NCBI GenBank assembly: GCA_003137095.1
Contig: PLET01000065.1
Location: 1-64,000, forward strand
Reading direction: 5' to 3'
Source of the DNA: Gammaproteobacteria bacterium
Lineage (GTDB): Bacteria; Pseudomonadota; Gammaproteobacteria; Steroidobacterales; Steroidobacteraceae
Length of the DNA: 64,000 nt
Each line of letters begins with the position of its first letter. Within the stretch, counting starts at the first letter, position 1. The notes under the pieces were generated by a model, which did not search any database, was not told where the DNA came from, and saw nothing but the letters and a program-made list of their open reading frames with translations. Shown in pieces: positions 1 to 64,000 of the stretch. Made by a program: the position numbers and the translations under genes.

Positions 1-1
1 C

Positions 2-547
2 GGCCAGCGAATCCCCGCGCCGCCCCCCAATGTCCCAAGCCTGCCGGCGGACGAAAAAAGCCTGGGTGAACTCAGCCTGCGACAGTCACTCGAACAGCAT
101 CGCAAGGATCCGCAGTGCGCCGGCTGTCATTCGCGCTTCGACACCTTCGGTCTCGCCATGGAAGGTTATGGCGCCATCGGCGAAGTTCGCAATGTCGATT
201 TCGGCGGACATGCCGTCGACAGCCGTGCGGAATTTCCCGGTGGTGTGATGGGTGAGGGTATGGCCGGCCTGCGCGATTACATCCGCGCACATCGAGAACG
301 GGCCTTCATCGACAATCTCGCGGCCAAGCTGCTGGCTTACGGCCTCGGCCGCACGCTGTTGATATCGGACGATCTGCTGCTCGATGAGATGAAGGCGCGG
401 CTCGCCGCCGACCACTATCGATTCGGTGCGATGGTTGAAACGCTGGTGCTGAGTCCGCAATTCCGCAACCGGCGTTCCCAGTTGCAAGCCGGGCCGCTGA
501 CGGCCCGTTACATCAGCCCTCATATCGGCGATAATCTCGTGCACTGA
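2..547 (+). CDS. DUF1588/DUF1585 domain protein, C-terminal part (5' end outside window)
   Basis: Open frame from window edge; CAGCHSRFDTFGLAMEGYGAIG haem-like motif and C-terminal LAAKLLAYGLGRTL...LVLSPQFRNRR typical of DUF1588/DUF1585. Confidence 0.85.
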   Translation, partial: GQRIPAPPPNVPSLPADEKSLGELSLRQSLEQHRKDPQCAGCHSRFDTFGLAMEGYGAIGEVRNVDFGGHAVDSRAEFPGGVMGEGMAGLRDYIRAHRERAFIDNLAAKLLAYGLGRTLLISDDLLLDEMKARLAADHYRFGAMVETLVLSPQFRNRRSQLQAGPLTARYISPHIGDNLVH

Positions 548-550
548 TCC

Positions 551-1885
551 ATGCGACCTGCTACCCACCGATCCGGGCATATCCTGTCGCGGCGCACGGT
601 ATTGCGCGGCGCCGGCGTGATCATGGCGCTGCCTTTTTTCGAGTCGCTGCGCGTGCTGGCGGCCGGCACCACGGACGCGTCCGGACACCCCAAGCGCCTC
701 GCGCTGGTTTTCATGGGCTGCGGCATCAACCCGAATCACTGGTGGGCCAGGGGTGCCGGCGCGGATATGGAATTCAGCCGCACGCTCGCGCCGCTGGCAC
801 CCTTCAGGACCAAGCTCAACGTCATCAACGGTCTGGTCAACAAGCCGGCCGTGGGCGTCGGCATCCATCCCGGCCAGACCGGCAACATATTGTCCGGGGT
901 GCCGCTCGCCAAGGGCGCCGTTTTGCGCGGCGGGATCAGCATGGACCAGGTGCTCGCCAACACCATCGGCCGCGACACCCTGCAGCCCAGTCTGGTGCTC
1001 GGCTGCGAACAGCCGGTCACCGGCTACCATGAGACGAATTTCTCCATGGCCTACAGTTCGTACATCTCCTGGCAAAGCGAGGACTCGCCGGTTCCGCTCG
1101 AGGTGTATCCCTCACTGGCGTTCGACAGCCTGTTCGAGAACCGCGGCAGCCGGCGGCTGGAGAGCATCCTCGACCGGGTGCGCGACGATGCCGCGAGCCT
1201 CGAGTCGCTGCTCGGCGCCGACGATCAACGCAAGCTCGAGGAGTACCTGGCGAGCGTGCGCGACGTGGAGAAGCGCGTCGACCGCATGCGCACCGATCAG
1301 GCCGGTGCCGCAGGGAATGCCGCGGACCGGGGCAGGCCGCTTGCGACGATGAGCCGTCCGGACAACGGCCTGCCGCAGGATCTGCGCGAGCACATGAAGC
1401 TCATGTCGGATATCGTCGCCATCGCCTTTCAGACCGACAAGACGCGGGTCGCGACGCTGATGTTCAACCGCGACCTGTCCGGGATGTTCTACCCCTTCCT
1501 CGGCGTGACCAAGACCCATCACAGCGCCTCACACGACGACACATCGGACGACTACGAAAAGATCGCGCGCTACTACGTCAGCAACCTCGCCTATCTCGCC
1601 GCGCGGCTCGACGCCATGCCCGAGGGCGAGGGCAGCGTGCTCGACAACACCTGCCTGCTGTATTTCTCGAACATGTGGTCGGGCACCAGCCACGACAACA
1701 CCAAACTGCCCATCGTCACGATCGGCGGACTCGGCGGCACCCTCCAGACCGGCCGGGTGCTGGATTATTCGGCTGCGGGCGACGGGAACCGCAAGCTCTG
1801 CAGCCTGCACCTGTCGCTGATGGACCGGATGGGCACGACGCTGCCGCGTTTCGGCGACGCGGACACGCGCTTGGCCAATCTTTGA
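551..1885 (+). CDS. DUF1552 domain-containing protein
   Basis: 444 aa; Tat-like N-terminus (RRTVLRGAGVIMALPFFES), LALVFMGCGINPNHWW; directly downstream of DUF1588/1585 gene. Confidence 0.85.
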   Translation: MRPATHRSGHILSRRTVLRGAGVIMALPFFESLRVLAAGTTDASGHPKRLALVFMGCGINPNHWWARGAGADMEFSRTLAPLAPFRTKLNVINGLVNKPAVGVGIHPGQTGNILSGVPLAKGAVLRGGISMDQVLANTIGRDTLQPSLVLGCEQPVTGYHETNFSMAYSSYISWQSEDSPVPLEVYPSLAFDSLFENRGSRRLESILDRVRDDAASLESLLGADDQRKLEEYLASVRDVEKRVDRMRTDQAGAAGNAADRGRPLATMSRPDNGLPQDLREHMKLMSDIVAIAFQTDKTRVATLMFNRDLSGMFYPFLGVTKTHHSASHDDTSDDYEKIARYYVSNLAYLAARLDAMPEGEGSVLDNTCLLYFSNMWSGTSHDNTKLPIVTIGGLGGTLQTGRVLDYSAAGDGNRKLCSLHLSLMDRMGTTLPRFGDADTRLANL

Positions 1886-1919
1886 GCGCGCGGCCCGCGC
1901 TCAACGCAGCCCCCGCCGG

Positions 1920-2606
1920 TCAGGCCCGCGTTACCCCCCATACCACCAGACCCGCAAGGGCGGCGCCCGCGAGCAGCCGGCTCATGGAGGCGAAAGTGAC
2001 CTGGGGCGCGGCCCCCGCGGGGAATGCGCGCCGGCCATGGAGCATGCCGGAGATGAGATTCTGCCGCTTGTACACGAGGTAGAACAGCACCGCCGCGACG
2101 TGCAGGACGACGAACGCCAGGAGCAGGTTGAAATTCCGGCCATGCAGCTTCGCGCAATAGCGCCCGGCATCGAAGCTCACGTGCGAGGACAAAGGGCCGG
2201 ATTCGATGCCGTCGACGTCCACGGCGAACAGGCCGAGCAGAATCTGTGCCGCCAGCAATGACAGCAGGGCGATGACGCTGAGGGCGCCCAGGGGATTGTG
2301 CCCCGGCACGGCCGGCTCATGCGCTCCCATGCGCACCGGCAGCCGCCGCAGGTAAGCCCCGATGGCGCGGGGTCCCCTGACGAAGTTGGCGAAGCGGGCG
2401 GTCGAACTGCCGGCGAAACCCCAATATATTCTGAAGGTGAGCAGGCCGAGCAGTGCGTAGCCGCTGTCGCGGTGATAGTCCAATTTTCCGGCATGCGCCG
2501 TCCACCACGACGCGCCGATCAGCGACACCATCAGCCAGTGCACCAGCCGCACGGGCGCATCCCAGATGCGCACGCGCACGCCGGTGTGCGCCGCACCTTC
2601 AGTCAT
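1920..2606 (-). CDS. cytochrome b561 family protein
   Basis: VRIWDAPVRLVHWLMV...ARFANFVRGPRAI...LHGRNFNLLLAFVVLHVAAVLFY; start at MTEGAAHTG inside longer ORF. Confidence 0.85.
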   Translation of the reverse strand: MTEGAAHTGVRVRIWDAPVRLVHWLMVSLIGASWWTAHAGKLDYHRDSGYALLGLLTFRIYWGFAGSSTARFANFVRGPRAIGAYLRRLPVRMGAHEPAVPGHNPLGALSVIALLSLLAAQILLGLFAVDVDGIESGPLSSHVSFDAGRYCAKLHGRNFNLLLAFVVLHVAAVLFYLVYKRQNLISGMLHGRRAFPAGAAPQVTFASMSRLLAGAALAGLVVWGVTRA

Positions 2607-3078
2607 CGTCGTTGGGCTGGCGGAAGGTGTCGTGGCAGTTCTTGCAGGACTTGCCGACGGTGCCATAGCTGCTGCGCACGGCCTCGATGTCGCCGGCATT
2701 GGCCGCCGCCAGCAGTTGCGGCGCGCTGTCGGCGAACAATTTCTGTGCGGCCGCGAAATCCACGGGTTTGGTCCAGACTTCGGCCAGCGCCCGGGTCTTG
2801 CCGGTCTCGGGACCGGATCCCTTCGGGAACCACCGTCCCTGGTCGACCGACGCGTCGTTGACCGCCTGGGCGGCCTTCTGCAGAGCCGGGAAAGCGGGCG
2901 ACTTAGAGCGGCTTTGATCGCGGATCGCCTTGAATGCCTCACCCAGCTGGTGAAAGTGATCGTGGCGCAATTTCTGCGCTTCGGTCGGCGCCGTGTCGGC
3001 CGCGATCGCACCGGCGTAGCCCGCCGCGACGATGAGCAGCCACGGCCGCGCCAGCCGTCGTATTCGTGACGCGTTCAT
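2599..3078 (-). CDS. class II-type c-type cytochrome (cytochrome c'/c556-like)
   Basis: 159 aa with signal peptide and C-terminal CKNCHDTFR; overlaps the b561 gene start. Confidence 0.8.
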   Translation of the reverse strand: MNASRIRRLARPWLLIVAAGYAGAIAADTAPTEAQKLRHDHFHQLGEAFKAIRDQSRSKSPAFPALQKAAQAVNDASVDQGRWFPKGSGPETGKTRALAEVWTKPVDFAAAQKLFADSAPQLLAAANAGDIEAVRSSYGTVGKSCKNCHDTFRQPNDDD

Positions 3079-3581
3079 CGCTCACCCACGCGCGTGGCGG
3101 TCGCCGGGCCGATGCCGAAGATGATCACTTCGCAATCCTCGCCCTTGGCGCCATCGAAGTGAACCTTGCCGCCGTAATGCACCGCCGAGCTGCCCGGCGG
3201 CATGGGCTTGGTGGCGCTCGTGTCGAATTTATCGCCGGTGCCCATCCACCATGTGCCCGAGACCACCACGATGACGCGGTCATTCGGATGAAAGTGCGGC
3301 CGGCTGAAGGTACCGGCCGCGAAGCGGTTGAGCACGGCGTAGGGACCCGGTTTGGAGGGATCACCGTACAGGACCACGGACTTCAGCCCGGGGTACTCCT
3401 TGCTGTCGACCCATTTATAGTCCGCCGGCAGCGTGTAGCGCAGCACCGCCGGATCCGGCTCCGCGGCGCGCACCGTGAGCACGAACAGTGCGGCGAGCAT
3501 GCACGCAGCGATTGGCGCCGCAAATGAACCTGGCGCAGCACGTTGACTCATGTTGACTCCGATTCTCGCGATTGAATACAT
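3075..3581 (-). CDS. cupin domain-containing secreted protein
   Basis: FSRPHFHPNDRVIVVVSGTWWMGTGDKFD cupin motif, signal-peptide-like N-terminus; true start may be internal. Confidence 0.75.
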   Translation of the reverse strand: MYSIARIGVNMSQRAAPGSFAAPIAACMLAALFVLTVRAAEPDPAVLRYTLPADYKWVDSKEYPGLKSVVLYGDPSKPGPYAVLNRFAAGTFSRPHFHPNDRVIVVVSGTWWMGTGDKFDTSATKPMPPGSSAVHYGGKVHFDGAKGEDCEVIIFGIGPATATRVGER

Positions 3582-3601
3582 GGCGGTGCGGGACAGCCGG
3601 T

Positions 3602-3630
3602 TTGTCGCCTTTCGGCATGACCGCTATACT
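3602..3630 (+). promoter_or_regulatory. candidate sigma70 promoter for the c5-type cytochrome gene
   Basis: ttgtcg - 17 bp - tatact in intergenic region. Confidence 0.5.
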
Positions 3631-3679
3631 ACCTGCGTTCCTTCAGTCCCTCTATTTTGCGTCATTTCAGTGAGTTGTC

Positions 3680-4186
3680 GTGGCCAACACCGAAACGTCT
3701 GATACCCATTTCTTCAATTTTTTCAGTCTGATACTGGGAGTGCTCATCCTCTTTGCCATCATCATTTTTGCGGTGGCGCGAGCGATCGGCGCAGATAGCC
3801 AACTGGCCCATGAGATGACCGAGCCGCTCGAGATTCAGGCGGTGGACGCGAACATCTCGCCGGTGGCGCACGAGGCGGTGGCCGGGCGGGACAACAGCGC
3901 GCTGGCAGCCATGGAGACGGCCAAGGCGGCGCCGGTCGCGGATGTCCCGGCATCCGGCGAGGCGGCGTTCACCCAGGTATGCTCGTCCTGCCATTCTGCG
4001 GGCATCAATGGAGCGCCCAAGATCGGCGACCATGCCGCCTGGGGGCCGCGCATCGCACAGGGCAAGGAAACGCTGTATCAACACGCGATTGCCGGCAAGG
4101 GCGCCATGCCGCCCAAGGGTGGAACCGCCTGGCCCGACGCGACCATCCGCTCGGCGGTGGATTACATGGTGTCCCTCAACAAGTAA
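3680..4186 (+). CDS. c-type cytochrome (c5 family)
   Basis: GTG start; membrane anchor then CSSCHSAGINGAPKIGD...GKGAMPPKGG. Confidence 0.85.
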   Translation: MANTETSDTHFFNFFSLILGVLILFAIIIFAVARAIGADSQLAHEMTEPLEIQAVDANISPVAHEAVAGRDNSALAAMETAKAAPVADVPASGEAAFTQVCSSCHSAGINGAPKIGDHAAWGPRIAQGKETLYQHAIAGKGAMPPKGGTAWPDATIRSAVDYMVSLNK

Positions 4187-5705
4187 TGGGCCGGTCCGGC
4201 GCGCACCGGTCGAGCGCCCGCAGGCCCACCGCCTCGGCCACCTGTGCCGGGCCGATGTTGCTCTCCCCTGCCAGATCGGCACAGGTGCGCGCCAGTTTCA
4301 ATACCCGATGATAGGCGCGCGCCGATAGGCCCAAGCGGGCGATGGCGGTGGCGAGCAGCCGCCGTGAGGCCGGGTCGATGCGGCACAGCCGCGCCGCCTC
4401 GTTGGGCGTCAATCGACCGTTCAGTTTGCCCTGGCGCTGCAACTGCGCCTCGCGCGCCGCCGCCACCCGCAAGGCCACGACGGCCGAGCTTTCGACCGGC
4501 ACGATGGCCTCCGCCAACAGCTGCTCGGCCGGCACCGCCGCCAGCTCGACATGGATGTCGATGCGATCGATGAGCGGCCCGGAGATCCGCGTGCGGTAGC
4601 GCGCCACCTGCTCCGCCGTGCACCGGCAGCGGCCGCGCACATCACCGTGATAGCCGCAGGGGCAGGGATTCATGGCGGCCACCAGCTGAAAGCGCGCAGG
4701 GAATTCGCAGGTGCGTTTCACCCGCGAGACGACCACCGTGCCGCTTTCCATCGGTTCGCGCAGCGCCTCCAGAGCATTGCGGGCAAATTCGGGCAGTTCA
4801 TCCATGAACAGCACACCCAGATGCGCGAGCGACAGTTCGCCAGGGCGAAAGCCGCTGCCGCCGATCAGCGACGCGACCGACGCCGTATGCTGCGGGTTGC
4901 GAAACGGCCGCAGGCCGGCGTTCGACGGCCGGCGGCCGGCGGCGGATTCCAGGCTGGCCACTTCCAGCGCTTCGCATCGGCCGAGGGGTGGCATCAGCCC
5001 GGGCATGCGCTGCGCCAGCAGCGTCTTGCCCGTGCCGGGCGGTCCGATCATCAGCAGACCATGTTCGCCGGCCGCGGCGATTTCGAGCGCGCGTTTCGCA
5101 CCGTACTGGCCCCGCACCTCGGCCAGATCGGGCGTGGCGGCCGGCTCCAGCGCCGCCGTCGGCGGTGCCCCGGACAACCCCGTGCCGCGCTCAAGCGCCC
5201 GCCACACCTGGCGCAGATCGTTGGCCAGCTTCAGACGCGGCCCGCCAACCAGCCCGGCCTCCAGCCCATTGGCGGCGGGCAGGATCAATTCATGACCCGC
5301 CGCGGCGCCGGCGATCAGCGCGGGCAGCAGCTTGCGCGTCTCGCGCAGCTCGCCGCTCAAGGACAGTTCCCCATAGAACTCGCGTCCTTGCAGGGCGCGA
5401 GCGGACAATTGAGCGCTCGCGGCCAGAACCCCGATGGCGATCGGCAGATCGAAGCGGCCGCCCTCCTTCGGCAGATCGGCCGGCGACAGATTCACGGTGA
5501 TCCGGCCCACGGGCACGGTGAAGCCGGCGGTCAGCAACGCCGAGCGGACGCGCTCCTTGCTTTCGCGCACGACCGTCTCCGGCAAACCCACGATGATGAA
5601 GGCGGGCAGTCCCGGACCAATGTGCACTTCGACGCGCACCAGGGGTGCGCCGAGCCCCTCTGGGGCGCGGCTGTAAACCGTGCTGTTCGCCGAGTCGCTG
5701 GCCAT
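4176..5705 (-). CDS. comM: YifB/ComM family Mg chelatase-like AAA ATPase
   Basis: Walker A GPPGTGKTLLAQRMPGLMPP, GFRPGELSLAHLGVLFMDELPEF, CPCGYHGD. Confidence 0.92.
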   Translation of the reverse strand: MASDSANSTVYSRAPEGLGAPLVRVEVHIGPGLPAFIIVGLPETVVRESKERVRSALLTAGFTVPVGRITVNLSPADLPKEGGRFDLPIAIGVLAASAQLSARALQGREFYGELSLSGELRETRKLLPALIAGAAAGHELILPAANGLEAGLVGGPRLKLANDLRQVWRALERGTGLSGAPPTAALEPAATPDLAEVRGQYGAKRALEIAAAGEHGLLMIGPPGTGKTLLAQRMPGLMPPLGRCEALEVASLESAAGRRPSNAGLRPFRNPQHTASVASLIGGSGFRPGELSLAHLGVLFMDELPEFARNALEALREPMESGTVVVSRVKRTCEFPARFQLVAAMNPCPCGYHGDVRGRCRCTAEQVARYRTRISGPLIDRIDIHVELAAVPAEQLLAEAIVPVESSAVVALRVAAAREAQLQRQGKLNGRLTPNEAARLCRIDPASRRLLATAIARLGLSARAYHRVLKLARTCADLAGESNIGPAQVAEAVGLRALDRCAPDRPITC

Positions 5706-5784
5706 GCCGGCAGACTATTCGGCGGCAACGCTGCTGCCAGCGCGACTAACCGATGAAATCGCCGAGAAATGCCCTGCACCGTTC

Positions 5785-5856
5785 CAGGCGCCGCCGCATG
5801 TGCCGCCCCAGGCGCCGCCGCATGTGCCGCCCCAGGCGCCGCCTCATGCGCCGTGA
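5785..5856. repeat. 24-bp tandem repeat, 2 exact and 1 diverged copy
   Basis: caggcgccgccgcatgtgccgccc at 5785-5808 and 5809-5832, diverged copy 5833-5856. Confidence 0.9.
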
Positions 5857-5861
5857 GGGCA

Positions 5862-6107
5862 TCATTGCGGCAGTTTCGCGATCACCGCCGCAAGGCGCGA
5901 CTCCATGTCCGCCAGTTTCGACTGGGTACGCTGCAGCAGCGCCGCTTGCACGTCGAATTCCTGGCGGCTCACCAAATCGAGCTTGCTCAGCTGCGCCTGC
6001 AGCACGGCCTTGAAATTGTCCTGTAATTCGCGCCCCATGCTGCGCAGGGACTCCGGCACCGCCTCGGCAAGCCGGCGGGCCAGTTCATCCAGACCATTCG
6101 AATTCAT
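5862..6107 (-). CDS. ubiK: ubiquinone biosynthesis accessory factor UbiK (YqiC/BMFP family)
   Basis: MNSNGLDELARRLAEAVPESLRSMGRELQDNFKAVLQAQLSKLDLVSRQEFDVQAALLQRT; the longer ORF to 6161 would run into the regulatory region. Confidence 0.82.
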   Translation of the reverse strand: MNSNGLDELARRLAEAVPESLRSMGRELQDNFKAVLQAQLSKLDLVSRQEFDVQAALLQRTQSKLADMESRLAAVIAKLPQ

Positions 6108-6172
6108 GAAGCTCACAATGACCTCCTGCGCTTTGCGCATCGCACTTCCATAACGCACCATTTGGGCGGGGA

Positions 6173-6189
6173 CGCGCCATTTTGGTGCA
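6173..6189. promoter_or_regulatory. candidate NtrC binding site
   Basis: cgcgccattttggtgca vs TGCACCA-N3-TGGTGCA (2 mismatches); a weaker copy cgcaccatttgggcggg at 6154-6170. Confidence 0.55.
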
Positions 6190-6228
6190 TAAAAAGCCCT
6201 TCCACGGCCTAAGTCGTTGATTCATGCC

Positions 6229-6246
6229 CTGGCACGGAAGCTGCAT
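6229..6246 (+). promoter_or_regulatory. sigma54 (-24/-12) promoter upstream of P-II gene
   Basis: ctggcacggaagctgcat: TGGCACG and TGC with the exact 12-bp GG-to-GC spacing. Confidence 0.75.
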
Positions 6247-6318
6247 TAGTGTACTCGAGTGCTTCGAACCACGTTGGAGGCGGCGACTAAACGGCGATAG
6301 CGGCGATAACATGACTGA

Positions 6319-6657
6319 ATGAAGCTCATCACCGCGATTATCAAGCCGTTCAAATTGGACGAAGTCAGGCAAGCCGTGGCAGACATCGGTATTCAAGGCG
6401 TGACGGTGACCGAGGTGCACGGATACGGCAGGCAGCGTGGGCATGCGGAGTTTTACCGGGGAGCCGAATATAGCGTCGACTTCCTGCCCAAGGCGAAGGT
6501 GGAACTCGCCGTGGACGATTCGATCGCGGAGCAGGTCATGGAGGCGGTTTGCAATGTGGCCAGAACCGGCAAAACCGGTGACGGGAAGGTGTGGGTCTTG
6601 GAACTCGAACAGGCTTTACGTGTGCGCACCGGCGAAACCGGACCCGACGCGATTTGA
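6319..6657 (+). CDS. P-II family nitrogen regulator (copy 1)
   Basis: [59 protein letters not shown]-loop Tyr present. Confidence 0.95.
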   Translation: MKLITAIIKPFKLDEVRQAVADIGIQGVTVTEVHGYGRQRGHAEFYRGAEYSVDFLPKAKVELAVDDSIAEQVMEAVCNVARTGKTGDGKVWVLELEQALRVRTGETGPDAI

Positions 6658-6709
6658 CAGGATTGAGAGCGAACCGAATCGATGAACAGCACAGAACATG
6701 AATGGATGA

Positions 6710-7333
<624 letters not shown>

Positions 7334-7360
7334 ATGGCGGGTGTCAGACGGGGGTCGAAC

Positions 7361-7816
7361 ATGAAACGCGTTCTGTTGTGCGCGGCATTGCTGGCGTTCT
7401 CGTCCGTGGCTTCGGCCGTCGTATACAAGTGGGTCGATGCGCAGGGCAAGGTGCAGTATGGCGATCGACCGCCGGATGGGGTGCACGCCGAGGTCATGGA
7501 CCTGCTCGGAGCCCACGGCACCCGGCCCGCACCGCCCGCCGCCGCGACCCCGCCGCCAAAGCCGGCCGTGACCGCGGCGCGCGCGCAGGCAACCGGCGAT
7601 GACGCCGTGAAAAAGGCCGTTCAGGACGACGTCGAGGCGGCGCGCGAAAAGCAATGCGCGGATGCGCAGGAGCGATACCGCAAATCCATCGAGGGACGCA
7701 AGCTCTACCGCATCGGCAGCGACGGCGAGCGCGAGTATCTGACCTCGGAGGAGATCGACGCCGAGCGGCTCAATGCCAAGCGCGACGTAGACACCATCTG
7801 CAACAGTCAGAGCTGA
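7361..7816 (+). CDS. DUF4124 domain-containing protein
   Basis: Signal peptide then VYKWVDAQGKVQYGDRPP. Confidence 0.85.
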   Translation: MKRVLLCAALLAFSSVASAVVYKWVDAQGKVQYGDRPPDGVHAEVMDLLGAHGTRPAPPAAATPPPKPAVTAARAQATGDDAVKKAVQDDVEAAREKQCADAQERYRKSIEGRKLYRIGSDGEREYLTSEEIDAERLNAKRDVDTICNSQS

Positions 7817-7954
7817 CCGCCCGCTGCTTACCGGCCCAACATGACCGATTACAGCCGACCGCGGCTGTCAGGCATCGAACCGCCGCGGCGCTTTGCCCCG
7901 CGAGGCGCAAAGCCTTAATCTCTCGACCTGCAAAAACAACCACCGGGAACGCGT

Positions 7955-8839
7955 ATGCAAACAGCCTTCGTCGGACTGGGCGCCATGGGTTCGCACATGG
8001 CCCGCAATCTCCATCGCGCGGGCCTGCTGGCGGGCGTGTGGAATCGCACCGGCGCCAAGGCACGGGCTCTGGCTGACGAGCTCCGCTGCCGCGCCTACGA
8101 CAGTCTGGCGGAGCTCGCGCAGATCTGCGATGCCGTGGTGATCTGCGTCTCCGCCGACGACGATTTGCGCGCCGTCATCGATGCCATGGCGCCGACACTG
8201 CGCCGCGGGACCCTGGTGATCGACTGCTCGACCGTGGGTGCCGCCACGGCGCGCGACCTGCATGCCAGGCTCGGCGCCGCGGGCGTCGACTTTCTCGATT
8301 GCCCCGTGAGCGGCGGGGTGGAAGGTGCGCGAACCGCGGCTCTGGCCATCATGGTCGGCGGCGACGAGTCGGCATTCGGGCGCGCCCAGCCGATCCTGCA
8401 GAAAATGGGGCGCACCATCGCCTACATGGGACCGAGCGGCGCCGGACAGGCCGCCAAAGCCACCAACCAAATCATGTGCGCGGGCATCATCCAGGCGGTG
8501 GCCGAGGCCATGGCGTTCGCCAAGGCCGAGGGCCTGCCCCTCGACCGGGTCATCGATACCCTCGGCAAGGGTGCCGGCTCGAGCTGGTATTTCGTCAATC
8601 GCGCGCCGTTCATGGCCGACAATAAATTTCCCGCCGGATTTCGCGTGCGGCTGCATGCGAAGGATCTGCGAATCTGCCGCGACATGGCCGCCCGCCACGG
8701 CGCCCGCCTGCCCGTGGTCGAATCGACGCTGCAGGAATATGCCCTGCTGATCGACCAGGGCTTCGGCGATGAGGACATCTCCTCGATTTTCCGGCTGAAG
8801 TCCGGCCTTTTCCCGCAGAACCCGCCTATGGGCGGTTGA
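7955..8839 (+). CDS. NAD(P)-dependent 3-hydroxyacid dehydrogenase (HIBADH family)
   Basis: FVGLGAMGSHMARNL, DCPVSGGVEGA, GPSGAGQAAKATNQ. Confidence 0.9.
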   Translation: MQTAFVGLGAMGSHMARNLHRAGLLAGVWNRTGAKARALADELRCRAYDSLAELAQICDAVVICVSADDDLRAVIDAMAPTLRRGTLVIDCSTVGAATARDLHARLGAAGVDFLDCPVSGGVEGARTAALAIMVGGDESAFGRAQPILQKMGRTIAYMGPSGAGQAAKATNQIMCAGIIQAVAEAMAFAKAEGLPLDRVIDTLGKGAGSSWYFVNRAPFMADNKFPAGFRVRLHAKDLRICRDMAARHGARLPVVESTLQEYALLIDQGFGDEDISSIFRLKSGLFPQNPPMGG

Positions 8840-8846
8840 GCCGCCG

Positions 8847-9773
8847 GTGAACAACACGCTGCGCATCGCGACCCGCAAGAGCAAGCTCGCCCTCTGGCAG
8901 GCCGAGCACGTGGCGGAGCTGCTGCGCCGCGCGCACGCCGGTCTGGACGTGCGGCTGGTGCCAATATCCACGAAGGGTGACCGCATCCAGGACCGCAGTC
9001 TCGCGGCCATCGGCGGCAAGGGTCTGTTCATCAAGGAGCTCGAGTCGGCGATGGAGGACGGACAAGCCGACATCGCCGTGCATTCGATGAAGGACGTGCC
9101 GGCCGACATGCCGGACGGATTCGTGATCGGCGCCGTGTTGGAGCGTGCGGACGCGCGCGACGCATTGATCGCGGGCAGCGTTTCGCGGCTTTCCGACCTG
9201 CCGCCCGCGTCGCGCGTGGGCACCTCGAGCCTGAGGCGCCAGGCGCAGCTGCTGGCACTGCGCCCCGACCTGCGTATCGAGGCGCTGCGCGGCAATGTCG
9301 ACACCCGGCTGCGGCGGCTCGATGACGGCGAACTACAGGCCATCGTGCTGGCTTGCGCCGGCCTGGTCCGCCTCGGCTGGGAGTCGCGCATCACCCAGCG
9401 GCTCGACCCAAGCATTTCACTGCCGGCCGTTGGCCAGGGTGTGATCGGTATCGAGTGCCGCAGCGCCGATTCCGCGGCGCTCGACCGCTTGCGGGTGCTC
9501 GAACACGCCGCGACGCGCGTCGCCATCGAGGCGGAGCGGGCATTTTCCCGGCGGCTGGGCGGCAGCTGTCAATCGCCGATCGCGGCGCATGCGCGCGTCG
9601 CGCACGGGCGCGTGATTCTCGACGGCTTGGTGGCCGAACCCGACGGCTCGAGGCTGCTGCGCGAGACGCTCGAAGGCGCTGCCGCGGATTCCGTTGCGCT
9701 GGGCGGGCGGCTCGCCGAGCGCGTGCTGGCCGCCGGCGCGGGCGCGCTGCTCGAGCGGCTGCGCACCGGTTGA
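8847..9773 (+). CDS. hemC: hydroxymethylbilane synthase
   Basis: IATRKSKLALWQAEHV, HSMKDVPADMPDGF, RGNVDTRLRRLD. Confidence 0.96.
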   Translation: MNNTLRIATRKSKLALWQAEHVAELLRRAHAGLDVRLVPISTKGDRIQDRSLAAIGGKGLFIKELESAMEDGQADIAVHSMKDVPADMPDGFVIGAVLERADARDALIAGSVSRLSDLPPASRVGTSSLRRQAQLLALRPDLRIEALRGNVDTRLRRLDDGELQAIVLACAGLVRLGWESRITQRLDPSISLPAVGQGVIGIECRSADSAALDRLRVLEHAATRVAIEAERAFSRRLGGSCQSPIAAHARVAHGRVILDGLVAEPDGSRLLRETLEGAAADSVALGGRLAERVLAAGAGALLERLRTG

Positions 9774-9779
9774 GAGCTC

Positions 9780-10550
9780 ATGCGCGCATTGCAGGGTGTC
9801 GGCGTGCTGGTGACCCGGCCCGAACATCAGGCCCTGCCGCTGTGCCATCTGTTGGAGGCGCAGGGCGCCACAACCCAGCGCCTGCCGGCCCTTGAGATCG
9901 AAGCGCTCGGCGAGCCGGCGCAGCACCGTTCGCGCGTCCCCGAGCGAATCGATCTGATCATCGTCGTCAGCGCCAATGCCGTCCGATTCGGCGCGCACTT
10001 GCTGGCGCAGGGTCAGACCGCGCTCGCGGCCATCGGACCTGCGACCGCGCGCGCCCTGGCGCAGGCCGGCCATGACGCCACCATCCTGCCGGGCGAGGGC
10101 TCGGATTCCGAGGCACTCCTCGCGCATCCGGGACTCGGACAACTGGCAGGCCGGCGCGTGCTGCTCGTCAAGGGCCACGGCGGTCGCGACCTGCTCGCAC
10201 GGCAGCTGACGGCGCGCGGTGCCGAAGTGCACGCCGTCGATGTCTACCGGCGGGTGCGGGCGTTGCCCCCGGCCGGCCGCCTCGAGGAGCTGCAGGGGCG
10301 CCTGCGCGCCGGCGACCTGCAGGTGATCACCGCCACCAGTCTGGAGATCGCCGAGAACCTGCTGGCGCTGGCGGGACCCGCGCTGCGCGCCGAATTCGAG
10401 AAGCTGCAATGGCTGGTGCCCGGCCCGCGCGTGGCGCACGGCGTGCGCGAACTGGGACTGCGGGCTCCGTTGGTGCAGGCCGGCTCGGCGCGCGATCAGG
10501 ACTTGGTGGCGGCGCTGTTGCGTTGGCGTTCGAGCACATCCGGGGCGTAA
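9780..10550 (+). CDS. hemD: uroporphyrinogen-III synthase
   Basis: Follows hemC; GVLVTRPEHQALPLCHLLEAQGA..., ITATSLEIAENL. Confidence 0.88.
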   Translation: MRALQGVGVLVTRPEHQALPLCHLLEAQGATTQRLPALEIEALGEPAQHRSRVPERIDLIIVVSANAVRFGAHLLAQGQTALAAIGPATARALAQAGHDATILPGEGSDSEALLAHPGLGQLAGRRVLLVKGHGGRDLLARQLTARGAEVHAVDVYRRVRALPPAGRLEELQGRLRAGDLQVITATSLEIAENLLALAGPALRAEFEKLQWLVPGPRVAHGVRELGLRAPLVQAGSARDQDLVAALLRWRSSTSGA

Positions 10551-11560
10551 TCGAACGAATCGAAGTACACGCGCTCCGCCAATGCACCGCGCGCGGCGAA
10601 TTCGCGCCGTACCGCCGCCACCATCGCCGGTGGTCCGCTGGCATACACCTCGACGTCGGCGAGCGTCTCGAAGTCCTGCAGCACCGCCTCGTGCACCAGA
10701 CCGACGCGTCCGCGCCATTGCGCCGAGGCTTCGGAGAGCACCGGAACATAGCGCAGATCGGCGGCTTTGCCGGCGAGTTCCCGCAAGGCGGCGTCGGCGT
10801 ACAGGTCGCGTTCGCTGCGCACCCCCCAGTACAGGATCATGCGGCGCCCGATTGCATGGCCGACGACGTGGCGGATGATGCTGTTGAGCGGCGCCAGACC
10901 GGTGCCCCCGCCGATCAGCAGCATCGGCGCCGCGGGTGCCGCGCCGGCTGCCGCCACGGGCGCGCGATAGACGAATTGCCCGAGCGGCCCTTCGATGTTG
11001 AGCAAGGTGTTGCCTGCCGCGCCGCCAAACACTCGCTCCGTGAACTCCCCGCCGGCGACCCGGCGCACGTGCAGCTCCAGCAGTCTGGAGTCGTGCGGCG
11101 GGGAGGCGATCGAAAAGCTGCGGCGGCGCCCTCCGGGCAGCATGACGTCCACATATTGGCCGGGCTGAAAGTGGAAATCCTCGGCAGCCGGCAGGCGCAG
11201 ATGCAGCACCATCACGTCATGGCAAACCTGCACGCTGCGCTCGATGCGGCAGGGCAGGCGCTTGATCTGCACCTGGTCGGCGGCCACGGTCTCGCAGGTC
11301 TCCACCAGCAGATCGCTGCGTGCGCGCGCCTGACACAGCAGCACCCACCCCTCGGCAACCTCCGCCACGGACAATCCCAGCGGCGCACCGGGATAGCTGA
11401 TCTCTCCTTGCAGCAGCCGCGCCCGGCAGGAGCCGCAATTGCCGCCCTTGCAGCTGTGCGGCAGATTCAGGCCCGCGGCGAGTGCCGCATCGAGCACCGA
11501 CTGGCCCGGAGCCGCGCTGAAACTGCGATTCGACTTGGATAGACTGACGCGCACCTTCAT
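10496..11560 (-). CDS. 2Fe-2S ferredoxin / FAD-NAD reductase (CDP-6-deoxy-delta-3,4-glucoseen reductase-like)
   Basis: MKVRVSLSKSNRSF..., CKGGNCGSCRARLLQGEISYP, RRSFSIASPPHD, GGGTGLAPL. Confidence 0.85.
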   Translation of the reverse strand: MKVRVSLSKSNRSFSAAPGQSVLDAALAAGLNLPHSCKGGNCGSCRARLLQGEISYPGAPLGLSVAEVAEGWVLLCQARARSDLLVETCETVAADQVQIKRLPCRIERSVQVCHDVMVLHLRLPAAEDFHFQPGQYVDVMLPGGRRRSFSIASPPHDSRLLELHVRRVAGGEFTERVFGGAAGNTLLNIEGPLGQFVYRAPVAAAGAAPAAPMLLIGGGTGLAPLNSIIRHVVGHAIGRRMILYWGVRSERDLYADAALRELAGKAADLRYVPVLSEASAQWRGRVGLVHEAVLQDFETLADVEVYASGPPAMVAAVRREFAARGALAERVYFDSFDYAPDVLERQRNSAATKS

Positions 11561-11584
11561 TCCTCGAGGCGTCGGCACAATAAC

Positions 11585-12442
11585 ATGCGGCCAGTTTCGA
11601 TCGTGGGTTGCGGTTACACCGGCCTTCGGCTGGCGGACCGCTGGCTCAAATTGGGTGCCGGCGTACAGGGCTTCGCGACGCGGGATGAGAGCCTGCGGGA
11701 AATCGCGCGCGGCGGCGCCGTGGCCGTGCCGCTCGATCTGGACGGCGCGGCCCGCGCCCGGAATTTCGACGGCCACTTGATCTACTACGCGGTGCCCCCC
11801 GCCGCTCACGGCGACGGGGACCCGCGGCTCGAGCGCTTTCTGCAGTCGCTCGCGGGCAAACCGTGGCGCTTCATCTACCTCGGCACGACCGGCGTGTACG
11901 GCGACCGCGCCGGCGCGCTGGTCGATGAGGAAGCGGTTCCTGCGCCATCATCTGAGCGCGCCCGGCGACGCCTGGCGGCGGAGACCTGCCTGCGCGCCTG
12001 GGCCGATGCGCGCGAGGTGCCCTGGTGCATACTGCGCATTGCCGGCATTTACGGTCCGGGCCGGCTGCCGCTCGAGCGGCTGCGGCGCGCCGAACCTGCG
12101 ATCGTTCCGCAGGAGGCGTCTCCCGGCAACCGCATTCATGTCGATGATCTGGTGACGGCCTGTATCGCCGCCGGATCATCGGCGCGAGCCGGCCGGCGCA
12201 TCTACAACATCACGGACGGCAGCGAGGACAGCGCCACCGCCTACCTGCAGCGGGTTGCGCGAATCAGCGGATTGGCTGCGCCGGTGCTGGTGAGCAGGGC
12301 CGAGGCGCGCCGGCTGCTGCCGGCCGCGTCCTGGTCGTTCCTGGCCGATTCACGCCGCGTCGACAACCGGCGCATGCTCGAGGAACTCGGCGTGGCACTG
12401 GCGCACCACGACCTCGACGAGGGAATCCGCGCCAGCCTGTGA
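11585..12442 (+). CDS. NAD(P)-binding SDR/epimerase family protein
   Basis: VSIVGCGYTGLRLADRWLKLG, YLGTTGVYGDRAG, NRIHVDDLV. Confidence 0.85.
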   Translation: MRPVSIVGCGYTGLRLADRWLKLGAGVQGFATRDESLREIARGGAVAVPLDLDGAARARNFDGHLIYYAVPPAAHGDGDPRLERFLQSLAGKPWRFIYLGTTGVYGDRAGALVDEEAVPAPSSERARRRLAAETCLRAWADAREVPWCILRIAGIYGPGRLPLERLRRAEPAIVPQEASPGNRIHVDDLVTACIAAGSSARAGRRIYNITDGSEDSATAYLQRVARISGLAAPVLVSRAEARRLLPAASWSFLADSRRVDNRRMLEELGVALAHHDLDEGIRASL

Positions 12443-12458
12443 ACCCCCAGGCTCCTGA

Positions 12459-13106
12459 TTAGCCGGCTGCCGGCTGGCTGCGCTTGCTGTCCAGCCATTC
12501 GCCGATCGGCTCCCATTGCTTCCAATCCGGCCACGCCAGGTACTCCGGCAGCTCCAATACGCCCATGCCGCGCGCGTAGGCGCGCACGTAGTTCTGCGCC
12601 TCGCGCAGGCAGCCCAGATACGGCACCTTGAGCTTCGACAGGTACTGGTCGAGTTCCTCGTAGATCAGCGTGTGTTCGCGCACGCGGTTGGCGACCACCG
12701 CCAGGCGCGCCTGTTTGCGCGAGACCTTGCCGATCTCGAGCAATTCGGCCATGAAATGCCCGCATGCCTTGATGTCGACGCTGGACGGCAGCACCGGCAC
12801 GATGATGGTTTCAGCCCGCCGCACCAGTTCATTGAGTTCCGTGCCGTGCACCCGCGCGGGCGCGTCGATCACCAGAATGTCGGTGCTTCGCGGCACGTTG
12901 CGCACACCCTCCTCGAATGCCGCCACGCCGGTGACCGCCGGCAGATCCGCGGGACGCTGCGCGAGCCAGTCGAGGCTGGAGCGCTGTGGATCATAGTCGG
13001 CGATGCAGACCTGATGCCCGTCGCGCGCGAAAAATACCGCGATGTTCGTCGCAAGCGTGCTCTTTCCGCAGCCGCCTTTCGCATTCAAAACCATCACGTG
13101 ACGCAT
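12459..13106 (-). CDS. ParA family ATPase
   Basis: MRHVMVLNAKGGCGKSTLATNIAVFFA Walker A. Confidence 0.85.
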   Translation of the reverse strand: MRHVMVLNAKGGCGKSTLATNIAVFFARDGHQVCIADYDPQRSSLDWLAQRPADLPAVTGVAAFEEGVRNVPRSTDILVIDAPARVHGTELNELVRRAETIIVPVLPSSVDIKACGHFMAELLEIGKVSRKQARLAVVANRVREHTLIYEELDQYLSKLKVPYLGCLREAQNYVRAYARGMGVLELPEYLAWPDWKQWEPIGEWLDSKRSQPAAG

Positions 13107-13228
13107 AATCCCCCGGCTCGTTGTTTTCGGTAAGGTAAGTCGCGTGCGCTGTTTGCGCAACCCCCGCGACGCATATATCGGCGCGCGCGAAGCTCGCCGC
13201 AGCCGGATGCATCGGCTATGCTCGCACC

Positions 13229-14065
13229 ATGCGCATCGAATTTCAGAAGATGCATGGGCTCGGCAACGATTTTTTCGTGTTCGATGCGCCGGCGACGCCG
13301 GCGAGCGCGCGCCTCGAACCGGGAACACTGCGCGCACTTGCCGATCGGCACACCGGCGTCGGCTTCGATCAGGCGCTGATGCTGGAAGCCCCGAAGGATT
13401 CGCGCAGCCGGGTGTTCTACCGGGTTTTCAATGCCGACGGCTCCGAGGTTGAACAATGCGGCAATGGCGCGCGTTGCGTGGCCGCGCTGCTGTATGCGCG
13501 CGCGCCGGAACGGGGCCGCGAGCTCAGCATGGACAGTCCCGGCGGCACGGTGCGTGCCCGCATCCGCGAGGACGGGCTGGTGTCCGTCGACATGGGCGTG
13601 CCGAACTTCGATCCGGCCGCACTGCCGATGCTGGCGCCGCGGGAGGCGCCGCAGTACTCGTTGGACGTCGAGGGCGCCGCCGTCGAGGTCGGTGCGGTGT
13701 CGATGGGCAACCCGCACGCCGTGCTGCGCGTGGCGGACGTCGAGGGCGCGCCGCTCGCGCGTCTCGGACCCGCCATCGGGCGCGATCCGCGCTTTCCCCG
13801 CGGCGTCAATGTCGGCTTCATGCAGATCGTGAACCGCGGTAGCATCCGACTGCGCGTGTACGAGCGCGGCGCCGGTGAGACCCTGGCGTGCGGCACCGGC
13901 GCGTGCGCGGCGGTCGCGGTGGGAAGGCGGCTGCAGCTGTTGGATGCCGACGTCGAGGTGGCGTTGAAGGGCGGCAGCGCCCACATATCGTGGCAGGGCC
14001 CGGGCCATGATGTGTGGTTGACGGGACCCGCCATACGGGTGTTCGGGGGATCGATTGAGGTTTGA
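13229..14065 (+). CDS. dapF: diaminopimelate epimerase
   Basis: FQKMHGLGNDFFVFD, EVEQCGNGARC, ETLACGTGACAAV. Confidence 0.96.
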   Translation: MRIEFQKMHGLGNDFFVFDAPATPASARLEPGTLRALADRHTGVGFDQALMLEAPKDSRSRVFYRVFNADGSEVEQCGNGARCVAALLYARAPERGRELSMDSPGGTVRARIREDGLVSVDMGVPNFDPAALPMLAPREAPQYSLDVEGAAVEVGAVSMGNPHAVLRVADVEGAPLARLGPAIGRDPRFPRGVNVGFMQIVNRGSIRLRVYERGAGETLACGTGACAAVAVGRRLQLLDADVEVALKGGSAHISWQGPGHDVWLTGPAIRVFGGSIEV

Positions 14066-14094
14066 AATTCGGATTGCCATGGGAGCCTTGTACT

Positions 14095-14799
14095 ATGACC
14101 ACGAGCCATGCACGCGGTGTGAAACACGATCTGAACGACGGCAACGTCGCCGATTATCTGCAGATCTATCCGGATTTTTTCGAACGCAATGCTTCGCTGC
14201 TGCTCAAGCTGCGTCTGCCGCACGTGCGCGAGGCGGGCGCCACCGTGAGTCTGGTCGAACGCCAGGTGGAGGTGCTGCGCGAGCGCAATCAATCGCTCGA
14301 GCGCAAGTTGAAGGAGCTCGTGGATGTGGCCAGGGCGAATGACGCACTCGCCGACCGCATACACCGGCTGAGCCAGCGGCTGATCCTCGCGCGCAACCTG
14401 CTCGAAACCGTCAATGCCATCGAAGGATCGCTGCGCGAGGATTTCGACGCCAAGCACTCGGTGCTGGTGCTGTTCCGCGCGAATGCGGCCGCGCTCGAGC
14501 CCACGGCCGGACGCTTTCTGCGTGCAGCCGACCCCGCCGCGGCAGATCTGAGGATCTTCGACTCGCTGCTGCAGTCGGGCAAGCCGCGCTGCGGCCAGAT
14601 CCGCGATGCACAGCGCGACTTTCTGTTCGGCCGGGACACGATCGAGATCGGTTCGGTGGCGCTAACGCCCCTCGGGCAGAAGGGTGATGTCGGCATCCTG
14701 GCGATCGGCGCGAGCGACGTGGAGCGCTTTCATCCGGCCATGAGCACCGAATTCCTGTCGCGCATCGGCGAGCTGGTCGGCTTCGCGCTCACCCGCTGA
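14095..14799 (+). CDS. DUF484 family protein
   Basis: VADYLQIYPDFFERNASLLLKLRLPH; between dapF and xerC. Confidence 0.9.
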   Translation: MTTSHARGVKHDLNDGNVADYLQIYPDFFERNASLLLKLRLPHVREAGATVSLVERQVEVLRERNQSLERKLKELVDVARANDALADRIHRLSQRLILARNLLETVNAIEGSLREDFDAKHSVLVLFRANAAALEPTAGRFLRAADPAAADLRIFDSLLQSGKPRCGQIRDAQRDFLFGRDTIEIGSVALTPLGQKGDVGILAIGASDVERFHPAMSTEFLSRIGELVGFALTR

Positions 14800-14806
14800 C
14801 CCGCTC

Positions 14807-15724
14807 GTGGACGCCGGCCAGCGCGAATGGATCGACCGGTTCGTCGCACATCTGGCCAGCGAGCGGCGCCTGAGCCCGCACACCGTCGCGGCCTACCGGC
14901 ACGATCTGTCGCGGCTGGCGCGATTCTGCGAGAAACGTTCGATACGCGCGTGGAGCGGACTCGGCAACCCCCAAGTACGCGCTTTTGCGGCGGCTGAACA
15001 CGCCGGGGGACTCGGTCCGCGCAGCGTGCAGCGGCGCTTGTCCGCGGTACGAACCTTCTTCGAGTACCTGCTGCGCGAGGGGTTCTGCACCGGCAATCCG
15101 GCGCACGAGGTGCGCGCACCCAGGGCGCGAAAGCGCCTGCCGGCGACCCTCGATGCCGACCAGATGGGTCGGCTGCTCGCATTTCGGGTCCACGACGACC
15201 TATCGGTGCGCGACAAGGCCATCATGGAGCTGTTCTACTCCTCGGGGCTGCGGCTCGCGGAACTCGTGGGTCTGGACCTTGCCGATGTCGATCTCGCCGA
15301 CCGCACGGCGCGCGTCCTCGGCAAGGGCGGCAAGACCCGCATCGTGCCCATCGGCCGCCATGCCGTGCAGGCGCTGCGCGCCTGGCTGACCGGGCGCGCG
15401 TCGCTGGCCGGCGCCGCGGCGGCCGGGCAGACCGCGCTTTTCGTCGCGCGCGGCGGCCGCCGCCTCACTGCACGCGCGGTGCAGCTGCGGGTCGGAACCT
15501 GGGCGCGGCGCCAGGGCGTCGAGATGCACGTGCATCCGCACATGTTCCGCCATTCCTTTGCCACCCACCTGCTCGAGTCGAGCGGCGACCTGCGGGGCGT
15601 GCAGGAACTGCTCGGACATGCCGACATCGGCACCACGCAGGTTTACACCCATGTGGATTTCCAGCACCTGGCCAGGGTGTACGACGCCGCCCATCCGCGC
15701 GCGCGCCGGCGCCGCGGCGCTTGA
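14807..15724 (+). CDS. xerC: tyrosine recombinase XerC
   Basis: [62 protein letters not shown]. Confidence 0.93.
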
Positions 15725-15758
15725 AAGGCCGCCAGCAGACCCCAGATCGGTCGGTTCA

Positions 15759-16301
15759 ATGATTCACGATCCGGATCGCATGTACGGTACGACCATCCTG
15801 GCCGTGAGGCGCAATGGTCGAGTGGCGGTGGGCGGTGATGGTCAGGTCACCCTCGGTCAGAGCGTGATGAAGGGCAATGCACGCAAGGTTCGCCGACTGT
15901 ACGACGGCAAGGTCCTGGCCGGATTCGCGGGGGGCACCGCCGACGCGTTCACCCTGTTCGAGCGCTTCGAGGGCAAACTCGAAAAATTCGGCAATCTGAC
16001 CCGCGCGGCCATCGAATTGGCCAAGGACTGGCGTTCCGATCGCAGCTTGCGGCGCCTGGAGGCGCTGTTGTGCGTTGCGGACTTCGACAGCACCTATGTG
16101 ATCTCGGGCAATGGCGATGTGATCGAACCGGAGCATGATCTGATCGCCATCGGCTCCGGTGGCAGCTTTGCGCAGGCCGCCGCCCTGGCGCTGATGCAAT
16201 CAACCGAGCTCGGCGCCCGCGACATCGTCGAGCGCTCGCTCAACATCGCGGCCGACATCTGCATCTATACGAACCGCAATCTCACCATCGAAGAGCTGTA
16301 G
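15759..16301 (+). CDS. hslV: ATP-dependent protease subunit HslV
   Basis: [25 protein letters not shown]; start inside longer ORF (15759 or 15780). Confidence 0.94.
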
Positions 16302-16315
16302 GAGCCCGGGCGTCC

Positions 16316-17641
16316 ATGTCGCAGATGACTCCGCGCGAGATCGTCGAGGAACTCGACAAGCACATCGTCGGACAAAGGGCCGCCAAGCGCGCGGTGGCCA
16401 TCGCCTTGCGCAACCGCTGGCGGCGCCAGCAGGTGGCCGAGTCGCTGCGCCCTGAGATCACGCCGAAGAACATCCTGATGATCGGGCCCACCGGCGTCGG
16501 CAAGACCGAAATCGCCCGCCGCCTGGCACGCCTGGCCAAGGCACCCTTCATCAAGGTGGAGGCCACCAAATTCACCGAAGTGGGCTACGTGGGCCGCGAA
16601 GTTGATTCCATCGTACGCGATCTGGTGGATATATCGGTCAAAATGACCCGCGAAGAGGAGATGTCTAAAGTGCGCCATCGGGCCGCCGATGCGGCCGAAG
16701 ACCGCGTGCTCGATGCGCTGCTGCCGCGCGCCGGCGCCGGCTTCACCGGCGACTCCGCGCCGCGCGACGGCGACACCCGGCAGCGATTTCGCAAGATGCT
16801 GCGCGAACACGAACTCGACGACCGGGAGATCGAGATCGAGGTGCGTACGGCGGCCGGGGTCGAGATCCTGGCGCCCCCCGGCATGGAGGAGATGACCCAG
16901 CAGCTGCAGGGCATGTTTCAGAACCTCGGCGGCGGACGTACCCGCACGCGCAAGCTGAAGATCAGGGAGGCCGTGAAGCTGCTGCTCGACGAGGAGGCCG
17001 GAAAGATGATCAACGAGGAGGAGCTCAAGGTGCGCGCCGTGGAGAACGCCGAGCAAAACGGCATCGTCTTCATCGATGAGATCGACAAGATCGCGCGCCG
17101 CCAGGAGACCGCCGGCGCGGATGTGTCGCGCGAGGGCGTACAACGTGATCTCTTGCCGCTGGTCGAAGGCTGCACGGTCAACACCAAATACGGCACGGTC
17201 AAGACCGATCATGTGCTGTTCATCGCCTCCGGTGCCTTCCACATGTCGAAGCCCTCGGATCTGATTCCGGAGCTGCAGGGGCGCCTGCCGATCCGGGTCG
17301 AGCTCGAGCCCCTGGTGGTGCAGGATTTCGTGCGGATCCTGACGGAACCGGACGCGTCGCTGTGCCGCCAATATTGCGCGCTGCTCGCGACCGAGGGGGT
17401 CGAGCTGGTGTTCGAGGATTCCGGCGTGCGCCGTCTGGCGGAGGTGGCATTCGAGGTCAACGAGCGCACGGAGAACATCGGCGCCCGCCGCCTGCACACC
17501 GTCATGGAGCGGCTGCTCGAGAGCGTGTCATTCGACGCCGCGGACCGCAGCGGAACGCGCGTGACGATCGATCGCGGCTATGTCGAAGGCAATCTCGGCG
17601 AATTGGTGCGTGACCAGGATCTGTCCAGGTACATCCTTTGA
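16316..17641 (+). CDS. hslU: ATP-dependent protease ATPase subunit HslU
   Basis: [34 protein letters not shown]-terminal DLSRYIL. Confidence 0.97.
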
Positions 17642-18009
17642 GCACCGGGCCGCGCACACCGCAGCCCACCGACATCAAGCTGCGCACCCAGTCGCGCGTC
17701 CTCGAAGTGCTGTTCGAGGACGGCTCCCGTTTCGAGTTGTCCTTCGAATACCTGCGGGTGTTCTCGCCGTCAGCCGAGGTCAAGGGACACGGTGGCGGCG
17801 AAGGTCTGCTGCAGACCGGCAAGGAACGGGTGGGAATCAGCGGCATCGAACCGGTCGGCAATTATGCGCTGCGCCTGAAGTTCGACGACGGCCACGATAC
17901 CGGCCTGTATTCCTGGGGCTTGCTGTACGAGCTGGGCCGCGACCGCGAGGCGAATTGGACCCGCTATTTGCTGCGCTGTGCGCAGGCGGGGTACCGGCGC
18001 ACGCCTTGA
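17638..18009 (+). CDS. DUF971 (gamma-butyrobetaine hydroxylase-like N-terminal) protein
   Basis: [40 protein letters not shown]. Confidence 0.92.
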
Positions 18010-18073
18010 GGGCGAAGGCGCACGGCATTTGCCGCCGCCCCCGGCTACAATGCATCCAGGGTATGAGCGCACC

Positions 18074-18823
18074 ATGAGCAATTCCAACCGCACGGATTTC
18101 GGCTTCGAAGAGGTGGCCTGGGCCGAGAAGGCGGCCCGCGTGCGCGCGGTATTCGAATCCGTGGCCGGCAGGTACGACCTGATGAACGATCTGATGTCGT
18201 TCGGCGCGCACCGGGTTTGGAAGCAGTTCACCCTGTCGCTGACCGCGCTGAAACCCGGAATGACGGCTCTGGATGTGGCCGGCGGAACGGGCGATCTGGC
18301 GATGGGTTTGGTGCGCCAGGTCGGCAAAACCGGGTACGTGCTGCTGTCGGACGTGAATGGGGCGATGCTCGAGAGGGGCCGCGATCGCCTGCTGGATGCG
18401 GGCATGGCCGGCAACGTCGAGTGCGTGGTTGCCGATGCCGAGCGGCTGCCGTTTGCCGACGCTTCATTCGACGTCGTGACCATCGGTTTCGGGCTGCGCA
18501 ACGTCACCGACAAGCCGGCGGCGCTGCGGTCGATGCTGCGGGTGCTCAAGACCGGCGGCCAGCTCATGGTGCTCGAGTTCTCCCTGCCGACCACGCCCGG
18601 ATTGAGGCGCGCATATGACGCCTACTCTTTCAATGTGCTGCCCTTGCTCGGCCGGTTCGTGGCCCGCGATGCGGCGAGCTACCGCTATCTGGCCGAATCC
18701 ATCCGCATGCATCCGAACCAGGAGGTGCTGCTCGAGATGCTGCGCGATGCCGGCTTCGCGCAGGCGCGCTATCACAATATGAGCGGCGGGATCGTGGCCC
18801 TGCACCGCGGGTACAAGATCTGA
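18074..18823 (+). CDS. ubiE: demethylmenaquinone/ubiquinone methyltransferase
   Basis: [44 protein letters not shown]. Confidence 0.96.
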
Positions 18824-18824
18824 C

Positions 18825-19436
18825 ATGCCGGCGACGCCAGCATGGCTCGCGACCGCAGAGGCGGTTCTCAACCGCAACATCGACGCTTGCACTCCGGCGG
18901 TGGCACTGGCCCGGCGCCTGCAGGGCAAGACCCTGCAAATCGACCTTGCCGGCCTGACCCGGGTCCGTTTGGCGGCCGGCGGCGGCCGCGTGGCATTGCT
19001 GGCGGGCGATGATTCGCCCGCCGACGCCGTCATCTTGGGTTCGCCCCTCGCGCTGCTGGCGCTGCTCTCCGGTGCCTCGCCGGCGAATGCCCGAAGTCCG
19101 GCGCAGGTGCGCGGCGATGCCGAGGTCGCCGCACAGTTCCGGGAGTTGCTGCGCTTGGCGCGGCCGGACTGGGAAGAGGAATTGTCACGCCGGATCGGGG
19201 ACGTGCCCGCAAGGCGCCTGGGACGGCTCACGCGCGACGCATTCGACTGGGCCCGCAACGCGCGGCGGACCGTGCGCGAGAATCTCGCCGAATATCTGCA
19301 GGAGGAAAGCCGCGATCTCGTCAACCGGCCCGAACTCGACGAATTTCTGCACGGCGTCGATGCCTTGCGTGAGTCGACGGATCGGATCGATGCGCGGCTC
19401 GCCTTGCTGGAACGAAGCGTCAAGGGCGCACCTTAG
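18825..19436 (+). CDS. ubiJ: ubiquinone biosynthesis accessory factor (SCP2 domain, UbiJ)
   Basis: Between ubiE and ubiB; RRIGDVPARRLGRLTRDAFDWARNARRTVRENLAEYLQEESRDLV. Confidence 0.85.
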   Translation: MPATPAWLATAEAVLNRNIDACTPAVALARRLQGKTLQIDLAGLTRVRLAAGGGRVALLAGDDSPADAVILGSPLALLALLSGASPANARSPAQVRGDAEVAAQFRELLRLARPDWEEELSRRIGDVPARRLGRLTRDAFDWARNARRTVRENLAEYLQEESRDLVNRPELDEFLHGVDALRESTDRIDARLALLERSVKGAP

Positions 19437-21097
19437 TGCGGCTGCGAGTCGCCGTCCGCCTGCTGCAGATCCAGCGCGCCTTGGTGCGCCACGATCTGGA
19501 CGACTTCGTGCGCGCCACCCATCTGTATCGGCCGTTCAGGTTTCTGATGTATCTGTCGCCCTGGACCTGGTTTCAACGCAGTCTTGGCGTGACCCGCGGC
19601 GAGCGGCTGCGCCTCGCGCTGGAGGAACTCGGGCCGATTTTCGTCAAGTTCGGCCAGGCGCTGTCCACCCGCCGCGATCTGCTGCCCGTGGACATCGCCG
19701 ACGAGCTGGCGAAGCTGCAGGACCGGGTGCCGCCCTTCGACAGCAGGCTTGCCGTCGCCATCGTGGAGGCCGCATTCGGGCGTCCGCTAAATGACATCTT
19801 CGCAAGCTTCGAAAATGCCCCGCTCGCCGCCGCCTCGATCGCCCAGGTGCATGCCGCGACCCTCAAGAACTCGGAAGAGGTCGTCGTCAAAATCCTGCGC
19901 CCGGGGATGCATGCAATCATCGAGCGCGATCTCGAGGTGCTGGAGGCGCTGGCCGGCCTTGCGGACGCCTATTGGGAAGAAAGCCGGCGCCTGCGGCCCA
20001 TCGAGGTGGTGCACGAGTACCGCAAGACGATTCTCGACGAGCTGGATCTGCTGCGTGAAGCCGGCAATGCGGCGCAGTTGAAGCGCAATTTCGCCGGTTC
20101 GCGGCAGCTGTACGTGCCGGCGGTTCACTGGGACTATTGCCGCGTGAACGTCATGGTCATGGAGCGCATTCACGGCATCATCGTCAGCCAGATCGACGAG
20201 CTCAAGGCGCGCGGCACGGATTTCGCCAAGCTCGCGCAAAACGGCGTCGAGATCTTCTTCACCCAGGTCTTCCGGTTCAATTTTTTCCATGCCGACATGC
20301 ATCCGGGCAATATTTTCGTGCAGGTCGACGACCCGAAGAACCCGCGCTACGCCGCCGTCGATTTCGGCATCGTCGGCACGCTGCAGCCGCGCGATCAGCA
20401 TTACCTCGCCGAGAATTTCATGGCCTTCTTCGAACGCGACTACCGCCGGGTAGCGGCGCTGCACGTCGAGTCCGGCTGGGTGCCGCGCGGCACGCGCATC
20501 GACGAACTCGAATCGGCGGTGCGCACGGTGTGCGAACCGATATTCAACAAGCCGCTGAAGGACATCTCCTTCGCGCAGGTGCTTCTGCGGCTGTTCGAAA
20601 CCGCGCGCCGCTTCGACATGCAGGTGCAGCCGCAGCTGATATTGCTGCAGAAGACGCTGCTCAACATCGAGGGGCTGGGTCGTATGCTGTATCCGGAGCT
20701 CGACCTGTGGAAGACCGCGCAACCGATATTGCGCGCGTGGTTGCGCGACCGCATGAGCCCGCGCAGCGTTTTGCGCAGCATACGCAGCCAGCTGCCCGAT
20801 TCGCTCGAGGCGCTCAAGCAGGTGCCGGGCATCCTGCAAACGCTGGTGCGCGAAGCGGCCGACGGCCGCCTGCGCCTGCCGGTGGAGAGCATCGGTCTTG
20901 AGCAGCTGCGCACCGGGATCGAGCGCGCCAACGCCAGGCGGGACGCGGCGCTCGTTGGCGGCGTGCTCTGGCTTTCCGGTCTCGTCTGGTTGGCTGCGGG
21001 CCTGCCGTGGCGTTGGCTCGGCTGGCTGCAGATGGTGGTGGCGCTCATGTTGCTGATGATGTGGTGGCGCGCTGCGCGCCCGGCGGTGCGTCGGTAA
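19436..21097 (+). CDS. ubiB: ubiquinone biosynthesis kinase UbiB (GTG start)
   Basis: LGPIFVKFGQALSTRRDLLP, FFHADMHPGNIFV, AVDFGIVG. Confidence 0.96.
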   Translation: MRLRVAVRLLQIQRALVRHDLDDFVRATHLYRPFRFLMYLSPWTWFQRSLGVTRGERLRLALEELGPIFVKFGQALSTRRDLLPVDIADELAKLQDRVPPFDSRLAVAIVEAAFGRPLNDIFASFENAPLAAASIAQVHAATLKNSEEVVVKILRPGMHAIIERDLEVLEALAGLADAYWEESRRLRPIEVVHEYRKTILDELDLLREAGNAAQLKRNFAGSRQLYVPAVHWDYCRVNVMVMERIHGIIVSQIDELKARGTDFAKLAQNGVEIFFTQVFRFNFFHADMHPGNIFVQVDDPKNPRYAAVDFGIVGTLQPRDQHYLAENFMAFFERDYRRVAALHVESGWVPRGTRIDELESAVRTVCEPIFNKPLKDISFAQVLLRLFETARRFDMQVQPQLILLQKTLLNIEGLGRMLYPELDLWKTAQPILRAWLRDRMSPRSVLRSIRSQLPDSLEALKQVPGILQTLVREAADGRLRLPVESIGLEQLRTGIERANARRDAALVGGVLWLSGLVWLAAGLPWRWLGWLQMVVALMLLMMWWRAARPAVRR

Positions 21098-21233
21098 AAT
21101 TTACAATTGCCGGTGCCGCCGAGCGCCCGGATATGCTGCGGGATTTGCGACGTTTGCCCGAACGGACGTGTTGCGCTCCGTGGCACAATGAACGCCGGAT
21201 TCCCCTTCAACGCTCATCAGCAGGATTGCAGAG

Positions 21234-24200
21234 GTGCCTTTGAATTATTTTGGCTCGCGCAGCGTCAAGCGTGCGCTGTCGGGACAGACGCCCGGAGACG
21301 AGCCGATTTCCGCCGAATTGTTCAGCGTCGAGCGGCTCGAACATTTCGCCGAATCCCTGGCGGCTGACCAGGCGGTGGTCGCGGCACCATCCACCGGCAT
21401 TTCGCTGCGCGGACGATTGCGCGAGAACGCCGCCGTTCTGAACGCCGCGTACTGCACCCTCATCGCCGGTGCGCGCCACACGCCCGTCGTGACGCCGGCG
21501 GCTGCGTGGCTGATGGACAACTTCCACATCGTCGACGCGCACATCCGTGCGATCAGGCGTGATTTGCCGCCCGGCTATTACCGACAGCTGCCGAAGCTGG
21601 CGGGCGGACCGCTGCGCGGCTATCCGCGGGTGTACGGCCTCGGCTGGGCGCTGGTTGCACACACCGACAGCCGCTTCGAACTGGACACCCTGCATCGATT
21701 CTGCCGCGCCTACCAGCGGGTGCAGCCGCTCACCATTGGCGAACTGTGGGCGATCGCCATCACCCTGCGCGTGGTGCTGATCGAAAATCTGCGCCGGCTC
21801 GCCGCCGGCATCGCCTCGCGGCGCGATCAGCGCGCCAGAGCCAACGCTCTCGCCGACTCCGTGTTGCATGCTGATCCGGGCGGCTCCGACGCTCATCCGC
21901 CGGTGCTGCGCGGCCTCGAGGGCGAGCCGCTGCCGAACCCGTTCGCCGCGCAGCTCTTTCAGCGGCTGCGCGACCACGATCCGGAGACCACACCGGCGCT
22001 GGCCTGGCTGCATGCGCGGCTCGCCGCGCAGGGCACGACCGCGGATGACGTCGTGCATGGCGAACACCAGCGTCAGGGCGCCGTGAACGTCAGCGTGCGC
22101 AATGTGATCACCAGCCTGCGCCTCATTTCCTCCGTCGACTGGGCGAAATTCGTCGAGGGCATCAGCCTGGTCGACGAGCTGCTGCGCTCCGAGAGCAATT
22201 TCGCCGCGATCGACTTCGCCGGGCGCGATCTGTACCGCCATGCTATCGAGGATCTGGCGCGTGGCTCGATGAGCACCGAGCTTGAGGTTACGCGGCGTGC
22301 TCTGGATGCCGCGCGGCGCGATCCGGCCGGAACGCGCGACAGCGCCGCCTCGACGCAGCGTTCACGCGAGACCGAGCCGGGCTATTACCTGGTCTGCGAC
22401 GGGCGCGCCGCACTGGAGCGCGAGATCGGGTATCGCGCACCGCTGAATCGGCGCCTCGGGCGCTGGATGCGCTCCGCCGGGGTGGCCGGCTACGCGGGCG
22501 GCATCTGCGCCCTGAGCGTCGCGATCACCGCGGCCTACGTGCTGATGGCGGGTTGGCCGCATCACAATCCCATCGCCGCCGCCGTCGGCGTCCTGCTGGC
22601 GCTGCTCGCGGCCTCGGAGGTGGCCGTTGCGGTGGTCAATTTGTCGATCACGCATCTGATCGAGGCGGCGATATTGCCGGGGCTCGAGCTCGCGGACGGC
22701 GTGCCCGCCGAATTTCGCACCGTCGTCGCGGTTCCCACGCTGCTCGCCGGCACGGCCGACGTCGAAGACCAGCTTCGGGGCCTGGAGGTGCACTATCTGG
22801 CCAGCCAGGACGGCGATCTGCGATTCGCCCTGCTCACGGACTGGCAGGATGCGGAATCGGAGGTCATGCCGGAGGACGCCGCCCTGCTGGCGGCCGCCCG
22901 CGACGGTGTCGCGCGGCTGAACCGTGTTCACGGCGGCATCGACGGCGAGGATCGGTTCTGGCTGCTGCACCGGCGCCGCGTATGGAATGAGCGGCAGCGA
23001 TGCTGGATGGGCTGGGAGCGCAAGCGCGGCAAGCTGCACGAATTCAACCGCCTGCTCCAGGGCTTCACGGATACCAGCTTCGTCGGCGCCGGCGGCGCGG
23101 CGCCGCAGGCTCCGCGCGGCGTCAAATACGTGATCAGTCTGGATGCTGACACGCGGCTGCCGCGCGGTGCCGCCATCAAGCTGATCGGCAAGATGGCGCA
23201 TCCGCTGAACTGGCCGGTGGTCGATGCCGCGCACCGTCGTGTCACGGCCGGCTACGCCATACTGCAGCCGCGCGTGACGCCGGCGTTGCCGGTCGGGCGC
23301 GAAGCCTCGCTGTTCCAGTCGATTTTCTCGGGACCGAGCGGAATCGATCCATATGCGTTCGCCGTCTCGGACGTCTACCAGGATCTGTTCAGCGAGGGCT
23401 CCTACAGCGGCAAGGGCATCTACGATGTGGCCGCGTTCGAAGCTTCGCTCGCGGATCGCGTCGGTGAGAATCGGCTGTTGAGTCACGACCTGTTCGAGGG
23501 CATCCATGCCCGCTGCGGGCTGGCATCGGACATCGAGGTGATCGAGGAGTATCCTTCGCGCTATGACGTGGCCACGGCGCGCGAGCACCGCTGGACACGC
23601 GGCGATTGGCAATTGCTGCCCTGGATATTCGGCCATTCGCAGGTTCCCGCTCTCGGCCGCTGGAAGATGCTCGACAACCTGCGCCGCTCGCTGGTGGCTC
23701 CGGCAGCGATCCTGCTGTACATGCTGGTGTGGACCGGCTCTGCGCCGGCCGCTTGGACCCTGTTTGCACTGGCAACCACTGCGCTGCCCGTGCTGCTGCC
23801 GCTCGCGCTCAGCCTGGTGCCGCGCAGCGGCGACTTCTCGCTGCGCGGCTATTTCAGCGCGATGCGCGATGACTCGGCGCAGGCGTTCTCACTGCTCGCG
23901 CTGCGGCTGATCTTCCTGGCGGACCGCGCCTGGGTACAGGCCGACGCCGCGCTGCGCACGCTGCTGCGGCTCGGCCTGACCCGGCGCGATCTGCTGGAGT
24001 GGACCACGGCGGCGCAGTCCAAAGTGGGGCTGTCTTTCGCGCTGTCGGGCTTCTACCGCCGCATGTCCGGCGGACTGTTGCTGGTGCTGGCAATACTGCT
24101 TCTGCTGTGGAGCACCGGGCGGATGCCCTGGGTCGCCATTCCCTTCCTGCTTGCCTGGGCGTGTGCCCCGACCGTCGCGCGATACGTCAGTCGGCCCGCG

Positions 24201-27200
24201 CCGGCGATGGCGACGGAACCGTTGACCGCCGCAGATCGGACCGAGCTTCGCGCCATGGCGCGCGACACCTGGAGCTATTTCGACACCTTCGTCACGGCCA
24301 GGCAGCAGATGCTGCCACCGGACAACTTCCAGGAGGTGCCGAACCCGGTCATCGCCAATCGCACCTCACCGACCAACATCGGCCTGTATCTGCTGTCCGT
24401 GGTCGCAGCCCGCGAATTCGGCTGGATCGGCACCGCGGATGCCGTCGATCGCCTCGAGGCGAACTTTGCCAGCCTGCACAAGCTCGAGCGGTATCGCGGA
24501 CACCTCTACAACTGGTACGACACCCACGATTTGCGGCCGCTCGATCCGCGCTACATATCCACGGTCGACAGCGGAAATCTGGCGGCGCATCTGATCACCC
24601 TGGAGGGCGCCTGCCGGGAGTGGGCGGCAAAGCCGGCGCTCGGTGCCAATTGGCGCAACGGCATCGAGGATACGCTCGACCGCACCCAGGCCATCGCCCA
24701 GGCTCTCGATGACGGACGCCGCAATTATGGGGTGTCGCCGCGCCAACTCGATGCCGCGCTCGCCGGCATGCGACGCTCGCTGCAGTCGGCGGGGGACGCC
24801 GGCCAAAGCCTGCCGGCGTTGCTGGTGCAGGCAGAAGGTATCCGGGACATCGCCCACGCCATCACCGAGGAGCGGGGTGAAGGCGGCAATGCGCCGCTGC
24901 TCAGGTGGGCCGAGATGCTGTGCGCCAACGTGGTGAGCCAGGCGCGCGACGCGGCCTCACCCGACGTGGCAGGCCGGGCCCTCGCCCTCGCGGAGCAGGC
25001 GCACGGGATGGCGCTCGCCATGGAGTTCGGCTTTCTCATGGAGCCGGAGCGCGAACTGCTGTGCATCGGCTACCGCGTCGCCGAACGTGCCCAGGACAGC
25101 GGCTGCTATGACCTGCTGGCCTCCGAGGCCCGCCTGGCCAGTTTTTTTGCGATCGCGAAAGGCGATCTGCCTGTGCGGCACTGGTTTCTCCTGGGGCGCC
25201 AGCTGACGCCGGTTGACCGCGGATCGTGTCTGGTTTCCTGGTCCGGGTCGATGTTCGAATACCTGATGCCGGTGTTGGTCATGCGCGAACCTCCTGCCAG
25301 CCTGCTCGGGGAGACCTCGCGGCTGACGGTCCGCCGGCAGATCGAATACGGCACGGAGCGCAATCTGCCCTGGGGGGTGTCCGAAAGCGCCTTCAACGCG
25401 CGCGATCTGGAGTTCACCTATCAATATTCGAGCTTCGGAGTGCCCGGACTGGGGTTGCAGCGCGGTCTGAACGAGGAAGCCGTGGTGGCGCCGTACGCCA
25501 CGGGACTCGCCACCATGATGGATCCGAAGGATGCACTTCGCAATTTCGCCCGGCTGGCGGCTCTCGGCGCCCGCGGCCGATACGGCTGGTACGAGGCCTT
25601 GGATTTCACGCCGGCACGGCTGCCGGAGGGCAAGCTCGTCGTGCCGGTGCGCGCCTTCATGGCGCACCATCAGGGCATGACGTTGGTATCGATCGCCAAC
25701 GTGCTCATGGACGGCATCATGCGGACGCGCTTTCATGCCCACCCGATGATCCAGGCAACCGAGCTGCTGCTGCAGGAAAGGCTGCCGCACGAGGCCTCCG
25801 CCGCGCCGCGCGGTATCGGGGAAATGCTGTCCGCGCCGGAAATGCGGGATCTGGCGGTGGCGGTGCCGCGCCGCTTCTCGTCGCCTCACCACATCCAGCC
25901 GCGCACTCATCTGCTTTCCAACGGCAACTACTCGGTGATGATCACGGCGGCCGGCTCAGGCTACAGCCGCTGGCGCGACATCGCGGTGACCCGCTGGCGC
26001 GAGGATCCGACCCGCGATAACTGGGGTTCCTATGTGTTCCTGCGCGATGTCGCCAGCGGCCAGGTCTGGTCGGCCGGCTACCAGCCCATCGGACGCGAAC
26101 CGGACAGCTACGACGTGGCGTATTTCGAGGATCGCGCGGAAATCACCCGCCAGGACGGCCGCATCGTCACGTCCTTGGAAATCGTCGTGTCACCGGAGGA
26201 CGATGCCGAAGTGCGCCGCGTGTCGGTGACCAACCTCGGCACGCGCGTGCGCGAGATCGAGTTGACCACGTATGGCGAAGTGGTGCTGGCGGCGTCCTCT
26301 GCAGACTCCGCCCATCAGGCGTTTTCGAAAATGTTCGTGCAGACCGAATTCGTCGCCGACGGCGGGGTGCTGCTGGCGACGCGCCGCCCGCGGGAGCCGG
26401 CCGAAGCGCGCCTGTGGATTGCGCACGTCAGCGCCCTCGACGGCGAGGCCATTGGCGGCGTGCAATTCGAGACCGACCGGGCGCGCTTTCTGGGCCGCGG
26501 CCGGGAGCTGCGCGACGCGGTGTCGATCGTCGATGCGCGGCCGCTGTCGAATACCGCGGGCACCGTGCTCGATCCCGTGCTCGCATTACGCAGACGGGTG
26601 CGCGTGGCGCCGGGCGCCACGGCGCGCATCTCCTTCTGGACCATCCTGACCACGAGCCGCGAGCAGGCCATCGCACTGGCCGACAAGCACCGTGACGCAG
26701 CCGTGTTCGAACGCGCCAAGACGCTTGCCTGGACCCAGGCGCAGGTGCAGCTGCGATATCTCGGCGTCGACTTCGACGAGGCCCAGGACTTTCAGCGCAT
26801 CGCCAATCGGGTGCTGTATGCGGATTCGGCGCTGCGCGCGCCGCGCGACATTCTGGCCAGGAACCGGTCGGCCGCCTCGGGCCTGTGGCCTTATGGAATA
26901 TCCGGGGATCTGCCGATCGTTCTGGTGCGAATTGACGATGACCACGACGTGGAGTTCGTCAAGCAGCTGCTGCGGGCGCATGAGTATTGGCGCACCAAGC
27001 GCCTCGCGGTGGATCTGGTCATTCTCAATGAAAGCCCGCCGTCTTATGCCGCGGAACTTCAGCACGGGCTGGACGCGGCCATCCGCACCTCGCAATCGCG
27101 GCCCGCCCCGGACGGAGACGGAGCCGGACGCGGCACGGTGTACGTGCTGCGCGGCGAATTAGTGACCGAATCGAGCCGTGAATTGCTGCAGACGGCGGCT

Positions 27201-29747
27201 CGCGTGGTGCTGGTGGCGCGTCGCGGCACGCTGGCCGATCAACTGGCGCGCGTGCGCGAACCGGAGCCCCTGCCGCGCCCGCGGATCAAGGCTCCCGCAT
27301 CGGGCGCGCATATGGGTGTGGCGCGTGCATTGCCGGCACTCGAGTTCTTCAACGGCCTCGGCGGATTCGCCGCGGACGGCCGCGAGTACCTGACGGTGCT
27401 CGACGAGGGCCAATGGACGCCGGCTCCGTGGATCAACGTCGTGGCCAATCCGCATTTCGGGTTTCTCACGTCGGCGGACGGTTCCGGCAGCACCTGGTCG
27501 ATCAACGCGCGCGAGAATCAGCTCACGCCCTGGTCCAACGATCCGGTGGCAGACACGCCGTCCGAGGTCATCTACCTGCGCGACGACGAGTCTGGCGATC
27601 TGTGGAGCGCCACGCCGCTGCCGATTCGCGAACACAATTCCCCCTATGTTGTGCGTCACGGCTTTGGGTACAGCCGCCATGAGCATACCTCGCACGAAAT
27701 CGCGATGGAGCTGCTGCAATTCGTGCCGCTCGAGGATCCGGTGAAGATAGCGCGCCTCAAGCTGGTGAATCGGGGCGGCAGGGCGCGCCAGCTGTCGATA
27801 ACCCATTATGTGGATTGGGTGCTCGGTAACCAATCCAGCAAGACGGCCGCCTTCCTGATCACTGAAATCGATACGCCCACCGGCGCCCTGTTGGCGCGCA
27901 ATCCCTGGAGCGCGGCATTCCAGCCGCGCCACGCGTTCATCGACATGATGGGGCGCCAGCAGACCTGCACCGCCGACCGCGCCGAATTCATCGGTCGCCA
28001 CGGATCGCTGGCGGAGCCGGCTGCCATGCTGACCATGCGGCCGCTGTCGATGCGCACCGGGGCCGGACTCGATCCCTGCGGCGCCATGCAGACCCGGATC
28101 ACGTTGCGGCCGGGCGAGGAGGTTCAGATCGATTTTCTGCTCGGTGAGGAGGCCTCCAGGGAAGCGGCGGTGGCGCTGATCGAGCGCTACCGCCGGCTCG
28201 ACCTCGACGCTGTGCTGAAATCGGTGACCGACTACTGGGACGATGCGCTGGGCGTGCTGCAGGTGAAGACACCCGATCGCTCCATGGATGTGTTGCTCAA
28301 CGGCTGGCTGCTCTATCAGACGCATGCCTGCCGGCTGTGGGCGCGCAGCGCCTTCTATCAGACGAGCGGCGCGTACGGCTTTCGCGATCAGCTGCAAGAC
28401 GTGATGGCGCTGTGCCTGTCCCGTCCGTCGCTCGCGCGTGAGCACATCCTGAGGGCGGCTGCGCGGCAGTTCGAGGCCGGCGACGTGCAGCATTGGTGGC
28501 TGCCCTCCAGCGGTCAGGGGGTGCGCACCCGCGTTTCCGACGATCGCGTCTGGCTGCCGTTCGTGATCGCGCACTACCTCGAGGTGACCGAGGATTTCGG
28601 CATTCTCGACGAACCCGCCTCTTTCCTGGTCGAGGCGCCGCTGGCGCCCGATCATGCGGAGCTGTTCTCGGCACCGGCCTCAACGGAGAAGACGCAGCCG
28701 CTGTTCGAGCACTGCGTGCGGGCACTCGACGGCGCCCTATCCATCGGCTCGCATGGCCTGCCGCTGTTCGGCACCGGCGATTGGAATGACGGCATGAACC
28801 GTGTCGGTGCGGCCGGCAAGGGCGAGAGTGTCTGGCTCGGCTGGTTCCTGTACGCCACCTTGACGGCGTTCGCGCCGGTCGCCGAGCGGCGCGGCGACGC
28901 GGCCAGCGCCGTCCGGTGGCGCAAGCACGCCCACGCCGTGCAACAATCGATCGAGCGGGAGGCCTGGGATGGCGACTGGTACCGGCGCGGCTATTTCGAC
29001 GACGGCAGCCCGCTCGGCTCGGTTTCCAGCGACGAATGCCGCATCGATTGCATCGCGCAGTCCTGGGCCGTCATCTCGGGTGCCGGCGAGCGGGAGCGCT
29101 CGCTACGCGCCATGGCGGCGGTCAATGCGCAGCTGGTGAGCCGCAGCGACGGACTCGTGAAATTGTTCACGCCCGCGTTCGACCACACGGCGCATGACCC
29201 TGGCTACATCAAGGGCTACCCCCCGGGCCTGCGCGAGAATGGCGGCCAATACACGCATGGCTCACAGTGGTCGGTGCTCGCCTACGCCCTGCTCGGCGAC
29301 GGCGACATGGCGGGCGAACTGTACTCGTTGATCAATCCCGTCAATCACTCCAGCACGCGCGCGGGCATCCATCGTTACAAGGTCGAGCCGTATGTCGCGT
29401 GTGCGGACGTCTACACGGCCCCGCCGCACGTCGGCCGCGGCGGCTGGACCTGGTACACGGGTTCGGCAGGCTGGATGTACCGCATCGGCACCGAAGGACT
29501 GCTCGGAATTCACATCCGTGGACGGAAGCTGGCGATCGATCCGTGCATTCCGCGGGGCTGGCCCGGCTTCCAGGCCGCATTAAGACATGGTTCGTCGCGC
29601 TATGCGATCAGCGTGGAGAATCCGAAGGGAGTCAATCGCGGCGTTTGCAAAGCCTTCCTGGACGGAGCCGAAGTCGCGGCGCAACCGTGCGAATTCGGGC
29701 TCGTCGATGACGGCCGCGAGCATCGGATCCGGGTTGTTCTGGGATAG
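21234..29747 (+). CDS. GH94-family cyclic beta-1,2-glucan synthase-like protein, 2837 aa (GTG start)
   Basis: Glucoamylase-like region (SGSMFEYLMPVL, GLGLQRGLNEE, GMTLVSIAN), membrane GT region (YVISLDADTRLPRGAA) and C-terminal phosphorylase-like region (GDWNDGMNRVGAAGKGESVWLGWF). Confidence 0.9.
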   Translation: MPLNYFGSRSVKRALSGQTPGDEPISAELFSVERLEHFAESLAADQAVVAAPSTGISLRGRLRENAAVLNAAYCTLIAGARHTPVVTPAAAWLMDNFHIVDAHIRAIRRDLPPGYYRQLPKLAGGPLRGYPRVYGLGWALVAHTDSRFELDTLHRFCRAYQRVQPLTIGELWAIAITLRVVLIENLRRLAAGIASRRDQRARANALADSVLHADPGGSDAHPPVLRGLEGEPLPNPFAAQLFQRLRDHDPETTPALAWLHARLAAQGTTADDVVHGEHQRQGAVNVSVRNVITSLRLISSVDWAKFVEGISLVDELLRSESNFAAIDFAGRDLYRHAIEDLARGSMSTELEVTRRALDAARRDPAGTRDSAASTQRSRETEPGYYLVCDGRAALEREIGYRAPLNRRLGRWMRSAGVAGYAGGICALSVAITAAYVLMAGWPHHNPIAAAVGVLLALLAASEVAVAVVNLSITHLIEAAILPGLELADGVPAEFRTVVAVPTLLAGTADVEDQLRGLEVHYLASQDGDLRFALLTDWQDAESEVMPEDAALLAAARDGVARLNRVHGGIDGEDRFWLLHRRRVWNERQRCWMGWERKRGKLHEFNRLLQGFTDTSFVGAGGAAPQAPRGVKYVISLDADTRLPRGAAIKLIGKMAHPLNWPVVDAAHRRVTAGYAILQPRVTPALPVGREASLFQSIFSGPSGIDPYAFAVSDVYQDLFSEGSYSGKGIYDVAAFEASLADRVGENRLLSHDLFEGIHARCGLASDIEVIEEYPSRYDVATAREHRWTRGDWQLLPWIFGHSQVPALGRWKMLDNLRRSLVAPAAILLYMLVWTGSAPAAWTLFALATTALPVLLPLALSLVPRSGDFSLRGYFSAMRDDSAQAFSLLALRLIFLADRAWVQADAALRTLLRLGLTRRDLLEWTTAAQSKVGLSFALSGFYRRMSGGLLLVLAILLLLWSTGRMPWVAIPFLLAWACAPTVARYVSRPAPAMATEPLTAADRTELRAMARDTWSYFDTFVTARQQMLPPDNFQEVPNPVIANRTSPTNIGLYLLSVVAAREFGWIGTADAVDRLEANFASLHKLERYRGHLYNWYDTHDLRPLDPRYISTVDSGNLAAHLITLEGACREWAAKPALGANWRNGIEDTLDRTQAIAQALDDGRRNYGVSPRQLDAALAGMRRSLQSAGDAGQSLPALLVQAEGIRDIAHAITEERGEGGNAPLLRWAEMLCANVVSQARDAASPDVAGRALALAEQAHGMALAMEFGFLMEPERELLCIGYRVAERAQDSGCYDLLASEARLASFFAIAKGDLPVRHWFLLGRQLTPVDRGSCLVSWSGSMFEYLMPVLVMREPPASLLGETSRLTVRRQIEYGTERNLPWGVSESAFNARDLEFTYQYSSFGVPGLGLQRGLNEEAVVAPYATGLATMMDPKDALRNFARLAALGARGRYGWYEALDFTPARLPEGKLVVPVRAFMAHHQGMTLVSIANVLMDGIMRTRFHAHPMIQATELLLQERLPHEASAAPRGIGEMLSAPEMRDLAVAVPRRFSSPHHIQPRTHLLSNGNYSVMITAAGSGYSRWRDIAVTRWREDPTRDNWGSYVFLRDVASGQVWSAGYQPIGREPDSYDVAYFEDRAEITRQDGRIVTSLEIVVSPEDDAEVRRVSVTNLGTRVREIELTTYGEVVLAASSADSAHQAFSKMFVQTEFVADGGVLLATRRPREPAEARLWIAHVSALDGEAIGGVQFETDRARFLGRGRELRDAVSIVDARPLSNTAGTVLDPVLALRRRVRVAPGATARISFWTILTTSREQAIALADKHRDAAVFERAKTLAWTQAQVQLRYLGVDFDEAQDFQRIANRVLYADSALRAPRDILARNRSAASGLWPYGISGDLPIVLVRIDDDHDVEFVKQLLRAHEYWRTKRLAVDLVILNESPPSYAAELQHGLDAAIRTSQSRPAPDGDGAGRGTVYVLRGELVTESSRELLQTAARVVLVARRGTLADQLARVREPEPLPRPRIKAPASGAHMGVARALPALEFFNGLGGFAADGREYLTVLDEGQWTPAPWINVVANPHFGFLTSADGSGSTWSINARENQLTPWSNDPVADTPSEVIYLRDDESGDLWSATPLPIREHNSPYVVRHGFGYSRHEHTSHEIAMELLQFVPLEDPVKIARLKLVNRGGRARQLSITHYVDWVLGNQSSKTAAFLITEIDTPTGALLARNPWSAAFQPRHAFIDMMGRQQTCTADRAEFIGRHGSLAEPAAMLTMRPLSMRTGAGLDPCGAMQTRITLRPGEEVQIDFLLGEEASREAAVALIERYRRLDLDAVLKSVTDYWDDALGVLQVKTPDRSMDVLLNGWLLYQTHACRLWARSAFYQTSGAYGFRDQLQDVMALCLSRPSLAREHILRAAARQFEAGDVQHWWLPSSGQGVRTRVSDDRVWLPFVIAHYLEVTEDFGILDEPASFLVEAPLAPDHAELFSAPASTEKTQPLFEHCVRALDGALSIGSHGLPLFGTGDWNDGMNRVGAAGKGESVWLGWFLYATLTAFAPVAERRGDAASAVRWRKHAHAVQQSIEREAWDGDWYRRGYFDDGSPLGSVSSDECRIDCIAQSWAVISGAGERERSLRAMAAVNAQLVSRSDGLVKLFTPAFDHTAHDPGYIKGYPPGLRENGGQYTHGSQWSVLAYALLGDGDMAGELYSLINPVNHSSTRAGIHRYKVEPYVACADVYTAPPHVGRGGWTWYTGSAGWMYRIGTEGLLGIHIRGRKLAIDPCIPRGWPGFQAALRHGSSRYAISVENPKGVNRGVCKAFLDGAEVAAQPCEFGLVDDGREHRIRVVLG

Positions 29748-29798
29748 CCGCCGTTCTGGGTTGGCCGCCGTTTCGGTCCAGCCTATGCGCAAGCTCGG

Positions 29799-30107
29799 CT
29801 AGCGTCGCGGTTCGCTGCGCCGGCGCTGCTCGAGCGAATGCTGAAGCGATGCCGCCGGCAGCGTCGCCTCGGTCAATTCGAGGTGGTCGTCCGCGATGGT
29901 GTTGAGGTCGTCGAAGGTGGCACACCAGGCCTCGATCTCCAGATCGGCAACCTCCCGCGAGATGCCATAGGTCGACTGCAGGCTCGTCGCCAGGCAGTCC
30001 TTGAGCCCGCAGATTTCGGTTAGCTGATCATCGGTCAGCGCCAGCCAGCGGCGCTTGGCCATGATCCTATATTGCGCCCAGCGCAATTGTATGAGATCCC
30101 ATCTCAT
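29799..30107 (-). CDS. CsbD-like stress protein
   Basis: MRWDLIQLRWAQYRIMAKRRWLALTDDQLTEICGLKDCLATSLQSTYGISREVADLEIEAW matches CsbD spacing. Confidence 0.7.
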   Translation of the reverse strand: MRWDLIQLRWAQYRIMAKRRWLALTDDQLTEICGLKDCLATSLQSTYGISREVADLEIEAWCATFDDLNTIADDHLELTEATLPAASLQHSLEQRRRSEPRR

Positions 30108-30163
30108 CGGCACCTCCTCGACGTGCGCCACGTCTTGCGGATCAATTCCGCGTCATTTCCGGT

Positions 30164-30727
30164 TCATTTCCGGGTCATGTGCAGCATGCTGGACAATTCC
30201 TCGGCGTGCTCCTCCTCGACGGCAAGAATGCCCTCGAGCATTCGTCGCGTGGACGGGTCGTGTACATTCATGTACGCGATCATTTCGCGGTACGACTCGA
30301 TGGCAATGCGTTCCGCGATCAAATCCTCCTTGATCATGTCCTCGAGGCTGCTGCCCGCCACGTATTCGGCGTGGCTGCGTGCAGTGAGGCTCTTCGGGTC
30401 GAAGTCCGGTTCGCCGCCCAACTGCACGATGCGCTCGGCGATCTTGTCGGCGTGGCCCTGCTCCTCCTGGGAGTGTACCAGGAATTCCTTCTTGACGGCT
30501 TCCGCAACCATTCCCTGCGCCATGAAATAATGACGCCGATAGCGCAGCACGCACACCAATTCGGTGGCCAGGGCCTCGTTGAGCAGTTTGAGCACGACCT
30601 CCTTGTTGGCATTGTAACTCGGGGTTACCGCACCTTCCTCGATGTGGCGTCGGGCGCGGGCCCGAATGGCGGCCACATCGCTGGGGAGCGGTGGGTTGCT
30701 CGGGTTGCTCTGCTTGGCCTCGCTCAT
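30164..30727 (-). CDS. ferritin-like domain protein (bacterioferritin/Dps-like)
   Basis: KLLNEALATELVCVLRYRRHYFMA...EFLVHSQEEQGHADKIAERIVQLGG. Confidence 0.88.
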   Translation of the reverse strand: MSEAKQSNPSNPPLPSDVAAIRARARRHIEEGAVTPSYNANKEVVLKLLNEALATELVCVLRYRRHYFMAQGMVAEAVKKEFLVHSQEEQGHADKIAERIVQLGGEPDFDPKSLTARSHAEYVAGSSLEDMIKEDLIAERIAIESYREMIAYMNVHDPSTRRMLEGILAVEEEHAEELSSMLHMTRK

Positions 30728-31071
30728 GTTTTGGCTCCGGGTGCGATGGTGAGACGCAGCAGCAACATGCGGATGACTGCGCCAAACGGGATCATTTTCA
30801 AGATGCGCAGCGCGATGACCGGCCGCGAAATGAGCAGACCGCAGCCGAGTGCGGCCGCGGTGCCGACGCCGCCGCCGCTGGTCAGGAACCGCATGGTGCG
30901 GCTGCGCGGAAACTCGCCCGGCACGCCCGGCGAACGCCGGTTGCCGAAGAGCGGCCTGCGATGTGGCTCGAGCAGCGCGCGCAACTCCTCGCGTGACCTT
31001 GCCAGTCTCGACGTCGCGTCTTCGCGGGAGGCGTCGTCTGGGTCGTCGCGCCAGGCATCGCCGGCCATCAT
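30724..31071 (-). CDS. hypothetical protein with C-terminal hydrophobic segment
   Basis: 115 aa ORF overlapping neighbours in the operon; GGGVGTAAALGCGLLIS... Confidence 0.65.
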   Translation of the reverse strand: MMAGDAWRDDPDDASREDATSRLARSREELRALLEPHRRPLFGNRRSPGVPGEFPRSRTMRFLTSGGGVGTAAALGCGLLISRPVIALRILKMIPFGAVIRMLLLRLTIAPGAKT

Positions 31072-31072
31072 C

Positions 31073-31465
31073 TCAATCCTCTCCCGTGGACAGCACTCGA
31101 TTCAGGATCAGTCGATCCTCCTGCCATTCGCCCTTCACGGTGGCGAGAAAAGGCAGCTGAGCGCGCACGAGCCTCGATCGGTACAGCAAGGCGATCACCG
31201 CCAGCGCCAGGAAGCCCGTGCCCATCCAGGCGATGGCCGAAACGCGATGCGGCGTATCCCAGGTGCCGGCGACCACGGCGAGGCATGCCATCATGACCGC
31301 AAAGAGCAGGCTCGCCGCAGCCAGCGCCGTCACGGTCAGTCGTGCCGACCATTCACGCCGTGCGCGCCCCAGATCCTGTGCCACCAGCTCGGCATAGGCC
31401 GACAGATGACGTAGCAGCGCCGGCGCCAACTGAGGCAGGGACCTGAGTAGCCGCATCTCATCCAT
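31073..31465 (-). CDS. phage holin family (DUF1469-like) membrane protein
   Basis: LLRHLSAYAELVAQDLGRARREWSARLTVTALAAASLLFAVMMACLAVVAGTWDTPHRVSA. Confidence 0.75.
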   Translation of the reverse strand: MDEMRLLRSLPQLAPALLRHLSAYAELVAQDLGRARREWSARLTVTALAAASLLFAVMMACLAVVAGTWDTPHRVSAIAWMGTGFLALAVIALLYRSRLVRAQLPFLATVKGEWQEDRLILNRVLSTGED

Positions 31466-31469
31466 GTCT

Positions 31470-31850
31470 CTAGGAGCGGCGGGTTGCGAGAAGACCGATG
31501 GCGACGCCCACGAGTGCCGCCACGCCAAGCGCCTGCCACGGATTCTCGTGGACATAGCCGTCCGCGCTGTCGGCGGCTTGCCGCGCCTGGCGCTTCAAGG
31601 TGCTTGCGCCGTTGCCCAGCGCGAGCTTTGCGGCCGCCAGCGTATGCTCCACCCTGGAGCGTACATTGACGACTTCCGCATCCTTCACGTCCGCGATGCG
31701 CGCGACCAGATCCTCGATGTCGGCGATCAGCCGTTTGAATTCTGCCGATGCGGCGATTCGCATGTTCTCGGCACCACCGGCCACGTCGGCGGCGACCCGT
31801 CGGGCGCCGCTGCGTACCTGGTCGTTCGGTCCGTCATATATCGACTCCAT
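31470..31850 (-). CDS. DUF883 family membrane-anchored protein
   Basis: RQAADSADGYVHENPWQALGVAALVGVAIGLLATRRS; aggagataag RBS before ATG. Confidence 0.88.
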   Translation of the reverse strand: MESIYDGPNDQVRSGARRVAADVAGGAENMRIAASAEFKRLIADIEDLVARIADVKDAEVVNVRSRVEHTLAAAKLALGNGASTLKRQARQAADSADGYVHENPWQALGVAALVGVAIGLLATRRS

Positions 31851-31899
31851 ACCTTATCTCCTCGGGACCTTCGGGTTTGAGGACGAATTGTGGCGGTGC

Positions 31900-31915
31900 G
31901 GCAACGCGCCCGCCA
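31900..31915 (-). promoter_or_regulatory. candidate sigma54 promoter upstream of DUF883 operon
   Basis: Minus strand TGGCGGGCGCGTTGCC: TGGC and TTGC with 12-bp GG-GC spacing; predicted start site about 40 nt before the ATG. Confidence 0.45.
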
Positions 31916-31992
31916 TCAGCGTCAAACGTTGCTTGCTGTAGGAATCCGCCCACACGCTGGACATTGCCAGGCCGAGTGAGGACACTTCCCGC

Positions 31993-33399
31993 ATGAGAAT
32001 TCTGGATGAGGAAATCCGCGGGATCGGACGCTGGTATATCGCGATGCCGCCGCTGCTGCTGATCGGATTCCTGGTCGGCCTGTTCTTTCTTGCAGCCGCC
32101 GGCCAGACGCGCCTCGAGGCCGGCAATGAACGCGTGCGCAATTCGCAGCTGCGCCAACAGGCCCTGAGTGAATTCACCGCCCGCATCAACAAGGCCGAAA
32201 GCGCGCAGCGCGGTTATCTGCTCACGGGCGAGGGCTCCTACGTTGCGACTTATCGCGACGTGCTGCCGAGGATCGCCGGATCGCTCGATCAACTGCAGGC
32301 TGCTTACGGCGAATCCGGCCTGCAGTCCGAACCGATGGCCAGGCTCAAGGTCCTGACTGGCGTGAAGATGGCCGAGCTCGAGGACACCCTGGCGCTGTTG
32401 GACAAGGGCGGGATGATCCCGGCTATGCAGCTGGCGCGCATCGATGCCGGCACCAGGATCATGAACGAAATCCTGGATATCGTCCGGGAGACGCGGTTGC
32501 ATGAAGCTGCCGAATTATCGGCGGCCACGGCGCAGGCACGATCCGATTTGATATGGTCGCGATTGTTCACGGGCGCCGGCGCCATTCTGAACATCGGACT
32601 GGTGCTGCTGGCGATGCGGCTCGTGTACAACGACATGCGGCGCCGGGCGCGCCAGGCTTCGGATCTGCGCGGCCAGAAGCGCGAACTGGAAAATCAGGTG
32701 GCCGAACGGACCCGGGAGTTGACCGCCCTGTCCACCCATTTGCAGGGCGTGTCGGAGCAGGAGAAATCCGCACTGTCCCGTGAATTGCATGACGAACTCG
32801 GCGGCTTGCTGGTGGCCGCACGCATGGACCTGTCCTGGCTGCAGCAGCGCCTGCCCACCAGCAATCCGGCCATCGAACAGCGCTTCAAGCGCATCCACGA
32901 CTCCTTGAGCGCCGGCGTGGAGCTGAAGCGCCGGGTCGTCGAGGAATTGCGCCCCACATTGCTCGACAACATGGGATTGTTCGCGGCGTTGCGCTGGCAA
33001 TTCAAGGAGACCTGCCGGCGCACCGGGCTAGTCTGCACCGAATCGATTCCGACCCTGGAGCCTCCACTCAGTCCGGACGCCGCCATCGGCATCTTCCGGA
33101 TCGCTCAGGAAGCGATGACGAACATTCTGAAGCACGCGAAGGCCAAGTCAGCCGATCTGGCTGTGACCGTCCACAACGACACCTTCACGCTGCGCGTCAC
33201 CGATGACGGCAGGGGCATACCCTCGAATCGCCTGCAGACCATTTCCTCGCACGGCCTGGCCTCCATGCGCCACCGCATTACCGCACTGGGCGGCACCTGG
33301 GACGTGCACAGCCCGGCCTCCGGCGGGACGGTCGTCACGGCCGTGATTCCGCTGGCCGGACTGCTGGTGCCCGAGGATGCCACGGCCACGGTGGCCTGA
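31993..33399 (+). CDS. CHASE3-type sensor histidine kinase (HisKA_3/HATPase)
   Basis: KAESAQRGYLLTGEGSYVATY, EKSALSRELHDELGGLLVAARMDLSWLQ, GRGIP. Confidence 0.92.
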   Translation: MRILDEEIRGIGRWYIAMPPLLLIGFLVGLFFLAAAGQTRLEAGNERVRNSQLRQQALSEFTARINKAESAQRGYLLTGEGSYVATYRDVLPRIAGSLDQLQAAYGESGLQSEPMARLKVLTGVKMAELEDTLALLDKGGMIPAMQLARIDAGTRIMNEILDIVRETRLHEAAELSAATAQARSDLIWSRLFTGAGAILNIGLVLLAMRLVYNDMRRRARQASDLRGQKRELENQVAERTRELTALSTHLQGVSEQEKSALSRELHDELGGLLVAARMDLSWLQQRLPTSNPAIEQRFKRIHDSLSAGVELKRRVVEELRPTLLDNMGLFAALRWQFKETCRRTGLVCTESIPTLEPPLSPDAAIGIFRIAQEAMTNILKHAKAKSADLAVTVHNDTFTLRVTDDGRGIPSNRLQTISSHGLASMRHRITALGGTWDVHSPASGGTVVTAVIPLAGLLVPEDATATVA

Positions 33400-33433
33400 T
33401 CGACGCCACCGTGGCCCGGCATTCGCCGAACTG

Positions 33434-34450
33434 CTAGCTGCGCGGCGCGATCGTGCTCCCGCCCGTCGCACCGATCACCACGTCGATGCGTCGATTCAAC
33501 TGCCGGCCGCCGGAATCCGAGTTGGTGGCAACGGGATATTCCTTCCCATAGCCCTTTGTTCCGATCCTCGAGCCGGCCACATCGCGCGCCATCAGCGCCG
33601 CTTTCACCGCATCGGCACGGCGCTGCGAGAGTTCCTGATTGTAGGAATCCGAGCCGATGCTGTCGGTGAAGCCGTCGATCTGCACTCGCCGGTCCGCATG
33701 CTCGTTGAGGAACTGGGCGAGCTGATCCATCGTGCGGGTTGCCCCGGGCTTGAGTTCCGACTTGCCGGTGTCGAACAGCACGTCGCCGAGCGTCAGCACC
33801 AGGCCTCGCGGGGTCGGGGTGGCCTTCAGCGCATCGAGCTCGGTTTGCAGTCGCGCCGCCTGATCAGCGGCCTGGTCTCGCTGCTGTGTCGCCTGGTCCC
33901 GCTGCTGTGCGGCTTGGTCGCGCAGCTGCAGGGCCGCGGCGGTCTGCATGTTCGCGTCCATGGCGTTCGCGTTGGCGTCCGCAGTCGCCATTTTCGCGTT
34001 GGCGGCCGCTGTCTGCGCATCGGCTGCCGTAGCCTGGGCATTGGCGGCGGCTACCTGGGCGTTGGCGGTGGCCGCCCGGGCGTTTGCGAGCTGCCGCGTC
34101 CGGGCATTGAGCTCGATGCGGTCACGCTCGACCTGCCCGTTTGCCACCAGAGCCTCGTCCGACTTCTGGGCCCCATGAGCCTGCGCGAGCCGCGCCGTTT
34201 GCGTGGCCAGATAGGATTCCTGTCCGACCATCGCGTCGTCATGCGATCTGTCGGCCGCCTCGGCCGCACTCAGATATTTTCGGGCGGCCGCCAGATCCAG
34301 CGCCGCGTACTTGTTGACGTTCGGATCGATTTCGGCGGTTCCCACGGCGGCGCGTGCGGACTCGAGTGCGCCGTTGGTTCTCGGCGTCGATGCGCAGGCA
34401 CCGAGCGCCAAGGTCAGACCCATGCCCAGAAGTGTTCGTGTGTTGATCAT
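33434..34450 (-). CDS. OmpA family outer-membrane lipoprotein with DUF4398-like N-terminus
   Basis: LGACAST lipobox; coiled-coil Ala/Gln repeats; LGDVLFDTGKSELKPGA...RVQIDGFTDSIGSDSYNQELSQRRADAV. Confidence 0.93.
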   Translation of the reverse strand: MINTRTLLGMGLTLALGACASTPRTNGALESARAAVGTAEIDPNVNKYAALDLAAARKYLSAAEAADRSHDDAMVGQESYLATQTARLAQAHGAQKSDEALVANGQVERDRIELNARTRQLANARAATANAQVAAANAQATAADAQTAAANAKMATADANANAMDANMQTAAALQLRDQAAQQRDQATQQRDQAADQAARLQTELDALKATPTPRGLVLTLGDVLFDTGKSELKPGATRTMDQLAQFLNEHADRRVQIDGFTDSIGSDSYNQELSQRRADAVKAALMARDVAGSRIGTKGYGKEYPVATNSDSGGRQLNRRIDVVIGATGGSTIAPRS

Positions 34451-34459
34451 TGTGTGTGC

Positions 34460-34846
34460 CTATTGATTGATACCGGTGTCGTGCATCGATTCCTGTCGCA
34501 GCGCCTGCATGCCCGCTTCGAAATCCAGAGCCGCCTTGTGCGAGCGCTTCTGATCTGCGGTCGCCTCGGCGAGCTGCGCGTCCGCATTCGCCTGCTCGGC
34601 CAGCAGGGTGGCCGGTTCTGCGTCGCGGTTGGCCGCATCCTTTTCGGCGCGCTCCAGTTTGTCCCGCGCCGTCGACAGTTCCACCGGCGCCAGTTGCGCG
34701 GCGCCGGCCTGCTCTGCGCGCTGCACGGAGTCTCTGGCAACGGCAATTTTTTCATTCGGGATGGGCGTGCTGGCACAGCCGGCTGCAGCGACGAGCGCCG
34801 CGATGACCGCGGCACCGAGGCCTGGTTTGAGCAGATTTCCGATCAC
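34460..34846 (-). CDS. DUF4398 domain lipoprotein
   Basis: AAGCASTPIPNEKIAVARDSVQRAEQAGAAQLAPVELSTARDKLERAEKDA. Confidence 0.88.
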   Translation of the reverse strand: MIGNLLKPGLGAAVIAALVAAAGCASTPIPNEKIAVARDSVQRAEQAGAAQLAPVELSTARDKLERAEKDAANRDAEPATLLAEQANADAQLAEATADQKRSHKAALDFEAGMQALRQESMHDTGINQ

Positions 34847-34892
34847 TGGGTGTTCTCCTTTGAGGTTTCAGGACATTGGTGGTGGAGAACAC

Positions 34893-34909
34893 AGCAAGCC
34901 CCGTGCCAA
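34893..34909 (-). promoter_or_regulatory. sigma54 (-24/-12) promoter upstream of DUF4398-ompA operon
   Basis: Minus strand TTGGCACGGGGCTTGCT: full match to TTGGCACG-N4-TTGCT with 12-bp GG-GC spacing; predicted start about 37 nt before the ATG. Confidence 0.85.
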
Positions 34910-35046
34910 CCGCAGTCGGTCGAAGCGAAGGCCGCCCAGGGTGATTTGCGGCCGCGGGCGCACAGGCTTCGTGTATTAATTGCCGGTACCGGTAGAGATT
35001 ACCGGGGGATGTTAATTACGCCGTGTGGAAACGGCACCGGCGGCGG

Positions 35047-35439
35047 TTACGGTTTCGCGAGATGCGCCGCCTCGGACATTTCCTTGAGGATTTCCGGCAG
35101 CCGGCCATAGTCGCGGGCCTTGTCCAGAAAATGCGTCGCGCCGAGCGCCATGGCGGCGCTCTTGTATTCGGGCAGATCATAGTTCGTCAACACGATCACG
35201 CGCGGCCGGGCGACGCCCGCGGCCAGGCCGCGCAACACGCCGAAGCCGGTTCCCTGGCGCAGATGCAGATCCAGGATGACCACGTCGACTGCGTCCCGCT
35301 TGACGGCGGCGAGCGCCGCAACCTCGCTGTCCACCGCGTCCAACAATTCGACGTCGGCAATCTGCCGGATGGCCTCCGTCAGCCGCTCCGTCAGCACTTT
35401 TGAATCCTCGACCAGCAAGACTCTCAGGTACTGGGTCAT
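35047..35439 (-). CDS. single-domain response regulator (REC)
   Basis: LRVLLVEDSKVLTERL...VDVVILDLHLRQGTGFGVL...RVIVLTNY. Confidence 0.9.
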   Translation of the reverse strand: MTQYLRVLLVEDSKVLTERLTEAIRQIADVELLDAVDSEVAALAAVKRDAVDVVILDLHLRQGTGFGVLRGLAAGVARPRVIVLTNYDLPEYKSAAMALGATHFLDKARDYGRLPEILKEMSEAAHLAKP

Positions 35440-35469
35440 CGTCACGGAATTTGTCCTGGTGGCCTGCAC

Positions 35470-36102
35470 TTACTGTATGAGTCCATTGCGCAGAGCATAG
35501 GAGGTGATGTCGGCATTTGCGGTGAAACTCATCTTTTCCAGAATCCGGCTGCGATAGGTGCTGACGGTCTTGACGCTCAAGGACAGCTCGTTGGCGATGT
35601 CGGAGACGCCGCGGCCGGCCGCCAGCTTGCAGAATATCTGGAATTCCCGCGTCGACAAGCGCGCGTGCAGCGGCTTGTCCGCATCGCCGTCCAGATCGGC
35701 CACGAGTAATTCGGCGAGCGCCTCGCTCACGTAGCGCCGTCCCGCCAGCACGGTGCGCACCGCCTTCATCAATTCCTCCGGCGCGCTGTCCTTGGACAGA
35801 TAGCCGCTGGCCCCCGCGCGCAGGACGTTGACCGCGTATTGCTGCTCCGGCAGGCCGCTCATCACCAAAACCCGCACCCTCGGGTGCCCGGTTTGGATGT
35901 GCCGCAGGATGTCGAGTCCGCTGCGGTCGGGCATGTGGATGTCGAGCAGGACCAGATCCCATTCCTGTTTGCGCAGCTGATCCAGCGTTTCAGTGCCGGT
36001 CGCGGCTTCGCCAATCGCGTTGATGCTCGATTCGGCCTCGAGGAATTGTTTGAAGCCGGCGCGCACCACGGCATGATCGTCCGCGATCAGTACGCGCGAC
36101 AT
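35470..36102 (-). CDS. NarL/FixJ-type response regulator (LuxR HTH)
   Basis: SRVLIADDHAVVRAGFKQFL, LVLLDIHMPDRSG, LSTREFQIFCKLAAGRGVSDIANELSLSVKTVSTYRSRI. Confidence 0.95.
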   Translation of the reverse strand: MSRVLIADDHAVVRAGFKQFLEAESSINAIGEAATGTETLDQLRKQEWDLVLLDIHMPDRSGLDILRHIQTGHPRVRVLVMSGLPEQQYAVNVLRAGASGYLSKDSAPEELMKAVRTVLAGRRYVSEALAELLVADLDGDADKPLHARLSTREFQIFCKLAAGRGVSDIANELSLSVKTVSTYRSRILEKMSFTANADITSYALRNGLIQ

Positions 36103-36141
36103 GTGTGCAATCCGCTGTCCACCGGGTCGGTCGTTCGTGAT

Positions 36142-37152
36142 CTAGTTATTGGCACATTCGTGATTCTGGGAATACCCGTTGAGCTTGTTGTACAGGGTTT
36201 TCAAGCTGCAGCCCAGGGCATCCGCGGCGCGCCGCTTGTTGCCCTGGAAATAGTCGAGAGTGGCCTCGATCAGCGAGCGTTCCATGTCATGGATCCTGGA
36301 GCCCACGCGGATCTCCAAGTGCTCGCGTGCGCCGGCCGTGCGCGATCCGATCTGGGACGCCGCGGCGCCGTTATGCAGCATGGGGGCGAGTTCGAGGACG
36401 TCGTCCGTGAGTATGAACGCCCGCTCGATGCAATTCTTTAGTTCGCGTACGTTGCCCGGCCAGGCATGCTGTTTCAGTTGCATGTGCGCGAACGCCGAGA
36501 AGCGCTTGCGGGCGTGCGCCTGCGCGTTCAGCTGAACCAGGAAATGTTCGGCGAGCAGTACGACATCCTCGTCGCGTTCGCGCAGCGGCGGCAGGTCGAT
36601 GGGGAACACCGCCAGCCGGTACAGCAGATCCTCGCGCAAATGTCCGGTTTGTGCGGCCTGCATGGGGCAGCGGTTGGTAGCCGCAATCACCCGCACGTCG
36701 GTCGACAATTCGACGCTGGCGCCGACCCGGTACAGCTTTCGAGTTTCGAGCACCCTCAGCAGCCTCGTCTGCATGTCGAGCGGCATTTCCGTCACCTCGT
36801 CGAGCAGCAAAGTGCCGCCCCGCGCCCGCTCGAACACCCCCGCATGAGCGCGCACCGCACCGGTGAAGCTGCCTTTCTCGTAGCCGAACAATTCGGCCTC
36901 GATCAGGCCCGCGGGAATCGCGCCGCAATTGATCGCGATGAACGGCGACGCGCGGCGCGGACTGTACTGGTGGATTGCCTGGGCCGCCAGTTCCTTGCCG
37001 GAGCCGCTCTCGCCGGTCAACAGCACGCCCACGTCGGTGGGCGCGACGCGCTCAATGAGTCTGAACACATTATGCATCGCCGTGGATTCGCCGAGCAACA
37101 GCCCACCCGGGTGTGCTGGCTGCACGAATGCCGTATTGCCCGCCGTCTGCAT
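36142..37152 (-). CDS. sigma54-dependent enhancer-binding protein (AAA+ and Fis HTH, no REC domain)
   Basis: LLTGESGSGKELAAQAIHQYS, GYEKGSFTGAV, GGTLLLDEVTEMPLDMQTRLLRVLE, C-terminal NKRRAADALGCSLKTLYNKL. Confidence 0.95.
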   Translation of the reverse strand: MQTAGNTAFVQPAHPGGLLLGESTAMHNVFRLIERVAPTDVGVLLTGESGSGKELAAQAIHQYSPRRASPFIAINCGAIPAGLIEAELFGYEKGSFTGAVRAHAGVFERARGGTLLLDEVTEMPLDMQTRLLRVLETRKLYRVGASVELSTDVRVIAATNRCPMQAAQTGHLREDLLYRLAVFPIDLPPLRERDEDVVLLAEHFLVQLNAQAHARKRFSAFAHMQLKQHAWPGNVRELKNCIERAFILTDDVLELAPMLHNGAAASQIGSRTAGAREHLEIRVGSRIHDMERSLIEATLDYFQGNKRRAADALGCSLKTLYNKLNGYSQNHECANN

Positions 37153-37183
37153 CACAGAGTCTCCTTGCGGCGCCCGTGTAATC

Positions 37184-37212
37184 GTTACAAAGAACGCGAT
37201 TCGATTTGTAAC
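37184..37212. promoter_or_regulatory. perfect 8-bp inverted repeat upstream of the sigma54 activator gene
   Basis: gttacaaa-N13-tttgtaac. Confidence 0.55.
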
Positions 37213-37316
37213 CCGTACCGCCGGCGATGGCCATGGCCGGCGGCTGAACATGGGCTCGGAATATGCGCGATCGGCTGTAGGTGTTTGTCCGACACTGCGT
37301 AAATTATTTATGAATA

Positions 37317-37619
37317 TCAATGGTCTATAGCGCCGCAGCGCCAGCAACTGGTGAATTGCGGCTCCAGCACTTCACCGCATTCGGAGCAGGTCCAGGGCGG
37401 TCCGCTCGGAGCTGCTTCGGCCCTGGCCAGCGCCCGCAGCGCCGGCAGCTCATCCTCGTCCTGCACGTACAGTTGCGGCCAGGTTTCCATCATCGGCAAA
37501 TCGCCCATGGCACCGGCGAGATACTGGTTGCGCAGCTCGCTCTCGATCCCGGCCGCGATGAGAACATTGCGCGCATGCGCGACTTGCAAGAGCGAGGCGG
37601 CGCGAAAGATGCGCTTCAC
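37317..37619 (-). CDS. DUF2007-type protein with C-terminal zinc-ribbon (GTG start)
   Basis: VKRIFRAASLLQVAHARNVLIAAGIESELRN...WTCSECGEVLEPQFTSCWRCG. Confidence 0.8.
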   Translation of the reverse strand: MKRIFRAASLLQVAHARNVLIAAGIESELRNQYLAGAMGDLPMMETWPQLYVQDEDELPALRALARAEAAPSGPPWTCSECGEVLEPQFTSCWRCGAIDH

Positions 37620-37621
37620 GA

Positions 37622-38386
37622 TCAGCGAAGGGTCTGGAGAAATGCGCGCACGTCCTCGCCCCTCTCCAAGACTTCGACCAGGGCCGAGCCGACAACCACC
37701 CCGTCGACATGCGCGGCCAGGCGCCGCACCTGATCGCGCGATCGAATACCGAAACCCGCGCAAACAGGCACCGGTGAAACCCGCCTGACCCGATCCATGT
37801 AGTCGAGCACGTCATCGGGAACCGCAACCGATTTGCCGGTGGTGCCCGTCATGGTCACGGCATAGACGAAACCCTGCGCGGCCGCGCACAGCGTCGACAG
37901 CCGTTCGGCCGGCGTCACGGGGGTGACCATCTGCACCAGCGCCAGACCGGCGTCATCGAGCGCGGCCGCGAGATCGGCACTCTCCTCCCGCGGCAGATCC
38001 GGAACGATGAAGCCCGCCACGCCGGCGGCGGCGGCATCCTTTGGCAGGCGCTCAAGCCCGTAGGCCAGCAGCGGATTCAAATAACTCATCAGCAGAACCG
38101 GGGCTGCCGGACGCGGAGCGGATTCGAGCTCCTCGATGATCCAGCCGAGCGTGACGCCGCCGGCGAGGGCGACGAAGCTTGCACGCTGAACCGTGGCGCC
38201 ATCGGCCATCGGATCCGTGAACGGCACGCCGATTTCCACCACATCACACACGTCGGCCACGGCTGCGAGATCCTCCTTGAAGCGGGCACGGGTGGGGAAT
38301 CCGGCGGTCATGAAGCCGACCAGCGCCGGACGACCGGCGGCAACGGCGGCGCGAATGGCGGCTGAAATCGAATCTCGGGGCGCCAT
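37622..38386 (-). CDS. trpA: tryptophan synthase alpha chain
   Basis: ALVGFMTAGFPTRARF, VVEIGVPFTDPMADGATVQRAS, GFGIRSRDQV. Confidence 0.96.
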   Translation of the reverse strand: MAPRDSISAAIRAAVAAGRPALVGFMTAGFPTRARFKEDLAAVADVCDVVEIGVPFTDPMADGATVQRASFVALAGGVTLGWIIEELESAPRPAAPVLLMSYLNPLLAYGLERLPKDAAAAGVAGFIVPDLPREESADLAAALDDAGLALVQMVTPVTPAERLSTLCAAAQGFVYAVTMTGTTGKSVAVPDDVLDYMDRVRRVSPVPVCAGFGIRSRDQVRRLAAHVDGVVVGSALVEVLERGEDVRAFLQTLR

Positions 38387-38388
38387 AT

Positions 38389-39621
38389 TCAGCGGTAATC
38401 CTTGAGCACGGTGCGCTGCAGGATGGGCATGTCCTTGTCGCCGCGTCCCGAGCAACCGATCAGAATGCGCGCGCCCGGATGCCGCGCCGCGTAGCGCCGT
38501 GCGCCGGCAAATGCGTGGGCGGTTTCGATGGCAGGCAATATCCCCTCCGCACGGGCGCATTCGCTCAGCGCATCCAAGGTCTCCTCGTCGGTCGCAGATT
38601 CATAGGCTACGCGGCCGGTCTGCTTCAAGAAGGCGTGCTCCGGCCCGACCCCGGGATAATCGAGGCCGGCCGAGACCGAGTGCGTCTCCTGAATCTGACC
38701 ATCGGCATCCTGCAGCAGCAGCGAATAGCTGCCCTGCAGCACGCCGGGCGTACCGAAGGTGAGCGAGGCCGCGTTGTCGCCGAGGCCCACACCCCGGCCC
38801 CCCGCTTCCACTCCGAGCAGCTGAACCGTATCGCCGAGGAATGGATGGAACAATCCGATGGCATTGGATCCGCCGCCGACGCAGGCGATCGCGACGTCGG
38901 GCAGCGCTCCGGCCTGTTCGAGCATCTGCGCACGCGCCTCGCGGCCGATGACCGCCTGCAGTTCGCGCACGAGATAGGGGTAGGGGTGGGGTCCGACGGC
39001 CGAACCCAGCGAATAATACGTGCCGTCGGGATCCGATACCCAATCGCGCAGCGCCTCGTCGATGGCCGCGCGCAGCGTTTTGTCGCCGCCCGTGACCGGC
39101 ACGACGGTCGCGCCCATCAGCTGCATCCGGCCCACGTTGGGCGCCTGGCGTTCGACGTCGACCGCACCCATGTAGACCACGCAGGGAAGGCCGAGGCGGG
39201 CCGCGGCGGCCGCACTGGCGACGCCATGTTGTCCGGCGCCGGTCTCCGCAATGATGCGCCTGGCGCCGAGCCGCCTGGCGAGCAGCGTCTGCCCCACGGC
39301 ATTGTTGATCTTGTGCGCGCCGGTGTGCGCCAGATCCTCCCGCTTCAGCCACACCTCGGCGCCCCAACGCCTGCTCAAGGCGGCCGCGTGCGTCAGCGCG
39401 GTCGGGCGCCCCACCCAGGTTTTCAACTCATGGGCGAATTCGGCCTGAAAATCCGCGCTCGGCAGGTGGCGACTCACGCCGGCTTGCAGCCGGTCGAGCG
39501 CCGGCACCAGCGTTTCCGGCACATACCGTCCGCCGAATCGTCCATATCGGCCTTTCATGTCCGGATACCGTGCGTTCAACTGATCGGCGGGCGGCGCGCC
39601 CGCGCTGAATTGCGTGCTCAT
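38389..39621 (-). CDS. trpB: tryptophan synthase beta chain
   Basis: GRYGRFGGRYVPETL, KREDLAHTGAHKINN, ETGAGQHGVA. Confidence 0.97.
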   Translation of the reverse strand: MSTQFSAGAPPADQLNARYPDMKGRYGRFGGRYVPETLVPALDRLQAGVSRHLPSADFQAEFAHELKTWVGRPTALTHAAALSRRWGAEVWLKREDLAHTGAHKINNAVGQTLLARRLGARRIIAETGAGQHGVASAAAAARLGLPCVVYMGAVDVERQAPNVGRMQLMGATVVPVTGGDKTLRAAIDEALRDWVSDPDGTYYSLGSAVGPHPYPYLVRELQAVIGREARAQMLEQAGALPDVAIACVGGGSNAIGLFHPFLGDTVQLLGVEAGGRGVGLGDNAASLTFGTPGVLQGSYSLLLQDADGQIQETHSVSAGLDYPGVGPEHAFLKQTGRVAYESATDEETLDALSECARAEGILPAIETAHAFAGARRYAARHPGARILIGCSGRGDKDMPILQRTVLKDYR

Positions 39622-40217
39622 ATCTGCTGCCCCCGTGTCGACGCCGCGCGCGCGGCGCGCACGAACTCGTGAATCTTCGCCGGATCCTTGACGCCGGGCT
39701 CGCCCTCCACCCCGCTGCTCACGTCGACGCCAAACGGGCGCACCGCCGCGATGGCTTCGGCCACGTTGTGGGCCGACAGGCCGCCCGCGAGAATGACCTC
39801 GGTCTGGCGCGCCAGTTCCGCCGCCCGGCCCCAATCGGCGAGTTCGCCGATGCCGCTCGACGGTCCTTCGAACAGCATGCGCAGCGGCAGCGGATGCGGC
39901 GTCTTGCGGCCGAAGCGCACGACGGGAAGCACCTTGACATGCGCGGGAATCCGCAATTCGCGCAGATCCTCGACGTCGGTCTGAAAATAATCCGGTTTGA
40001 GGATGCGGCAGATCTCGTCGACTTTCATCTGCAGCGGATGCTGGGTCACGGCTACGCGCAGAATGCCGGCGGGGGCCAGGGCCGCGAGCTGCGCCGCCTG
40101 ACCCGGCGTGACCTGCCGGGGACTTGGCGCGAACACGAAGCCGATGGCGTTCACTTCGGCCGCCGCCGCCGCGCTGACCGCATCGGCGCTGGTGATGCCG
40201 CAGATCTTGATCCACAT
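39618..40217 (-). CDS. trpF: phosphoribosylanthranilate isomerase
   Basis: MWIKICGITSADAVSAA, FAPSPRQVTPGQA, GVDVSSGVEGEPGVKD. Confidence 0.96.
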   Translation of the reverse strand: MWIKICGITSADAVSAAAAAEVNAIGFVFAPSPRQVTPGQAAQLAALAPAGILRVAVTQHPLQMKVDEICRILKPDYFQTDVEDLRELRIPAHVKVLPVVRFGRKTPHPLPLRMLFEGPSSGIGELADWGRAAELARQTEVILAGGLSAHNVAEAIAAVRPFGVDVSSGVEGEPGVKDPAKIHEFVRAARAASTRGQQI

Positions 40218-40235
40218 GGGTTCGAGTGTAGCCAT

Positions 40236-41057
40236 TTAGCCCGGCGCCCGGGTTGACTCGAGTATATCCGCGAGCAGCGCCGCCGGATCGTCCCGGGCCA
40301 TCAAAGCCGTGCCGATGAGCGCCAGGCGGTAACCCAGCCGCCGCATCGCGAGCGCATCGGCCGGCGTGGCCACGCCGCTTTCGGCCACCGCCGGACCCGG
40401 CGGCAGGTGCGCGGCGAGCGCCGCGAAGCGCTGCGGCACCACCTCGAGAGTCTGCAAATCACGGCAATTGACGCCGACCAGCAGCAGTTCGCGCCGATTG
40501 CGGCGAGCCGTCAGGAGACCGGCGGCAGCCTCCAGATCGGCGCCATCGAAGGCTTCCAGCAGAACGAACAGGCCGTGGTCGGCGCATGCATCGAGCAGCT
40601 CGACGATCCGGGCCGGCGGCAGCATGCGCAGGATCACCAGCAAGCCGCCGGCGCCGGCGGCCCGTGCCTCCAGCACCTGGTAGGGGTCGACGATGAAGTC
40701 CTTGCGCATGGCGGGCACCCCGAATGGTGCGAGCACCGCCGCCGCCTGCCTCAGGTGCGCGAGTGATCCGTCGAAGCGTGACGGTTCGGTCAGCACCGAC
40801 ACGGCCGCCGCGCCGCCGCGCGCATACGCCGTGACCCGGGCATCAAGACCCCGGTCCACGTCCCCCAACGCGCCTGCGGCGGGGGAACGCAGCTTGAGTT
40901 CCGCGATGACGTCGAAGCCCGCCGCCGACAGGCGCAGCGGCGGCGGCGGCGGGGTGAGACGCGCGCGCCGCTCGAGCGCGTCGGATGACTCCAGGCGCAT
41001 CGCCTCGCGCACCCGTCGGGCACTGCCGTGCGCCATCTCGTCCAGGAAGCCGCTCAT
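40236..41057 (-). CDS. trpC: indole-3-glycerol phosphate synthase
   Basis: VIAELKLRSPAAG, MRKDFIVDPYQVLEARAAGA, VGVNCRDLQTLEV. Confidence 0.96.
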   Translation of the reverse strand: MSGFLDEMAHGSARRVREAMRLESSDALERRARLTPPPPPLRLSAAGFDVIAELKLRSPAAGALGDVDRGLDARVTAYARGGAAAVSVLTEPSRFDGSLAHLRQAAAVLAPFGVPAMRKDFIVDPYQVLEARAAGAGGLLVILRMLPPARIVELLDACADHGLFVLLEAFDGADLEAAAGLLTARRNRRELLLVGVNCRDLQTLEVVPQRFAALAAHLPPGPAVAESGVATPADALAMRRLGYRLALIGTALMARDDPAALLADILESTRAPG

Positions 41058-42079
41058 GGGGTTGCGGCGAAGCGCTGCAGGCGCTTGAGCCAATCGCGGG
41101 CCTGTCCGCTGTCGATGACCCTGCGCGCCCGATCGATGCCGTCGCCGATCGAGCCGGCGCGCCCGGCGATGTACAGGGCGATTCCGCTTTGCAGGGTCAG
41201 GGCCTGCAGATGCGGACCGCGATCGCGCTGCTCGAACACGTCCAGCAGCGCGGTCAGATTGGCGGCCGCATCCGCGCCGGCAAGATCCGCCGGGGCGCAG
41301 GGCGCCATGCCGAAATCCCGTGGATCGACCTCGAGCCGGCGTACCTGCCGCGGCCGCACGTCGAAGGCGGCGAACGGGCCTATCGGCGTCGCCTCGTCCC
41401 AACCGGCGGCGCCGTGCACCACCCAGGCACGTTCGACGTCCATGCCGGCCAGGGTGTCGGCCATGAGCTGCGCCGTGGGCGCGTCGAATGCTCCGATCAA
41501 TGCAAAACCCGGCGCGGCCGGGTTCGTGAGCGGCCCGAGCAGGTTGAACACCGTGCGAACGCCGAGCGCGCTGCGCACGGCGGCGAGGTTTTTCATCGCG
41601 GGGTGATAATACGGCGCGAACAGAAAGGTGAAGCCGGTGGCCGCCAAGCAGCGCGCCGCCCGGGCTTCGTCGAGCGGCAGCACGAAGCCGAGCCGTTCGA
41701 TCAGATCGGCGCTGCCGCTGCGGCTCGAGATGGAACGGTTGCCGTGCTTCACGACGGGCAGACCGCAGGCAGCGGCGAGCAGCGCCGCGCCCGTCGACAG
41801 ATTCAGACTGCCGGAACCGTCGCCGCCGGTGCCGACGATGTCGATGGCCCCGGGCGCCGCGGGCAGTTCGGGTTTGCGGGCGAGACGGCGCATGGCGCCG
41901 GCGAATCCGCGCACCTCAGCGGCCGTCACCCCCTTGGCACGCAACGCCGCCAGCAAGGCGCCGGCCACGGCGGCCGCCATCTGCGGATCGGTCAGCGATT
42001 CGAGCAGAGCCGCGGCCTGCTCTTCGGACAGATCGCGTCCTAGCAGCAGATGTTCCAGCGTTGAGCGGGTATCCTGCAT
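41054..42079 (-). CDS. trpD: anthranilate phosphoribosyltransferase
   Basis: DIVGTGGDGSGSLNLSTGAALLAAACGLPVVKHGNRSISSRSGSADLIE. Confidence 0.96.
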   Translation of the reverse strand: MQDTRSTLEHLLLGRDLSEEQAAALLESLTDPQMAAAVAGALLAALRAKGVTAAEVRGFAGAMRRLARKPELPAAPGAIDIVGTGGDGSGSLNLSTGAALLAAACGLPVVKHGNRSISSRSGSADLIERLGFVLPLDEARAARCLAATGFTFLFAPYYHPAMKNLAAVRSALGVRTVFNLLGPLTNPAAPGFALIGAFDAPTAQLMADTLAGMDVERAWVVHGAAGWDEATPIGPFAAFDVRPRQVRRLEVDPRDFGMAPCAPADLAGADAAANLTALLDVFEQRDRGPHLQALTLQSGIALYIAGRAGSIGDGIDRARRVIDSGQARDWLKRLQRFAATP

Positions 42080-42087
42080 CGGCCGGT

Positions 42088-42666
42088 TCAGGTGCTGAGA
42101 AAATTGCCCATCAGCAGGTTCCCCTGCGGAGTGAGCACGCTCTCCGGGTGAAATTGCACTCCCTCGATGGGCAGCGTGCGATGGCGCACCCCCATGATTT
42201 CGCCCTCGGCCGTGCGCGCCGTGATCTCGAGCGGCGCCGGCATGCTCGCCGCCTCCGCGATCAGGGAATGATAGCGGCCTGCTGGAAAATCCGGCGGCAT
42301 ACCCCTGAACACGCCCTTGCCGTCGTGCCGGATCGGAGAAACCTTGCCGTGCATCAGACGGCCCGCGCGCACCACCTTGCCGCCGAACACCTCGACCAGC
42401 GATTGATGGCCGAGGCACACGCCGAGAATCGGCACGCGGCCGGCGAACGCCTCGATCATGCGCATGGAAACCCCGGCGTCCTGCGGCGTTCCCGGACCCG
42501 GCGAAATCACCAGATGGGTGTGCTCGAGCGCGAGAGCCTCCTCGACGCCGATGGCGTCGTTGCGAAACACATCGACTTCGGCGCCCTGCATCAGGAATGC
42601 CTGCACCAGGTTGTAGGTGAAGGAGTCGTAGTTGTCTATCAGCAGCAATTTCGGCCGTGGGCTCAT
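42088..42666 (-). CDS. trpG: anthranilate synthase component II
   Basis: [38 protein letters not shown]. Confidence 0.96.
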
Positions 42667-44054
42667 AACCCCTCCGCCGCCAGTTCGAGGGCGCGCCGCA
42701 GGACGGCGCTCTTGGCCATGACCTCGTCGTATTCAGCCGGCGCGGAACTGTCGGCGACGATGCCGCCGCCGGCCTGGTAGCTGTAAGCGTCGCCACGGAA
42801 CACCAGGGTGCGGATCGTGATGGCCTGATCCATGTCGCCGCGCCGCCCGAAATATCCCACGGTTCCGCCGTACAGCTGGCGCCCCACCGGCTCGAGCTCG
42901 TCGATGATCTGCATGGCCCGCACCTTGGGCGCGCCCACCAGGGTGCCGGCCGGAAACGTGGCGGCGAACAGGTCGAACGCGTCCCGGCCCGGCGCCAGGG
43001 TGCCGTTGACGCCGCTCACGATGTGCATGATGTGGCTGTAGCGCTCGATCACCCGATACGGGTCGACGGCGACCGAACCCGCAGTGGCGACGCGCCCCAG
43101 ATCGTTGCGCGCCAGATCAACCAGCATGACGTGCTCGGCATTTTCCTTGGGATCCGCGAGCAGTTCGGACCCGAGTTCGGCGTCTTGCAGCGGATCGGCG
43201 CCGCGCGGCCGGGAGCCCGCGATCGGCCGCAATTGCGCATGGCCCGCGTGCAGTTTCACCAGAGCCTCCGGCGAGGATCCGACCACCGTGATGTCGCCGA
43301 GTTCGCAAAAGAACATGTATGGAGACGGATTCAGCAGGCGCAGCGCCCGGTACACCTCGAAGGGCGGCAGCGAGTGGCGGCCCTCGAAGCGTGAGGCAAG
43401 TACCAGTTGGTACACGTCGCCCGAGGTGATGTAGGCCTGGGCCCGGCGCACGCCGTCGGCATGGGCGCTTCGCGACAGCGACGGCGTCGCCGGCGAAAAG
43501 CCGCCCGGCACCAGGATCGACGGCACCGCACCGCGCAGCGCCTGGATGACCTCGCGCCGCAGACTCTGCCGCTCCGCCTCGCTGCCGTCGTGCAGCAGTG
43601 CCACGCCGCGGGTCAGATGGTCGAACACCAGCAGCGAGCGCGGCGCCACGAAATGCGCGTGCGGCGCCGGCGTGTCGTCGAGGCTGCGGCCCGGCAGACG
43701 CTCGAAATACCTCACGGCGTCGTAGGCGGTGTAGCCGACCAAGCCGCCGGAGAGCGGCACTCCAGGCAGATCGGGCTGCGGCTGCGGCGCCTGCACGAGC
43801 GCCGCGCGCAAGGCATCCAGGAATTCGACCCGCGATCGCGGCCGCGGCCCGTGCGCAGCGCCGACCTTGAGGCCCGACGAATCGATTTTCACCTCCAGGC
43901 ATTCGCCGAATCCAATGAACGAATAGCGCGCCAGCCGCTCGCCGCCCTCGACGCTTTCCAGCAGGAATCGCGGTCGAAAGGGTGCCAGCTTCAGATAGGC
44001 CGACACCGGCGTATCGAGATCGGCTGCGATGTCAAATGGCGGCTTCATGCTCAT
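42663..44054 (-). CDS. trpE: anthranilate synthase component I
   Basis: [46 protein letters not shown]. Confidence 0.97.
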
Positions 44055-44074
44055 GGGTGAATATCGCGGACAAC

Positions 44075-44111
44075 AAAAAACCCACCACCGGCTCTTAGGC
44101 GGAGATGGGTT
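44075..44111 (-). terminator. trp attenuator terminator hairpin
   Basis: Minus strand AACCCAtctCCGCC-loop-GGTGGtGGGTT followed by TTTTTT, between trpL and trpE. Confidence 0.85.
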
Positions 44112-44138
44112 CTGGACGAATACGATTTTATCTAAGAC

Positions 44139-44213
44139 TCAAACGGCCAGCGCCTGCTCCCCCATGTCCTGGGTGCGCCACCAACCGGTGCGGTGAATGT
44201 GCCGAATCGCCAT
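44139..44213 (-). CDS. trpL: trp operon leader peptide, 24 aa
   Basis: ATG...TGA = MAIRHIHRTGWWRTQDMGEQALAV with tandem Trp codons, upstream of attenuator and trpE. Confidence 0.85.
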   Translation of the reverse strand: MAIRHIHRTGWWRTQDMGEQALAV

Positions 44214-44219
44214 CAACGG

Positions 44220-44249
44220 AGTATCGCCGCGTTCAGCACGCAGCGTCAA
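44220..44249 (-). promoter_or_regulatory. candidate sigma70 promoter of the trp operon
   Basis: Minus strand TTGACG-18 bp-GATACT, then 6 nt before the trpL ATG. Confidence 0.55.
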
Positions 44250-44254
44250 GCCCG

Positions 44255-44590
44255 CTATTTCCTGGCCTCCAGGCTCAGGCTCTTCTTGAATTTGCGGGTC
44301 AATTCGACGAAGCGCGGGGTCAGCCCGGCGTCCTCGTACACCGGATCGCCGTGGTCGTCGCGCGAAATGACTTTCGGCCCCGGTTCATAAGGCATCGCCG
44401 CGGCGATCTCATCGAGTGCGGCGTGCAGCAGATCCGTGACGATGTCCTCGATGCGATGTCCCGGAAACAGCTCCACCAGCGCCTGCAGCCGCGAAGCATC
44501 GTCGAGCGGCAGCCGCACGGCATACTCCCTGGCGGTGAGCGGCGGTGCGGCCGTCCTTTTCCAATCATCGAGCAGGGTCTTGAATTTCAC
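44255..44590 (-). CDS. conserved hypothetical protein
   Basis: 111 aa MKFKTLLDDWKRTAAPPLTAREYAVRLPLDDASRLQALVELFPGHRIEDIVTDLL. Confidence 0.75.
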   Translation of the reverse strand: MKFKTLLDDWKRTAAPPLTAREYAVRLPLDDASRLQALVELFPGHRIEDIVTDLLHAALDEIAAAMPYEPGPKVISRDDHGDPVYEDAGLTPRFVELTRKFKKSLSLEARK

Positions 44591-44659
44591 GGCTACTCCG
44601 CCATTACGGGCTACGATGCCGGCATATTATAGACTGGCGGCCGTGCCGAACCGCACCAC

Positions 44660-46513
44660 ATGAGGAATTCCAAGATGCCCAAGGCCGCGGCCGCGCCGGC
44701 CGAGGCTTTGCAGCGGGGCTTTCTTGGCGTGTTCGCCTACAGCCGCCGGGCGCTGGAGCTCGTGTGGACCACCAACAAGCCGCTCAGCGTCGCGCTCGCC
44801 GCGCTGACGCTGATCGCCGGAGTGCTGCCGGCCGGCATCGCCTATCTCGGCGCCCTGATCGTCGATGCGGTGGTGCATGCCGCCGAGGTGCACCGGCGCA
44901 CCGGTGTCACCGGCCTGCACGATGTGCTGAAGTACGTGACGCTGGAGGCGGCGCTGGTTGCCGGCACGTCGGCGGCGCAGCGCGGCATATCGCTGGCGCA
45001 GTCGCTGCTGCGCGCGCAACTCGGCCAGCGCGTCAACGTCATGATTCTCGACAAGGCATTGACGCTGGAATTGACGCAGTTCGAGGATTCCGAGTTCTAC
45101 GACAAGCTGACGCGCGCGCGACGCGAGGCATCAAGCCGTCCATTGAGCCTGGTGATGCGCACATTCGGTCTGCTGCAGAACGCAATATCGCTGCTCTCCT
45201 TCGGCGGGCTGCTGATCAGGTTCTCGCCATGGGCGGTTGCGCTGCTCGTTCTTGCGGGACTACCCGCATTCCTCGCCGAGGCCAAATTTTCGGGCGAGGC
45301 ATTTCGCATGTTCCGCTGGCGCGCCCCGGAATCGCGCATGCAGATCTATCTGGAATCGGTGCTGGCACGCGAAGATCACGCCAAGGAGGTCAAACTGTTC
45401 CAGCTCGGGGGCCGGCTGCTGGACCGCTATCGCGAGATATTCACCCGCCTGTACCGCGAGGATCGTGACCTGACTTTGCGCCGCGATGCCTGGGGCTTAG
45501 GATTGGGGCTGGTGGGCACCGGCGCGCTGTACGGCGGCTATGCCTGGATCGCGGTGGAAACGGTGGCCGGGGCGATGACCCTCGGCCAGATGACCATGTA
45601 TTTCATGCTGTTCAGGCAGGGCCAGACGGCGGTGAGTGCGGCGCTTTCGGCCGTCAGCGGCATGTACGAGGACAATCTGTATCTGTCGAATCTGTTCGAA
45701 TACCTGGAACAGCCGGTCGGCCACAGCGGCGGCAGCCTGCGCGCGGGACCTGCGCCCGGCGACGGCGTCCGCTTCGAGCACGTCGACTTCGTCTATCCGG
45801 GTGCGGCAGCGCCGGCGCTCGCGGATATCGACCTGCACGTGCGCCCCGGCGAGAGTCTCGCCTTGGTGGGGCAGAACGGCTCCGGGAAGACCACGCTGAT
45901 CAAGCTGCTCACCCGCCTGTATCGGCCGACCTCCGGCCGCATCCTGCTGGATGGGCTCGATCTTGCCGAATGGGACGAGACCACCCTGCGCCAGCGCATC
46001 GGCGTCATATTCCAGGACTTCGCCCGCTATCAGATGTTGGTTGGCGAGAACATCGGCGCCGGCGACGTGCGCGCCTTCGACGACGAGGCGCGCTGGCGCG
46101 ATGCCGCAGCCCAGGGCCTTGCCGACGAATTCGTCGAGGCGCTTCCCGCGGGGTACCGCACCCAGCTCGGCAAATGGTTCAAGGACGGCCGTGAGCTGTC
46201 AGGCGGCCAATGGCAGAAAATCGCCCTGGCGCGCGCCTTCATGCGCAGCGACGCCGACATCCTGGTGCTCGACGAACCGACCGCGGCCATCGATGCGGGC
46301 GCCGAGGCGGAGATCTTCGAGCACTTCCGCGAGCTGACGCGCAATCGAATCGCCATCGTCATCTCGCACCGTTTCTCGACCGTTCGCATGACCGACCAGA
46401 TCCTGGTCCTAGAGGAGGGTCGCATCGTGGAGCGCGGCAGCCATGAGTCTCTGATGGCAGCGGATGGGCGCTATGCCAAACTGTTCACCCTCCAGGCACG
46501 CGGGTACCGCTGA
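44660..46513 (+). CDS. ABC transporter, fused permease/ATPase
   Basis: Walker A VGQNGSGKTTLIKLL, signature ELSGGQWQKIALARAF. Confidence 0.92.
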   Translation: MRNSKMPKAAAAPAEALQRGFLGVFAYSRRALELVWTTNKPLSVALAALTLIAGVLPAGIAYLGALIVDAVVHAAEVHRRTGVTGLHDVLKYVTLEAALVAGTSAAQRGISLAQSLLRAQLGQRVNVMILDKALTLELTQFEDSEFYDKLTRARREASSRPLSLVMRTFGLLQNAISLLSFGGLLIRFSPWAVALLVLAGLPAFLAEAKFSGEAFRMFRWRAPESRMQIYLESVLAREDHAKEVKLFQLGGRLLDRYREIFTRLYREDRDLTLRRDAWGLGLGLVGTGALYGGYAWIAVETVAGAMTLGQMTMYFMLFRQGQTAVSAALSAVSGMYEDNLYLSNLFEYLEQPVGHSGGSLRAGPAPGDGVRFEHVDFVYPGAAAPALADIDLHVRPGESLALVGQNGSGKTTLIKLLTRLYRPTSGRILLDGLDLAEWDETTLRQRIGVIFQDFARYQMLVGENIGAGDVRAFDDEARWRDAAAQGLADEFVEALPAGYRTQLGKWFKDGRELSGGQWQKIALARAFMRSDADILVLDEPTAAIDAGAEAEIFEHFRELTRNRIAIVISHRFSTVRMTDQILVLEEGRIVERGSHESLMAADGRYAKLFTLQARGYR

Positions 46514-46995
46514 TGCCGTCGTTCGACGTCGTTTCGGAAATCGACACCCACGAGCTGACCAACGCGGTCGATCAGGCGCTCAGGGAGCTCGGACTGCGCT
46601 TCGATTTCAAGGGCACGGACGCCACTTTCGAGCTCGAGGAGACCACGGTCACCATGATCGCGCCCGCCGAATTCCAGCTCAAGCAGATGCTCGAAATCCT
46701 GAAGCTGCGCATCGCCAAGCGCGGCATAGACGTCGCCTGCCTCGACGTCAAGGAGCCGCTGGTCAATCTCGCGGCGGCGAAGCAGCTGGTGATCCTGAAG
46801 CACGGTATCGATGCGGATGCCGGCAGGCAGGTCGTCCGGTTGCTCAAGGAGTCCGGGCTCAAGGTTCAGGCCCAAGTTCAGGGCGACAAGGTGCGCGTCA
46901 CGGGCAAAAAGCGCGACGACCTGCAGCAGGCGATCGCACTGCTCAGAAAATCCAAGGTGGACGTGCCGCTGCAGTTCAACAATTTCCGCGATTGA
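46513..46995 (+). CDS. yajQ: YajQ family protein
   Basis: MPSFDVVSEIDTHELTNAVDQA...RVTGKKRDDLQQAIALLR. Confidence 0.96.
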   Translation: MPSFDVVSEIDTHELTNAVDQALRELGLRFDFKGTDATFELEETTVTMIAPAEFQLKQMLEILKLRIAKRGIDVACLDVKEPLVNLAAAKQLVILKHGIDADAGRQVVRLLKESGLKVQAQVQGDKVRVTGKKRDDLQQAIALLRKSKVDVPLQFNNFRD

Positions 46996-47034
46996 GAGCC
47001 GCGCCACGGGGATCGCGGCACCGGTTCTCGCGGA

Positions 47035-48048
47035 CTACTTCGCCGGCTCGAGCCCTTTCGAATAGATGACGGTACCGTCCAGCCTGACGATGATCGCATC
47101 GATGTCGTCGAGACGGTTGTAGATCTCCATCGCCTTCTCCGGACCCAGGACGAACGCCGTCTTGGACAACCCGTCAGTGCGTGTTGCATATGGCCCGATC
47201 ACCGTCGCGCTGCGCACCTTGCTCGCGGAATGGCCGGTCTTCGGATCGATGATGTGGTGATAGCGCACACCGTCCTCTTCGAAGTACCGTTCGTAGTCGC
47301 CCGAGGTCGAGATGGCGGCGTCGACCAGCGGAATCCTGGTGATCACCTGTCCCTCCTCTTTGCGTGGATCGCGGATGCCGACGATCCAGGGCTTGCCGAA
47401 GCGATCGCCGATGATGCGGCTGTCGCCGCCCGCGGCGACGTAGGCGCGCGTGAAACCATACGACTTCAGCACCTCGATTCCGCGGTCCACAGAGTAGCCC
47501 TTGGCGATGCCGCCGAGATCGATGCGCACCCCTCTTTGCGAGAATCTCACGGTCTGCTTCTTCGCATCGAGCAGCACGTGGCGGTAATTCACGGCCGGCA
47601 GCGCTTTGGCTATTTGCGCCTCGTTGGGACGCACGTGGTTTCGAAAGTCGTACATGTAGCCGACGCTCGCGTAGGTGATGTCGAAAGCGCCGTCGGTGAT
47701 CTGCGAGTATTGTTGGGCGGTCGACAGCAGATCGAACAGCTCTTTGCTGATGCGCATCGGTCCATCGGCGGCCCTGGCATTGACCTGCGACACCTCGCTG
47801 CTCGGCTTGTAGGTGCTCATCGACTCGTCGATGTGGTTCATCTCCTTGAGCACCGCGTCGATCGCCTCGTCCGCCTTGGCCCGGTCCTCGCTCCACAGCT
47901 CCACCGTGATGCGCGTGCCCATGATGCCGTCGGTGACCCGGCGCACCCATTCGGCGTGCGCAGGCGATGCCGCACCGGCGAGCAGCCACGCGGCAGCGGC
48001 GAATCCGACGGGCCACGGTATGTAGGTTCGCTTTGCATTCGACGTCAT
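47035..48048 (-). CDS. apbE: FAD:protein FMN transferase
   Basis: GIMGTRITVELWSED, YMYDFRNHVRP, RIDLGGIAKGYSVDR, GVRYHHIIDPKTGHSA. Confidence 0.94.
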   Translation of the reverse strand: MTSNAKRTYIPWPVGFAAAAWLLAGAASPAHAEWVRRVTDGIMGTRITVELWSEDRAKADEAIDAVLKEMNHIDESMSTYKPSSEVSQVNARAADGPMRISKELFDLLSTAQQYSQITDGAFDITYASVGYMYDFRNHVRPNEAQIAKALPAVNYRHVLLDAKKQTVRFSQRGVRIDLGGIAKGYSVDRGIEVLKSYGFTRAYVAAGGDSRIIGDRFGKPWIVGIRDPRKEEGQVITRIPLVDAAISTSGDYERYFEEDGVRYHHIIDPKTGHSASKVRSATVIGPYATRTDGLSKTAFVLGPEKAMEIYNRLDDIDAIIVRLDGTVIYSKGLEPAK

Positions 48049-48127
48049 GGGGGCATAGCCTAGCGGGTTCCCGGCGTGTAAGGTATGCCCCGGATTTCGA
48101 GCGTCGCAATTCGATAACAAGTCACGA

Positions 48128-49360
48128 TTGAGCTTTTCCCTGACATCCGCCCAACGGACCTGGCTCACCATTTTGGTTGCCAGCCTGGGCTATTTCGTCG
48201 ACCTGTTCGACCTCATCATGTTCGTACTGGTCCGTCTGCAGTCGCTCCAGGAGTTGCACGTGAGGCCGCAGGACATGCTGCACACCGGGGCGTTCATTTT
48301 GAATCTGCAGATGGCCGGGTTGATGGTGGGCGGGGTTTGCTGGGGGCTGCTGGGCGATCGCCGCGGCCGCCTGTCGGTGCTGCTCGGATCAATCACCGTG
48401 TATTCCATCGCGACCTTGGGGAACGCCTTCGCCGGCTCCGTGGGGACGTACGCGGTGCTGCGCTTCATCGCCGGCGTCGGACTCGCGGGCGAGTTGGGCG
48501 CCGGAGTCACCATCGCGACGGAACTGCTGCCCCAACGAATCCGCGGCTACGGCAGCACCCTCATCACCACCGTGGGGGTGCTCGGCGTGGTGGTCGCCTC
48601 ATTGGTCGTCGAAACCGTGACCTGGCGCCACGCCTATCTGCTCGGCGGGTTGATGGGGCTGGCGCTGCTGCTGCTGCGAGTCGGCGTGCAGGAATCCGGC
48701 ATGTACGCCAACGCGAAGAATATGGGCGCAATCCGCGGGCGGCTGCTTCCGTTCCTGCGCAGACCCCGGTTGTTGGGCCGGGTCGCGCTGATCACCCTCA
48801 TCGGCGTGCCGATCTGGTTCGTCATCGGCGTTCTGGGTGCATTCACGCCGGAGTTCGGCCGCGCCCTGGGGCTGGCGTCGAATCTGCCCAAGGTGACCAC
48901 GGCGATCATGGCCCTGTATCTCGGCTTTTCGGTCGGTCACTTGGCGGTCGGTCTGCTCAGCCAGTGGCTGAAGAGCCGGCGTGGTGCGGTGTTGATCGCC
49001 CTCGGCGCACTGGCCCTGCTGCTGGTGGCCTACCCGCGGGTCGCCGGACGGTCCGTCGGCGCCTACTACGCGATGTGTTTCGCGCTGGGCTGCGGCGCCG
49101 GCTACTGGGCGATGTTCGTGCAGATCGCGGCTGAACAATTCGGCACCAACTACCGGGCCACCGTGACCACCAGCGTGCCCAATCTGGTGCGTGGCTCCAC
49201 GATCTTCATGACCCTCGGTTTCCAGGCGCTGATTCCGCTGTACGGAGTGGTGGGCGCGGCGCTCGGTGTCGGTTTCAGCGTGCTGGTCATCGCGGTCGCC
49301 GCGACCTTGGGCCTGCCGGAGACCTTCAACCGTGATCTCGACTATGAAGAGCTGGTGTAG
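48128..49360 (+). CDS. MFS transporter (TTG start)
   Basis: Twelve-TM-like ORF; GLLGDRRGRLSVLLGSI, GELGAGVTIATELLPQRIRGYG. Confidence 0.9.
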   Translation: MSFSLTSAQRTWLTILVASLGYFVDLFDLIMFVLVRLQSLQELHVRPQDMLHTGAFILNLQMAGLMVGGVCWGLLGDRRGRLSVLLGSITVYSIATLGNAFAGSVGTYAVLRFIAGVGLAGELGAGVTIATELLPQRIRGYGSTLITTVGVLGVVVASLVVETVTWRHAYLLGGLMGLALLLLRVGVQESGMYANAKNMGAIRGRLLPFLRRPRLLGRVALITLIGVPIWFVIGVLGAFTPEFGRALGLASNLPKVTTAIMALYLGFSVGHLAVGLLSQWLKSRRGAVLIALGALALLLVAYPRVAGRSVGAYYAMCFALGCGAGYWAMFVQIAAEQFGTNYRATVTTSVPNLVRGSTIFMTLGFQALIPLYGVVGAALGVGFSVLVIAVAATLGLPETFNRDLDYEELV

Positions 49361-49944
49361 CGCGGCCAGCGCATGATCACGAGCGCGCTGCCGACCATGC
49401 CGCCGAGGTGCGCGAAGTGGGCGACTCCGGCCTGCGATCCGGTGACGCCTAGCAGCAGTTCGATGCCCGCATACAGGGTGGCGAACAGCCAGGCCGGCAT
49501 CGGTATCGGCGGAATTAGCGGAATCACCTTGCGCCGCGGAAACATGACGGCATAGGCGAGCAGCAGGCCGAATACGCCTCCCGATGCGCCGATGGTCGGC
49601 TCCGGGGGAGCTGCGAACAGGGCCGGCACGAACAGTTGAGTCAGCCCGGCGGTGATGACCGAGGCGAAATAGACGGTGAGCAGCCGGCGCGCGCCCACGT
49701 AGCGTTCGATCTCCGCGCCGAACATCCAAAGCCCCAGCATGTTGAAGCCGATATGTTCGATGTGTGCCGTGCTGTGCAGGAATGCGTAGGTGATGATCTG
49801 CCAGGGATGAAAATACGATTGCCCATCGATCGGCTGCAGCGGCCACAGGGCGAAGGGACCGTCCAGGGTGCCACCGGCGAGCAGCTGCAACACGTAGATG
49901 GCGGCATTCGCGGCGATCAGCGCTTTGACGGCGGTGATTTTCAT
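49342..49944 (-). CDS. rhomboid family intramembrane serine protease
   Basis: YAFLHSTAHIEHIGFNMLGLWMFG, TIGASGGVFGLLLAYA, GVAHFAHLGGMV. Confidence 0.92.
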   Translation of the reverse strand: MKITAVKALIAANAAIYVLQLLAGGTLDGPFALWPLQPIDGQSYFHPWQIITYAFLHSTAHIEHIGFNMLGLWMFGAEIERYVGARRLLTVYFASVITAGLTQLFVPALFAAPPEPTIGASGGVFGLLLAYAVMFPRRKVIPLIPPIPMPAWLFATLYAGIELLLGVTGSQAGVAHFAHLGGMVGSALVIMRWPRYTSSS

Positions 49945-50013
49945 CCGGCGTGCAAGATTTTCATCTGGTGTCGTACCTTGGATTTCATTGCTGAATGGGT
50001 ATTCTAACCCGCC

Positions 50014-50964
50014 ATGAACGCCGTATTCCTGGATTACGACACCGTCTCCATGGGGGATCTGGACACATCCGCGCTGCGCCGGATCATGCCCGCGCTGAAA
50101 TTGCTGGAAGACGTCTCCGAATCACGAATTGCGGCGCATCTCGCGGACGCGGAGATTGTTCTGATCAACAGGCTGGCGTTATCGCGCGAACGGCTGCTCG
50201 GCGCGCCGCGCCTGAAATTGATCGCGCTGGCGGCCACCGGCACGGACAACGTCGATTTGTCGGCTGCGCAGCAGCTCGGCATCGCGGTGTGCAATGTACG
50301 CCGCTATTGCACGGCCTCGGTGGTGCAACTCGTTTGGGGCATGATCCTGGCGCTCACCCACCATTTGGCCGACTATCGCCGGCTCGCCGCGGCCGGAGAC
50401 TGGCGGGCGGCGCAGCGCCTGCCGCTCATCCAGCCGATGCGCGAGCTGGCTGGACGACGCCTGGGGGTGATCGGGTGGGGAGAACTCGGACGCGCCGTCG
50501 CCAAGGCCGGCGCCGGCTTCGGCATGGAGGTGGTGGTCGCCAACCGCCGCGGCGGCGCGCCTCAGGGCGGGCGGCTGGATCTCGACGAGTTCTTGCGGGT
50601 GGCCGACGTCGTTTCCCTGCATTGCCCGCTGAGCGATGGCAACCGCGGCATGATCGGCGCCCGAGAATTGTCGCTGATGAAGCCCGATGCCCTGCTGATC
50701 AACACCGCGCGAGGCGCCTTGATCGACGGGCGGGCGCTGGCAGAGGCGCTGAAGTCGCACCGCCTTGGGGGCGCCGGCATCGACGTGCTGGCCGTTGAAC
50801 CGCCCGCCGCGGACGAACCGCTGCTTGATCCCGACATTCCGAATCTGCTGCTGACGCCGCACATGGGCTGGGCGGCCCGCGAAGCCCGCCAACGCTGCCT
50901 CGACGAGATGGCCGCCAACATCCGGGATTTTATGGCCGGTAAACGGCGCGGACGGGTGGTCTGA
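50014..50964 (+). CDS. D-2-hydroxyacid dehydrogenase
   Basis: GVIGWGELGRAVAKAG, VVSLHCPLSDGNRGMIG, LINTARGALIDG. Confidence 0.93.
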   Translation: MNAVFLDYDTVSMGDLDTSALRRIMPALKLLEDVSESRIAAHLADAEIVLINRLALSRERLLGAPRLKLIALAATGTDNVDLSAAQQLGIAVCNVRRYCTASVVQLVWGMILALTHHLADYRRLAAAGDWRAAQRLPLIQPMRELAGRRLGVIGWGELGRAVAKAGAGFGMEVVVANRRGGAPQGGRLDLDEFLRVADVVSLHCPLSDGNRGMIGARELSLMKPDALLINTARGALIDGRALAEALKSHRLGGAGIDVLAVEPPAADEPLLDPDIPNLLLTPHMGWAAREARQRCLDEMAANIRDFMAGKRRGRVV

Positions 50965-50994
50965 AACCCGTCCACGCCCGCAGTCGCGCCGGCT

Positions 50995-51099
50995 TCAGCC
51001 CTTGCCTTCCTTCTTCGCGCGCTTCGCGGCGCGCTTCTCCTCCAGCGTCTTGGTCGGCTTTTTCTTGGCCTCTTTCTTTCGTTCCATGCCCTTGCCCAT
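50995..51099 (-). CDS. 34-aa Lys-rich small protein
   Basis: MGKGMERKKEAKKKPTKTLEEKRAAKRAKKEGKG with RBS agaggag 7 nt upstream; absent from the ORF track. Confidence 0.65.
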   Translation of the reverse strand: MGKGMERKKEAKKKPTKTLEEKRAAKRAKKEGKG

Positions 51100-51198
51100 G
51101 ACTCGCTCCTCTTGACTACGCACAAATCGCCCGTGGGCCAAAGTATGCGCTGCGTCTTCGTGGCAGTCGATACGGTTGTGGCTTCAGCGGCTCAGCGC

Positions 51199-52929
51199 TC
51201 AGCGGCGCTTGAGAATTTTACGCGGCTTCGGCGGCTTTTCGTCGACACGCGTGATGCGCATCTCCCGCCCGGCAACGCGGACTTTTTGCAGCGACTTGAA
51301 GATGGCCGGCGGCATGCCCTCTGGCAGGCCGACGAAACTGTGGTCTTCGCGGATGTCGACACGGCCGATGTGCACCCCTTCGATGCCCGCTTCGTTGGCG
51401 ATGGCGCCGACGATATTGCCGGGCTTGACGCCGTGGATCGAGCCGACTTCGATGCGAAAGGTTTCCATCTCGGCCGCCGCCGGCCGCGTCGCCTGCCGTT
51501 GCCCTGCCGACGGCCGCTCGGTTCGCTGTGGCCGCTCGGTTCGCTGTGGCGGCTCGGTACGCGCCGGCGGCTGCGCAGCCCGCGCGGGCTTGGCGTCCAG
51601 GAGCAACGGCGTCGTGCCCTGGGACAGGCCGGCGAGCGCGGCCGCGATGTCGATGAGCGGCAGGCCGGTCTCGATCTCCAGTTGTTCCAGCACCGGCCGG
51701 TAGGCCGTGGCCTCACCCTTCGCAACGGCCTCGACGATGCGCAGTTTGAGCTTGTCGATGCGCCGCGCATTGACCGCGTCGACGCTCGGCAGGTTCATCG
51801 GTTCGATGGTCTGGCGGGTGGCGCGTTCTATGGCCCGCAGCATGTTGCGCTCGCGCGGCGCGATGAACAGAATGGCCTCGCCGCTGCGGCCCGCCCGGCC
51901 GGTGCGGCCGATGCGATGGACATAGGACTCGGTATCATATGGGACGTCATAATTGACCACATGACCGATGCGTTCAACGTCGAGTCCGCGCGCCGCGACG
52001 TCGGTCGCGACCAGGATGTCGATCTGGCCGGCCTTGAGCCGCGCCACGGTGCGTTCGCGCAGCGCCTGCGGGATGTCGCCGTTGAGCGGCGCGGCGGCGA
52101 AGCCGCGCGCCTCCAGCTTCTCGGCCAGTTCGACCGTGGATTGTTTGGTGCGGGTGAACACCAGCATGCCGTCGAAGCTCTCGGCCTCCAGGATGCGCGT
52201 CAGGGCATCCAGCTTGTGCACGCCGCTCACCAGCCAATAGCGCTGCCGGATGTTGGTGGCGGTGCTGGTCTTGCTCTTGATGGTGACTTCGACCGGGGAA
52301 CGCAGGTGCTTTTGGGCGATGCGCCGGATGGCCGCGGGCAGGGTGGCGGAAAACAACGCGACCTGGCGCTGCGGCGGAGTCTGCTCCAGGATGCTTTCCA
52401 CGGCGTCGACGAAGCCCATGTGCAGCATCTCGTCGGCTTCATCGAGAACCAGCAGGGTCAATCCCGTGAGCTTCAGCGTGCCTCGATTCATGTGATCGAT
52501 CACGCGACCCGGGGTTCCCACCACCACATGCACACCGCGCCGCAGGGCGTTCAACTGCGGCTGATAGCTTTGGCCGCCGTAGATGGGCAATACATGAAAG
52601 CCCTTGATGTGCGCGGCGTAGCGCAGGAATGCCTCGGACACCTGTAGGGCGAGTTCGCGGGTGGGCACCAGCACCAGCACCTGCGGCTCATGCCGGGAGA
52701 CGTCGATTCGCGACAGCGCCGGCAGGGCGAACGCCGCGGTCTTGCCGGTGCCGGTCTGCGCCTGGCCGAGCATGTCGGCGCCGGACAACAGCACCGGTAT
52801 GGTGGCCGCCTGGATGGGCGATGGCGACTCGTAACCCACATCGGCCAGGGCGCGCAGCACGGGTTCGGAAAGTCCGAGGTCGCGAAAGGCGGTGGCAGTG
52901 GGCGGGACAACCGCGGGAATGGCGCTCAT
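51199..52929 (-). CDS. DEAD-box RNA helicase (DeaD/CsdA-like with C-terminal DbpA-type RNA-binding domain)
   Basis: [43 protein letters not shown]-terminal [28 protein letters not shown]. Confidence 0.95.
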
Positions 52930-52997
52930 GGGGACTACCTGCAGGCAAGGACGCCAAGTCTAGCGGTTTGACGCGGTATTGCTACCATGCGCGTCCT

Positions 52998-53723
52998 ATG
53001 GGACGCATATTCGAAGTCAGAAAGCACGCGATGTTCGCCCGCTGGAACCGCATGGCGAAGCAGTTCACCCGGGTCGCGAAGGACATCGCGATCGCGGTGC
53101 ACGCCGGCGGCCCGGACCCGGCCGGCAACCCGACGCTGCGACGCGTCCTGCAGAACGCGCGCGCAGTCAACATGCCGAAGGACAAGACCGATGCGGCCAT
53201 CCGGCGCGCGTCGGGCAAGGAGGCCCAGAACTACCAGGAGATTCTCTACGAAGGCTATGCGCCGCATGGGGTCGCGCTGCTGGTGGAGGCGGCCACCGAC
53301 AATCCCACCCGCACCGTGGGCAGCTTGCGCAACATATTCTCCAAGGGCGGCGGCAATCTGGGCAACACCGGCAGCGTCAGCTTCCTGTTCAAGAAAATGG
53401 GGGTGTTTCGCCTGGATCCCGCCACCGTTAAATCGCAGGACGATCTCGAGCTGGATCTCATCGATCACGGGCTGGAGGAAATGGGTGAAAGCAGCGGCGA
53501 CAAGGGCGAGCCGCAACTGGTGATCCGCTGCGCCTTCGTCGATTTCGGCAAGCTGCAGGAGGCGCTGGAGGCGCGCGGCATCACGCCGCTGTCCGCGGAG
53601 CACGAATTCATCTGCGCCGTGCCGACGGAGCTACCGGAAGCGGAGGCAGCCGAGGTCCTCGCCTTGATCGACAAGCTGGAGCAGGACGACGACGTTCAAA
53701 AGGTGTTTCACACGCTCGCGTGA
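52998..53723 (+). CDS. YebC/PmpR family transcriptional/translation regulator
   Basis: [45 protein letters not shown]. Confidence 0.94.
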
Positions 53724-53859
53724 GCTAGGAGGCTTCCCGCGCTCGAGCTCCGAGGCTTCCCGGGCTCGACCACGGAGGCTCCCTTAAGGATCCGTAATCC
53801 TGTCATCCGCAAGTCGCGCCCGGCGTTCTCCATACAGGTTCGGCAAATGGAGAAGGTCC

Positions 53860-54018
53860 ATGAAGCGTTTGTTCAAGATATTGATTCCATTGGGTTTGGT
53901 CCTGACCGCCGGCTGCGTCGTCGCGCCGCTGGGCCCGCGCGGCTATTACGGTCCTCGGGTCGCGGTGGTCGCGCCCGCGCCGGTGGTGGTGGTGCGCCCC
54001 TATCACTACGGCTGGTGA
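53860..54018 (+). CDS. small lipoprotein-like protein, 52 aa
   Basis: MKRLFKILIPLGLVLTAGCVVAPLGPRGYYGPRVAVVAPAPVVVVRPYHYGW; lipobox LTAGC; not in ORF track. Confidence 0.65.
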   Translation: MKRLFKILIPLGLVLTAGCVVAPLGPRGYYGPRVAVVAPAPVVVVRPYHYGW

Positions 54019-54199
54019 TGGCTTGGCGTGGGCCGGCCCTGCCGGCCCTGCGCTTTCAGATCGTCAATGTGTTCACACGCGACCGCGGCTGCCCGCCCGC
54101 GGATCGTGTCATGACATATTCTGGGCGCGGCGTGATTCGCGCAAATTGCGAGTAAGTGCCATGCTGTAAATTGGATTTCCCCAGGCGCCGGACCTTCGC

Positions 54200-55184
54200 A
54201 TGGCCGCTTCAGAGATCAGCGTCACCGTGCCCGTTTACAACGGTGCGGCCTTTTATGACAGCGCTCTTGACTCGATCCTGCGGCAGGACTGCCCACATTT
54301 AGAGATAATCGTCGTCGACGACGGATCTACCGATGATCTGGACGAGAACATTCGCCGCCGCAGGGTCGGTGTCCGCTGTTTTCGGCAACCGCGGCGCGGT
54401 CCAGCTGCAGCGCGAAACACTGGCATCCGCGCCGCGAGCGCCAGGTGTCCCTGCTGTATCGGCGCCATGCCGCGAACATGACCCGCTGTAGAACCCGCGA
54501 GGCGAACCTGCGCGTCCTGCAGCGGCGTCTGCGGCCGCTGCGGCCGCGCAGACCTATGCCGTCATGGAGACCGTGCTCGTGGACGACGGGTCGTCCGACG
54601 GCACCGCGGAGCTGGTCGCCGAGCGCTTTCCGACCATACGCCTCATCCGGCAGATGCGCACCGGACACCCTGGCGCGCGAAACCGGGGCATTCGCGAGTC
54701 GCGTGGTGAATTCCTCTCCTTCGTCGATCAGGATGACTTATGGTCGCCCGAGAAGACTGAATCCCAGGTTCGGTGCCTGCTCCATGACCCGGCGCTGGAC
54801 CTCGTATTCGGTCACATCCACAATTTCTTCTCACCGGAGATGACGGTGGAGGATACGCGGCGCGTGGCGGCACCGATGAATTCGCTGCCGGGTCAACTGC
54901 AGGGCGCCATGCTTGCCAGGCGGCGCTCATTTGAGCGCGTCGGCCCTTTCAACGAGTTCAGGGATGTCGGCGATTTTCTGGAATGGTATGGACGTGCCAT
55001 GGTTCTGCGACTGAAGGTGCACATGCAGCCGGAGACCGTGTTGCGGCGGCGGATTCACGCCGGCAACCACCAACGGACTCGTACAGATCGGGGGAGAGGC
55101 TACCTCCCGGTGCTCAAGGATCTTCTGGACCTGCGCCGCCGCGCTGCCTCCCGGCCTGGGATCGACGAGCCGCCGGAATCCTGA
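54200..55184 (+). pseudogene. decayed GT2 glycosyltransferase region (at least two remnants)
   Basis: GT2 N-terminus (54200-~54430) joined out of frame to a GT2 C-terminal motif VSLLYRRHAANMT (~54431-54530), then a second GT2 lacking its N-terminus (METVLVDDGSSDG... from 54564, third frame). Confidence 0.75.
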
Positions 55185-55248
55185 CGGCACGACATAACCC
55201 CGGGATTTCGGGGACCGCGCGGTTGCCCATCACGACATCAATTCGCAT

Positions 55249-55788
55249 ATGTCATATCCAAACGAGCCGTTGCTCACCGGGATTTTCTCGGGAATGATTT
55301 GTGAGAATATACCGCAGGTCCGCGCCAAGAAAAAACATCGGGGAATCTCTACCGTGAAATGCACGCATTGGCAGTTGAACGATCGCGAGGTGTCGAGCGA
55401 AGTGATCGAAGGCGAACTCATCGTCATGCACCTTAAAACCGGAAAATATTACTCGAGTTCAGGGACCGGTCCATTGGTCTGGGCATGTCTGGAGGCCGGA
55501 ATGTCGGCCGCCGCGACCCGTGATTTCGTCGCCTCATGCTGTCGCGTGTCGCCACAGTCCATTGAAAGCGACATCGACGGGTTCATCGAGAGCGTGGCCG
55601 CGGAGCAGCTGATGCGCGAGTCGACCGCGGAGGTCGATCCGGTGCCCCCACCGTGCACCGACCCCCCGGTGTACAGCAAACCTGTACTTCAGGTTTACTC
55701 GGATATGAAGGACCTTCTGCTGCTCGATCCGATCCACGACGTGAGTGAGGACGGATGGCCGATGCGGCCGACCGCCGACAAAGCCTGA
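55249..55788 (+). CDS. PqqD-like (RRE-type) protein with C-terminal RiPP-leader-like tail
   Basis: WQLNDREVSSEVIEGELIVMHLKTGKYYSSSGTGPLVWACLEAG PqqD-like; tail YSKPVLQVYSDMKDLLLLDPIHDVSEDGWP; start could be GTG 55351. Confidence 0.8.
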   Translation: MSYPNEPLLTGIFSGMICENIPQVRAKKKHRGISTVKCTHWQLNDREVSSEVIEGELIVMHLKTGKYYSSSGTGPLVWACLEAGMSAAATRDFVASCCRVSPQSIESDIDGFIESVAAEQLMRESTAEVDPVPPPCTDPPVYSKPVLQVYSDMKDLLLLDPIHDVSEDGWPMRPTADKA

Positions 55789-55795
55789 AGTCCTC

Positions 55796-56500
55796 GTGCG
55801 CGCGCCCAGCGTCAGCGTCGTCATCCCCTGCTTCAACGCGGCGGCTTTTCTGGCGACCGCGGTGGAAAGTGTCATCCGGCAGCGCGGCGACCCGATCGAA
55901 ATCATCGTCGTCGACGACGGTTCCACAGACGAAACCGCGTCCATAGCCTTGTCCTTCGGATCGGCCGTCAAACTCCTGCGCCAGCCCAACGCGGGAATCG
56001 GCGCGGCGCGCAACGCCGGGCTGGCGCTCGCCGGCGGCGAAATCGTGGCGTTTCTGGACGCCGATGACCTTTGGACGGACAACTCGCTCGCCGCGCGCTT
56101 GATGGTGTTGCAGGCCTCACCGGACATCGACGGGGTGTTCGGTCAGTGCGAACAATTCTTCGACGCCGGGCTGGATCCCCTTACCAGCGCCAAATGGGCG
56201 GTGGATCTGCGCCGACAGCAATTCCGTAATGCCGGTGCCATGCTCATACGCCGCGTTGCGTTCAATCGCGTCGGCGGCTTCGGCACGGACCTGCAGGTCG
56301 GCGAAATGGTGGATTGGCTCGGACGCGCCGAAGCCGCCGCCGTCGCGTTCGCCAACATCGACGATCTGGTGCTGCTGCGCCGGATTCACGGCAGAAACAA
56401 CTCGTTGCGCACCGACCTGAGGAAGGGCGATATTCTGCGTGCGCTCAAGCGATCCATCGACGTCAGACGCGCGCGACGTGAGCCCCCCGGCGCCTCATGA
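55796..56500 (+). CDS. GT2 family glycosyltransferase
   Basis: VSVVIPCFNAAAFLATAVESVIRQRGDPIEIIVVDDGSTDET, FLDADDLW; GTG start. Confidence 0.88.
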   Translation: MRAPSVSVVIPCFNAAAFLATAVESVIRQRGDPIEIIVVDDGSTDETASIALSFGSAVKLLRQPNAGIGAARNAGLALAGGEIVAFLDADDLWTDNSLAARLMVLQASPDIDGVFGQCEQFFDAGLDPLTSAKWAVDLRRQQFRNAGAMLIRRVAFNRVGGFGTDLQVGEMVDWLGRAEAAAVAFANIDDLVLLRRIHGRNNSLRTDLRKGDILRALKRSIDVRRARREPPGAS

Positions 56501-57672
56501 TGGACGGCGGCGCCTTGCGCAACAGCGCCTTTGAGGAGCCAGGCCTCTGGCCGAGTACGGAGCAGAAACTGGTGCTGAGGGCTGCGCTCGGAGACCGGTG
56601 CGATTCAGGCACGGCATTCGCAGCGTGGCGCCGCGATTTGGACGAATCAAAGCCTTTCGATCATGAGATTGCCAGGCTCCTGCCGCTGCTTTACGACAAC
56701 TTGCGAAGGTGGGACTGCAAGGACGGGCTGATGGACCGCCTCAAAGGCGCGTACCGCATGAATTGGGTCAAAGTTCAGACGCTGTTCGCGCAGCTGCGGC
56801 CGCCGCTCGAGGGGCTCGCGGTGGCGGGAGTCGACATCATCATGCTCAAGGGCGCTCCTTTGGCGGTCGCCTATTATCGAACACCGGCAACGCGTCCGAT
56901 GATGGATATCGACATCGCCGTCCCAGCGAACGAGGTGAGTCGCTGCCTGGCGGTGCTGGGGGGACTGGGCTGGACACCGCGGGCGTTCTTTTGCAAAGAC
57001 GTACTTCGCCTGCGCAACGCGCTTGCCATTTATGGGCCCGATGGACAGGAATTTGATCTTCACTGGCGCATACTCCCGGAGTTTTCGGATCCCCGCGCCG
57101 ACGCGGAGTTCCGCCGACACAGCGTACCCTTCCAATTCTTGGGTCAGGCGGTACACATGCCGGACGCCACGCGGATGCTGGTTCATTCGGTCTTTCACGG
57201 CGTTCGTTGGAACGCGGAGCCGACGGTACGCTGGCTGGCGGACGCCACCTTCATACTGCGCAATCATGCTGGGGAGATCGACTGGGATTGGCTAGCTGAT
57301 TTTGCCCGAAGGTGGCAAATGTCGCACCGCTTGGGGCTGGGCCTTGCCTACCTCGCCGAACACCTCGGGGCTCAGATACCCTTGCATGTGCTGCAGACGC
57401 TGCGCATGCGCCGCCCGACCTGGGTGGAGCGGGTGGAATCGCGCACCTTGCTGCGCGACGAACGCGCGGTTTACGCGGGCATGCTGGGTCCGATCGCGCT
57501 GCCATTCGGCGACTACGTGCGATTCATCGCAGGCGCGAATCCGATCAGGGCGGCCTGGGATTTCGTGGTGTTCCTGCGCATCTATTGGGGACTGCGTCGG
57601 CGGCGGGAAATCGCAGGCTATCTGTGGCGCGGCATCAAGGCCCGCTGGCGGAGGGCGCTGCATGGCCGTTGA
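56497..57672 (+). CDS. nucleotidyltransferase family protein (NTP_transf_5-like)
   Basis: GVDIIMLKGAPLAVAYYRTPATRPMMDIDIAVP...EFDLHWRILPEF. Confidence 0.85.
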   Translation: MMDGGALRNSAFEEPGLWPSTEQKLVLRAALGDRCDSGTAFAAWRRDLDESKPFDHEIARLLPLLYDNLRRWDCKDGLMDRLKGAYRMNWVKVQTLFAQLRPPLEGLAVAGVDIIMLKGAPLAVAYYRTPATRPMMDIDIAVPANEVSRCLAVLGGLGWTPRAFFCKDVLRLRNALAIYGPDGQEFDLHWRILPEFSDPRADAEFRRHSVPFQFLGQAVHMPDATRMLVHSVFHGVRWNAEPTVRWLADATFILRNHAGEIDWDWLADFARRWQMSHRLGLGLAYLAEHLGAQIPLHVLQTLRMRRPTWVERVESRTLLRDERAVYAGMLGPIALPFGDYVRFIAGANPIRAAWDFVVFLRIYWGLRRRREIAGYLWRGIKARWRRALHGR

Positions 57673-59392
57673 GGATCGTCTGGTCTGGCTGGGGCTGCCG
57701 GACGCCTCCGGGCGGGCGCTGCTGGCGCGGTATTTCCGACCGTGGTATGGCCTGCTCGCGTTCTACGTGATCCTGGCGTCCGTTCAATCGCTGGGCAATC
57801 TGCCGGTGCTGTGGCTGCTGAAGATGCTGTTCGATACGGCGCTGCCAAGGGGTGACATCCGGCTGTTGATCGAACTGGCGGGCGGCGTGCTGGCGATCCG
57901 GATGGCATCCAGCCTGCTCGGATTGTTCCTGAGGTGGATCGTCGTGCGGATCATCAAGCGGTCCGTCGCCAATATGCGCGGCGATCTGCTGTGCACCGTC
58001 TACGGCGGATTCGAACGGCCAGGCAGCGCGGCGGATCTCGATCGTCTGCACTCGCGGATCGTCAACGATACCGAACGGATCGACGGCGTCTGCAACGCGC
58101 TGCTGTCCGGTATGCTGCCGGCCGCCATCACCAGCATTGCCCTGCTGATCGTGCTGTTCCGTCAAAGCTGGGTCTTGATGGGCATCGGTGCCTTGACATT
58201 GCCTGTAGTGTGGATGACGTCGCGACTCGCGAGGCGCAGACTGCAGCGCGTGGTTGCGAGATTTCACGACGCCTTCGAGGCCTTCAGCAAATCGGCATCG
58301 TTCGCCCTTCGGCAATTGCGCCTGACACGCGTACAGGGTTTCGAGGACGGGGAACTCAGGCGCCAAAAGGGCATTCTCGGGAAGCTCGAGCGCGACGGCG
58401 TGCGCATGTCCATGGCATTCGCTCTGCATAATGATCTTCAGGTCATGATGTCCGGCTGGGGGGCCATTCTGTTATTGGTGGCTGGTGGATTCGAGGTCAT
58501 CTCCGGGCGCATGACTTTCGGCGCCCTGGCCGTCTTCTATTTCGGCGCCGGCATGCTTTATGGGTTGATGGGATCCCTGCTCGGTGCCGCGGCGGAAGTC
58601 GCCGGCGGCCAGCAGTCGCTGCGGCACGTGGCGACATTGACCGAAGCGGCAGCGCTTCGAACCGGCGGCTGCGCCACGATCCGGTTTCAGGGCGGATTCG
58701 GACTCGAGGGCGTCATTTTCGACTACGCGGGAACGCGGGTGTTGAACGGCGTGGATCTGGTCATCCCGGCGGGTGCCCGGGTGGCCATCATCGGCGCCAA
58801 CGGCTCGGGCAAATCCACCTTGCTGGGGGTGATGCTTGGGTTGTTGCGTCCGGCGGCGGGAGTGGTGCGAGCTGACGGTCAGGATTGCGCAGCCATGGAC
58901 CTGCCGGCATTCCGCCGCCAGATCGGCGTCGTACTTCAGCACCCGTCCTTTTTCCACGGTACGGTGCGGGAGAACATCGCCTACGGAGTGCCGGAAGCGG
59001 ACGATGCCGCCATCGCGGAGGCGGTCGCACTCGCGGGAGCCGGTGAGTTGATCGCCTCCCTGTCCGGAGGCTATGACGCCCTGCTCGGCGAGGGCGGCGC
59101 CACGCTTTCCGGCGGCGAGACCCAGCGGTTGGCCATTGCCCGCGCGCTGTTGCGGCGGCCGCGCGCGCTCGTGCTGGATGAGCCCACCAATCATCTTGAC
59201 GTGAATGCGGTGTGCCAACTGATCGACACGTTTGCCCATCTGACGCCCCGCCCGACCGTGGTCCTCGTGAGCCACGATGCGCGCGTGCTGGAAATCGTCG
59301 ACGCAACCTATCGGCTGGAGGGCGGCAGTCTGCACAAAATGGTCCGTCATGAACCGGCACGCGGTGCAGCACCCACGGCCGCGGGCGCCTGA
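57662..59392 (+). CDS. ABC transporter, fused permease/ATPase (peptide/lipid exporter type)
   Basis: Walker A IIGANGSGKSTLLGVML, signature LSGGETQRLAIARALL; start MAVEDRLVWLGL inside longer ORF. Confidence 0.9.
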   Translation: MAVEDRLVWLGLPDASGRALLARYFRPWYGLLAFYVILASVQSLGNLPVLWLLKMLFDTALPRGDIRLLIELAGGVLAIRMASSLLGLFLRWIVVRIIKRSVANMRGDLLCTVYGGFERPGSAADLDRLHSRIVNDTERIDGVCNALLSGMLPAAITSIALLIVLFRQSWVLMGIGALTLPVVWMTSRLARRRLQRVVARFHDAFEAFSKSASFALRQLRLTRVQGFEDGELRRQKGILGKLERDGVRMSMAFALHNDLQVMMSGWGAILLLVAGGFEVISGRMTFGALAVFYFGAGMLYGLMGSLLGAAAEVAGGQQSLRHVATLTEAAALRTGGCATIRFQGGFGLEGVIFDYAGTRVLNGVDLVIPAGARVAIIGANGSGKSTLLGVMLGLLRPAAGVVRADGQDCAAMDLPAFRRQIGVVLQHPSFFHGTVRENIAYGVPEADDAAIAEAVALAGAGELIASLSGGYDALLGEGGATLSGGETQRLAIARALLRRPRALVLDEPTNHLDVNAVCQLIDTFAHLTPRPTVVLVSHDARVLEIVDATYRLEGGSLHKMVRHEPARGAAPTAAGA

Positions 59393-61216
59393 GTGACCGA
59401 ACCCAACGGCAACTCGAGATTCGGTCAGCGGTCCGAGGCCGAACAAGCGGCGTTCGTCGGAGCGGTGCTGCAGGCAAGCCGCGAGGCCGAGAAGCGAGTC
59501 GCGCCCTTGCGGGCTGCGCTGCGCATCGCCGGATGCAGGATCGACGTGCTGTTCACCGGGGCGCGGATGGTCGAACAGCTCCTGCCGGCACTGCGCCACA
59601 ATCTGATTGGTGACGGATCGGCGGCCAAAGCGGTCGTGCACGTCTGGGACACGACGACGACCGGTGCGCGCATGCCGCCGCCGCCCTGCGGCGCGGAGCA
59701 TTTCACCGACCGCGGAGATATCTGGGGCTTCAAGAGCACGCGTTATCGAATCGTTTACCAGCAGGCAGAGTGCGCGGTCAATGTGATGGATCTCGCGACC
59801 GGCGAGGCGGCGTATTGGGTTCACCATCCCGAGAACATGCCGTTCTGGACCAAGGCTTCGCCGCTGCGCACCATTTTGCACTGGACCTTGGAGAAGGACG
59901 GGGCGCAACTGCTGCATGCCGCGGCGATCGGCGACACGCGCGGTGCAGTACTGTTGACGGGCAAGGGTGGCATCGGCAAGTCAACCACGTCGTTGGCGGC
60001 GCTCAGGGACGGCTTGAGCTACGTAGGCGACGACTACGTGGCCGTACGACTGACGCCGGCGCCGCAGGTATTCTCGCTATATTGCACCGCCAAATTGAAT
60101 GCTCAGGACATGGAGAAATTTCCGGCCCTGGCCGCGCACGTGACCAATGTCCCGTCGATCTACGGGGAAAAGGCCGTCATCGATCTGCGTGGCATGTCGA
60201 GCCAGTTGCGGGTCGAGATGCCGCTGCGAGCCGTGCTCACGCCGCGCGTGATCGGCGGTTTGGATACCGACTTCGTACCCGCGGATCCCTTGACGATACG
60301 GCGGGCGGCGGCCTTCACCACATTGGCGCAATTGCCATACGCGGGCCAGCAAACCCAGGATTTCATCGAGCGGCTGGTAGACAGTCTGCCCTGCTTTACG
60401 CTGCGCTTGGGCACCGATATGCGGCGGGTGACGCTGGCGATCGAATCCTTGCTTGTGGATTCTGAAGCCGGGGTGCGCAGTTCGACCACTCTCGAGGAGC
60501 CGCCAGTGCAGGCATCCGGCCCGACGCCGCTGGTGAGCGTGATCGTACCCGTCTACAATGGCGCGACATTCTTGCGCGATGCCATCGACAGCATCCTCGC
60601 GCAGAATTATCCGAGCCTCGAGATCCTGGTGATCGATGACGGCTCGCAGGACGACATCGACGCTGCCGTGGCACGACTCCCGGTCGACGTGCGTTTCGTC
60701 AGGCAGCCGAATCGGGGGCCGGCCGGGGCACGGAATCGTGGCGTGGGGGACGCCTCGGGTTCCATCATCGCTTTTCTGGACGTGGATGACCTATGGCCCC
60801 CGGGCACATTGCGGATTCTGTTGCGCGAACTTGCGGCCGATCCGAATCTGCAGGTCGTGCAGGGCGATGCTCTGGTGCTCGTCAGAGATGCGGCCTCGGG
60901 ACACTACGACGTCACCGGCGATCCGGAATTGGCGTTTCCCTTCTACATCGGCGCCGCCCTCTACCGGCGCAGCGTGTTCGAAAAGATAGGCCTGTTCGAC
61001 GATCGAATGCGCCTCGCGGAGGATACCGATTGGTACATGAGGCTGCAGGAGAGCGGACTGACGTACCGGCGCGTCGACCACGTGAGCCTGCACGTGCGGC
61101 GGCATGGCGGCAACATGACGCTGGCGGTTCCTCAATCTGACTTGATCAAGTCGACCATGGCCGCAATCAAGAAATCTCTGGATCGGACCCGCGGCACGGG
61201 CCGGCCTCCCCGCTGA
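59393..61216 (+). CDS. HprK-like serine kinase domain fused to a GT2 glycosyltransferase domain
   Basis: AVLLTGKGGIGKSTTSLAALRDGLSYVGDDYVAV plus VSVIVPVYNGATFLRDAIDSILAQNYPSLEILVIDDGS in one uninterrupted frame; GTG start. Confidence 0.88.
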   Translation: MTEPNGNSRFGQRSEAEQAAFVGAVLQASREAEKRVAPLRAALRIAGCRIDVLFTGARMVEQLLPALRHNLIGDGSAAKAVVHVWDTTTTGARMPPPPCGAEHFTDRGDIWGFKSTRYRIVYQQAECAVNVMDLATGEAAYWVHHPENMPFWTKASPLRTILHWTLEKDGAQLLHAAAIGDTRGAVLLTGKGGIGKSTTSLAALRDGLSYVGDDYVAVRLTPAPQVFSLYCTAKLNAQDMEKFPALAAHVTNVPSIYGEKAVIDLRGMSSQLRVEMPLRAVLTPRVIGGLDTDFVPADPLTIRRAAAFTTLAQLPYAGQQTQDFIERLVDSLPCFTLRLGTDMRRVTLAIESLLVDSEAGVRSSTTLEEPPVQASGPTPLVSVIVPVYNGATFLRDAIDSILAQNYPSLEILVIDDGSQDDIDAAVARLPVDVRFVRQPNRGPAGARNRGVGDASGSIIAFLDVDDLWPPGTLRILLRELAADPNLQVVQGDALVLVRDAASGHYDVTGDPELAFPFYIGAALYRRSVFEKIGLFDDRMRLAEDTDWYMRLQESGLTYRRVDHVSLHVRRHGGNMTLAVPQSDLIKSTMAAIKKSLDRTRGTGRPPR

Positions 61217-61226
61217 GCACCGGCGC

Positions 61227-62351
61227 GTGAGGGTGCTCTTCTGGAATCACATGTATCTGCCCGATCTCGGCGGGCTGGAAACGTTCACGTCAAGGCTCGC
61301 CCACGAATTGTGCACGCGCGGACACGAAGTCATGGTCGCGACCACCTGGAATGACCCCTCGCTGCCGCAGCGGCAGATCGTCGACGGAATTCGCGTCGCG
61401 CGCCTGCCGTTTCACAAGGCCATGCGCGGCGACGACCCACTCACTACGATGCGTACGCTCAAGGCGGCTGCGGCGCTGAAGGCCGAATTCCGGCCCGATG
61501 TCATCCACGTACATTTCGCGGATCCCAACGTGTTTTTTCATTTGCGAACGCGCGCAGCGTATGACGCGCCAATGGTGGTCACGTTTCACATACCTTTTTC
61601 CGACGGGCGGACGGCGCGCGGCGGAGTTGTCGATGAGATGGTCGGCGCGGCGCGCGCGCTGATCGCCGTGAGCACCGCCAATGCCCGCGCGGTTGCCATC
61701 GGCGTCGGCGTGCCGGTCAACGCGATCGAAGTACTGTGTCCGGGCGTCCCCGACGTGGAATGGGTTCCCCCGGCACAACCCCGGCCGTGCAGCGGACCCT
61801 TCGTGTTTGTCGGCCGGCTGGTGCGCGACAAAGGCTGTGATATTGCCGTCGAGGCGCTGGCTGGGGTGCGTGCAGCGGGATGGCCGGCCAGTCTGAGAAT
61901 CGTGGGCGCCGGACCGGAAACCCCTCACCTGCAGGCTCTCATCGAAGCACGCGGACTGCGGCCGAGCGTCGAATTGGCGGGGGGCGTGGAACCGCGCGCG
62001 GTGCCCGGCCTGATGGCGGAGGCTTGCGCGGTGCTGATACCCTCCAGGTATGCGGAGCCGTTCGGCATGGTGGCGGTGGAGGCGGCACTCATGTGCCGTC
62101 CCGTCATAGCGGCGGCGACGGGCGGTCTGCAGGAAATCGTGGTGCACGAGCGCACGGGCTACCTGGTACCGGTGGATGATCCCGCCGCGCTGTCCGCGCA
62201 CATGATCCGGGTGCTCGCTGATCCGGCCGCCGCCGCCGCCATGGGCAACGCCGGCCGCGCACGCGCTCTCAGCCGCTATTCCCTGCACGCCGTGGCGGAT
62301 CGATACCTCGGCATCTACTCCGCAGCCACGCAACGCGAACTTGACGGTTGA
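61227..62351 (+). CDS. GT4 family glycosyltransferase
   Basis: YLPDLGGLETFTSRLAHEL, FVFVGRLVRDKGCDIAVEAL, VLIPSRYAEPFGMVAVEAA. Confidence 0.92.
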   Translation: MRVLFWNHMYLPDLGGLETFTSRLAHELCTRGHEVMVATTWNDPSLPQRQIVDGIRVARLPFHKAMRGDDPLTTMRTLKAAAALKAEFRPDVIHVHFADPNVFFHLRTRAAYDAPMVVTFHIPFSDGRTARGGVVDEMVGAARALIAVSTANARAVAIGVGVPVNAIEVLCPGVPDVEWVPPAQPRPCSGPFVFVGRLVRDKGCDIAVEALAGVRAAGWPASLRIVGAGPETPHLQALIEARGLRPSVELAGGVEPRAVPGLMAEACAVLIPSRYAEPFGMVAVEAALMCRPVIAAATGGLQEIVVHERTGYLVPVDDPAALSAHMIRVLADPAAAAAMGNAGRARALSRYSLHAVADRYLGIYSAATQRELDG

Positions 62352-62370
62352 CCGCCCGACGCGCGCGAAT

Positions 62371-63855
62371 TCAAGCCTCGCAGTCGGCGACGACCCGGGT
62401 CGTGACGAGGTAGATGTCCACCGCGTATTCCGCTTCGTCGTAGCGGCGTCCGCCGATCGAGAATTTATGTACGCTGCAGTCGAACAGCCAACGCTGCGTG
62501 GCGGGGTCGAGTCCCGCCCTCGAGCGATCGAGCACTATCCAAAGCCTTCCGCCCGCCGATCCGAGCCGCTTCAGCTCTGCAACCGACTGCGGGCCCCGCG
62601 ACAGCGGAAAACTCGGTGCGCAGCAGCCTTTCGCGTAAAGCCGGAACAAGGAGACCGCATAACCCGTCACGCGGTCACCGGACTGCCAGTGTTCGCGGAC
62701 ATACTGCACGGCACCGCGCTCGTCGATGCGCGAACCGTCGACGAAGTGGCTGGCGAGTGCCGGCACGTTCACCAGACAGATCGTGCCCAACCACGCGCCG
62801 GCAGCCAGGGCGCTGCGCGCGAGCAGCAGGCGGTAGATCACGGCGATCGCGTAGCCCGCGGCGACCAGCGCACCGAGCACGAATGGGAAGGAATATTCGA
62901 CGTGATATACCATGATCAATGGCAGCAATATCGTAGCCGCCAGCCAACCCAGCAGACAAACCAGCCAGTACGCATTCTGCGCGGAAGGGTCGCGAAGCAT
63001 CAACAGGGCGCCCACCGCCGCCAGCAATGCCACCGGCCATCCGATCATTACAATCGATCCCAGCACGGAGTGAAGCGTCGAATAGCCCCAGTCCGCGCCC
63101 TGATTCCAGTCGTGCACCAGCGGGCGCACGTAGAAAATCGCAAAAGCCGCCAGTAGCAGCGCGGCGGCGGCGAACATCCCCCAGACCGCGCGTGGCAGCG
63201 TGCGATGTCCAGTCCGGGCTCCGGCCGCGACCGCCGTGCACAGCAGGGGAAGCATGATCAGCAGCAACGTGTGCGATAGTGTCGCGGCGCATGCCAGCGC
63301 GCCGGCGAGCATGGCGCGGTAAATCTCCGCCCGGTGCATCGAACGACCACCCGGGTTCCACAGTAGTCGCGCGCCGACCAACAGGCACGCGGATCCGAAC
63401 AGGGCCGCGACTACATAGAAGCGCGCCTCCTGGCTATGCGCAACGTGCTGCGGCATCAATGCCATCAGCAAAGCGGTTGCCAGCGCGGTTGGCCGCCCCA
63501 TGGGACCATCCAGCAGCAGGAACGTCAGCATCACGCACAAAGTGCCCAGCAGTGCACTCATGGTGCGAAAGCCGCGCTCATCGGAACCGAACAGCGTGTG
63601 GCCTGCGTGGAACAGCAGGTAGCTCACGGGGATCAAGCGCGGCAGCCGGTAGGCCTGATCGCCGTCCGGAACCGGCTGCGCATGAAACATAATGCGCTCC
63701 TCGGTGAGCGTCGCCGACTCATCGCCCGAGTAGGCCCACACGCCCAGGCTGTGGAAGCGGAGCACCGCCGCGAGTACCGCCAGGCAGATCGCCGAGATCA
63801 GGAGGTTCCCATGTTTTGACAAGTGGTTTCGCCCGATCGCTGTTTCCAGTGACAT
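62371..63855 (-). CDS. GT39-like membrane glycosyltransferase
   Basis: Multi-TM protein; LRFHSLGVWAYSGDESATLTEERI, ALMPQHVAHSQEARFYVVAALFG. Confidence 0.85.
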   Translation of the reverse strand: MSLETAIGRNHLSKHGNLLISAICLAVLAAVLRFHSLGVWAYSGDESATLTEERIMFHAQPVPDGDQAYRLPRLIPVSYLLFHAGHTLFGSDERGFRTMSALLGTLCVMLTFLLLDGPMGRPTALATALLMALMPQHVAHSQEARFYVVAALFGSACLLVGARLLWNPGGRSMHRAEIYRAMLAGALACAATLSHTLLLIMLPLLCTAVAAGARTGHRTLPRAVWGMFAAAALLLAAFAIFYVRPLVHDWNQGADWGYSTLHSVLGSIVMIGWPVALLAAVGALLMLRDPSAQNAYWLVCLLGWLAATILLPLIMVYHVEYSFPFVLGALVAAGYAIAVIYRLLLARSALAAGAWLGTICLVNVPALASHFVDGSRIDERGAVQYVREHWQSGDRVTGYAVSLFRLYAKGCCAPSFPLSRGPQSVAELKRLGSAGGRLWIVLDRSRAGLDPATQRWLFDCSVHKFSIGGRRYDEAEYAVDIYLVTTRVVADCEA

Positions 63856-64000
63856 TCAGCGGCTTTATTGCGCTAGCGTATCACGGCGGCGCCGGCGTCC
63901 GCGGTCGTCACCGCACCGACACCGCGTGTACAGAATCGGACCCAGCGAGCACAATGCGTCCCTTTGCATGAAAGAACGCCCATATATCGATTCGCTCACC

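Follow-up and report, generated by a model that had tools for sequence, protein, structure and literature searches.

A PqqD-type RRE with a conserved, predicted leader-like C-terminal tail, tied to one subfamily of HprK-like kinases

Most prokaryotic RiPP pathways share one recognition part, the RRE, which is usually regarded as a binder of separate precursors. In an ordinary pathway the leader comes with such a precursor, and a peptidase removes it. The DNA considered here, a stretch of 64,000 nucleotides referred to as the window, contains a PqqD gene whose product raises a question about this arrangement: what does an RRE do when a leader-like segment appears to be part of its own chain, with a second conserved motif behind it? 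The gene and its parts are given below.

55249 to 55788, plus strand: tailed PqqD/RRE gene, an open reading frame of 179 aa from the ATG at 55249, with its stop codon at 55786-55788
55369 to 55617, plus strand: RRE (PqqD) domain, residues 41-123 (Pfam; AF2 pLDDT 91-98; Foldseek)
55618 to 55671, plus strand: Pro/Ala-rich, unconserved linker, residues 124-141 (conservation and linker lengths)
55672 to 55698, plus strand: putative leader-like docking segment YSKPVLQVY, residues 142-150 (AF2 strand at 146-150; covariation of 108-142, 119-149 and 71-147)
55702 to 55761, plus strand: second tail segment DMKDLLLLDPIHDVSEDGWP, residues 152-171, conserved in 108 loci and proposed as a kinase-engaging signal

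The PqqD domain PF05402 matches residues 56-120 of the open reading frame (E 1.2e-6, above the Pfam cut-off), leaving the last 38 residues, 142-179 (55672-55785), outside the match. A first, sequence-only reading had pointed to an open reading frame of about 180 aa, longer than a PqqD domain alone, and to a C-terminal tail of 38 residues, and the letters that it quoted agree exactly with 55672-55785. The 179 aa counted from the ATG may nevertheless overstate the length. At 55354 lies a GTG, nine bases downstream of a GGGGA; it is a likely alternative start because the resulting 144 aa fits the 126-158 aa of the relatives, as measured with their chosen starts. The same reading likened the tail to the motif YxxPxLxxxGxxxxLT of lasso-type leaders. 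The likeness is partial: the tail has the Y/FxxPxL half, whereas D152 and L stand where the motif has G and T.

The first matter to settle is whether such a tail could be an accident of one genome. A similarity search with the window protein as single query gave no related loci, and a DNA pattern for [DN]PIH[DE]VxxxGWP was used instead. The pattern matched once in the window and never in 100 shuffles, and the occurrence of the tail is on this count judged not to be due to chance. Among 84,980 species genomes, at least 117 contigs were matched. About 15 of these matches lie in DNA polymerase I of Variovorax and other Burkholderiales and were discarded as coincidence, together with two that were unusable. 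Pattern, profile and similarity searches together gathered 108 loci, in all of which the tail is the C-terminus of a PqqD open reading frame. Its consensus, [F/Y]xxPxLxxYxDMxDLLLLDPIH[D/E]VxxxGWP, is kept across at least 14 named phyla. The tail thus recurs on PqqD proteins, as the sequence-only reading had supposed it might; the stand-alone peptides near HprK-like kinases that it had also envisaged were not found, as none of the 108 loci holds a free-standing copy.

Residues within the search pattern are invariant through the selection of loci by that pattern. Beyond it, conservation is high at P145, L147, the aromatic residue 150, D152, M/L153, D/E155, L156 and L157, and among fresh relatives found by profile and not by pattern, 14 of 15 keep the DPxH..GW element. 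A profile search of 399 genomes of the phylum returned 7 full-length tailed matches, each at 109 bits or more, and about 110 PqqD matches that end near position 95-128 and reach at most 66 bits. In each of two other phyla, the tailed PqqD is present in about 2 % of genomes.

Several loci deserve a separate word. The source genome encodes a second tailed PqqD (G000:C1:42017-42514, L003:9036-9521), 55 % identical and with the tail YARPQLQVYTDMKDLLQLNPIHDVSEEGWP; it lies on a different contig, has no kinase or glycosyltransferase neighbours and is unlinked to the window cluster. A divergent tailed PqqD, L163/L133 (G624), has the tail DPVHDSGEEGWP and a divergent kinase (about 150 bits), and this could be an early branch of the PqqD-kinase pair. 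In L218 (G1181:C723) the docking half is intact and the end reads LALDPMPGVMDFPWQE, which may mean that the second motif has decayed or changed, or that the frame is at fault. The tailed locus L038 lies on a contig titled as a Klebsiella pneumoniae MAG, a title that is maybe misassigned.

The tail may be examined against its domain by modelling the two together, as the sequence-only reading had proposed. Modelled by AF2 on an alignment of 94 relatives, the protein takes an RRE fold with a mean pLDDT of 86.6, and tail residues 146-150 (VLQVY) are predicted to form a further strand. By blocks, the pLDDT averages 93 over residues 136-145, 84 over 146-155 and 59-72 thereafter, which places the DPIH..GWP end at low confidence. 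The nearest solved folds in Foldseek are leader-bound TbiB1 (top, 5v1u/5v1v) and TfuB1, with probability 1.0; by sequence and model, the window domain is assigned to the PqqD/B1-type RRE fold. A tail that varied among orthologues, or that belonged to an unrelated fold, would have spoken against the original idea; this tail is conserved and is not modelled in that way.

Covariation points to the same docking. Residue 108 is Asp or Glu in 19 of the 24 rows with Tyr142 and in 7 of the 44 rows with Phe142 (Fisher 6e-7), the strongest such coupling of all domain positions, the next acidic position having a p of 6e-3. Permutation within phyla gave a p of 5e-5; it took the place of an independent-pairs test on the tree, which offered only 2 supported pairs. 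By alignment and hand mapping, residue 108 corresponds to LppB D70 and PbaB1 Q79, which hydrogen-bond the leader Tyr/Trp in crystals (PMC13381572). All four of the alignment's strongest long-range couplings join the domain to the tail, 71-147 among them, and residue 71 aligns with LppB N33. When both 119 and 149 carry a charge, the signs are opposite in 47 of 47 cases (42 as -,+ and 5 as +,-, none like-charged), and fresh sequences repeat this in 10 of 10, again with none like-charged; the swap of signs may go back to one event in Bacillota. About a quarter of the tails have no aromatic residue at 142, so the docking must vary. The linker between residues 121 and 142 measures 16-33 aa in relatives, and docking in cis is allowed because of these lengths. 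Leader-like docking of the tail in the RRE groove, in cis or between two copies, is a prediction for which model and alignment speak well. The original suggestion, that the RRE bears its recognition sequence on the same chain, gains from the predicted strand docking, the covariation at the leader-Tyr-binding position and the charge complementarity alike.

A docked tail does not by itself reveal a function, and two modest roles could be read from the same model. The tail, which packs on the domain in the AF2 prediction, could merely stabilise the fold, with the kinase link described below a matter of operon inheritance. This is very improbable: conservation is higher in the DPIH..GWP motif than in the fold core, the motif is modelled at low confidence, and untailed PqqD proteins are stable and far commoner. 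The tail could also be an autoinhibitory pseudo-leader, occupying the groove for as long as neither a real, unlinked precursor nor a kinase pushes it out. The occupied groove of the model and the flexible linker would suit such a plug, but conservation is strongest beyond the docking segment, where a plug has no need of it, and the loci hold no linked precursor family; we hold this role to be doubtful.

The strongest conservation turns attention to the partners that might read it. The other genes of the cluster are as follows.

55745 to 56500, plus strand: GT2 glycosyltransferase after the PqqD gene, an open reading frame (Pfam PF00535) of uncertain start that overlaps the tail codons
56497 to 57672, plus strand: NTP_transf_5 nucleotidyltransferase (Pfam PF14907, E 6.6e-39)
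57668 to 59392, plus strand: MsbA-type ABC exporter (Pfam PF00664 and PF00005)
59393 to 60484, plus strand: HprK-like kinase part (residues 1-364) of an HprK-GT2 fusion, with a PEPCK/HprK fold in AF2
60524 to 61216, plus strand: GT2 glycosyltransferase domain fused to the kinase (Pfam PF00535)
61227 to 62351, plus strand: GT4 glycosyltransferase (Pfam PF00534)

Models of defence systems had no match here. Between 54200 and 55184 lies GT2-like sequence in two frames, one an N-terminal piece ending at 54481 and the other starting near 54564 without an N-terminus, an arrangement suggestive of two remnants or of a gene that has been disrupted. Upstream of the cluster, at 53860-54015, a small open reading frame has a signal-like N-terminus and a Cys (MKRLFKILIPLGLVLTAGCVVAPLGP...); its product is possibly a lipoprotein.

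The tailed PqqD is tied to one subfamily of HprK-like kinases. In 96 of the 108 fetched loci such a kinase lies on the same strand, mostly as the next gene; the raw count had been taken over 109 loci and included one DNA polymerase artefact, L081. The unlinked second copy of the source genome, L003, is one of the other 12. For the remaining 11 loci, the kinase was located in the genomes of 8, being confirmed on the same contig for L071, L100, L109, L113, L117 and L125, which brings the total to 102 of 108, and shown in the same genome only for L056 and L104. The genomes of L015, L022 and L032 were searched and gave no full-length kinase match. An impression that Chloroflexota loci are without the kinase proved wrong, as in most cases it lies farther away on the same contig. 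Among the 399 genomes, kinases of at least 147 bits occur in exactly the 6 that have a tailed PqqD, and adjacent to it; the profile was built from kinases beside tailed PqqD genes, which accounts for part of the gap in score though not for the adjacency. The source genome has a single kinase of this subfamily. The window kinase is predicted to have a PEPCK/HprK fold (AF2 pLDDT 95.4). H175, K196 and D214 are invariant and D213 is near-invariant, and the His-Lys-Asp-Asp set of lasso tailoring kinases is kept in the kinases of tailed PqqD loci.

Nucleotidyltransferase and sugar-transfer genes are the other frequent company. NTP_transf_5 occurs in all 14 tailed genomes tested and, as read from coordinates, lies near the tailed PqqD or the kinase in 13. 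GT2 is present in 85 loci, and NTP_transf_5 and glycosyltransferases are the usual neighbours of the tailed PqqD. On a Crinalium plasmid, the tailed PqqD gene is followed by nucleotidyltransferase and HPr kinase genes. Five HprK-GT2 fusions were found among the loci, that of the window (59393-61216) and those of L034, L041, L097 and L110, and by their domain make-up these would link the kinase to glycosyl transfer. No natural PqqD-kinase fusion was seen among the loci. Covariation between the two proteins was also considered: residue 142 couples with many kinase sites, a pattern that was read as shared ancestry and dismissed as evidence. The proposal that the tail serves as a docking site for kinase and glycosyltransferase partners is upheld for the kinase as far as strict co-occurrence with one kinase subfamily goes; inter-protein covariation is uninformative on contact. 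We infer that the kinase is the likeliest reader of the second half of the tail.

What such a kinase would act on depends on the parts of a RiPP pathway that accompany it. The B2 leader peptidase (PF13471) is absent from the source genome, and none lies near the tailed loci in 13 other genomes. Three tailed genomes offer an internal contrast: there, B2 adjoins another PqqD that has no tail and is accompanied by a kinase and an NTP_transf_5 of its own. No Asn-synthetase-like cyclase C is among the eight proteins of the window that were scanned (54564-63855), and no SpI-like leader peptidase was found among the window proteins scanned. BLAST clustering of small open reading frames from the 108 loci gave no recurring family of separate precursors, and small frames with an RBS and a YxxP motif were not enriched (2 on the same strand vs 4 on the opposite strand), in a test that would miss a strongly variable or unlinked precursor. 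An untailed PqqD and HprK locus provides a contrast to the tailed loci: L203 (G483:C6:421000-430500) has, near 1503-1706, a 54-aa open reading frame with a WxxP leader motif, a candidate lasso-type precursor.

With no other precursor found, the tail could itself be the substrate, RRE and precursor forming one chain whose DPIH..GWP segment is modified by phosphate, a nucleotide-linked sugar and further sugars and then exported, with or without release. The product would be a conserved ribosomal one like PQQ or mycofactocin, unlike the variable antibiotics. The leader half of the tail, which is predicted to dock as a leader does, the invariant D, H, W and P at the C-terminus, and an enzyme set equal to that of LPP and kinase-type lasso tailoring would all fit. 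Against this stand the missing leader peptidase nearby and the invariance of the segment, which leaves no variable core. Additionally, the tail cannot be an obligatory substrate for the O-phosphorylation known for this type of kinase, and is unlikely to be a general one: Ser/Thr is missing after GWP in 53 of 107 tails, and the tails of L058 and L092, both with a kinase beside them, contain no Ser, Thr or Tyr at all. We regard a tail that is substrate as possible but unlikely. A similarly tentative standing is given to its wider form, a widespread unrecognised class in which the RRE offers an invariant DPIH[D/E]VxxxGWP core to kinase, nucleotidyltransferase and glycosyltransferases, yielding a conserved phospho-glyco product that could be a carrier, a cofactor or a surface anchor, and again not a variable antibiotic.

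The favoured explanation, which we consider probable, is that of a self-loaded RRE acting as an adaptor for the kinase and the sugar-transfer enzymes; a tail that is its own precursor ranks after it, then the plug, then the structural extra. Y142-Y150 would dock in the RRE groove in the manner of a lasso or LPP leader, in cis or between copies, so that the domain would be permanently loaded. The segment DxxxLLxLDPIH[D/E]VxxxGWP, held in a fixed place, would be a signal for the dedicated HprK-like kinase, and perhaps NTP_transf_5 and the glycosyltransferases would read it also. The tailed RRE would be a fixed adaptor or an activating subunit of a module made up of the kinase and the sugar-transfer enzymes. 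The product of this module, phosphorylated and glycosylated, would leave the cell through the ABC transporter. A fixed adaptor appears most likely because neither a separate precursor nor a leader peptidase was found. What the sequences themselves show is the conservation of the tail, its place at the C-terminus of PqqD, the kinase linkage, the covariation and, within the searches made, the lack of a precursor family and of B2. The docking geometry and the kinase fold are predictions of the models, and we infer the engagement of the kinase, the adaptor role and the nature of the product.

If true, this would mean that, in a family found in at least 14 phyla, RREs serve either as self-loaded adaptors or as the substrate itself. 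The tail offers short, testable motifs for tracing what orphan HprK-like kinases act on. Additionally, 21 % of PF05402 proteins are larger than a discrete RRE and have no further annotation (PMC12710340), and the tailed family gives a concrete identity to part of these oversized proteins.

Compared with known systems, the nearest relatives by fold are the discrete lasso B1 RREs (TbiB1 5v1u/5v1v, TfuB1 6jx3, PbaB1 9x90). They share the wHTH domain (profile E 3e-18 to TbiB1), the Y/W/FxxPxL peptide and equivalent leader-binding positions, whereas in the window family the leader-like segment is part of the RRE, an invariant DPIH..GWP is added, and neither B2 nor a separate precursor was found. 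LPP clusters (PMC13381572) likewise have an RRE, an HprK-like kinase, an NTP transferase, an MsbA-like exporter and a YxxP leader, but they use a separate precursor with a Ser acceptor, an SpI-like peptidase and the motif YxxPxVLxHQxIxFETxxS. The part of the LPP leader that corresponds to the second tail half makes no contact with the RRE, and is proposed to touch the modifying enzymes (PMC13381572). The lasso tailoring kinases PadeK/ThcoK and the nucleotidyltransferase PsmN (PMC9266682) share the His-Lys-Asp-Asp set and the pairing of kinase and nucleotidyltransferase; the substrates known for them carry a C-terminal Ser, which half of the tails here do not have.

The HPr-rel-A and SynChlorMet cassettes (TIGR04353/TIGR04352 and TIGR04248/TIGR04249) also place a PqqD-type protein beside an HprK-related kinase. 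Some members of the tailed family match these models weakly, but neither PqqD model matches the window protein, the tail is outside every model, and the window kinase reaches 19-29 bits where the HprK-related models set cut-offs of 200. The PQQ equivalog of PqqD, TIGR03859, leaves the window protein unmatched at E<=1. No Pfam or NCBIfam model covers the tail, and where window proteins do match NCBIfam, the scores stay below cut-off. The literature searched, which left out most subscription papers, contains no description of the tail motif, and a search on SynChlorMet gave none either. Domain, leader logic and enzyme set are all familiar from these systems; as far as searched, it is the combination of a permanent leader fusion, an invariant second motif and a one-to-one pairing with a kinase that sets the tailed family apart as undescribed.
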